Shown here in pieces: positions 1-36,548 of a stretch of DNA of 36,548 nucleotides; the stretch's first letter is position 1; each line of letters begins with the position of its first letter. The position numbers were made by a program, and so were the translations under genes. A model generated the notes under the pieces. The model was not told the DNA's origin and ran no database searches. It saw only the letters and a list, made by a program, of their open reading frames with translations. The stretch is from Eubacteriales bacterium (GTDB taxonomy: Bacteria; Bacillota; Clostridia; Saccharofermentanales; UBA5734). The DNA lies in assembly GCA_028685755.1 (NCBI GenBank), contig JAQUDJ010000009.1:1-36548 (forward strand). The letters run 5' to 3'.

Positions 1-19
1 TTCTCCGCCATTTTTTCAG

Positions 20-69
20 AAATTGCCCCCGAAAGTTGTACTGCAAAGTATAATTTTCGGGGGCAATTT
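20..69 (+). terminator. Rho-independent terminator of an upstream plus-strand gene
   Basis: A 23-bp hairpin closes on a GCAA tetraloop at 43-46. The outer 15 bp (20-34 AAATTGCCCCCGAAA with 55-69) pair perfectly. Two inner pairs (35/54 and 38/51) are G-T, which pair as G-U only in plus-strand RNA and would be A/C mismatches in minus-strand RNA. The right arm runs into a T-rich stretch (67-77). This argues for a terminator of a gene lying left of the window rather than of carD. Confidence 0.75.
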
Positions 70-247
70 TATTTCCTCAAAAAGATTTCGAACTGTCAAA
101 ACTAACGCTGTTTTGCCAAGAAAGGCATTGCTTGAACACTCAGGCGATGTCTTTTTTGGTCTCTTCCAGAAGATTTCCAATAAAACGGTACTTGATTGTG
201 ATCTCCTGGGTCCGTTTGCAAAAATCGGTGTAACTTTGTGCAGACGA

Positions 248-745
248 TCAGATCTGGATTTTTGCCATGATAAAAGGGACGACTTGATCCGGCAGAATGT
301 CGAGCACCAATGCAAATTCGTGATAGAGCAATTTTTCCGCCGCCTTCAAGGTGTCACTGTCGGAGATGGACAACCGGTGGCCCTTTTGCTCCAACTCAAT
401 TTTCCGGTTGTAAATCGTCTTGATTACTTGGACGATTTTCTGCTGGTCGCCTGACTGGAGTATTTCACCGAATGTGACTCGTCGGAAAATATCATCGCTG
501 ATCCATTCACTGTCGAGATCAGGCATGATATTGATCAGTTCAAAAATTTCTGCTTTTGACAGGAGGCGTCTCATGACAACATTGCGCTTGTCCGTCGGCA
601 CAAAGATATCGATGATATTGCCATAAACAGGGTTCAGCACATAGTATTCCCGCTCAACCGTCCCGCCAAAATTCTCCCGGCAGATGTTGGTTACCTGGCA
701 AACACCCATTGAGCTGTATATGACATAATCATTGACTTTATACAT
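248..745 (-). CDS. carD: CarD/CdnL-family RNA-polymerase-binding transcription regulator
   Basis: The 165-residue protein opens with the typical CarD N-terminal domain (about residues 1-60: a V-N-D-Y-V-I-Y start, G-V-C-Q-V, then Y-Y-V-L-N-P and a V-P-T-D-K strand), which binds the RNA polymerase beta subunit in this family. An all-helical C-terminal half (about 65-165) is the part that contacts promoter DNA in CarD/CdnL. The length fits the 150-170 residues usual for the family. The start is supported by AGGAGGT at 751-757 (read on the minus strand) about 6 nt upstream. It is a single-gene unit transcribed away from the CDF gene, with a good promoter at 781-808. The exact regulon cannot be read from sequence. 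Confidence 0.88.
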   Translation of the reverse strand: MYKVNDYVIYSSMGVCQVTNICRENFGGTVEREYYVLNPVYGNIIDIFVPTDKRNVVMRRLLSKAEIFELINIMPDLDSEWISDDIFRRVTFGEILQSGDQQKIVQVIKTIYNRKIELEQKGHRLSISDSDTLKAAEKLLYHEFALVLDILPDQVVPFIMAKIQI

Positions 746-780
746 GATGAACCTCCTGTTTAAAGCCGAAAAACTAATCC

Positions 781-808
781 TTTATAACAATTTTAATTAA
801 TCTGTCAA
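781..808 (-). promoter_or_regulatory. Sigma-A-type promoter of carD
   Basis: Read on the minus strand there is a perfect -35 TTGACA (803-808), a 16-nt spacer, and -10 TATAAA (781-786). It lies 36 nt upstream of the carD start codon and directly before its ribosome binding site. Confidence 0.7.
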
Positions 809-1175
809 ACAAATTCTAATGGTTCAAACAACGAAATTGAAACATAAAAAGACCGATTTTCTGCGCTTTTTAGCCGCTAATAGGCACAGTTCAGCTGAAA
901 TATGCTAAGTTGCTGACGTCACTCAAAATCATGGTTAGATAAAGAAGCATCCTAGCAACACCTTAAACCATAGATGAGCCTACTTGACCGATTATTATTT
1001 AGCAAACAAACTTGGCATATGTGCCGGACGATCATTCACTATGAAATAAGGTATCCGTGTTTACAGCACTATTACTTGATACAAATTATCTTAATTCATT
1101 ACTAAATTTGAACATGGCGCATCCCGCGTGATTCTTGTATGATGGTTAGACACACTTTTTTAAGTAGGTGGTCTA
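809..1175. other. AT-rich intergenic region between divergent carD and the CDF gene
   Basis: No open reading frame of convincing length and no RNA gene is recognisable. The region must hold the promoter of the plus-strand CDF gene. The best -10 candidate is TATGAT at 1138-1143, but no good -35 sits 16-18 nt upstream of it (a TTGAAC at 1108-1113 is 24 nt away), so no promoter is called. A ribosome binding site (AGGTGG) precedes the ATG at 1176. Confidence 0.5.
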
Positions 1176-2345
1176 ATGATCAAGTTTCTCATTCACCGGT
1201 TTATCAAGAACCACGATAAGGTTCTCAATAGCAAAGTCAGAGAAGACTACAGTGTATTATCCGGCGTAGTGGGCATATTTTTTAATATGCTCCTATTTGG
1301 GTTGAAATTGACGATTGGCTTAGTGACCAATAGCATTGCCGTCATTTCCGATGCTTTTAACAATTTAACGGATTTGGGATCATCAGCAGTCTCGATTGTT
1401 GGTGCCAAAATGAGCAATCGACCTCCGGATGAAGATCATCCGCAAGGTCATGGGCGTTTTGAATACGTGGCAGCACTCGTTGTCGCTTTTATCATCTTCA
1501 TGGTCGGCTTTCAACTTCTGACAAATTCCTGGAAAAAAGTCTTACATCCAGAAACGGTTACCTTCAGTTATCTGACGATCGCAATTTTAACGTTTTCGGT
1601 TGCCGTCAAGTTTTACATGTATGCTTACAATATCTATATTGGCAAATTGATCAACTCGAGTATCAATCGGGCGACTGCTTTCGATAGCTTGAGTGATACG
1701 GTGGCAACTGGAGCGGTCATTGTGACGACGATCATCGCGAGGTTTACCACCTTTCCAATCGATGGTTTGGCCGGCTTAGTCATTTCTGGATTGATTCTGT
1801 ATTCCGGTTTCAAAATCGCTAAAGACACCGTCGATCTCTTGCTCGGGAAAGCGCCTGACCCCAAAATTGTTGAAAGGATTAATCAAATTGTCAGCTCGGG
1901 TGCCCATATCATGGGCACTCACGATTTGATTGTCCATGATTACGGGCCCAATCGAATTATTGCCTCCATTCATGCAGAGGTTTCCGACCAGCTCAATATC
2001 GTCGATGGGCACACGTCAATTGATGAGCTGGAGCACCTCATTATCGAAGAGCTCGGGATTGATATCATCGTCCATCTGGATCCGGTGTGCACCGATCTTG
2101 AGGCCACGCGAATCGCGCGAGCCGCTGTTTTAAAAAGCTTACAAAAGATCGAAATAACGGTCGATATCGAGCACTTTAGAATTGCTCAAGTTGAAAAGAA
2201 AACCATTGTCATTTTTGAATTAGGCCAACTTCAGAGACTTTCTGAATTTGAATTTAATATGCTACGCCACAAAATAAAGCAGCAAATCGAAGCCGACTAT
2301 CAGAACTTCGAAGTCGTCGTCAATCACCGCGGCCATAATTTGTAA
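1176..2345 (+). CDS. Cation diffusion facilitator (CDF) metal exporter, probably Mn-type
   Basis: CDF proteins are dimeric cytoplasmic-membrane antiporters that expel divalent metals in exchange for protons. The 389-residue protein has the N-terminal membrane domain (about residues 25-220) with the TM2 motif around S-D-A-F-N-N-L-T-D and the TM5 motif F-D-S-L-S-D. The four transport-site positions read N62, D66, D170 and D174, with no histidine. Zn exporters normally carry His at this site, whereas an Asn/Asp-only site is the arrangement described for MntE-type Mn exporters, so Mn export is inferred. A cytoplasmic ferredoxin-like domain (about 230-300, containing V-H-D-Y-G-P) follows, plus about 90 further residues, making it longer than the ~300-residue FieF/CzcD type. 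The MFS gene starts 15 nt downstream. Confidence 0.85.
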   Translation: MIKFLIHRFIKNHDKVLNSKVREDYSVLSGVVGIFFNMLLFGLKLTIGLVTNSIAVISDAFNNLTDLGSSAVSIVGAKMSNRPPDEDHPQGHGRFEYVAALVVAFIIFMVGFQLLTNSWKKVLHPETVTFSYLTIAILTFSVAVKFYMYAYNIYIGKLINSSINRATAFDSLSDTVATGAVIVTTIIARFTTFPIDGLAGLVISGLILYSGFKIAKDTVDLLLGKAPDPKIVERINQIVSSGAHIMGTHDLIVHDYGPNRIIASIHAEVSDQLNIVDGHTSIDELEHLIIEELGIDIIVHLDPVCTDLEATRIARAAVLKSLQKIEITVDIEHFRIAQVEKKTIVIFELGQLQRLSEFEFNMLRHKIKQQIEADYQNFEVVVNHRGHNL

Positions 2346-2360
2346 GTAAGGCACCAACAG

Positions 2361-3557
2361 ATGTTGAATATTTTTTTAATCGGCCTTGTCAGTTTCTTCA
2401 CGGATATTAGCACTGAAATGGTCTATCCGTTGATCCCACTCTATCTCACCGCGGTATTTGGGGCCACACCGACCTTAATTGGGCTGATTGAAGGGATTGC
2501 GGAAAGCTTAGCGAGCTTATTAAAAGTGTTTAGCGGTTATGCAACCGATCGGTTTCAACAAAAAAGACGACTGGCTTTTCTTGGATATTCAACAAGTCTT
2601 TTTTATAAACTTGCGTTGATTCTGGCTACATCGTGGAGCGGGATTTTACTTGCACGGGTGATCGATCGAGTCGGCAAAGGGATCAGAACAACGCCGCGAG
2701 ATGTCCTCGTCAGTGAAAGTGCAGCACCTGGCCAATTAGGTCGCGCATTTGGGATCCATAAAGCGCTCGACATGGCAGGTTCGGCGGTCGGCATTTTAAT
2801 TGCCTATTTCCTCGTCAAGGCGATGCCAGTAGTAGCGGCCACTGATCAAGTGACCACCAACACCACATATAAGCAGTTGTTTTTGATATCAATTGTGCCA
2901 GCTTTGATCGGACTTAGCTTGTTTGCCCTGATTAAGGAGCAGAAAGTGAATCGCAAGGTGATGCACCGCGAACCTTTTTGGCAAAATATCAATCGCCTCA
3001 ATCGACCACTAAAAATCTATTTGACTGTTGCATTTCTATTTACCCTTGGCAATTCTTCAAATGCGTTCCTGTTGTTGCGCGCCCGCTCCATTGGGTTCGA
3101 TGATGCCTCGGTGATCCTCTTGTATTTCATTTACAGTATTAGCGCAGCCGTCCTGGCGATCCCCCTTGGCCAGCGCTCGGATAAAATTGGTCGAAAACGC
3201 ATTTTAGTTGTTGGCTATTTAGTGTTTGCCATGGTATATGCTGGCTTTGCGGTTAATTCGAGTAAATGGCTGATGGTCGTATTGTTTGCGTTATATGGGC
3301 TCTATACGGCGATGATAACGGGTGTCGAACGCGCATTTATCGCCGAAATTGCCCCACCAGCGCTCAAAGGAACCTTGCTCGGTCTTCATGCCACCCTGGT
3401 CGGGATCGCGCTACTCCCGGCCAGTCTGCTTGCGGGTTTGCTCTGGTCACAGTTTGGGGCATTCGCCCCGTTTGCGTGCGGCTCGATTTTATCCCTGCTT
3501 GCAGCACTGATTTTGACAGTGTTTATGAAGCAAGAAAGAACTGCAGGTGACAGTTGA
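2361..3557 (+). CDS. Major facilitator superfamily transporter
   Basis: The 398-residue hydrophobic protein has about 12 membrane segments, the expected full MFS length. It begins with the segment I-G-L-V-S-F-F-T-D-I-S-T-E-M and carries the loop motif D-R-V-G-K-G-I-R-T-T-P-R-D. That motif marks a poorly characterised MFS subgroup common in bacteria that is often annotated only as a multidrug or unknown-substrate transporter. A second-half loop motif, R-S-D-K-I-G-R-K-R, is also intact. It follows the CDF gene by 15 nt, so the two are likely co-transcribed. The start has only a weak AAGG ribosome binding site about 10 nt upstream. The substrate cannot be predicted. Confidence 0.82.
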   Translation: MLNIFLIGLVSFFTDISTEMVYPLIPLYLTAVFGATPTLIGLIEGIAESLASLLKVFSGYATDRFQQKRRLAFLGYSTSLFYKLALILATSWSGILLARVIDRVGKGIRTTPRDVLVSESAAPGQLGRAFGIHKALDMAGSAVGILIAYFLVKAMPVVAATDQVTTNTTYKQLFLISIVPALIGLSLFALIKEQKVNRKVMHREPFWQNINRLNRPLKIYLTVAFLFTLGNSSNAFLLLRARSIGFDDASVILLYFIYSISAAVLAIPLGQRSDKIGRKRILVVGYLVFAMVYAGFAVNSSKWLMVVLFALYGLYTAMITGVERAFIAEIAPPALKGTLLGLHATLVGIALLPASLLAGLLWSQFGAFAPFACGSILSLLAALILTVFMKQERTAGDS

Positions 3558-3682
3558 ATCACAGTGAAATCAGAACTTAATTTGTTTTTAAATAGCATGC
3601 ATGATTAAATAATAATGATATTTAACGAATAACCACGTGCGTGTAAACGCTCTTGATACAGCAAAAATGGTGTAAAATCTGC

Positions 3683-5428
3683 ATGAAAAAAAATCAATAT
3701 CCAGAACTTGAAGCACAACCAATACGACCGACCGTTCGCCGCCTTGAATCAAATGGCAACGATCGGCCAGTCAGTCAGCGCCCGGTCAAGCAACGACCCA
3801 TTCGACCCAAGCGGGTCAAACCCAAACAAACGATTTCCGATCAAATGGGCACATTTGCAGGACGTGTAGTCGGTGGATTTCAGCGCAATAGCCGCGCCCG
3901 TGTATTAAGTATCTTGATTGTCATGCTCCTTGTTATCAGCACAAGTATCGTAGGGTTTGCATTGTCAGATCAAGCCGACAACCAAGCCGACAACCAGACC
4001 AGCAACCAAGCCGACAAGCTGACGAATAATCAATCGCAAGGCATTCCGACTGACTCCGGAACGATTAATGAATCGACAGCCGCGGCTTCACTTTCGGAAG
4101 ATCCATTCTGGGGCAGTGCTGCGTTTTCTCGCGAAAAAATACTGCCTGAAGATGAACTCGAACAAGCGATTATCGCCTCTGAACATGAAGCTGCTCTACT
4201 TGCTTTGGCCGCTTTAATGCCCAAACCGACCGAAACGACGCTTGCGACCACAACACAGACCACAACACAGACCACAACGAAGCAAACAACCGTGGCCACA
4301 ACGACCGAAACGACCCTAGCGCCAACGGAAGCCCCCGTTGCAGAACCGGTACGTGCGCCAACCTCGAATAGTCGGATCATCGGCTACTATGGGGGTTGGA
4401 AATCCCTCGAAGGCTATACACCAGATAATATCGATGGCTCGAAACTGACACATGTCCTTTATGCGTTTGCTTATATCGACTCGAATATGCGGATCGGCAT
4501 GGGGTCTACACAATATGACCCGAGTAACTTTGCTAAGCTTCGTGCATTGAAAGAGCGCAACCCTCACTTGAAAACATTGATATCAGTAGGCGGTTGGGAT
4601 TGGTCTGGGCGCTTCTCCGACGCGGCTTTGACCGAAGATTCTCGGACCACGTTTGCCAACAGTTGTGTGGATTTTATTCTCAAACATGGTTTTGATGGCG
4701 TTGATCTTGACTGGGAGTATCCAGTGCGTGGCGGCCAGGCTGGCAACATTAAACGACCGGAAGATAAGCAGAATTTCACTTTGCTGATGCAGAAAATTCG
4801 CGAAAAATTCGATGCCCAATCCGCAAAAGATGGGCGCCCGTACTTGCTGTCTTTTGCTGGTGGTGGAACAACAGATTATTCGAATGACGTTGAACTCGAC
4901 AAGCTCGGTCAAATCGTCGATTTTGCAATGATTATGTCTTATGATTACCACGGCAAATGGGATCCGCGTACAGACTTCAATGCGCCGATCTATGCTGTGC
5001 CACATTCACCGAAATATCAGATTAATTACACGATTGATACCACCGTTAATAACTGGCTCAATCGGGGCATGCCCGCAGAAAAACTGGTTTTAGGTGTGCC
5101 TTTTTATGGCATAAAATATGTTGGTGTGACAAGTGCGGACAATGGTGGGTTCTATCAAGACTTTGACACAGGCTGGGCAATCGCTTACAAAGATATAGCT
5201 GAAAAATACCTTACCAATGGCAGCTACACACGCTACTTTCATGATATTGCGAAGGTTCCGTGGCTTTTTGATGGCTCAACTTTTATCAGCTATGATGACC
5301 CAGAATCAATTGGTATCAAAGTGGACTATATTCATAACCGTGGCTTGGGCGGTGCGATGATATGGCAGCTCGCTCAAGATGATAGCCATGGGACGCTGAT
5401 GAATGCACTTTTTAATGCGATGAACTAA
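3683..5428 (+). CDS. Membrane-anchored GH18 family glycosidase (chitinase-like)
   Basis: From the ATG at 3683 (581 residues) the order is: a basic, proline-rich cytoplasmic tail (1-73), one membrane segment (about 74-95), an Asn/Gln/Asp-rich repeat stretch (99-117), a spacer, a Thr-rich linker (about 184-215), and a GH18 catalytic barrel (about 232-581). The GH18 signature is complete: S-V-G-G at 301-304 and D-G-V-D-L-D-W-E at 338-345, with E345 the expected acid/base. GH18 enzymes cleave beta-1,4-linked GlcNAc polymers such as chitin, and some act on peptidoglycan. The domain should face outward, tethered by the uncleaved N-terminal helix. No LysM or chitin-binding module is seen. Neither the ATG nor the in-frame TTG at 3653 (10 residues longer) has a ribosome binding site; the ATG gives the more natural N-terminus. 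The enzyme class is certain; the substrate is not. Confidence 0.87.
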   Translation: MKKNQYPELEAQPIRPTVRRLESNGNDRPVSQRPVKQRPIRPKRVKPKQTISDQMGTFAGRVVGGFQRNSRARVLSILIVMLLVISTSIVGFALSDQADNQADNQTSNQADKLTNNQSQGIPTDSGTINESTAAASLSEDPFWGSAAFSREKILPEDELEQAIIASEHEAALLALAALMPKPTETTLATTTQTTTQTTTKQTTVATTTETTLAPTEAPVAEPVRAPTSNSRIIGYYGGWKSLEGYTPDNIDGSKLTHVLYAFAYIDSNMRIGMGSTQYDPSNFAKLRALKERNPHLKTLISVGGWDWSGRFSDAALTEDSRTTFANSCVDFILKHGFDGVDLDWEYPVRGGQAGNIKRPEDKQNFTLLMQKIREKFDAQSAKDGRPYLLSFAGGGTTDYSNDVELDKLGQIVDFAMIMSYDYHGKWDPRTDFNAPIYAVPHSPKYQINYTIDTTVNNWLNRGMPAEKLVLGVPFYGIKYVGVTSADNGGFYQDFDTGWAIAYKDIAEKYLTNGSYTRYFHDIAKVPWLFDGSTFISYDDPESIGIKVDYIHNRGLGGAMIWQLAQDDSHGTLMNALFNAMN

Positions 5429-5522
5429 TAAAATGACAGCTCTATGCAAAAACTGATGACCACTAGTTGCGAACGAACGAACTTCTTGAGCAATATCTGC
5501 AAGTCCTTTAGCAAGAATAACC

Positions 5523-5551
5523 TTTAGCAGAAAATTGACGGCTTCTATAAT
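5523..5551 (+). promoter_or_regulatory. Candidate promoter of the GH3 gene
   Basis: A perfect -10 TATAAT (5546-5551) lies 17 nt after a weak -35-like TTTAGC (5523-5528). The predicted RNA would start near 5558, giving a short leader before the AAAAGGAG ribosome binding site (about 5571-5578) and the ATG at 5585. No terminator hairpin is visible between the GH18 stop and this site. Confidence 0.45.
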
Positions 5552-5584
5552 CAAATCATGATAACGCAATCAAAAGGAGCGCAC

Positions 5585-7279
5585 ATGGTAGATTTAAAAG
5601 CTAAACCTTACTATTTGAACGATTCGCAAATCAAATGGGTCGAACAGACGATTGCAAAACTTTCGATTGAAGAGAAAATCGGACAATTGTTTATCAATTT
5701 GTTTGTTGATCTCAGTCCTGAGCATGTCCGCGATTTTATCGCCAAATATCCGGTCGGCGGCGCGCGTTACATGGGCGCTGATGCAGATACTGTTTACACG
5801 ATGATTAGTGAATTACAGAAAAACACAAAAATCCCACTGCTGGTCTCCTGCAATTGTGATTCTGGTGGCAATGGTGCTTGCAAAGATGGTACATATATCG
5901 CATCCGGTGCAGCAACCGAAGCATCCGGCAGCCAGACCGTCGCCTATAACGTGGGGCTGGTTAGTGGCAGAGTAGCAGCGGCAATTGGGTGTAACTGGAA
6001 TTTTGACCCCTGTGTAGATATCCTCTTTAATTGGCGCAATACGATTGTTAACACGCGGGCTTATGGTACGGATTCGGATACGGTGTACAAATACGCCAGC
6101 TCATATATCAAGGGTATTCTACAGAGTAATGTGGCCACCTGTGTTAAACACTTTCCCGGCGACGGGACTGAAGAGCGAGATCAGCATCTTGTCTTAGGTG
6201 TCAATGAGCTATCCGTCGAGGAATGGGATGCCTCCTTCGGTAAAGTCTATAAACAAGTTATCGACGATGGTGTCATGTCCATCATGGCTGGGCATATCGC
6301 GTTGCCAGCTTATTCAAAAAAGCTTGTCCCCGGTATGACCTATGACGAAATCATGCCTGCCACATTGGCTCCTGAATTGATCGATGGCCTCTTGCGAAAA
6401 CAACTCGGCTTCAATGGCTTAGTTGTCACCGATGCCTCGCACATGCTCGGGATGAGTGGCGCGATGAAACGTCGTGATTATGTCCCACAGGCGATTGCAG
6501 CGGGCTGTGATATGTTCTTGTTTTTTAATGATCATGAAGAAGATTTTGGCTTCATGTTGGATGGTTACAAACGCGGTGTGATCACTGAAGAACGCCTGCA
6601 GGACGCCTTATATCGCATTTTGGGACTGAAGGCTGCAATCCATTTGCATGAACTGCAAGCAACGGGTGAATTAATGCCGCCGAAAGAAGGCTTAGCGATT
6701 GTTGGCTGTGAAGAACATCTAACAATGGCTGCTGAAGCGGCCGATCTGGCAATCACGCTTGTCAAAAACACAAAAGCGGAGTTGCCAATCTCCGCCAAAA
6801 CGCACAAGCGCTTGCGCTTACATACCTTGTACGGTGAAATGGGTGGCATTCACGGCAACACCAATGCATCAGAAAAAATCATTATCGAAGAACTCGAAAA
6901 GGCCGGATATGAAGTGACGCTCGTTGACGGAACAACCCGTGATAAGGGCAAAACAGCACGTTACGATCAGGATTATGATGCGGCTTTTGTCTTCGCTGAT
7001 ATTTCTGGCTATGCCGCCGAAAACAATTATCGAATTCGGTGGAAGTGCCCCATGTCAAACGACATTCCATGGTTCGTATGGGAAATCCCGACAGTCTTTA
7101 TTTCCCTCAACTACACGACGCATCTAACTGATGTTCCGATGGTCAAAACATACATCAATGCTTACAACAATTCTCGGGAAGTCATCCGCCAGACCCTTGC
7201 AAAAATTGCTGGTGAAAGCGACTTTAAAGGCCAGTATAACGACTTGGTTTGGTGTAAAAAATGGGAAGCAAAACGCTGA
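5585..7279 (+). CDS. GH3 family glycosidase with NagZ-type acid/base motif (beta-N-acetylhexosaminidase-like)
   Basis: The 564-residue protein has a GH3 barrel (about 20-350) and a following alpha/beta domain (about 375-560). The family motif K-H-F-P-G-D-G is at 188-194. The Asp-x-His dyad that supplies the acid/base in NagZ-type GH3 enzymes is present as D199-Q200-H201, and the nucleophile is D283 in V-V-T-D-A-S-H-M. These features favour N-acetylglucosaminidase over beta-glucosidase activity. There is no signal peptide, so it acts in the cytoplasm, presumably on imported GlcNAc oligosaccharides or muropeptide fragments. The ATG at 5585 is chosen over an upstream in-frame codon at 5558 because of the AAAAGGAG site just before it. 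The PFK gene follows after 9 nt, so they are probably one operon. Confidence 0.85.
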   Translation: MVDLKAKPYYLNDSQIKWVEQTIAKLSIEEKIGQLFINLFVDLSPEHVRDFIAKYPVGGARYMGADADTVYTMISELQKNTKIPLLVSCNCDSGGNGACKDGTYIASGAATEASGSQTVAYNVGLVSGRVAAAIGCNWNFDPCVDILFNWRNTIVNTRAYGTDSDTVYKYASSYIKGILQSNVATCVKHFPGDGTEERDQHLVLGVNELSVEEWDASFGKVYKQVIDDGVMSIMAGHIALPAYSKKLVPGMTYDEIMPATLAPELIDGLLRKQLGFNGLVVTDASHMLGMSGAMKRRDYVPQAIAAGCDMFLFFNDHEEDFGFMLDGYKRGVITEERLQDALYRILGLKAAIHLHELQATGELMPPKEGLAIVGCEEHLTMAAEAADLAITLVKNTKAELPISAKTHKRLRLHTLYGEMGGIHGNTNASEKIIIEELEKAGYEVTLVDGTTRDKGKTARYDQDYDAAFVFADISGYAAENNYRIRWKCPMSNDIPWFVWEIPTVFISLNYTTHLTDVPMVKTYINAYNNSREVIRQTLAKIAGESDFKGQYNDLVWCKKWEAKR

Positions 7280-7288
7280 GGTAGCACG

Positions 7289-8554
7289 ATGTCAAAGCCT
7301 AAAAATGTTATTATCTCACAGTCCGGAGGTCCAACCCCGGTCATCAACAATTCACTCCGCGGCATCATTGATGCCTGCCAAAGCCAACCTGAAAAATTCG
7401 GGACGATCTATGCAGGCTATCATGGCGTTGAAGGGATTTTAAAAGAAGAACTTTTGAACCTCAGCGCGCAAGCTAGCGATGAAATTGCCTTATTGCGGAC
7501 AACGCCTTCAGCAGGTGCAATCGGTACCTGCCGCTACAAATTGCGGGATAATCGACCGCAAGATTTTGACCGTGTCATTGATGTCCTAAAGGCGCACGAC
7601 ATTGGATACCTTTTCTATATCGGTGGTAATGATTCGATGGACACGGCGCACAAAATCAGTCTGTTGGCTGCTCAAAGTGGCTATGAATTGATCGCTACTG
7701 GTGTACCGAAGACGATCGATAATGATGTAGGGGACACCGCTTTTCAACTGATTGACCACACCCCGGGATATGGCAGTGTAGCGCGCTATTGGACATCACT
7801 TGTCCAAAATGCCAACGAAGAAAATGCCGGATCAGCAACGGCAGATCCCATTTTAGTGATGCAAGCCATGGGTCGCAAAATTGGTTACATTCCAGCCGCG
7901 GCTCGGCTAGCTGATCCCAAGCGGGAAATGCCACTCCTGATTTACATGGCCGAGGCCAAACTAAAACTTGCAGAAATTGCGGATCAGATTGATCTTCAGA
8001 TCCAAAAAAGCGGGCGAGCGATGGTTGTGGTTAGCGAAGGTCTTGATGTCGGTGACCTCGGTGAAAGTCGCGATTCGTTTGGGCACACGCAATTTGGTGG
8101 AAGCCAAACCACAGTTTGTCAGACCGTCGTCAATTATTTAAACGCACATGGTCTGAAAGCTCGGGGCCAGGTTCCAGGGATCGACCAACGGGTGGCGATC
8201 AATCTCGCATCGCCTGTCGACCTCGACGAAGCGTATCGACTTGGCCAGCAGGCTGTTTTAATTGCCGCTGAACAGGGCAATGGTTTTATGTCTACACTGA
8301 CGCGATCTGCGGGTTCTTTATATAACGTAACCTATGGATATGTTGAACTCGCGCAGGTTGCGAATTCAGAACGGACTTTCCCGGAAGCGTGGCTCAATGC
8401 AGATCGCAATGATGTCACTGATGAATTCTTGCGCTATGCACGACCCTTGATCGGCGAAGATTTTGTATCAATCCCGATGGTCGATGGCCTGATGCGGTTC
8501 GCCCGTTTCAAACCGATATTTGCCGAGAAGAAATTACCGCCCTTTACGTTTTAG
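7289..8554 (+). CDS. pfp: Diphosphate-dependent 6-phosphofructokinase (PFK family)
   Basis: The 421-residue protein is a PFK-A superfamily enzyme that phosphorylates fructose 6-phosphate at C1 in glycolysis. The phosphoryl-donor loop reads G-G-N-D-S (112-116), and the next motif is P-K-T-I-D-N-D (140-146). In this family the lysine in P-K-T-I-D-N-D (Gly in ATP enzymes) and a bulky residue in the G-G-x-D-S loop mark PPi as donor, so PPi dependence is the favoured reading, not proven. The M-G-R-K substrate motif is present near 193. A GAGGTAG ribosome binding site precedes the ATG. It sits between the GH3 and HAD genes as the central-metabolism step of this sugar operon. Confidence 0.85.
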   Translation: MSKPKNVIISQSGGPTPVINNSLRGIIDACQSQPEKFGTIYAGYHGVEGILKEELLNLSAQASDEIALLRTTPSAGAIGTCRYKLRDNRPQDFDRVIDVLKAHDIGYLFYIGGNDSMDTAHKISLLAAQSGYELIATGVPKTIDNDVGDTAFQLIDHTPGYGSVARYWTSLVQNANEENAGSATADPILVMQAMGRKIGYIPAAARLADPKREMPLLIYMAEAKLKLAEIADQIDLQIQKSGRAMVVVSEGLDVGDLGESRDSFGHTQFGGSQTTVCQTVVNYLNAHGLKARGQVPGIDQRVAINLASPVDLDEAYRLGQQAVLIAAEQGNGFMSTLTRSAGSLYNVTYGYVELAQVANSERTFPEAWLNADRNDVTDEFLRYARPLIGEDFVSIPMVDGLMRFARFKPIFAEKKLPPFTF

Positions 8555-8591
8555 AACAGTGAAGCTAATTAAAATCATGGAGGAAAGTCAC

Positions 8592-9479
8592 ATGAGCAAC
8601 CCCGCTCAACCCCTAATTGACATGGTCAAGCAACACGATTACATGATCTGTGTCGATTCCGACGGCTGTGCTTTTGACGCAATGGAAATTAAACAAAAGG
8701 AATGCTTCGCGCCGAATTTCATCAATGCCTATGATCTCCAACCGGTTTCTAAATATGCCCGCGAATGTTGGGAGTTCGTCAATCTGTATTCGGTTGATCG
8801 CGGCTGCAACCGTTTTATCGCGATAATCAAAGCGCTTGATCTCCTCGGAAAACGCAAGGAAGTCATCGCACGCGGTTTTAAGGTGCCTGACACCACCGGT
8901 TTACAAGAATGGGTCAAAACCGAAACGGCCCTAGGTAATCCAGCTCTTGTTCAAGCGATTGAACGGACCGGTGATCCGGCTTTAAAACAAGCCTATCGCT
9001 ACTCGATTCCAGCCAACCAAGATGTCGAGAAAATCGTGCATGGTGTACCTCCTTTTCCGCTCGTTCGTGAATCGCTCGCCAAAGGTGCCCAGAAAGCTGA
9101 AATGGTGGTTGTATCTGCCACGCCAGCAGATGCCTTGCAGCGCGAATGGACTGAACATGGTTTGATCGAATACATGACCGTGGTTGCCGGCCAAGAAGTG
9201 GGCACGAAAAAAGAGCAAATCCGTATCGCGATGTCAGGTCGCTATGATCCCCAGAAAGTCATTATGGTCGGTGATGCGATGGGCGACCTAGAAGCTGCAA
9301 AAGCGAATGGCGTACTTTATTACCCGATCAATCCAGGTGCAGAAGATGCCTCCTGGGATCGCTTTTACAACGAAGCATTTGATAAATTCATGGATGGGAC
9401 CTTTGCTGGAGACTATCAAGAAAAGCTTATTGCTGAGTTTAAGACCTATTTACCTGTAACACCGCCGTGGGAAAAATAA
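8592..9479 (+). CDS. HAD superfamily phosphatase-like hydrolase
   Basis: The 295-residue protein carries the HAD motifs: motif I D-S-D-G (catalytic D22 and D24), motif II serine in V-V-V-S-A-T, a lysine region around G-T-K-K-E-Q, and motif IV V-G-D-A-M-G-D that binds Mg2+. A helical cap (about 30-170) separates motif I from the rest, as in phosphoglycolate-phosphatase-like C1 HADs. The ATG at 8592 is chosen because GGAGG lies about 8 nt upstream; an in-frame ATG at 8577 overlaps that site. The location in a GH3/PFK/gnd series suggests a sugar-phosphate substrate, but none can be assigned. Confidence 0.78.
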   Translation: MSNPAQPLIDMVKQHDYMICVDSDGCAFDAMEIKQKECFAPNFINAYDLQPVSKYARECWEFVNLYSVDRGCNRFIAIIKALDLLGKRKEVIARGFKVPDTTGLQEWVKTETALGNPALVQAIERTGDPALKQAYRYSIPANQDVEKIVHGVPPFPLVRESLAKGAQKAEMVVVSATPADALQREWTEHGLIEYMTVVAGQEVGTKKEQIRIAMSGRYDPQKVIMVGDAMGDLEAAKANGVLYYPINPGAEDASWDRFYNEAFDKFMDGTFAGDYQEKLIAEFKTYLPVTPPWEK

Positions 9480-9525
9480 AACAGAAGGCGCTATAATTTA
9501 GTCAATACACAAAAGGAGCAAGAGC

Positions 9526-10929
9526 ATGAGCAAGCAAAACATCGGCATGATTGGCTTAGGGGTCATGGGCAAAAATCTAGCCTTAAATATTGAAAGCAGA
9601 GGCTTCACGGTAGCCGTATATGATCCATGGACCGACCGTGTGGATGAATTCATCAATGGCCTCAAAGGCGAAAAGATCATTGGCGCTCAAAGTATTGAAG
9701 CCTTTGTCGACTCTCTCGAAGTGCCACGACGCATTATGATGATGATTAAGGATGGTAAACCTGTCGATGATATGATCGACAACCTCAAGCCGTTCCTCAC
9801 CAAAGGTGACATTTTAATCGAAGGCGGCAATTCCTACTTTCCAGATACGATTCGGCGTAATCGCGAACTTGAAGCTGAAGGCTTCCGCTATATTGGTTCA
9901 GGCGTATCGGGTGGTGAAGAAGGGGCGCGCAATGGCCCGGCCCTCATGCCCGGTGGTCAACCCGATGCATACGAATTGATCGCCCCGATTTTTAATGCGA
10001 TTGCTGCTCAAGTAGAAGGCGAACCTTGCAGCACCTATATTGGCGCTAATGGTGCCGGCCACTACGTCAAAATGGTCCACAACGGTATCGAATACGGTGA
10101 TATGCAGCTGATCTCAGAAGCTTATTTCCTCCTCAAAGAAATCCTCGGCCTCAATGCTGAAGAATTGCATGAGGTTTTTACAGATTGGAATACCGGAGAG
10201 CTCGACAGTTACCTGATCGAAATCACCGCGGACATCTTCACAAAATATGATCCGGAAACTGGCAAACCCATCGTCGATATCATCAAAGATGCCGCTGGCC
10301 AAAAAGGAACGGGTAAATGGACTAGCCAAAATGCCCTTGATTTGGGTGTTGCTGCACCGACCGTTGCCGAAGCAGTATTTGCCCGATGCATGTCGGCCCT
10401 CAAGTCAGAACGTGTTGCCGCCAGTACGCAGATCAAAGGCCCTGTTATCAACTTTACCGGGGATCGCGGTGAATTCATCGAAGCTGTCCGCAAAGCCCTT
10501 TATGCTAGCAAAATTTGTTCCTATGCGCAAGGTTTCTCGCTGATGAAAACGGCTTCTGATGAATACAAGTGGGATCTCAAACTCGGAAATATCGCGATGA
10601 TTTTCCGGGGGGGGTGTATAATCCGAGCCCAATTCTTGCACCAGATCAAAGATGCCTTTGCCAATGATGCAGATCTCAAAAATCTGATGCTCGCCCCCTA
10701 TTTTAAGAACACCCTCGAATCGTATCAGCGTGCCTGGCGTTTTGTCATTGCAACCGCGGTAACCAACGGCGTAGCCGTACCGGCCTTCTCCAGTGCTTTA
10801 TCATATTTTGACAGCTACCGGACCGCGACTTTGCCAGCCAATCTGCTCCAAGCTCAACGCGACTATTTTGGCGCCCACACGTATCAGCGTGTTGACCGTG
10901 AAGGCACGTTCCACTATCAGTGGTTCTAA
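9526..10929 (+). CDS. gnd: 6-phosphogluconate dehydrogenase, decarboxylating
   Basis: The 467-residue length matches the long dimeric 6PGDH type (about 468 residues). The enzyme converts 6-phosphogluconate to ribulose 5-phosphate and CO2 while reducing NADP+. The N-terminal dinucleotide fold has G-L-G-V-M-G. The substrate signature [13 protein letters not shown] follows, then [14 protein letters not shown] with the catalytic lysine, and the C-terminal F-D-S-Y-R-T and F-H-Y-Q-W tail. An AAAGGAG site precedes the ATG, and a perfect TATAAT at 9492-9497 could be a -10 element, although no -35 is visible. larA starts 29 nt downstream. A zwf partner is not in the window, so 6-phosphogluconate may come from gluconate rather than from glucose 6-phosphate. 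Confidence 0.95.
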
Positions 10930-10958
10930 GCAGTTTAATGAAAGCGCAGGATAAGTCC

Positions 10959-12233
10959 ATGGTTAATATTTCAATTCGCGCAACCGATAAGCAAATTCCA
11001 GATGATCAATTAGTAGAAGCTTTAAAAAAATCGATCGAGGGGCGGAGTCTTAAAAAGATCTTGCTGCTACCGCCGGATATCACTCGACTACACTCCTATG
11101 CCGGCAAAATCACAGCGCTGTATTATCAGCTGCTCAAGGACACATGCCAGGTGGATATCATGCCGGCACTCGGCACACATGACCCCATGCCAGAGCATGA
11201 ATGTGTGGAATTTTTTGGCCCGGAAATCCCTTTTTCAGCGTATATACCGCATCGCTGGAAAGAGGATGTCGTGAAAATCGGTACCGTCCCTGCTGAATAT
11301 GTCAAAGAAGTCAGCGAAGGCTTGATTGACTACCCGATTGATGTTGAAGTGAATGAAAAACTCCTCGATCCTACTTACGACTTGATTATTTCAATTGGCC
11401 AAGTCGTCCCGCACGAAGTTGTCGGCATGGCCAATTACAGTAAAAATGTTTTCGTCGGTTGTGGTGGCAAAACGATTATCAACCGCTCACATTTTCTAGG
11501 TGCTGTTTATGGCATGGAAAGATTGATGGGCAAAGATAATTCGCCTGTCCGTAGCGTTTTTGACTATGCAGAGGCACATTTTATCAAAGATCTGCCCCTG
11601 ATGTATGTCCTGACAGTGACGACAGTGGAGCAGGGTCTTGCCATGCTTCAAGGCCTTTATATTGGTCGCGAACGGATCCTCTTTGAAAATGCGATCGCCC
11701 AAAGTCAGGCACTTAACTTCATCCTTCTCGATCGCGCTCCAAAAAAAGTTGTCGTCTATCTTGATGAACGTGAATTTAAAAGCACTTGGCTTGGCAACAA
11801 AGCGGTTTATCGCACCCGCATGGCGATCGCCGACGATGGCGAGTTGCTGATTCTAGCTCCGGGTGTCAAAAAGTTTGGTGAGGATGCGGGCATTGACCTG
11901 TTGCTGCGTAAATATGGTTATGTTGGACGCATGAAAGTCCTCGAAGCGTATAAGGCCAACCAAGATTTACAAGAAAACCTTTCTGCTGCTGCTCACCTCA
12001 TTCATGGATCATCGGATGGTCGCTTTTCGATTACTTATGCTGTCGAACAGTTGACACAAGCAGAAGTCGAAGGAGTCAATTTCAACTATATGAAACTGAC
12101 GGATGCGGTCAAGCGATACGACCCCACTCAATTGAAAGATGGCTGGAATGTCATGCCAGATGGTGAAGAAATCTTCTATATCAGTAATCCGGCTATTGGC
12201 CTTTGGGCAGACCGCAAGAAATTTCTTGGCTGA
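10959..12233 (+). CDS. larA: LarA-family nickel-pincer-nucleotide racemase/epimerase
   Basis: The 424-residue protein (length typical of LarA) has the family motifs P-P-D-I-T-R (38-43), A-L-G-T-H with catalytic-type H74, P-H with a second catalytic-type H152, and G-C-G-G-K with K171, the position that tethers the nickel-pincer nucleotide in LarA. Between H152 and K171 there are about 9 more residues than in classical lactate racemase, so this is a LarA homologue subgroup. Known homologues act on 2-hydroxy acids including lactate, malate, 2-hydroxyglutarate and gluconate. Direct linkage to gnd makes a sugar-acid substrate attractive (inference). The cofactor genes larB, larC and larE are not in the window. 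The ATG at 10959 is preferred because AGGA (about 10948-10951) lies 7 nt upstream; earlier in-frame ATGs lack a site. Confidence 0.83.
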   Translation: MVNISIRATDKQIPDDQLVEALKKSIEGRSLKKILLLPPDITRLHSYAGKITALYYQLLKDTCQVDIMPALGTHDPMPEHECVEFFGPEIPFSAYIPHRWKEDVVKIGTVPAEYVKEVSEGLIDYPIDVEVNEKLLDPTYDLIISIGQVVPHEVVGMANYSKNVFVGCGGKTIINRSHFLGAVYGMERLMGKDNSPVRSVFDYAEAHFIKDLPLMYVLTVTTVEQGLAMLQGLYIGRERILFENAIAQSQALNFILLDRAPKKVVVYLDEREFKSTWLGNKAVYRTRMAIADDGELLILAPGVKKFGEDAGIDLLLRKYGYVGRMKVLEAYKANQDLQENLSAAAHLIHGSSDGRFSITYAVEQLTQAEVEGVNFNYMKLTDAVKRYDPTQLKDGWNVMPDGEEIFYISNPAIGLWADRKKFLG

Positions 12234-12245
12234 TTTAGCTGATTA

Positions 12246-12887
12246 ACTAACATCGCTAAAGCTCTCCAACTCCGTTACGATCTGGAACAAGTTGATAAAA
12301 CCTCCGTGCCGGTCGCTGATGCGAAATCCTTGCAAATGACTTATCGCGCTAAATTCTTTAACAGTGAAGTTGCGATGATCCCAATTGGTTCCTGGATGAT
12401 CCCAGAAGTAAAAGACGTCTCCAAATATCCGCACACCTTCCAAACTGTTTTTGCCGCACTGCCTATTTGGGCCGGTGATACTGCAAATCTCGGTTTGACC
12501 AACACCGCAAACCATTACTATGCCCTCGCTTCAACAACAAAAAATGCGCAAGCTGCTTATGATTTCCTGCGCTTTTATACAACAGAAGGCATGGCTATCC
12601 GTGGCGTTAGCATGACTGCTGAAAAAGATGTCGACAAAATGATCTACGTCGACAAAATGGTTGGCGATGACAAATCGTTGTATGACTATGAGTCGCTCAA
12701 AGCTGTCATGACCAACCCAAACTGGAAAGACAACGTCGAAACGATTGCTCCGGCCTATGCCCAAGAACTGACCGTCATGTTTGGTGAAGAAGCTGAAAAA
12801 TTCCTAATGGGACAGCAAGCTTTAGATGCAACGGTTGCCGCCCTCAAAACCCGCGGTGATGAAATCATTGCAAAAAATGCAAAATAA
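12246..12887 (+). pseudogene. 3' remnant of an ABC sugar-binding lipoprotein gene (family 1 extracellular solute-binding protein)
   Basis: The sequence encodes only the C-terminal ~213 residues of a solute-binding protein that is normally about 420-450 residues. It contains the hallmark E-V-A-M-I-P-I-G-S-W strand and the terminal helical region ending A-K-N-A-K. In-frame homology-like coding (I-A-K-A-L-Q-L-R-Y-D-L) starts right after a TGA at 12240-12242, only 13 nt past the larA stop, with no signal peptide, lipobox or ribosome binding site. A GTG at 12306 could serve as a formal start, but the product would be half a domain. The frame is otherwise undamaged, which implies a recent deletion or an assembly join. 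No permease genes are next to it. A terminator follows at 12927-12956. Confidence 0.82.
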
Positions 12888-12926
12888 TTGCGATAATTGA
12901 TCGCATCGAATTGACACGATTCAACG

Positions 12927-12956
12927 AAAAAGGATGGCCGCAACGCCATCCTTTTT
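12927..12956. terminator. Bidirectional rho-independent terminator between the binding-protein remnant and the araC-type gene
   Basis: A perfect 12-bp stem, AAAAAGGATGGC paired with GCCATCCTTTTT, surrounds a CGCAAC loop. The A-run on the left and T-run on the right make it work in both directions, ending both the plus-strand remnant and the minus-strand regulator. Confidence 0.9.
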
Positions 12957-12998
12957 CAAGTTTCCAGCAAAACAAGTCATGAGATATAATGTGGCCGT

Positions 12999-13883
12999 TT
13001 AGACGTCCGCTGATTCAGCCTCGCCTTTAACAACGCGTTCGTAATATTGTTTGGGTGTCATATTATATTCATTGCGAAAGGCCCGGAAGAAGTTTGAATA
13101 ATCGCCAAAGCCGGACTGCTGATAGACTTCCGTGATTGGCAAATGATCAAGTATCAGCTCTTTGGCTTGGATCAATTTCTTCTGAACGATATACCGATGG
13201 AGGGTTGTCCCGGTTTGGTTTTTGAACTCGCGGCATAAATGAAACTTGCTCAAGAAAAACATTTCTGCTAAATCATCGATTTTAATTTCTTCTTCGAGAT
13301 GATTGGCGATATATTCAATGATGCCATCGATCAAGCGGCTCTTGCGGACTTCAACGCGCGGACGTTCGCCGGTCAAGGTCATCTCCTCATTGAGGTAGAG
13401 TAATAATTCTGTGACATGGGCTCGCGGATAGATATCTGCCCCGAAACCCGTATAATCTTTCAGTTCTAAGATGCGATTCATTAAGCCACGAAAAATCTGC
13501 TGCCGCTCAACATCGGCACGAATGACATTTTTGTGTGCAGGTGCTTCAAAACAAGTTGCTAAATCCGTCTGCTCCGTTGATAGCTCGGCGATGAAACTGC
13601 GATTTAACCATAAGACGACACGCTCATAAGGGTGCGACAAATCACGAACCATGGCTTGGTGCAATTCCCGGGAATTGATGAGGATCACATCACCTGGCTT
13701 GAGCTCGTAATTGCGACCTTCAATCTGATACGATACATCGCCATCGAGCAGGAGATAAATCTCATAAAAATCATGATGATGAAGGCTAATAGAGGCCATG
13801 CCACGATCGAAATAATGATATATTTCGTAATCGCTTGTCATCATATGTTGGCGTGTCTGGAATCGTTGACGGCCGGCTTTCAT
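12999..13883 (-). CDS. AraC-family transcriptional regulator with N-terminal cupin sensor
   Basis: The 294-residue protein has an N-terminal cupin-like sugar-sensing domain (about 25-105: H-H-H-D-F-Y-E-I-Y, G-D-V-S-Y, L-K-P-G-D-V-I-L-I) and a C-terminal double helix-turn-helix AraC domain (about 185-285). The latter includes F-F-L-S-K-F-H-L-C-R-E-F-K and the consensus tail S-G-F-G-D-Y-S-N-F-F-R-A-F-R-x-x-x-N-M-T-P-K-Q-Y. An AAGGAGGT site precedes the ATG. It is transcribed divergently from uxaC across a 227-nt region, so it most likely controls the uronate genes and possibly the now-broken binding protein. The inducer is unknown, but a uronic acid or derivative is the simplest inference. Confidence 0.9.
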   Translation of the reverse strand: MKAGRQRFQTRQHMMTSDYEIYHYFDRGMASISLHHHDFYEIYLLLDGDVSYQIEGRNYELKPGDVILINSRELHQAMVRDLSHPYERVVLWLNRSFIAELSTEQTDLATCFEAPAHKNVIRADVERQQIFRGLMNRILELKDYTGFGADIYPRAHVTELLLYLNEEMTLTGERPRVEVRKSRLIDGIIEYIANHLEEEIKIDDLAEMFFLSKFHLCREFKNQTGTTLHRYIVQKKLIQAKELILDHLPITEVYQQSGFGDYSNFFRAFRNEYNMTPKQYYERVVKGEAESADV

Positions 13884-14004
13884 CGTTATAACCTCCTTGG
13901 GTGAAGGATAAATCGTTCGATTAAAACTCGGTACAGCGCATTGTTACTTATTCCAATTTTAGGTTGACTGAGCAAGATTTGCAAGCTATCAAGCAAGATA
14001 AGAA

Positions 14005-14033
14005 TTGGTCTTAGAACCTTGCCGGCGGATAAT
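14005..14033 (+). promoter_or_regulatory. Candidate uxaC promoter
   Basis: A -35-like TTGGTC (14005-14010), a 17-nt spacer and -10 GATAAT (14028-14033) lie 77 nt upstream of the uxaC ATG. The hexamers are imperfect, as expected for an activator-dependent promoter next to an AraC-type gene. A short inverted repeat (AGGCA / TGCCT around 14062-14076) lies in the predicted leader. Confidence 0.4.
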
Positions 14034-14110
14034 TAATCTAATGGATTTATAAATATCGAGCAGGCAACTGCTGCCTACTGACGAATATCTGGCTAAGGAG
14101 AACGCTCAAC

Positions 14111-15532
14111 ATGTTATCAAAGGAATTGTTGCTGACTAGCCCAACAGCACGTCGCCTCTACCATGCCTATGCTGAAAATGCCCCGATTTATGATTACCAC
14201 TGTCACTTGTCAGCTCAGGACATCCTTGATGATCACGTTTTCGCCGATATCAGTGATTTATGGCTCAAATATGACCACTACAAATGGCGCGCTATGCGCA
14301 TCGCAGGTCTCGCCGAGGATTTAATCACGGGTCAAGCTTCTAGCCTCGATAAATTCCGTGCCTTTGCCAAGACAGTCGCCCGATTAGTTGGGAGTCCACT
14401 TTATCACTGGGTTTACCTTGAACTCAAAGAATATTTTGGCATCACCGAGCAGTTAAGTGAAGACAGCGCTGATCGTATTTATGAAACATGCAATCGCTTG
14501 ATTCGCGAACGTCAACTACGCCCGTCAGACTTGATCGCACAATCGCGAGTCAAGCTGATCGGCACGACTGACGATCCGACAGACTTACTGACCGCACACC
14601 TTACTATGCAAAGGCAAGCACAGGAAAACGATCAATTAGCACGCACTCGCGACGTATTGGTTGTGCCAACATTTCGCCCAGATCGTATTCTCAATTTGAA
14701 CGTAATGGATTATCCTGCATATCTCGACCTCCTTGCAAAACGTGCGGAAATAGCCACAATTTGTGATTATCAAACGTTACTTGAAGCCATCGCAAATCGC
14801 ATCGCGTATTTTGATCAGGCCGGTTGCCTGATGTCTGATCATTCACTTGAAAAATTAGATCTTCCCACATCGAGCCGCGAACAAGCAGACGCAATCTTCA
14901 AAAAACGCCTCAACGGGACAATTTTAACTGCCGAAGAAATTGCGTTATTCCGCAGTCAAGTTTTATCTGATTTAGCTAAACACTATCATGAACACAAGTG
15001 GATCATGCAGCTCCATATTGGCGCCCTCCGCAATAATAATCCCAGCCAATTTGCCAAGCTCGGCGCGGATGCAGGTTATGACATCATGAATGATTTTCCA
15101 ATTGCGGAGCCACTTGCCGGTTTCTTGTCGCGCTTAGCGAGCGCCCAATCCCTACCTGCAACGATCCTTTATTCCCTCAACAGTAAAGACAATTTGGTCC
15201 TATCATCGTTGCCGCATTGCTTTGCTGATGGCATAACACCGGGTAAAGTACAGTTTGGCTCTGCTTGGTGGTTCAATGACACACAAGATGGCATGTACGA
15301 GCACATCAAGTCGATTGCTGCGCAAAGTATGTTGCCGTGGTTTGTGGGGATGCTGACTGACTCGCGCAGTTTTCTATCTTATACGCGCCACGATTATTTC
15401 CGCCGCGTCTTGTGTAAATTTATCGGCGAACAGATTGATCGCGGCGAATTTGCTGCGACTGAAAATATTTATCAGGAAATCATTGAGGGCGTCTGCTTTG
15501 GCAACATTCAACGATATTTACGGTTAGAATAA
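14111..15532 (+). CDS. uxaC: Uronate isomerase (glucuronate/galacturonate isomerase)
   Basis: The 473-residue protein matches UxaC in length (about 470) and motifs. It has the amidohydrolase-type metal motif Y-D-Y-H-C-H-L (H30 and H32), the strand G-T-T-D-D-P-T-D, and the C-terminal S-A-W-W-F-N-D segment. It interconverts D-glucuronate with D-fructuronate and D-galacturonate with D-tagaturonate, the first step of uronate catabolism. AAGGAG sits about 9 nt before the ATG. The downstream MFS remnant starts 4 nt after its stop, so the two shared an operon. uxaA, uxaB, kdgK and kdgA are not in the window. Confidence 0.95.
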   Translation: MLSKELLLTSPTARRLYHAYAENAPIYDYHCHLSAQDILDDHVFADISDLWLKYDHYKWRAMRIAGLAEDLITGQASSLDKFRAFAKTVARLVGSPLYHWVYLELKEYFGITEQLSEDSADRIYETCNRLIRERQLRPSDLIAQSRVKLIGTTDDPTDLLTAHLTMQRQAQENDQLARTRDVLVVPTFRPDRILNLNVMDYPAYLDLLAKRAEIATICDYQTLLEAIANRIAYFDQAGCLMSDHSLEKLDLPTSSREQADAIFKKRLNGTILTAEEIALFRSQVLSDLAKHYHEHKWIMQLHIGALRNNNPSQFAKLGADAGYDIMNDFPIAEPLAGFLSRLASAQSLPATILYSLNSKDNLVLSSLPHCFADGITPGKVQFGSAWWFNDTQDGMYEHIKSIAAQSMLPWFVGMLTDSRSFLSYTRHDYFRRVLCKFIGEQIDRGEFAATENIYQEIIEGVCFGNIQRYLRLE

Positions 15533-15536
15533 GGAA

Positions 15537-16100
15537 ATGATAGAAAAATCACATCGTGTTTATGATAAGAATCAATCAGTCAGCCCTGAGCAGACGATGC
15601 CACAGCCCATGGCAATGCCATCAACCGTAAAACTTTGGACACCGACCTTTCTCTTGGTCACGACCTTAAGTTTTTTGATCGGTGTCATTCAGTTAAGTAT
15701 TTCGACGACTTTAACAATATTTATGGTTGGCACGGGCCAATCAGCGGCGTCTGCCGGATTGGCTGTTGGCATTTTTTCCCTGGCAGCGATGGTTGGACGG
15801 CCCTTTTCCGGCGTTTTAATCGACCGCATCAGTAAGTCGCGGATATTTTTCATGGGCGCTGTGTTTTTTGGGGTAGGGATTGCGATGATGATGCAATCGG
15901 ATTGGTTGAATCATTTGCCGTATCTAGTATTAGCCCGCGTGGATTTAGGCATTGGTGTCGGCACGATTATCTTAGGTGTTATCGCGAGACAGTGGAACCT
16001 GAGTGCCGTCTTCTTGACTGCGGTCCTTTTGGCAGCGATCACGCTGATCAGTTCACCGTTTCTTTTGAACCGTTCTGCATATGATAAGGGAGAGTATTAA
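15537..16100 (+). pseudogene. MFS transporter gene with large internal in-frame deletion
   Basis: The 187-residue product has a normal MFS start: membrane segments at about 37-59, 71-90 and 102-119, and the loop motif G-R-P-F-S-G-V-L-I-D-R-I. It then jumps near residue 135 (nt ~15940) from the start of TM4 (L-V-L-A-R-V) straight into what looks like TM11-12 (D-L-G-I-G-V-G-T-I-I-L-G, then V-F-L-T-A-V-L-L-A-A). A full MFS of this kind is about 400 residues, so roughly 200 are missing in frame. It could not form a normal 12-helix carrier. The position between uxaC and the sugar enzymes suggests it once imported a uronide or related sugar. The frame is intact and a ribosome binding site is hard to see because the gene starts 4 nt after uxaC. 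Confidence 0.72.
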
Positions 16101-16103
16101 GCC

Positions 16104-16988
16104 ATGAATCACATCAATCTATCGGCATTTGCCGATGAAGGGGCGCAAGACCTAGCGGGTATGATCGCGGTCTTGAAAGCGAATCAAATTGCTTCAATCG
16201 AATTGCGGACCGTTGACTCGGTGAATATTGCCGATTTTGATCAAGCAAAAACCGCTCAGGTCAAAACCGCCTTGCGGGCAGCGGCGATCACTGTCAGTTG
16301 CTTAGGGACACCTTTAGGCAAAAAGCCGATTGAAGATAAGTCAGCGACGGAAATCGAACGCTTAAAGCGACTAGCTGATACGGCTCATGCCCTCGATTGT
16401 ACAAAGCTACGGATTTTTAGCTTCTATGTCCCAGCCGATCAAGTCTCGTCCTATCGCGACGAGGTCATGCAGCGCCTCGATCGCATGATCGAAACTGCTG
16501 ACCGCGAAGGGGTGCGGTTATTGCATGAGAATGAAAAAGACATCTATGGTGACCTGCTAGCCCGTTGTGTGGATTTGCATCAGGCCTTTGGCCATCGCTT
16601 AGGGGCGATTATCGATCCGGCCAATTACATTCAAGTCGGCAGTGATCCGCTCATGGCGATCCAGCAATTGGATCCATATGTTGAATATTTGCATATCAAA
16701 GACTGTCGCAAGTCAGACGGTCATATCGTGCCAGCAGGCCAAGGTGATGCGAATATTGCAGCTGTATTGGCGTTTTACCTGCAACACCAAGGGCGACAGG
16801 CGGTTGCCCTAGAACCCCATTTGTTTGAATTTGCCGCCTTGTCTTCGCTCGAAAAGCATATGACCGGTGCACCTGGTAGTGGCAAAGCTGTCGGGGTCGG
16901 TGGCGATTATCCAGATGCGGTCACCGCTTTCGCTGCTGGTGTGAACGCCTTTAAAACACTTGCCGCACCGTATAAAATCAACGCATAA
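16104..16988 (+). CDS. Xylose-isomerase-like TIM-barrel sugar (phosphate) isomerase/epimerase
   Basis: The 294-residue protein belongs to the AP-endonuclease-2/xylose-isomerase-like barrel family. The four metal/catalytic positions are visible: E142 (L-L-H-E-N-E), D171 (I-I-D-P-A-N-Y), H197 (Y-L-H-I-K-D) and E237 (V-A-L-E-P-H). Family members isomerise or epimerise sugars and sugar derivatives, and many act with Gfo/Idh/MocA oxidoreductases such as the gene 32 nt downstream. It starts 3 nt after the MFS remnant, behind an AAGGGAG site. The substrate is not predictable; a uronate- or inositol-like compound would suit the neighbours. Confidence 0.82.
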   Translation: MNHINLSAFADEGAQDLAGMIAVLKANQIASIELRTVDSVNIADFDQAKTAQVKTALRAAAITVSCLGTPLGKKPIEDKSATEIERLKRLADTAHALDCTKLRIFSFYVPADQVSSYRDEVMQRLDRMIETADREGVRLLHENEKDIYGDLLARCVDLHQAFGHRLGAIIDPANYIQVGSDPLMAIQQLDPYVEYLHIKDCRKSDGHIVPAGQGDANIAAVLAFYLQHQGRQAVALEPHLFEFAALSSLEKHMTGAPGSGKAVGVGGDYPDAVTAFAAGVNAFKTLAAPYKINA

Positions 16989-17020
16989 AAGGTCATTTTA
17001 ACTGTTGAGGTGGGAACAAC

Positions 17021-18145
17021 ATGAGCCAGCTCAAACCAACCAATCATCAAAATTCACTGGGATTTCACTTGCGGGTCGCCTTTGTGGGTTGCGGCGCGAT
17101 CGCCCAACTCCATTTGGCCGGGATATTGGCGCAGCCAACCGCCAGACTGATCGCTGTTGTCGATCCAGATCTCGAAAAAGCAACGGCCTTAGCGGATGAA
17201 GCTGAGCAACTCAGCGGTCAGCCAAAACCTGCGACATTTCCTAGCTTACACGCTCTATTGGTCGTTATGACACCGGATGTGATCCATATCATGACGCCAC
17301 ATTTTACGCACGTCGATTTAGCCATCCAAGCCATCCGTGCAGGTTGTCATGTGCTCATCGAAAAACCAGTGGCAATCGATCAGCAGAGCTTGATGAAACT
17401 GCATGCGGCGGCCGATTTAGCGGTGCATCAACAAGTTGGTGTTTGTCTACAAAACCGCTACAACAAAGCCTCGCAGGCCGCACATCAGCTCCTTGCGGAT
17501 TCACCATTTGGCGCCATAATAAGTGCGCGGGCTTTTGTGACGTGGTGGCGTGATGCAGATTATTACACCCAAAGTCCTTGGCGCGGTCGCTGGCAGACAG
17601 AAGGTGGTAGTCTGATGATCAATCAAGCTTTACACACGCTTGATTTGATGCAATGGCTAGTTGGGCCTGTGAAAACAGTCTCAGGTCATATTTTCAACGA
17701 TCATTTACCCGATGTGATCGAAACTGAAGATACAGCAACGGCTTTGCTGCAATTTAAGAACGGTGCTACCGGTGTGTTTTTTGCTACGAATGCCTACCCA
17801 GCTAGCGCCGATCCGTTTATTGAAATTGTTTGTGAAAAAGCGATAATCCGCCTAGAGGGCAGCGACCGGATTCAAGTGCTAGATCGCAGTGGTAATCCTT
17901 TGCCTGAATTTAACGATTTGATCGTGGCAGAAGAGGCACCAGAGGCTGTGTTTGCTGCCACATTATTACCACCTGAAAAAGCGTACTGGGGTAAGAGCCA
18001 CGCCATTTTAATTGGGGACTTTTACCATCGCTTAAAAACTAAGCAACCTTTCGCGCTGAACACCCGCGAGGGTAGCCAATCGCTCGAGACATTGTTCGCA
18101 TGGTATGAGTCAAGTCGCACAAGCAATATGGTAAAATTATCCTAA
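17021..18145 (+). CDS. Gfo/Idh/MocA-family NAD(P)-dependent oxidoreductase
   Basis: The 374-residue protein has the N-terminal nucleotide-binding fold V-A-F-V-G-C-G-A-I-A (about 19-28), the family signature E-K-P (113-115) that places the catalytic lysine K114, and the C-terminal alpha/beta domain with G-G-S-L-M-I-N-Q-A-L-H-T-L-D. Such enzymes oxidise or reduce a hydroxyl on sugars, inositols or glycosides. A GAGGTGGG ribosome binding site precedes the ATG. It follows the TIM-barrel gene by 32 nt and ends 32 nt before the photolyase. It appears to be the last gene of the sugar-acid group. Confidence 0.87.
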   Translation: MSQLKPTNHQNSLGFHLRVAFVGCGAIAQLHLAGILAQPTARLIAVVDPDLEKATALADEAEQLSGQPKPATFPSLHALLVVMTPDVIHIMTPHFTHVDLAIQAIRAGCHVLIEKPVAIDQQSLMKLHAAADLAVHQQVGVCLQNRYNKASQAAHQLLADSPFGAIISARAFVTWWRDADYYTQSPWRGRWQTEGGSLMINQALHTLDLMQWLVGPVKTVSGHIFNDHLPDVIETEDTATALLQFKNGATGVFFATNAYPASADPFIEIVCEKAIIRLEGSDRIQVLDRSGNPLPEFNDLIVAEEAPEAVFAATLLPPEKAYWGKSHAILIGDFYHRLKTKQPFALNTREGSQSLETLFAWYESSRTSNMVKLS

Positions 18146-18163
18146 TCAAGTTTCTTTAGGATA
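18138..18163 (+). other. Small hairpin across the oxidoreductase stop and photolyase leader
   Basis: TATCCTAA (18138-18145) and TTAGGATA (18156-18163) form a perfect 8-bp stem with a 10-nt loop. The left arm contains the upstream stop codon, and the right arm ends inside the AGGATAGGAG ribosome binding region of the GTG-started photolyase. There is no T-tract, so it is not a terminator; it may tune translation of phr. Confidence 0.4.
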
Positions 18164-18177
18164 GGAGCACACCCATT

Positions 18178-19575
18178 GTGCTTGACCGTACGCGAGCCCT
18201 CAATCAGCAGCTAATCGAAGCAAAACCTGTCATTTATTGGATGAATCGCGACATGCGCGTTGCAGATAATTGGGCGCTCATTCAAGCCCAGACCGAAGCG
18301 ACGCGCCTGAAACAACCGTTAGCTGTAGTCTTTTGTTTGCAGAAGACTTTTTTAGGCGCGACCTCGCGGCACTTTGTGTTTATGCTTGAAGGGTTAAAGC
18401 AGGTAGCCCGCGACTTGGCTCAGCTCAAAATCCCAATGCTTATCATTGAAGATGATCCCGCGCAGGCTGTTCCGATTGTGGCCGATCAATTAGGTGCGGG
18501 CTTGATCGTGTCAGATTTTTCACCGTTACGGTTGCCGCGTCAATGGCGCACTGATATGGCGAAGCAGGCAGCTGCACGATCGATTGCGATGGTTGAAGTC
18601 GACGCTCATAACATTATTCCAGTCTGGCAGGTTTCCGATAAGTTGGAATTTGCCGCACGGACAATTCGTCCGAAAATTCATCGGCAATTGGCCGCTTGGT
18701 TGACGGAATTCCCGATTCTTCTGCAACAAACAGCAGTCTGGACAGTTGAACAACAGAAAACATTAGCAGTATATGGTTGGCCTGACCGCGCGATTGAACG
18801 TTATATTGATACAAGGATTGAACGACTTGGCGGAGCGGATTCAAGGCTTTTATCTTCAGGTCCAGATGCTGGGCAAAAGCGGCTTCATACCTTTCTGCAT
18901 GAAGACTTGCCACGCTATGGCGAGCGCAACGATCCCAATAAGCCCGTTACATCGAGGCTTTCCGCGTATCTCCATTTTGGTCAACTCTCAGCACAACGGG
19001 TTGCCTTAGCAACACAGGGCATTGAGGTAACTAGCAGTGATATCAAGATTGCGATTGACGACTTTCTCGAAGAATTGATTGTTCGGCGTGAACTGTCGGA
19101 TAATTTTTGCTTTTACAATCCAGATTATGATTCATTTGCAGGATTTCCGAAGTGGGCTAAGCAAACGTTGGACGCACATCGCCATGATCCGCGCACTTAC
19201 CGTTATACCGATGAGCAGCTTTTACAAGGCCAGACCCACGATATTTTGTGGAATGCGGCGCAACACGAGCTGGTCAATCAGGGTAGCATGCCGGGCTATC
19301 TGCGGATGTATTGGGCAAAGAAATTGTTGGAATGGTGTGGTAGTCCAGAGCAGGCCATGCAAGTTGCGATTCACTTCAATGATACTTATGCACTCGATGG
19401 CCGCGACCCAAACGGATATACCGGTATTGCATGGTCGATCGGCGGTGTCCACGATCGGCCATGGGGCGAAAGAGCGGTTTTTGGAATGATTCGTTTTATG
19501 TCTTTTGATGGCTGCAAACGCAAATTTTCCATTGATGACTATGTTCGACCCACCAAGCAATTGGAATGGAGATAA
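18178..19575 (+). CDS. phr: Class II CPD photolyase (deoxyribodipyrimidine photo-lyase)
   Basis: The 465-residue flavoprotein uses blue light to split cyclobutane pyrimidine dimers. The N-terminal antenna-type domain has Y-W-M-N-R-D-M-R, the class II F-M-L-E-G-L segment and A-A-R-T-I-R-P-K-I. The C-terminal FAD-binding part ends with the class II hallmark R-D-P-N-G-Y-T-G-I-A-W-S-I-G-G followed by H-D-R-P-W-G-E-R and I-R-F-M-S. The start is a GTG with AGGAG about 11 nt upstream. It heads the light/carotenoid island, and the TudS-like gene follows after a small tandem duplication. Class II assignment is firm from these motifs. Confidence 0.94.
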   Translation: MLDRTRALNQQLIEAKPVIYWMNRDMRVADNWALIQAQTEATRLKQPLAVVFCLQKTFLGATSRHFVFMLEGLKQVARDLAQLKIPMLIIEDDPAQAVPIVADQLGAGLIVSDFSPLRLPRQWRTDMAKQAAARSIAMVEVDAHNIIPVWQVSDKLEFAARTIRPKIHRQLAAWLTEFPILLQQTAVWTVEQQKTLAVYGWPDRAIERYIDTRIERLGGADSRLLSSGPDAGQKRLHTFLHEDLPRYGERNDPNKPVTSRLSAYLHFGQLSAQRVALATQGIEVTSSDIKIAIDDFLEELIVRRELSDNFCFYNPDYDSFAGFPKWAKQTLDAHRHDPRTYRYTDEQLLQGQTHDILWNAAQHELVNQGSMPGYLRMYWAKKLLEWCGSPEQAMQVAIHFNDTYALDGRDPNGYTGIAWSIGGVHDRPWGERAVFGMIRFMSFDGCKRKFSIDDYVRPTKQLEWR

Positions 19576-19596
19576 CCACTGGAATGGAGATAACCA
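19561..19596 (+). repeat. 18-bp tandem duplication at the phr stop / next gene start
   Basis: Two adjacent 18-bp units (19561-19578 and 19579-19596) differ at one base; the shared part is TGGAATGGAGATAACCA. The first unit contains the last phr codons and its TAA (19573-19575). The second is untranslated, repeats the same codons and stop, and supplies the GGAG site before the ATG at 19597. Confidence 0.93.
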
Positions 19597-20526
19597 ATGG
19601 ATAAAGGGCCGATTATTCTCAAAGAAAAGCCATTGATTGGCATTAGCTCATGCTGCTTTGGTTGCGCTGTCCGATACAACGGACGTTCGATGGACATGGT
19701 CAAAGGCATAGGTCGCGAAAAAGGAGATTTTCGGTGGGTTCCGGTGTGCCCCGAAAATGCTGCTGGTCTCGGGGTTCCTCGTGATCCAATCCATCTAGTT
19801 GGTGAAAATGGCCGTTCGGTTTGGCATCAAGATGGACGAGTCGTGAGTCGCGGTGGCAAAGATGTCACGGATGCCTTAAAGGCCGGTGCTCTTGAAAGTC
19901 TCGCAACATTAGCGCGCGCGAACATTAAGGTTTTTATATATATGGATGGCAGTCCGTCGTGTGGTGTTTATCGAACGACCTTGAAAAAACAGAACCGTGG
20001 CAAACCGCCAGGTATTTTTGGTGCGCTATTGGACGAAGCAGGCTACTTTTTGATCCCCGCGCTTGATTTACAAAGTCCGATCAAATGGTGGGATTGGCGC
20101 CGCCGGATGCTAGCCTTTTTGTGGCTTCAAGCTGTTCCACTGACCACGCGAGCAGAGCTTTATGATGTATGGTATCGATTGAAGTTTCTCTGTCAGGAGC
20201 TCGACAATCCATGGGCCCGCGAACAAGGTCGTTATTTAGCAAGCCTGACTGGACCACTCGATCCCGAGATAGCAACAAATTTCCGCCGCCAGGTTAGTGA
20301 TTTGTTGCGTCGTCCTTCGACTTTAAAACGAATAACCGGCAGTTTATGGAAAAATTACTGTCATCATCGCAAAGTAACCGGACGCCCTGTTGCTGACATC
20401 AATGAGCCAACCGCACTCCGCAATATCACGGCAATTGCGCGTGAGTTGATCGTCATGGAGCGAGAATCAGCAAAAGAGGGTATTTTATTTGGAACTTCAC
20501 CCGTCCTTTATTCCGGTCGGAGTTAA
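19597..20526 (+). CDS. DUF523 (TudS-like) Fe-S protein with extra C-terminal domain
   Basis: Residues about 10-155 match DUF523: S-S-C-C-F-G with C19, C-P-E with C51, P-R-D-P, and D-G-S-P-S-C-G with C122. These three cysteines are at the positions that hold the [4Fe-4S] cluster in TudS thiouracil desulfidases. The remaining ~150 residues are helical and basic. In the related RudS/YbgA proteins a C-terminal DUF1722 domain is present, but its usual motifs are not recognisable here. RudS proteins remove sulfur from 4-thiouridine in tRNA, a near-UV chromophore, and in E. coli ybgA lies next to phr. The same linkage here supports a role in the light response (inference). It is translated from the duplicated GGAG site. 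Confidence 0.78.
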   Translation: MDKGPIILKEKPLIGISSCCFGCAVRYNGRSMDMVKGIGREKGDFRWVPVCPENAAGLGVPRDPIHLVGENGRSVWHQDGRVVSRGGKDVTDALKAGALESLATLARANIKVFIYMDGSPSCGVYRTTLKKQNRGKPPGIFGALLDEAGYFLIPALDLQSPIKWWDWRRRMLAFLWLQAVPLTTRAELYDVWYRLKFLCQELDNPWAREQGRYLASLTGPLDPEIATNFRRQVSDLLRRPSTLKRITGSLWKNYCHHRKVTGRPVADINEPTALRNITAIARELIVMERESAKEGILFGTSPVLYSGRS

Positions 20527-20583
20527 TCCCCATTTAATCTTAAGTCGTTAAACTAACATATCTCAATTACTCGGGAGGGTCTC

Positions 20584-22095
20584 ATGAAGAAAAAAGTCAT
20601 TGTTGTTGGGGCAGGCGTTAGTGGTTTGGCGAGCGCAATACGACTGCAGCATTTAGGGTATGATGTCGAAATCTACGAGAAGAACCCGATTATTGGCGGG
20701 CGAATGGGCTTGATCGAGTTTGATGGGTTCAAGTTTGACTTAGGGCCCACAATTTTGATGATGCCTCATATGTTCCGCGAGGTGTTTGAATTCTGTGGCC
20801 GCAATCCAGATGACTACCTTCAGATGGAACGCCTTGATCCGATTTACCAGGTTTATTTCAGCGATGGGACAACCCATGCAGCTTCCTCTGAACTCAGTAA
20901 ATTAGTCCAAACGCTCGAAGCTGTCAGTGAAGCTGACGCCCAAGGCTTCTTGCGTTACCTCAGCGATGTTTATGAGCGCTATTTGGTAGCTAAAGAGCAT
21001 TTCATTGGCCGAGGCTTTCGGACTTGGACAGACTTATTTAATCCGAAGACCTTAATGGCTGGCTTGAAATTAAAAACCTTCAATAATGCTTATGCGATGA
21101 TTTCCGAATATGTCAAAGATGAAAAACTTCGCGAGCTGTTGAGTTTCCAAACGTTATATATTGGCATTTCTCCCTTTAATGGGCCTTCGATTTATACGAT
21201 TATTCCGATGATTGAACTCGTCTTTGGGGTATGGTTCTTGAAAGGCGGGATGCGTTCACTCGTCACATCGTTTGTCACCCTTTTTGAAGAATTAGGTGGC
21301 AAGATTCATGTCAATGCGCCAGTCAGTGAAATTCGCTTTGCAGGACGCAGGGCAACCGGTGTTGTGGTTGCCGGCGAACATCATGCAGCTGATTATGTCA
21401 TAAGTACAGCTGATTTCCCCTATGCGATGAAGTCACTTCTGCCGGCAAATTTCCGCCAAGGTAAATACAAACCTGTCAATGTCGAAAAATACGATTATGC
21501 TTGTTCGTGTTTCATGCAATATATCGCCCTCGACACACGAGATTTTCCGGATCTTGATTTACATAACTTGGTGTTTTCTGAAGATTTTAGTGGTAATATC
21601 CATGATATTTTTGATGGAAATTTCCCACAGGACCCGTCAATTTATGTCTATGCACCAGCGCTGCTCGATGAAAGTCTAGCCCCTGAAGGTCAATTAGGTC
21701 TCTACGTACTCACTCCTGTACCTAATCTCAAAGAGGGATCTGCTATCGACTGGACAGACGAGTCAACACTTGCAGGTTTCCGTGAAAAAGCCTACGAAAA
21801 AATGCGCCGCATCGGACCGTTAGCGGGTTTCGAAAAACATATCCTTCGCGAAAAGGTCTACACACCACTCGATTATCAGATCGATTTCAATGCTTTCTTT
21901 GGGGCGACCTTTGGATTAAGGCCAACGTTGATGCAAAGCAATAGTTTCCGCCCGCAACCTAAAGCAACACGTTACGACAATCTATATTTTGCGGGCAGCA
22001 GCAGCCATCCCGGTGCGGGTGTCCCGATTGTCCTCATGTCAGCGCAGATCGCGGTCAATGAATTGCTGCGCGATGCGGCAGAAGCAAAAGGCTAG
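20584..22095 (+). CDS. crtN: 4,4'-diapophytoene (dehydrosqualene) desaturase CrtN
   Basis: The 503-residue FAD enzyme removes hydrogens stepwise from diapophytoene to give coloured C30 carotenoids. It has the N-terminal dinucleotide motif V-G-A-G-V-S-G-L, the G-G-R-M-G segment, F-D-L-G-P-T-I-L-M-M-P, Q-T-L-Y-I-G-I and F-G-V-W-F-L-K-G-G-M. The C-terminal signature is Y-F-A-G-S-S-S-H-P-G-A-G-V-P-I-V-L. From memory this segment order closely follows Staphylococcus aureus CrtN, and it differs from the other desaturase-like gene at 27183, which matches CrtP. A GGGAGG site precedes the ATG, and crtM starts 5 nt after its stop. Confidence 0.93.
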   Translation: MKKKVIVVGAGVSGLASAIRLQHLGYDVEIYEKNPIIGGRMGLIEFDGFKFDLGPTILMMPHMFREVFEFCGRNPDDYLQMERLDPIYQVYFSDGTTHAASSELSKLVQTLEAVSEADAQGFLRYLSDVYERYLVAKEHFIGRGFRTWTDLFNPKTLMAGLKLKTFNNAYAMISEYVKDEKLRELLSFQTLYIGISPFNGPSIYTIIPMIELVFGVWFLKGGMRSLVTSFVTLFEELGGKIHVNAPVSEIRFAGRRATGVVVAGEHHAADYVISTADFPYAMKSLLPANFRQGKYKPVNVEKYDYACSCFMQYIALDTRDFPDLDLHNLVFSEDFSGNIHDIFDGNFPQDPSIYVYAPALLDESLAPEGQLGLYVLTPVPNLKEGSAIDWTDESTLAGFREKAYEKMRRIGPLAGFEKHILREKVYTPLDYQIDFNAFFGATFGLRPTLMQSNSFRPQPKATRYDNLYFAGSSSHPGAGVPIVLMSAQIAVNELLRDAAEAKG

Positions 22096-22100
22096 ATCCC

Positions 22101-22976
22101 ATGACGTTGCAAGCGGACTTGGCCTGGTGTGAATCGATCATTCGGACCCATTCAGGGAGCTTTTATCGTGCCTTTAAACAACTACCTAAAGCGCGAGCTC
22201 AAGCCGTTTTTGCCATCTACGCATTTTGCCGGACTGCTGATGATTGTATTGATGTTGATCATGATGCAAACGCGCTCGCTCGTCTTGAATTACAGTTAGA
22301 GCAACTTGCGAACGGAAATCCGCCAGATGAGCCACTCTGGCGCGCACTCAGCTGGGCATTTTCAACCTTTGACTTAGCAATCGAGCCTTTCCGCGAGATG
22401 ATCAAAGGGCAACGTCAAGATTTAGACTTTTTGCAACCGCAAACGCGAGAAGACCTTGATAACTATTGCTATTTGGTTGCTGGAACGGTAGGCCTGATGA
22501 TTTTGCCGCTCCTTGCGCGTTCGATCAGCAGTGATACCCGTCAGGCCGCAATTGAGCTGGGCCAAGCGATGCAGATGACAAATATCTTACGAGACATTGG
22601 AGCAGATTATCGCATGGGCCGGATTTATCTGCCCATGCACGATATGGCAGAGCGGGGCATTCTTCCAGAAACCTTGGGTGATTTTCTCCCGACGGTCAAG
22701 CTCAAACAATATTGGCTCCAATTAGCGCGTGAAACACTCATGCGTTACGCCAAACTGCGCGCAAATTTGAGATTATTTGACTCAGAAGCTCGGTTACCTG
22801 TCATCTTGGCGATTCTGTATTACCGTCAAATCACTGTCATCGGGAGTAAACGGCTAGAACATATCTTACAAACCCGTGTCATCGTGCCGAATCTGACGAA
22901 GCTATGGCTGTTAATTATTTCTCGCGTACAGGTATGGCAAATGAACCACCACGATCTCATGCACTTGGGAGGATAA
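22101..22976 (+). CDS. crtM: Dehydrosqualene/phytoene synthase CrtM
   Basis: The 291-residue trans-isoprenyl diphosphate synthase joins two prenyl diphosphates head to head. Both Mg2+/diphosphate-binding Asp motifs are visible: D47-D48-C-I-D51 in the R-T-A-D-D-C-I-D segment and D165-I-G-A-D169 in N-I-L-R-D-I-G-A-D, followed by G-R-I-Y-L-P. The Y-C-Y-x-V-A-G-T-V-G helix is also present. Pairing with CrtN, CrtP, CrtO and CrtQ implies a C30 pathway, so farnesyl diphosphate is the inferred substrate. The kinase-like gene starts 1 nt after its stop, indicating tight co-expression. Confidence 0.93.
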   Translation: MTLQADLAWCESIIRTHSGSFYRAFKQLPKARAQAVFAIYAFCRTADDCIDVDHDANALARLELQLEQLANGNPPDEPLWRALSWAFSTFDLAIEPFREMIKGQRQDLDFLQPQTREDLDNYCYLVAGTVGLMILPLLARSISSDTRQAAIELGQAMQMTNILRDIGADYRMGRIYLPMHDMAERGILPETLGDFLPTVKLKQYWLQLARETLMRYAKLRANLRLFDSEARLPVILAILYYRQITVIGSKRLEHILQTRVIVPNLTKLWLLIISRVQVWQMNHHDLMHLGG

Positions 22977-22977
22977 C

Positions 22978-23631
22978 ATGCAAAATTGGATAGGGATCAT
23001 TGTTTCGTTCGCATTCGTTTTTAGTGTCATTTTCGTCGCCAAGTGGGTCGAAAAATACGGCAAGGAAGCCAGCCGCAAAACGGTCCATATTGCAGTGAGC
23101 AACTGGTGGATTTTGGCCATGATCTTTTTCAAACAACCCCTTTGGGCGGCGATTGTTCCAGCCTGTTTTGTGATTTTGAATTATATCTCTTATCGCTACC
23201 AGATTTTTGGGGCGATGGAACGGGAAGAAGATCAAGGCAAAGGCGATCTCGGTACCGTGTATTACGCGGTATCCCTGCTCGTTTTGGCGCTGCTAACTTT
23301 CGGTGACGGCAAGGACCCGATCGTCGGAGCGGTTGGCATTTTAGTTATGGGCTATGGCGATGGTTTTGCGGCACTTCTCGGCAAACGTTACCCGAAAGGC
23401 AAGTATCGGATTTTCGGTGCAACAAAAAGCATGACGGGAAACATCACGATGTTTAGTGCCTCGTTTGCCGTGTTGCTGATTCTCTTCGCGACCACTGGCC
23501 AAGCCACGATTCTTTTGCCTGCGCTGGTGATTGCTGTATTGGCAACCGTTATCGAAGCGGTGACACCGCTTGGCCTGGATAATCTATCCGTGCCGCTTTT
23601 AGCTTCACTGGCTTTTGCTGTGATTTTTTAA
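22978..23631 (+). CDS. Phytol/dolichol-kinase-like membrane protein (CTP-dependent polyprenol kinase family)
   Basis: The 217-residue protein has about seven membrane segments. It carries the motifs of the SEC59/VTE5-type kinase family: R-K-T-V-H (33-37), E-D-Q-G-K-G-D-L-G-T-V-Y-Y, M-G-Y-G-D-G-F-A-A-L-L-G-K (about 124-136), K-S-M-T-G-N, and the terminal E-A-V-T-P-L-G-L-D-N-L (193-203). Members phosphorylate long-chain isoprenoid alcohols such as phytol, farnesol or dolichol using CTP. It is fused to the crt operon: a 1-nt gap after crtM with GGGAGG overlapping the crtM end, and the DUF92 gene 84 nt downstream. Phosphorylation of farnesol or a similar alcohol for CrtM is inferred; lipid-carrier recycling is the alternative. 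Confidence 0.82.
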   Translation: MQNWIGIIVSFAFVFSVIFVAKWVEKYGKEASRKTVHIAVSNWWILAMIFFKQPLWAAIVPACFVILNYISYRYQIFGAMEREEDQGKGDLGTVYYAVSLLVLALLTFGDGKDPIVGAVGILVMGYGDGFAALLGKRYPKGKYRIFGATKSMTGNITMFSASFAVLLILFATTGQATILLPALVIAVLATVIEAVTPLGLDNLSVPLLASLAFAVIF

Positions 23632-23715
23632 TGAGTTCGGACTAAACAGAACACTGATGAGATTTAAGCATAAATGGCGGAACTGATTACATAAGATGAA
23701 CAGGGGATATCGACG

Positions 23716-24591
23716 ATGGGCGCATTTGAATTTTTTGGAATAACAGGAAATCTATTAGCTGGAGCCGTGTTACTCGTGAGCTTCATCGTCTCATTTTTAG
23801 CCTGGAAACGTCGTTCTTTGACAGGGGCAGCCGCCATTGTAGCTGCAGTCTTCGCGGTAGTCTATTATCTGACTGGCGGACTCAAAATGGTCTTTCTTCT
23901 TTTACTCTTTTTCCTAAGTTCAACCTTGCTTACCCATTATAAAAAGCATGATAAGCACAGTATCGAAAAAGATTTGCATGAGAAAAAGGGCGCGCGGGAT
24001 ACCTTTCAGGTTATTGCTAACGGCGGCCCAGCCCTCCTGATGAGTTTGCTGTCTGTACTATTTCAAAGCAACTTATTCTATAAAGAAATGTTCCAACTCG
24101 CTGCTGCCGGTGCATTAGCCGCGAGTAATGCGGATACGTGGGCCTCAGAAATTGGCGTACTCAGCCATAAGCGCCCCGTTTACATCCTGTCGCGCAAACC
24201 AGTCCAAACTGGATTATCCGGTGGTGTCACGCGTTTGGGAACCTTAGCCGCCCTTGCAGGCGGCGTTTTCATAGCACTGGTTTTTGGTTTTCTAGCAGTC
24301 ATCGAGGCTCTGACAACTTTCGCAGCCATCAATTGGCTCATTCTCGCCATGTACGTGCTCTTAATTGCGGTAACGGGCTTTCTTGGCTCGATAATCGATA
24401 GTATTCTCGGCGAAACCTTACAGGCTAAATATATACACTACCAGCATGCTCATTTAACCGAAAAAGCCCACGAACACGGCATCGCTAACATTTTAAAAAA
24501 GGGTTGGCGCTGGATGACGAATGACTGGGTCAATTTGATCAGCTCAATGAGCGCGGCTACTATTTTGCTGACGACACTGATATTGATTTGA
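23716..24591 (+). CDS. DUF92 (VTE6/TMEM19-like) membrane protein, candidate isoprenyl-phosphate kinase
   Basis: The 291-residue protein has about six or seven membrane segments and the DUF92 signatures: A-R-D-T-F-Q-V-I-A-N-G-G (about 93-104), A-S-N-A-D-T-W-A-S-E-I-G (136-147), Q-T-G-L-S-G-G-V-T-R-L-G-T, and G-S-I-I-D-S-I-L-G-E-T. The plant member VTE6 is a phytyl-phosphate kinase acting after the phytol kinase VTE5. A VTE5-like gene lies immediately upstream, so the pair has the composition of a two-step alcohol-to-diphosphate salvage route. The biochemical role of most bacterial DUF92 proteins is unproven, so the activity here is inference. An AGGGGAT site precedes the ATG. Confidence 0.82.
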   Translation: MGAFEFFGITGNLLAGAVLLVSFIVSFLAWKRRSLTGAAAIVAAVFAVVYYLTGGLKMVFLLLLFFLSSTLLTHYKKHDKHSIEKDLHEKKGARDTFQVIANGGPALLMSLLSVLFQSNLFYKEMFQLAAAGALAASNADTWASEIGVLSHKRPVYILSRKPVQTGLSGGVTRLGTLAALAGGVFIALVFGFLAVIEALTTFAAINWLILAMYVLLIAVTGFLGSIIDSILGETLQAKYIHYQHAHLTEKAHEHGIANILKKGWRWMTNDWVNLISSMSAATILLTTLILI

Positions 24592-24609
24592 TCATGAAGG
24601 GAGTAATCC

Positions 24610-25296
24610 ATGGCTTTTACACCCCTGTCCGACTTACGAACTAGCTATCAACACGCGCTCGTTGCCCTCGACAAAGCCACTTGTGTCCGCTTGATTCAGG
24701 ACGCGTTGTCTAGTGCAAGCATTGACGTTATCGAACTCTATCAGGATGTGCTTTCCCCGGCACTCAACGAAAGTGTTGAAACCGAGATGGGTAAGGATAA
24801 TTCGATCTGGAAAGAACATGTTCGCAGTGAAATTACGCGGACGGTGATTGAGTCGTGTTACCCGTTTGTATTGAAAGCTGCGGCAAAAACATTAGCTGCG
24901 CGCCGCAACAAATCAGCTGGTAAAGTCATGATCGTCTTGCCTGCCGAAGAATTTCACGAGCTTGGCGCCCGGATGGGTGCAGACTTTTTTCAAATACTGG
25001 GATTCGAGGCACTTTTTGTTGGCAGCAATACGCCTTGCGAGGCCATCATGAACGGTATTTCATATTTTCAACCGGATTACATCGATATCCACGTCGTCAA
25101 TTACTACAACCTTTTCAAAGCCAAAGAATTGATCGCAGCGATTAAGCAGATCAACCCAGCTATCAAAATCCTTGCGAGCGGGTATGCGTTCACGCAAGAT
25201 CCGGACCAATCGGTCAAGCTTGGCCCGATTTGTCTGATCAATTCATACGCCGACATCGCCTCGCTCGTAGGTGAACAGCTAGGTGATCTACCATGA
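24610..25296 (+). CDS. Cobalamin-binding-domain protein lacking a DNA-binding domain
   Basis: The 228-residue protein has a helical cap (about 1-95, B12-binding-2-like) and a flavodoxin-like B12 fold (about 103-225). The cobalamin lower-ligand motif D-x-H-x-x-G appears as E114-F-H116-E-L-G119, so the histidine is kept but Asp is replaced by Glu. Later loops include the S-x-N-T-P-C-E region and A-S-G-Y-A-F. In CarH/LitR light sensors the cap has W-x9-E-H; here E69-H70 is present, but the Trp position is E59 and the next residue, the CarH upper ligand, is M60. There is no MerR or other helix-turn-helix. It lies 18 nt after the DUF92 gene, and its ATGA overlaps the ABC permease. A regulator or photosensor is inferred; a corrinoid enzyme subunit is less likely. 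Confidence 0.78.
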   Translation: MAFTPLSDLRTSYQHALVALDKATCVRLIQDALSSASIDVIELYQDVLSPALNESVETEMGKDNSIWKEHVRSEITRTVIESCYPFVLKAAAKTLAARRNKSAGKVMIVLPAEEFHELGARMGADFFQILGFEALFVGSNTPCEAIMNGISYFQPDYIDIHVVNYYNLFKAKELIAAIKQINPAIKILASGYAFTQDPDQSVKLGPICLINSYADIASLVGEQLGDLP

Positions 25297-26459
25297 GAAT
25301 TGCTTTTAAAATTGCCTCACGATTTTTACTTTCCAACAAGGGTCAGACCATCCTGATCGCCTTAGGAATTGCGATTGGGATATCTGTCCAGATATTTATT
25401 GGCTCACTGATTAGTGGCTTGCAGAAAAGTCTGATTGATACAACGATCGGTAACGCCTCGCAAATCACGATTGTTTCCGATGCGGATGATCGCTTGATCA
25501 ATAATTACGAAGCGCTAGCACGATCTGCCAAACGGCAGGATTTGCGACTGACAGCTGTTTCACCAGTACTCGACCAACCGGGCTTGATCATCAACGATGA
25601 ACGGTCAGAATCGATCTTGCTGCGGGGCTTTGATTTCAATCGAGCGGAAGCGATCTACGAATTTTCCCAACGAATTTTAGTTGGCAAATTACCCGTTCGC
25701 GATAACCAGGCCATGATTGGGATCGATCTAGCCCAAGAACTCGGGGCATCTGCGGGAGATACCATCGAAGTAACGGTCCTCAATGGTCAGAAGCGAACCT
25801 ATCTCGTCACGGGTATTTTTGATCTCAAAGTTCAGACGGTGAATAAAACCTGGTTTTTGACAACCCTTTCATCGGTCCAAGATCTTTTTGCCAAAGACGG
25901 GCAGGTCACCTCAATTGAAATGCAAATCGACCCGGCCATTGCCTTTGAGTCTGATTTGGTTGCCGCCGATTTACTGCCGATCATTACCGATCCGGAACTC
26001 AAGATCACCAACTGGAAAGCGCAAAATGAATCATTATTGTCTGGGCTCAATGGCCAAAGTGTTTCAAGTTATATGATCCAATTTTTTGTAGTCGTTTCAG
26101 TTGTCCTTGGCATTGCTAGTGTCTTGGCCATCTCGGTGCTCCAAAAATCAAAGCAGATCGGGATTCTAAAAGCAATGGGTATTCGTTCTCGCCAATCAAG
26201 CTTGATTTTCCTGTTCCAAGGCTTGATTCTGGGCTTGCTCGGCGGCATTTTGGGTTTGGGGATTGGCTTAGGCCTTGCCTATAGCTTTACTCAATTCGCA
26301 GTGAGGCCAGATGGAACACCTGTTGTCGCCCTTTACATTGATCAGAATTTTTTGATCCTGTCGTTTTTCCTTGCAGTCGTCTCGTCGACGCTGGCCGCAC
26401 TTGTACCGGCGCGCAAATCAGCAAAACTAGATCCAATTGAGGTCATCCGCAATGGCTAA
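25293..26459 (+). CDS. ABC transporter permease, MacB/LolE-FtsX type
   Basis: The 388-residue protein has the classic layout: an N-terminal membrane helix (about 18-40), a large extracytoplasmic domain (about 42-255, MacB-type periplasmic core), then three C-terminal helices (about 262-285, 305-330 and 350-372) containing I-G-I-L-K-A-M-G, the FtsX-family coupling motif, and ending P-I-E-V-I-R. These permeases move lipids, lipoproteins, peptides or drugs by a mechanotransmission mechanism. It overlaps the B12-domain gene by 4 nt (ATGA) and the ATPase gene by 8 nt, so the three are translationally coupled. Only one permease gene is present, suggesting a homodimer. Transport of a carotenoid or isoprenoid lipid is inference from context. 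Confidence 0.85.
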   Translation: MRIAFKIASRFLLSNKGQTILIALGIAIGISVQIFIGSLISGLQKSLIDTTIGNASQITIVSDADDRLINNYEALARSAKRQDLRLTAVSPVLDQPGLIINDERSESILLRGFDFNRAEAIYEFSQRILVGKLPVRDNQAMIGIDLAQELGASAGDTIEVTVLNGQKRTYLVTGIFDLKVQTVNKTWFLTTLSSVQDLFAKDGQVTSIEMQIDPAIAFESDLVAADLLPIITDPELKITNWKAQNESLLSGLNGQSVSSYMIQFFVVVSVVLGIASVLAISVLQKSKQIGILKAMGIRSRQSSLIFLFQGLILGLLGGILGLGIGLGLAYSFTQFAVRPDGTPVVALYIDQNFLILSFFLAVVSSTLAALVPARKSAKLDPIEVIRNG

Positions 26460-27177
26460 GCAGATTATCAAGACACCAGCCGCTATAGGCGAACCAGTTA
26501 TCATCCTCGATAAAATCAATAAAATATATGGTGGCAGTGTAACAACACAAGTCCTTTATGACATTGATCTCGCATTTAAGTCGGGCACATTCAATGGCAT
26601 AATTGGCCAATCCGGCAGTGGTAAATCGACTTTGATGAACATCATGGGTACGCTTGACCGGCCAACAACTGGCACGATCACAATCAACGGCCGTCGCACC
26701 GAAAACATGACCGCTAATCAACTCGCTGACTTACGCAATGAGACCATTGGCTTTATTTTTCAGTTCCATTATCTCTTGCCAGAGTTTACGGCAATCGAAA
26801 ATGTCCTCATGCCTTATTTAATTAAATATGGCGCAGCGAGTCGGGAAATCAAAGCACGCGCTGCTGAATTGATCGACCTTGTTGGCTTAACAAAAGTTAA
26901 AAACAATCTGGCAACTAAAATGTCGGGCGGGCAACAGCAGCGTACCGCCATTGCCCGTGCTTTGATTATGAATCCAGCGATCATTTTAGCAGATGAGCCG
27001 ACCGGCAACTTGGATTCAGACACAACCGAAACGGTTTATCAAATTATGCGCGATATCAACGAACGGTTTAAGACAACGTTCATCATCATCACGCATGACC
27101 GCCATATCGCTGAAAAAACGGACCGGATAATTGAAATAAAAGATGGCCGAATCAGCCTCGATTTGGCACGCCGGTAA
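26452..27177 (+). CDS. ABC transporter ATPase, LolD/MacB type
   Basis: The 241-residue protein has Walker [10 protein letters not shown] (52-60), the Q-loop region F-I-F-Q-F-H-Y-L-L, the signature M-S-G-G-Q-Q-Q-R and Walker [13 protein letters not shown], followed by the I-T-H-D switch His. The LolD-type sequence [16 protein letters not shown]-x-E-N-V is present. The ATG at 26452 overlaps the permease stop and is preceded by GAGGT 9 nt away; an in-frame TTG at 26437 is less likely. It powers the permease just upstream. Its stop lies only 5 nt from the stop of the convergent crtP, with no terminator visible. Confidence 0.92.
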
Positions 27178-27182
27178 AGCGT

Positions 27183-28676
27183 TTATTTTTCACGGTCGTT
27201 GATCAGTTGACCAACTTGCTGACCACTTTTAACAACCATTGGCATGCCACCACCTGGGTTAACCGTACCGCCGACGAAATAGAGATTATCAAAAAATTCG
27301 CTTTGTTTTGGGTGCTTAAAGCCGTGGTTAGCTTTGCGGTCGGAAACCACTCCATAAATCGCGCCGCGATCTGAGTAATAAGTTGATTCTATGTCAACGG
27401 GCGTCCAGAAATCTTCGGTGACAATATGTTGGCGTAGATCGGTGAGCCCCATCCGTTCGAGTTTATCGAGCACCCGTTCCTTCAGATCGAGATAATCTTG
27501 GGCAGTTGCGGGCTGTTTTTGGATGTAGGGAATATGGGGTAAGATTTTGAGATTTTCATGTCCGGGTAAGGCTTGCGCGGGATCTGTTTTATTGACATTG
27601 ACGACATAAAGCGTTGGATCGTCAGGCAAAAGATGGCGATTGAAGACCTTGTCAAAATGTTCTCGCGGGTGCTGTGAAAAGAAGAAATTATGGTGACGCA
27701 ACTGGGGATAGGTGCGGTTGACGCCGAGATGCAATACGATGCCGGAACAGGCAGGCTCCATTTTTTTCAAAGGCTTCATCGCCTTTTGATCGAAGCCAAG
27801 CAATTTTTCATAGGCAGGGATAACTTCCATATTGGAAACAAAATAATCTGCAGTCTGACGTGTACCATCCGCCAGGTGAGCGGCGACAACTTGCCCTCGT
27901 TGATTGGTTTCAAGGCGAACAACTTCAGCGTTCGGACCCGTTACAAACGACACCCCGATTTCCTCAGCGAGCTGACGCAACCCCAAGGCGATTTTGTTCA
28001 TACCGCCCGGTACATACCAAACGCCCTGTGCATGCTGCATGTATATCATCATGTTTAAAACAGCCGGAGCATTGTAGGGTGATGAACCGACGTATTTGAT
28101 AAAATAGGCCAACATATCGCGAAAATTCTGATTCTTGACACGCTTCGCGATGGCCCCGTACATGGATGAAAAGTAATCAAAACCGATGACAGAATTAACG
28201 AGACCATGTGTCTTGAAAACATCACGTGTGCGATCTAGTCCCACGCGGCCGAGATACCCATCCTCTGTCAGGTCATATAAACCCCGAGCATAATCAAGAA
28301 ATTTTTGATAACCCATCATATCGGCTTCGGTCAAACTGCTATTAGCTTTGGCCATTTGGGCTAGATCGCCAAATAGGTCGAGCACCAAACCGTCTGGGAA
28401 AAAGCTACGCCATTCATGTTCAACACGACTGATCTGAATATAATCAGCCATCGCTTTGCCACTCCGCGTAAAGTGTTCTTCAAAAATTTGTGGCATGGTC
28501 AGAATTGATGGCCCGAGATCAAAAGTAAATCCGTCTTGTGTTTTGAGATTGAGTTTGCCACCAATGTGCGTGTTTTTTTCAAAAACGGTGACAGCAAACC
28601 CATGTTGGGCGAGGGTGATTGCACTTGAGACACCGCCGAGGCCACCACCAATGACAACTACTGATTTTCCGTTCAT
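27183..28676 (-). CDS. crtP: 4,4'-diaponeurosporene oxidase CrtP
   Basis: The 497-residue FAD enzyme of the CrtI/CrtN superfamily oxidises the terminal methyl of diaponeurosporene in staphyloxanthin biosynthesis. Motifs are V-I-G-G-G-L-G-G-V-S-S-A-I, N-T-H-I-G-G-K, F-D-L-G-P-S-I-L-T-M-P, E-W-R-S-F-F-P-D-G, Y-F-I-K-Y-V-G-S-S-x-Y-N-A-P-A-V-L, L-P-D-D-P-T-L-Y-V-V-N-x-N-K-T-D, D-R-G-A-I-Y-G-V and V-G-G-T-V-N-P-G-G-G-M-P-M-V. From memory these follow S. aureus CrtP closely and differ from CrtN. The ATG at 28676 is chosen because GAGGGGGT lies just upstream and the first 46 codons of the longer frame belong to the crtO coding region. It overlaps the crtO stop (ATGA). Last gene of the minus-strand crt operon. 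Confidence 0.92.
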   Translation of the reverse strand: MNGKSVVVIGGGLGGVSSAITLAQHGFAVTVFEKNTHIGGKLNLKTQDGFTFDLGPSILTMPQIFEEHFTRSGKAMADYIQISRVEHEWRSFFPDGLVLDLFGDLAQMAKANSSLTEADMMGYQKFLDYARGLYDLTEDGYLGRVGLDRTRDVFKTHGLVNSVIGFDYFSSMYGAIAKRVKNQNFRDMLAYFIKYVGSSPYNAPAVLNMMIYMQHAQGVWYVPGGMNKIALGLRQLAEEIGVSFVTGPNAEVVRLETNQRGQVVAAHLADGTRQTADYFVSNMEVIPAYEKLLGFDQKAMKPLKKMEPACSGIVLHLGVNRTYPQLRHHNFFFSQHPREHFDKVFNRHLLPDDPTLYVVNVNKTDPAQALPGHENLKILPHIPYIQKQPATAQDYLDLKERVLDKLERMGLTDLRQHIVTEDFWTPVDIESTYYSDRGAIYGVVSDRKANHGFKHPKQSEFFDNLYFVGGTVNPGGGMPMVVKSGQQVGQLINDREK

Positions 28677-29173
28677 AAAACAGACCCCCTCAACTGAATT
28701 CGTTTGATAAGTCGCGAAAAGCGTGGTCGATTGTAACGCTGTAAGAGAATAAACGGTAAATTGGCAACAAGCGCATAAAGTATCATGAACCATCCTGCCC
28801 ACGGTGGGTTCCACAGGAAAAATAATGGTGCGGGTAAAATGGCCAACCAGTGTGTCAATTCAGCGCGCCTTGCTTCTAAAACAAAGCGATCAAGATTGCG
28901 AGCATCCACCGAAACCAGTCGCTTTTTAGCATAGCCATGTTTAAAAAAACCTGCACCATCTGGCAGATGCTCTTTCCATTTTTTCAAATGAAAGATTTCA
29001 TCCCATAGCCGGCCGTCACGCTCCCAATTCCGGATCCGAAAGAGCGCGTTATCCGTCGCGAACCACTGATTTGGCATGTGCAAAGTCAACCAGGCGAAAC
29101 CTAGATGAATCAATAGCCAAGCTAAAAAATCAAACATGATTGTCAATAATATTGACAGGTCCCCAATTTGCAC
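28673..29173 (-). CDS. crtO: Glycosyl-4,4'-diaponeurosporenoate acyltransferase-like CrtO
   Basis: The 166-residue integral membrane protein is close in length to staphylococcal CrtO (about 165). It has the family core R-N-W-E-R-D-G-R-L-W-D, then K-K-W-K-E-H-L-P-D-G-A-G-F-F, and a C-terminal half with two membrane segments (W-F-M-I-L-Y-A-L-V-A-N-L-P-F) ending in L-Q-R-Y-N-R-P-R. It would add a fatty acyl group to the carotenoid glycoside, the last step of staphyloxanthin synthesis. The start is GTG at 29173 with GGAGG 5 nt upstream. The crtQ stop lies 13 nt upstream, and its own stop overlaps the crtP start by 4 nt. Confidence 0.88.
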   Translation of the reverse strand: MQIGDLSILLTIMFDFLAWLLIHLGFAWLTLHMPNQWFATDNALFRIRNWERDGRLWDEIFHLKKWKEHLPDGAGFFKHGYAKKRLVSVDARNLDRFVLEARRAELTHWLAILPAPLFFLWNPPWAGWFMILYALVANLPFILLQRYNRPRFSRLIKRIQLRGSVL

Positions 29174-29186
29174 ATCTACCTCCGAG

Positions 29187-30320
29187 TCAAACGTCGATCG
29201 AACGGCCGCGCCACTTCACTTGCCGCCGGACTTTAGTCAGATAGGTTGACCAGCCAAAAAGAATCGCGAAAAACATAAACAAAAAAGGGTAAGCCATCTG
29301 TAAAAGGATATGAAATCGGCCAACCCGACCAGATATCCAGATTACTTCAACCTGCATGGCGAATACTGTGACTAATGTGCCGAAAATCCACATTAGATCG
29401 CCCCCTTTTATCGCAACAACCAAACCTAGCACGGATGAAAAACCACTAGTAATCCATAAAATAATCAAAGTCATGACGAACGGGTGCGTCGCCGCGGATG
29501 CTGTGCCAAAGCTTTTAGTCCATCCTTCAAACAGTTGATGAAAACCTTCCGGATACATGCGAAAGGAGAGGCAATTGCGTCCACTTAAACAAGCCACAGG
29601 GAGATTGGCAGCCGCATACAATTGGCCTAAGGCCAGATCATCCATCACCGCGCCGTGCACCGCTTGATGCCCACCGATTGATAGATATTCACCGCGTGAA
29701 CAAACCATGCAAGGACCAAATGCGCCAGCGCCTAGTAAGCGATCCCCCAGAACTGTAAAGCGATTCATACCGGCAAATACTATGATGTTAAACAAGGTGG
29801 AAAAACTTTCATAGAATTTTTGCACGCGGTGATAGGGTTGAACTGAGAGTAAACCACGCGCCCCAGTTGATTGGTAAGTCGTTAGCAAATCACGCAAACT
29901 GTTTGGGTGATCTAGCCACGTGTCGGCATCGAGAAAAATCAGGGTGTTCCCCTGAGCGACTTTCGCCCCAGACCAGCACGCACGAGATTTTCCGACATAA
30001 CCAGGCAGGACCGGGTCAGCTAAGACAACAGTAGCCCCTAAATCAGCCGCAAGTTGAGCCGTTTGATCGGTTGAATGATCATTAATGACAATAATTTCAA
30101 ATGGACGATAAGTCTGATGACGCAAGGATTTCAGTAACGGTGATATACGACGTCCTTCGTTATAAGCCGGAATCAGGATGCTAACCGTGAAAGGATCGAG
30201 CGAAACGGGTTGCTGACGGGTCTTGATGCCTGGAATTTTCCAAAGCATGAGCAAGCCAGCTACCAAACCGCCAATAGTCAAAACGAGCCCAAAAGCTTGT
30301 AAAACAATGAGCAATTGCAA
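29187..30320 (-). CDS. crtQ: 4,4'-diaponeurosporenoate glycosyltransferase CrtQ
   Basis: The ~377-residue GT2 family glycosyltransferase has an N-terminal membrane helix (about 5-27), V-S-I-L-I-P-A-Y-N-E-G (about 46-56), I-I-V-I-N-D-H-S-T-D, the nucleotide-sugar metal motif L-D-A-D-T-W, a later acceptor-region motif M-D-D-L-A-L-G, and three C-terminal helices. It would glucosylate diaponeurosporenoic acid in the membrane. The strong AAGGAGGA site (30327-30334) abuts a GTG at 30326, so that codon is too close; the TTG at 30320, 6 nt away, is the better start. First gene of the crtQ-crtO-crtP operon. No aldehyde dehydrogenase gene for the intermediate oxidation is in the window. Confidence 0.9.
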   Translation of the reverse strand: MQLLIVLQAFGLVLTIGGLVAGLLMLWKIPGIKTRQQPVSLDPFTVSILIPAYNEGRRISPLLKSLRHQTYRPFEIIVINDHSTDQTAQLAADLGATVVLADPVLPGYVGKSRACWSGAKVAQGNTLIFLDADTWLDHPNSLRDLLTTYQSTGARGLLSVQPYHRVQKFYESFSTLFNIIVFAGMNRFTVLGDRLLGAGAFGPCMVCSRGEYLSIGGHQAVHGAVMDDLALGQLYAAANLPVACLSGRNCLSFRMYPEGFHQLFEGWTKSFGTASAATHPFVMTLIILWITSGFSSVLGLVVAIKGGDLMWIFGTLVTVFAMQVEVIWISGRVGRFHILLQMAYPFLFMFFAILFGWSTYLTKVRRQVKWRGRSIDV

Positions 30321-30326
30321 CTTCAC

Positions 30327-30334
30327 TCCTCCTT
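30327..30334 (-). promoter_or_regulatory. Strong ribosome binding site that decides the crtQ start
   Basis: Read on the minus strand, AAGGAGGA occupies 30334-30327. The first in-frame candidate start (GTG, 30326) has zero spacing and the next (TTG, 30320) has six, so TTG initiation is favoured. Confidence 0.7.
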
Positions 30335-30637
30335 ATGCGTAGGTTTAGTTAAATTTCCAGCCATAGCCGACTGCAGGGGCGGATAGCGGAGTTGAAAGGT
30401 GTTGCAATCAGTCGGTCAGCCGAACCGTGTTGACCGGTTAGGAGCACTTAGGACATTTCGCTAAAAGGCGATTTTATTAAAACGAACCACAAAATGACCT
30501 TTATTTTCGAGGTCAGAACAAGCTTTTTGACCAATTAATCTGTGCACACCTAAAACTAATATTCTCATATACCTTATTTTAGCGCAGAAAGGACAACTGA
30601 GAATTAATTTTGGCGATATCTTTATGCAATTTACCGT
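30335..30637. other. Divergent crtQ-xpt intergenic region
   Basis: About 300 nt with no convincing open reading frame or RNA gene. It must contain the crtQ promoter; the best candidate read on the minus strand is TTGCAA, 16 nt, TATCCG (about 30379-30406), which is weak. It also contains five copies of the pentamer TGACC/GGTCA, listed separately. A 6-bp inverted repeat (TGACCT 30495-30500 / AGGTCA 30510-30515) lies in the middle. Confidence 0.5.
30414..30532. repeat. Cluster of five TGACC/GGTCA pentamers, possible operator array
   Basis: GGTCA starts at 30414 and 30511; TGACC starts at 30431, 30495 and 30528. The start-to-start distances are 17, 64, 16 and 17 nt, close to multiples of 16-17. 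About 0.2-0.3 such pentamers would be expected by chance in this length. The cluster lies 94-212 nt upstream of the crtQ start and before the xpt promoter. Confidence 0.5.
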
Positions 30638-30666
30638 TTGTTATTTGCGCAATTTTTCGATACAAT
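30638..30666 (+). promoter_or_regulatory. Sigma-A-type promoter of xpt
   Basis: TTGTTA (30638-30643), a 17-nt spacer and TACAAT (30661-30666). Transcription should begin near 30673, leaving a leader of about 64 nt before the xpt ATG. Confidence 0.68.
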
Positions 30667-30675
30667 TCACGTATA

Positions 30676-30725
30676 TTCCAAACTGTGATGGGAACAGCTA
30701 CTGGTCGTCAGCTGATCCGGTGAGG
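30676..30725 (+). promoter_or_regulatory. xpt leader with competing hairpins near the ribosome binding site
   Basis: In the short leader, CAGCT (30695-30699) can pair with AGCTG (30710-30714). Alternatively ACTGG (30700-30704) can pair with CCGGT (30717-30721, one G-U), which covers the first bases of the GGTGAGG ribosome binding site (30719-30725). The two pairings interleave and cannot easily coexist. A small TTCC/GGAA stem (30676-30694) precedes them. Purine riboswitch core sequences are absent. Confidence 0.35.
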
Positions 30726-30736
30726 CAAACAAAACC

Positions 30737-31306
30737 ATGGAACTGCTCAAGAACCGTATCTTAAAAGATGGCGTTGTCCTCAAGGGCAACATCCTCAAGG
30801 TTGACAGCTTTCTCAATCATCAAATGGATCCGAGCTTAATGGCTGCAATTGGCGAAGAGTTTGCACACCGATTCTCCTCTGATGCGATTACTAAAATTTT
30901 AACCATTGAAGCCTCGGGCATTGCACCAGCTTTGTTCGCCGGCTATTTTTTAAAAGTCCCTGTCATTTTTGCCAAAAAAACTGAATCGAGCAATATCGAT
31001 GCGAGCACCTTTGCGGCGCCCGTTCATTCTTATACGCGCGATACCGATAATTACATTCGGGTATCGAGTCGCTATTTAGCAAGCACTGATCACGTTTTGA
31101 TTATCGATGATTTTCTAGCCCATGGCGAAGCGCTTTTGGGACTAGCTGACTTGGTTCGCCAAGCCGGAGCCACCGTTGCCGGCGCTGGGATCGTCATCGA
31201 AAAAGGTTTTCAATCAGGCGGTCAGCGCGTCCGTTCCACAGGTATTAGGGTTGAATCCCTGGCCATAATCAAAGACATGTCCGAGGGACGTGTTGAATTC
31301 ACCTAA
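30737..31306 (+). CDS. xpt: Xanthine phosphoribosyltransferase
   Basis: The 189-residue protein matches Xpt in length (about 190-194) and start pattern M-E-L-L-K-x-R-I-L-x-D-G. It has the type I PRTase PRPP loop V-L-I-I-D-D-F-L-A-H-G-E-A and the F-A-K-K region typical of Xpt. It converts xanthine plus PRPP to XMP in the cytosol. A GGTGAGG site lies 11 nt before the ATG, with a clear promoter about 70 nt upstream. The nucleoside-transporter lipoprotein gene starts 29 nt after its stop, forming a purine salvage operon. Confidence 0.94.
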   Translation: MELLKNRILKDGVVLKGNILKVDSFLNHQMDPSLMAAIGEEFAHRFSSDAITKILTIEASGIAPALFAGYFLKVPVIFAKKTESSNIDASTFAAPVHSYTRDTDNYIRVSSRYLASTDHVLIIDDFLAHGEALLGLADLVRQAGATVAGAGIVIEKGFQSGGQRVRSTGIRVESLAIIKDMSEGRVEFT

Positions 31307-31335
31307 TCGAAACAGAAAGTAGGAGGAGATTACCC

Positions 31336-32493
31336 ATGAACTTTCGTAAAATCATGACCGTCATCCTAGCCCTGGTTCTCGTTGTTGGCGTCTTTGCCGG
31401 CTGTGCCCAGAGCAGCGTCACCACCGCTGCCGCTGCCGAAACTACTGCCGCTGCTGCCGAAACAACTGCCGCTGCTGCTGCCGAAAAAATCAAAGTCGGC
31501 GTCATCTACATCAGCCCGAAAAATGATGGTGGTTGGTCCCAAGCGCATGCGACTGGCTTTGCCAATGCAGTCGCAGCTGTCGGTGCCGACAAAATCGATC
31601 TCAAAGAAATCGAAAACATCAATGACGCGGATGCTCAACAAACCGAAACAGCCCTCAATCAGCTCGTTGCTGATGGTTGCCAGCTGATTTTCGCGACGAG
31701 CTTCAACTATATGGATGTTGTCGAAAAAGTTGCTCTTGAAAATCCAGAAATCAAATTCGAACATTGCTCTGGTTACAAAAGCGCTGATAACTTTGCTAAC
31801 TACTTCGGCCAGATCGAACAGCCCCGCTACCTCTCCGGTATCGTCGCCGGCCGCATGACCAAAACCAACACCATTGGTTACGTTGCTGCAATGCCGATCC
31901 CAGAAGTTTATCGTGGCCTGAATGCCTTCACCCTCGGCGTACGTTCGGTCAATCCGGATGCAATCGTTAAAGTCACCTGGACAAACACCTGGTTCAATCC
32001 TCAGCTAGAAAAAGAAGCTGCGATTTCCTTGATTGACAGTGGCGCAGACGTGCTTGCTCAACATCAGGATTCAACTGCTACACAACAAGCTGCTCAAGAA
32101 AAAGGCGTCTATGGCATCGGCTATGACAACCCCATGTACAGCGAAGCAATCAAAGATGCTTACCTGACTGCACCGGTTTGGAATTGGGGCGCTTATTACC
32201 AAACTCGTTTACAGGGCATGGTTGATGGCACTTGGGCAACTGGCTCGTACTGGGGCGGTATGAACGAAGGCGTTATCGCCCTCGACGCCATGACTGCGCT
32301 CGTTCCGGCAGATGTCCAGACTGAAGTCAATGGCCTCATCGACACGATGAAAGCTAAAGGCAATGACTTTGTTTTTGCCGGCCCGATCAAAGACAACACC
32401 GGTAAAGAACGTGTCGCTGCTGGCACATCGCTGCCGGCTGCTGATCAGTTCAGCATGGATTGGTACGTCGAAGGTGTCGTCGTCGCTGAATAA
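31336..32493 (+). CDS. nupN: BMP-family nucleoside-binding lipoprotein (NupN/BmpA-like)
   Basis: The 385-residue lipoprotein has a basic start, a hydrophobic segment and the lipobox-like V-F-A-G-C with C23. A low-complexity linker of Thr, Ala and Glu repeats (about 29-50) precedes the BMP domain (about 51-385): K-V-G-V-I-Y-I, D-G-G-W-S-Q, G-Y-V-A-A-M-P-I-P-E and W-T-N-T-W-F. BMP proteins bind purine nucleosides for ABC import. AGGAGGAG precedes the ATG. It is placed between xpt and the cognate ABC genes nupO/P/Q, with a terminator-like hairpin after it that would keep the lipoprotein more abundant than the membrane subunits. Confidence 0.93.
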   Translation: MNFRKIMTVILALVLVVGVFAGCAQSSVTTAAAAETTAAAAETTAAAAAEKIKVGVIYISPKNDGGWSQAHATGFANAVAAVGADKIDLKEIENINDADAQQTETALNQLVADGCQLIFATSFNYMDVVEKVALENPEIKFEHCSGYKSADNFANYFGQIEQPRYLSGIVAGRMTKTNTIGYVAAMPIPEVYRGLNAFTLGVRSVNPDAIVKVTWTNTWFNPQLEKEAAISLIDSGADVLAQHQDSTATQQAAQEKGVYGIGYDNPMYSEAIKDAYLTAPVWNWGAYYQTRLQGMVDGTWATGSYWGGMNEGVIALDAMTALVPADVQTEVNGLIDTMKAKGNDFVFAGPIKDNTGKERVAAGTSLPAADQFSMDWYVEGVVVAE

Positions 32494-32536
32494 GCTCGAC
32501 TACGCTTTAAACGATCAACGATAATCCAATACCAAT

Positions 32537-32572
32537 AATACGCCTCCGGATCGCAAGGTCCGGGGGCGTATT
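32537..32572 (+). terminator. Intra-operon terminator/attenuator after nupN
   Basis: A 16-bp stem (32537-32552 with 32557-32572, two G-U pairs) closes on a GCAA tetraloop (32553-32556). It is GC-rich in its lower half and followed by only a short T-run (32571-32573), consistent with partial termination between the binding protein and the ABC genes. Confidence 0.72.
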
Positions 32573-32614
32573 TCATGATGAATTCCCTAGATCTACTAAT
32601 CTGACAGTAAAGCT

Positions 32615-32644
32615 TTTACAGCGACCCCTTAAATATGGTAAAAA
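32615..32644 (+). promoter_or_regulatory. Possible secondary promoter of nupO
   Basis: TTTACA (32615-32620), an 18-nt spacer and TAAAAA (32639-32644), downstream of the hairpin and about 70 nt before the nupO ATG. Confidence 0.33.
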
Positions 32645-32713
32645 TAGGAGTGAATTTTCAAGATTTTGATCAGTGTACTTTAGTCTGATAAGCCCCATCG
32701 AAGGAGCATCAAG

Positions 32714-34252
32714 ATGCAGCCTCAAAACCGCACCCAGCCCCCCGCGATTACCATGCAGGGCATATCCAAAACCTTTGCGACGGTCAAAGCCAATGACCAG
32801 ATCAGTTTTTCGGTAAAAGCCGGTGAAATTCACGCCTTGCTCGGCGAAAATGGCTCAGGCAAATCCACATTGATGAATATCCTGTCAGGGATTTATCTGC
32901 CGGATTCAGGTGAGATTGATATCCACGGTGAACGCGTCATTTTTCGCTCACCTCGCGATTCCATGGCGCAAGGGATCGGCATGATTCATCAGCACTTCAA
33001 GCTTGTCGAAAACCTATCCGCGCTTGAAAACATTGTCGCCGGAACCGGGCATGGCTTGCTACTTGATCGCAAAGCTGCACGTGACAAAGTCATTGCATTA
33101 TCAGAACAGTTTGAAATGGACATCGATCCAGATCGGAAGATAGCTTCGATGTCCGTTAGTGAAAAGCAAACGGTAGAAATTCTAAAAGTACTCTATCGTG
33201 GTTCACAGATCCTAATCCTCGATGAACCAACCGCCGTCCTCACGCCACAGGAAATCACCCGTTTGTTCCATATCTTGCACCGCATGCGTGAAATCGGCCA
33301 AGCGGTCGTCTTCATCAGCCATAAATTAAATGAGGTCCTATCCTTGTGTGATCGAGTAACGGTCTTACGCCAAGGCAAAACAATTGGCACCGTTTATACC
33401 CATCAAACAACCGCAACGGAGCTCGTCGAAATGATGGTTGGACGGGCAGTCGATCTCGCGATTGAGCGACCCGCTGCTGTGGGATCTGGACAGTGTCTCG
33501 ATGTCAAAAATTTAACGGTCAAAGATCATGACGGGGTGGCTCGACTCAACCAGGTCAGCTTCACCCTAGACCATGGTGAAATCCTTGGCGTAGCGGGACT
33601 GTCTGGCAGTGGTCAGAAGGAATTGTGTGAAACAATCGCCGGCTTGTGCGCACCAAATGGCGGTAGCATTCTTTTTCACGACAATCAGATCATCGGCAAA
33701 TCACCGCGTGAAATCATCCGCCTCGGAATCAGCATGAGCTTCATTCCCGAAGATCGCCTCGGGATGGGCCTGGTCGCATCGATGGATATTGCCGACAATA
33801 TCATGCTCAAAGATTACGCCTTCCACAAAGGACCCTTCCTTAACCGTAAAGAAGCTCGAGCCAAAGCCAAACGTATCGTTGAGCAGTTATCAATCAACAC
33901 ACCAGGAATCTACCATACGGTTCGCAAGCTTTCCGGGGGCAACATCCAGAAAGTCATTCTCGGCCGAGAAATCAATCTCAGCCCGCGCCTACTCATCACC
34001 GCTTATGCGGTTCGTGGCCTGGACATCCATTCGTCGTATACGATTTACTCACTCATCAACGAACAAAAGAGCAAAGATGTCGCCGTACTTTTCATTGGCG
34101 AAGATCTCGATGTTCTGTTGGAACTATGTGACCGAATCCTCGTCTTGTGCAATGGCCAAGTCACGGGAATCGTCAATGCAAAAGATGTCAATAAAGAACA
34201 AATTGGCCTGATGATGGCCGGTGAAACCTTGACAGAAAGCGAGGCCGTCTGA
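32714..34252 (+). CDS. nupO: Nucleoside ABC transporter ATPase with two nucleotide-binding domains (NupO-like)
   Basis: The 512-residue protein contains two tandem ATPase domains, as in RbsA/NupO-type importers. The first has Walker A G-E-N-G-S-G-K-S-T (44-52), the signature variant M-S-V-S-E-K-Q and Walker B I-L-I-L-D-E-P-T-A-V-L-T. The second has a degenerate Walker A G-L-S-G-S-G-Q-K-E-L and the intact signature L-S-G-G-N-I-Q-K, followed by L-L-I-T-A-Y-A-V-R-G-L-D where many relatives have A-Q-P-T-R-G-L-D. Only the first site is likely to be fully catalytic, which is usual for this family. An AAGGAG site precedes the ATG. Its stop overlaps the nupP ATG by 1 nt. Confidence 0.93.
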   Translation: MQPQNRTQPPAITMQGISKTFATVKANDQISFSVKAGEIHALLGENGSGKSTLMNILSGIYLPDSGEIDIHGERVIFRSPRDSMAQGIGMIHQHFKLVENLSALENIVAGTGHGLLLDRKAARDKVIALSEQFEMDIDPDRKIASMSVSEKQTVEILKVLYRGSQILILDEPTAVLTPQEITRLFHILHRMREIGQAVVFISHKLNEVLSLCDRVTVLRQGKTIGTVYTHQTTATELVEMMVGRAVDLAIERPAAVGSGQCLDVKNLTVKDHDGVARLNQVSFTLDHGEILGVAGLSGSGQKELCETIAGLCAPNGGSILFHDNQIIGKSPREIIRLGISMSFIPEDRLGMGLVASMDIADNIMLKDYAFHKGPFLNRKEARAKAKRIVEQLSINTPGIYHTVRKLSGGNIQKVILGREINLSPRLLITAYAVRGLDIHSSYTIYSLINEQKSKDVAVLFIGEDLDVLLELCDRILVLCNGQVTGIVNAKDVNKEQIGLMMAGETLTESEAV

Positions 34253-35349
34253 TGCGCCTGCGAATAGCTAAAAAAGACACAGCAGGGGGCTACAAGGCGG
34301 TTTTAATCCGCGTCGGCGCTGTCCTGGTCGCGCTTGTCCTCTCCGGCCTATTGATGACAGCGATGGGTTACAATCCAATCTCTGCCTTTGCAGCAATAAT
34401 CAAAGGATCATTCGGTTCAAAACGCGGACTCATCAATACGATTACCGTAGCCATTCCACTACTCGTTGTAGCACTCGGTTTATCGATCAGCTTTTCGATG
34501 CGCTTCTGGAACATTGGTGGCGAAGGACAGTTGATTATGGGCGCAATTTTTGCCACATTTGTCGCCCACAATTTACCAGTCAATACCCCAACACCGGTTT
34601 ACCTGATCACGATGGCTATAGCCTCGATGATCGGCGGCGCGTTGTTTGCCTTGATTCCGGGGCTCTTCCGGGCCTATTCCGGTACAAATGAGACACTTTT
34701 TACTCTGATGCTCAATTACGTGGCCATCAAAATCACAGTGTTTCTGCGCCTAGTCCTATGGAAAGACCCCGAGGCCAAAGGCTTCCCGAGTATCGAAGCT
34801 ATTCCCAAGATCGCCCATTTGCCTAAAGTTTTTGGGATCCATTCTGGCTGGATCATCGCCCTCATTGCGACGGTATTAGTCTATGTCTTTCTCAAGTACA
34901 CCAAACGCGGCTATGAAACACGAGTCGTCGGTGAAAGCGAGCGCACCGCCCATTATGCCGGGATCAATGTTCGACGAGTGTTAATCAGCGGCGTGATTTT
35001 ATCGGGTGGATTGGTCGGTCTGGCTGGCTTTGTCAAACTGAGTGGCGCTGCCTTTACCCTCTCGGAAAGCATCGGTGGCGGGAACGGCTTCTCAGCCGTT
35101 ATCATCGCCTGGCTTGCCCAGCTTAATGCTCCCGTGATGGTTATCGTAGCCCTGCTGTTTGCGGCTATGGAACAAGGCGCGATGGGTATGGAATTAGCCC
35201 TCAAAATACCAGCCTCCGTAGCTGACATCATCAAGGGCTTGATCCTATTTACTGCGCTAGCCTCCGAATTCTTTATAGCCTACCGGGTCGTGATTGAACC
35301 TGGACCGCGCCAACTCCAAAAACAAGCACAGAAGGAGGACCAAGTCTAA
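34252..35349 (+). CDS. nupP: Nucleoside ABC transporter permease (NupP-like)
   Basis: The 365-residue membrane protein of the BPD_transp_2 family has about nine or ten helices. It carries the family segment F-S-M-R-F-W-N-I-G-G-E-G-Q-L-I-M-G-A near the second helix and G-T-N-E-T-L-F-T-L-M-L-N-Y. A cytoplasmic loop has T-K-R-G-Y-E-T-R-V-V-G-E-S. It forms the heterodimeric channel with NupQ. Its ATG shares one base with the nupO stop and its own stop shares one base with the nupQ start, so the three are translationally coupled. Confidence 0.92.
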   Translation: MRLRIAKKDTAGGYKAVLIRVGAVLVALVLSGLLMTAMGYNPISAFAAIIKGSFGSKRGLINTITVAIPLLVVALGLSISFSMRFWNIGGEGQLIMGAIFATFVAHNLPVNTPTPVYLITMAIASMIGGALFALIPGLFRAYSGTNETLFTLMLNYVAIKITVFLRLVLWKDPEAKGFPSIEAIPKIAHLPKVFGIHSGWIIALIATVLVYVFLKYTKRGYETRVVGESERTAHYAGINVRRVLISGVILSGGLVGLAGFVKLSGAAFTLSESIGGGNGFSAVIIAWLAQLNAPVMVIVALLFAAMEQGAMGMELALKIPASVADIIKGLILFTALASEFFIAYRVVIEPGPRQLQKQAQKEDQV

Positions 35350-36335
35350 TGGACGTCGCGCTATTAATCGCCCTGTTCCTAGCATCAGCGGTCCGTATGG
35401 CTGTGCCGCTCTTACTTGGCACCCTTGGCGAATCCCTAACTGAACGTGCTGGCAACTTAAACCTCGGCGTCGAAGGCTTGATGATGATGGGTGCGGCAAC
35501 TGGTTTTATCGCCGCCTATCACACCGACAATATCGCACTCGCCGTCCTAGCCGGCATGCTGGGGTCCGGCTTTGGCTCACTTTTATATGCCATACTGACG
35601 ATCACCTTCCGCACGAAACAAGATGTCACCGGCTTGGCCTTGACGATCTTTGGCAGTGGCTTTGCCAACACCCTCGGCAAAACGCTAGCTAATACCAACA
35701 CCCCGGAAGGCATTCGAACGTTTGCGCAGGCAACTCCGTTAAAATTGCCAGAAAGCACAGCGAGCATCCCAGGAATCGGCCCCGTCTTAGCCTTTATCGA
35801 CACCGCCTTTTTACAACACAATTGGTTTGTTTATCTGACCTTTATCGCCGCCTTTGCCGGTTGGTTTTATCTTTTCCGTACGCGCCAAGGCTTACATTTG
35901 CGGATGATCGGCGAGAATCCAGCCGCGGCTGATGCGTCTGGTATCCGTGTGATCGGTGCAAAATACGCCCATGTGGTCGTGGGCGGCATTTTATGTGGCT
36001 TAGGTGGCGTCTACATTTCCGTCATCAATGTCGGTACGTACCTCGAAAATATCGTGGCTGGCCGTGGTTGGATCGTTGTCGCTTTAGTGATCTTCATCCG
36101 TTGGGATCCACTCAAGGCAATTGCTGGCTCACTTTTATTCGGGGCTTTGGAAATTGTTGGCTTCCGAATCCAACATATCGAAGCTTTATCGGGCTTGCCG
36201 ATTTTCTCACAATATGCGATCGATATGTACCCCTACCTGATGACAATCATCGTTTTAATCTTGACCTATGCGCGCAAAAAAGCCTATCTCGGACCTGCTG
36301 GTCTCGGCGTACCGTACTTCCGCGAAGATCGATAA
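35349..36335 (+). CDS. nupQ: Nucleoside ABC transporter permease (NupQ-like)
   Basis: The 328-residue membrane protein is the shorter partner permease. It shows L-G-E-S-L-T-E-R-A-G-N-L-N-L-G-V-E-G-L-M-M-M-G-A at the N-terminus and the cytoplasmic-loop motif R-M-I-G-E-N-P-A-A-A-D-A-S-G. The late segment G-R-G-W-I-V-V-A-L-V-I-F-I-R-W-D-P is also typical of the family. AGGAGG lies inside the 3' end of nupP, 10 nt before the overlapping ATG. It is the last gene of the xpt-nup operon and is followed by a long inverted repeat. Confidence 0.92.
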   Translation: MDVALLIALFLASAVRMAVPLLLGTLGESLTERAGNLNLGVEGLMMMGAATGFIAAYHTDNIALAVLAGMLGSGFGSLLYAILTITFRTKQDVTGLALTIFGSGFANTLGKTLANTNTPEGIRTFAQATPLKLPESTASIPGIGPVLAFIDTAFLQHNWFVYLTFIAAFAGWFYLFRTRQGLHLRMIGENPAAADASGIRVIGAKYAHVVVGGILCGLGGVYISVINVGTYLENIVAGRGWIVVALVIFIRWDPLKAIAGSLLFGALEIVGFRIQHIEALSGLPIFSQYAIDMYPYLMTIIVLILTYARKKAYLGPAGLGVPYFREDR

Positions 36336-36381
36336 CTAAAACTGAGAAATCAAAAATATGCTAAAAGCAGACGAAATAATT

Positions 36382-36422
36382 AGAAATAGACGAAGGGGAT
36401 GATACCACCTTCGTCTATTTCT
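36382..36422. terminator. Inverted repeat closing the xpt-nup operon
   Basis: A perfect 15-bp stem, AGAAATAGACGAAGG (36382-36396) with 36408-36422, and an 11-nt loop lie 46 nt after the nupQ stop. The outer arms are A/T-rich, so the 3' arm itself ends in a U-rich run in either direction; no long separate T-tract follows. Bidirectional termination is likely. The remaining 126 nt to the window end show no recognisable gene. Confidence 0.68.
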
Positions 36423-36548
36423 GTAACTTAAGTTTCACTCTTTTTAATTTCATAAAAATGTGTTGCTATTTTCATGTCGCGCATGTTAAGGTTCACCTAT
36501 AACTGAATAGTGGACGCCATGATATCAAGAATGTATTTGGATGCTTAA

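Follow-up and report, generated by a model that had tools for sequence, protein, structure and literature searches.

In the window, the 36,548-nucleotide stretch of DNA analysed here (contig JAQUDJ010000009.1, from an Eubacteriales bacterium genome of 2.04 Mb in 56 contigs), the gene for the C30 carotenoid enzyme CrtM is followed directly by two genes whose products likely belong to the prenol and prenyl-phosphate kinases: VTE5L, a VTE5/SEC59-like protein, and a VTE6-like protein of the DUF92 family. We propose, with a probability of roughly 0.55, that the two proteins act as a two-step, membrane-bound prenol kinase/prenyl-phosphate kinase salvage module that supplies FPP to CrtM; catalysis itself, farnesol as the substrate, delivery of the product to CrtM and flux into pigment are the parts of this proposal that we infer. 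The tie between a SEC59-DUF92 module and C30 carotenoid operons appears to be undescribed, and since our search of the open-access literature found no paper joining a VTE5L- or DUF92-type protein with crtM or diapophytoene, what is presented here is a salvage-type module already known elsewhere, found recurrently in a carotenoid setting that is new.

The operon lies on the forward strand, preceded on that strand by the genes of a DNA photolyase (18178-19575; PF00875, E 1.3e-32) and a DUF523 (2-thiouracil desulfurase family) protein (19597-20526; PF04463), both of which are kept in the genus. It opens with a crtN-type (4,4'-diapophytoene) desaturase of the CrtI family (20584-22095; TIGR02734, E 4e-131) and a crtM-type dehydrosqualene (C30) synthase (22101-22976; PF00494, E 6.8e-63), and continues with VTE5L (22978-23631; 217 residues, ATG start), a candidate integral membrane prenol kinase by its motifs, AF2 model, CdsA fold match and recurrence with crtM, and with the VTE6/COG1836-like DUF92 gene (23716-24591; 291 residues; PF01940, E 3.6e-67), whose product is a candidate prenyl-phosphate kinase. 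A B12-binding protein devoid of a DNA-binding domain (24610-25296; PF02310 and PF02607, with a weak CarH match) is encoded in the same operon, and its tail consists of an FtsX/MacB-type ABC permease (25293-26459; PF02687/PF12704) and an ABC transporter ATPase (26452-27177; PF00005), these three also being kept in the genus. From crtN onward the genes are separated by 5, 1, 84 and 18 nt and then overlap, and both reading frames of the pair stand as the initial annotation had reported them, a kinase-like frame beginning 1 nt after the crtM stop and a DUF92 gene coming next. Translational coupling of crtM and VTE5L is plausible, because the last bases of crtM include a Shine-Dalgarno-like GGGAGG (22967-22972, forward strand) placed 5 nt ahead of the start codon of VTE5L; the junctions between the two genes overlap or measure 0-1 nt in many other lineages as well. 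A scan for promoters and terminators gave no more sites than shuffled sequences. Across the genus the carotenoid genes are flanked by the photolyase and the B12-binding protein; the operon is possibly light-responsive, with the B12-binding protein serving as a CarH/LitR-like sensor minus its DNA-binding part.

The gene order is widely repeated. Four same-genus relatives keep crtN-crtM-VTE5L-DUF92 together with the B12-binding, FtsX and ABC genes, and the photolyase lies upstream in three of them, the contig of the fourth ending before that point; crtN precedes crtM in these relatives and in most of the loci that join crtM to the pair. In two genomes of another genus of the family, VTE5L and DUF92 are fused and directly follow crtM. 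In one case (L050:3207-4645, genome G027) the fused pair reads as two overlapping frames, whether through a frameshift, a sequencing error or the presence of two genes. A scan for VTE5L with one genome per species yielded 295 relatives, and in 21 of the best 80, whose context was examined, VTE5L comes immediately after a crtM read in the same direction (gap -8 to +52 nt); DUF92 is the next gene in all 20 of these whose contig continues. Acetobacterium wieringae, A. dehalogenans, A. bakii, Eubacterium callanderi and Soehngenia longivitae are among the carriers, as are metagenome-assembled genomes (MAGs) under the labels Erysipelotrichaceae, Petrotoga, Thermotogae and Treponema. The arrangement is not due to chance, because it recurs across several families and, by labels, at least three phyla, including Thermotogota and Spirochaetota MAGs. 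Among 393 Clostridia-level genomes, PF00494 is found in 8 and PF01940 in 12, all 8 of the former carrying both, with DUF92 a few hundred bases downstream of the squalene/phytoene-synthase gene on the same strand; the Fisher p of 4e-14 ignores relatedness and overstates the independent evidence, since the 8 genomes represent 4 genera and 3 families. The association is weaker within the order, where 8 genomes have both genes, 5 only crtM and 2 only DUF92 (p 3e-7). A failure of the pair to recur with crtMN in relatives, which the initial annotation had named as evidence against its own proposal, is thus not what the neighbourhood survey found.

The three genes also resemble one another in their histories. 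When the trees of crtM, VTE5L and DUF92 are compared over the 21 loci linked to crtM, their pairwise distances correlate with r 0.84-0.86 (0.84 for crtM with VTE5L and 0.84 for crtM with DUF92; Mantel p at most 0.0005), a correlation that is also expected from shared species history. Both kinase-like genes are under purifying selection, with dN/dS mostly about 0.07-0.15 (about 0.07-0.18 for VTE5L among relatives) and similar values for crtM; one very close DUF92 pair, with few changes, gives an outlying 0.45. On the VTE5L tree the crtM-linked label changes 8 times, and because well-supported branches force at least 3 of these changes, the link was gained, lost or moved on more than one occasion.

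The pair is found apart from crtM as well. PF00494 is absent in 13 of 14 genomes that carry only the pair, which therefore has uses beyond CrtM, and 5 crtM genomes of the order lack DUF92; since both kinds of genome exist, neither partner needs the other. Such stand-alone pairs favour a rather unlikely reading, in which phytol, geranylgeraniol or farnesol, whether scavenged or released, is converted to the prenyl diphosphate mainly for some other consumer, such as quinone or polyprenyl synthesis, and the link to crtM reflects shared isoprenoid or photo-oxidative stress regulation rather than channelling. Consistent with it are a locus (L112:1286-4161) where a photolyase comes immediately after VTE5L-DUF92, on a contig that lacks crtM and in a genome that lacks PF00494, and the occurrence in the window genome of a second polyprenyl synthase whose neighbours are a menA-like and a cydA-like gene (names read from translations). 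However, the recurrent immediate and often overlapping junction with crtM, and the fused pairs found directly after it, point more to CrtM as the consumer. The window genome also carries ispA beside dxs, so that its FPP is made de novo, and salvage as the sole source of FPP was accordingly rejected. Two further loci show other arrangements: in a complete Acetobacterium-like genome (L174:5539-7423) DUF92 and a cyclase-family gene occupy the usual place with crtN, crtM and VTE5L missing there, as if these three had been lost together, and at L176:2301-4626 a fused VTE5L-DUF92 adjoins a conserved unknown protein, with an apparent non-ribosomal peptide synthetase farther on.

VTE5L occurs without DUF92 in 45 of the best 80 loci, which form one fully supported group of the tree. 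In 33 of these 45, the gene that opens the MEP isoprenoid pathway, dxs (identified by PF13292), lies downstream on the same strand, within 100 nt in 28; crtM adjoins none of the 45 (p 5e-10), and DUF92 was found nowhere in the 15 kinase-only genomes tested. The loci beside dxs (L093, L111, L103 and 30 more) belong to small-genome, gut-type Clostridia. This linkage suggests that the kinase-only VTE5L phosphorylates prenols in connection with the MEP pathway. Since crtM and dxs are two independent settings in each of which VTE5L adjoins an isoprenoid gene, the linkage also lends independent support to an isoprenoid role. The kinase-only group could also be taken to favour polyprenol-carrier recycling, by which VTE5L would re-phosphorylate undecaprenol, or a polyprenol resembling dolichol, to serve as a carrier for the cell wall or glycans, with DUF92 as an auxiliary, a reading to which the membership of dolichol kinase in the SEC59 family and the linkage of archaeal DUF92 genes to uppS (PMC5898192) lend some weight. 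It is nonetheless quite improbable: carriers need only a monophosphate, whereas DUF92 is present whenever crtM adjoins VTE5L and missing in the kinase-only clade, and the crtM-linked pairs have no recurrent cell-wall neighbours. DUF92 would thus be the partner present where the neighbouring enzyme consumes a diphosphate, as a kinase followed by a prenyl-phosphate kinase predicts; that it is there whenever CrtM is, and that CrtM needs a diphosphate, fits the role of second kinase.

Taken alone, the VTE5L of the window has no Pfam or NCBIfam match, and weak CTP_transf_1 (PF01148) matches are found in 5 of 56 members of its family (best 4e-5). The family carries the motifs RK..H, GDG, KS..G and DN, which are those of the VTE5/SEC59 family, and in its alignment D128 is invariant and D201 is kept in more than 90% of members. 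The AF2 model (pLDDT 90.9) finds its top PDB fold match, a weak one, in the CDP-DAG synthetase CdsA (E 0.2, probability 0.84). The phytol/dolichol-kinase-like identity first given to the protein is therefore backed indirectly, by the motifs, the weak matches within the family and the fold, with no family match of its own. By profile comparison VTE5L shares a common family with a second SEC59-like protein type of the same order (hhalign 99.7%), whose SEC59-like domain is without a Pfam assignment. At two loci (L055:8725-10245 and L057:2872-4380) a TauE-type transporter domain (PF01925) is fused to a SEC59-like C-terminal domain, and at three others (L053, L056 and L058) the SEC59-like gene adjoins a gene for another conserved small membrane protein.

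The DUF92 protein, the only one in the window genome, is a clear family member, as the initial annotation had it: its PF01940 match is full-length, at 226.8 bits vs a cut-off of 27.5, and it scores below the TIGR00297 cut-off. Invariant residues among 34 sequences include R94, D140 and D228, and from the description in PMC5898192 the two aspartates would be those of the metal centre. Its AF2 model (pLDDT 94.0) likewise matches CdsA best, and weakly (E 0.03); the structures matched by both proteins are 4q2e and 4q2g, with probability 0.84-0.90, E 0.03-0.2 and TM about 0.3-0.4. These matches agree with the placement of DUF92 and SEC59 with the cytidylyltransferases (PMC5898192). Direct homology between VTE5L and DUF92 was not detected by profile comparison (probability 0.9%), and sequence searches of the two proteins and their profiles against solved structures returned nothing useful. 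The shared CdsA fold, together with the precedent of yeast Dgk1, a diacylglycerol kinase of the SEC59 family, could indicate a role outside isoprenoid metabolism, as a CTP-dependent lipid (diacylglycerol) kinase or a CDP-lipid enzyme of the CdsA/Dgk1 superfamily; isoprenoid neighbours in both the crtM and the dxs setting, and the activity of the DUF92 homologue VTE6 as a phytyl-phosphate kinase, make this very unlikely.

The best PDB match of CrtM is 5iys (recorded as a phytoene synthase), which we take to be the CrtM-type enzyme of Enterococcus hirae; the S. aureus CrtM is among the matches too. At the counterparts of F26 and W38 of S. aureus CrtM, a residue reading of the structure-match alignment gives Phe. 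From these nearest structures and residues, the CrtM encoded next to crtN is predicted to be of the C30 type. Alongside, on the reverse strand, lie a second CrtN/CrtP-like oxidase-desaturase of uncertain start (27183-28673; TIGR02734, E 6e-105), a crtO glycosyl-4,4'-diaponeurosporenoate acyltransferase (28673-29173; PF18927, E 2.6e-33) and a crtQ-like glycosyltransferase (29187-30326), the weakest assignment of the three, with CruG/HpnB-like glycosyltransferase matches under curated cut-offs. This cassette (27183-30326) stands between the ABC gene and xpt in the window species only, and is a variable add-on, because the same-genus relatives whose contigs cover the site have no crtP/O/Q there. 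A role of the pair among the staphyloxanthin tail genes was rejected, as the relatives keep the pair and not the cassette. Of the initial reading, the VTE5-like/VTE6-like pairing and its membership of a crtNM operon are upheld by recurrence, fusion and co-evolution, and the isoprenoid role by the linkage to dxs; "staphyloxanthin-type" needs trimming, for the pair goes with crtN-crtM and not with crtP/O/Q. Action of the pair on a pigment or a pigment-derived alcohol, such as a terminal carotenol, to give phosphorylated carotenoid intermediates is highly improbable: the position after crtM and a tocopherol-cyclase-family gene nearby in Acetobacterium and some others would suit it, but the pair does not track crtP/O/Q and exists without crtM, and that gene family, present in 67 of 393 Clostridia genomes, is widespread and unspecific. 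Acetobacterium, an Erysipelotrichaceae-type MAG and Pleomorphochaeta provide the loci (L063:9559-10536, L074:29-1051 and L135:6631-7593) at which tocopherol-cyclase-family genes (PF14249) stand next to or near the pair. As a general component of a three-gene "vitamin E-like" module, PF14249 was rejected given the frequency of that gene and the location of the window genome's own copy on another contig.

In the salvage module that we favour, VTE5L would phosphorylate a prenol that is either released from prenyl diphosphates or taken up, with farnesol or another short one like it as the likeliest substrate; DUF92 would add the second phosphate, with CTP as donor by analogy with plant VTE5/VTE6; and CrtM would condense the resulting FPP to dehydrosqualene for CrtN. 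Salvage would supplement the de novo FPP from IspA without replacing it. The arrangement, which is found in many anaerobic bacteria, suggests that those with the pair beside crtM may reuse an isoprenoid alcohol, for instance farnesol, to make pigment, by which lipid turnover would be tied to pigment. A broader version can be put forward tentatively: a dedicated farnesol-to-FPP salvage route in anaerobes of several phyla, with both missing bacterial kinases identified and wired by operon and by fusion to C30 carotenoids, might let prenols that are recycled or scavenged serve as the raw material of pigment, possibly when light or oxygen causes stress. The operon offers concrete candidate genes for both salvage steps in non-photosynthetic bacteria, and it has both a product that can be followed by its colour and hosts that are in cultivation (Eubacterium, Acetobacterium).

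Among known systems, the crtOPQMN cluster of S. aureus shares with the window crtM, crtN and the crtP/O/Q set, here on the opposite strand; we know of no kinase pair in that cluster. VTE5L resembles the plant and cyanobacterial phytol kinase VTE5 and the farnesol kinase FOLK in being a small integral membrane protein with the same motifs, a DUF92 partner and an isoprenoid gene context. It differs in being too diverged for a family match, in its location in a C30 carotenoid operon rather than a tocopherol/chlorophyll setting, and in that its activity is predicted. The plant and cyanobacterial VTE5/FOLK and plant VTE6 enzymes carry out prenol and prenyl-phosphate phosphorylation with CTP, activities that E. 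coli does not have (PMC9782597), and VTE6/COG1836 was first linked to phytol metabolism through plant-prokaryote comparative genomics (PMC3223725). The DUF92 protein shares with Arabidopsis phytyl-phosphate kinase VTE6 the full PF01940 match and a VTE5/SEC59-like partner, but is a candidate enzyme of a bacterial subfamily adjoining crtM. In E. limosum, CrtM and CrtN produce 4,4'-diaponeurosporene when expressed in E. coli without the pair, and the organism itself produces no carotenoid anaerobically (PMC11611032); its close relative E. callanderi has crtN-crtM-VTE5L-DUF92, and the two downstream genes go unmentioned in the text of that paper. The operon may offer a clue to the puzzle that obligate anaerobes, E. 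limosum for one, retain a functional crtMN yet form no pigment in pure anaerobic culture. Finally, a SEC59-DUF92 fusion has been described in archaea (Methanosarcina Mbar_A3310, arCOG02245; PMC5898192); it represents the same two-domain module, which is also fused in relatives of the window, but the archaeal DUF92 genes are linked to uppS, whereas the bacterial ones reported here are linked to crtN-crtM.
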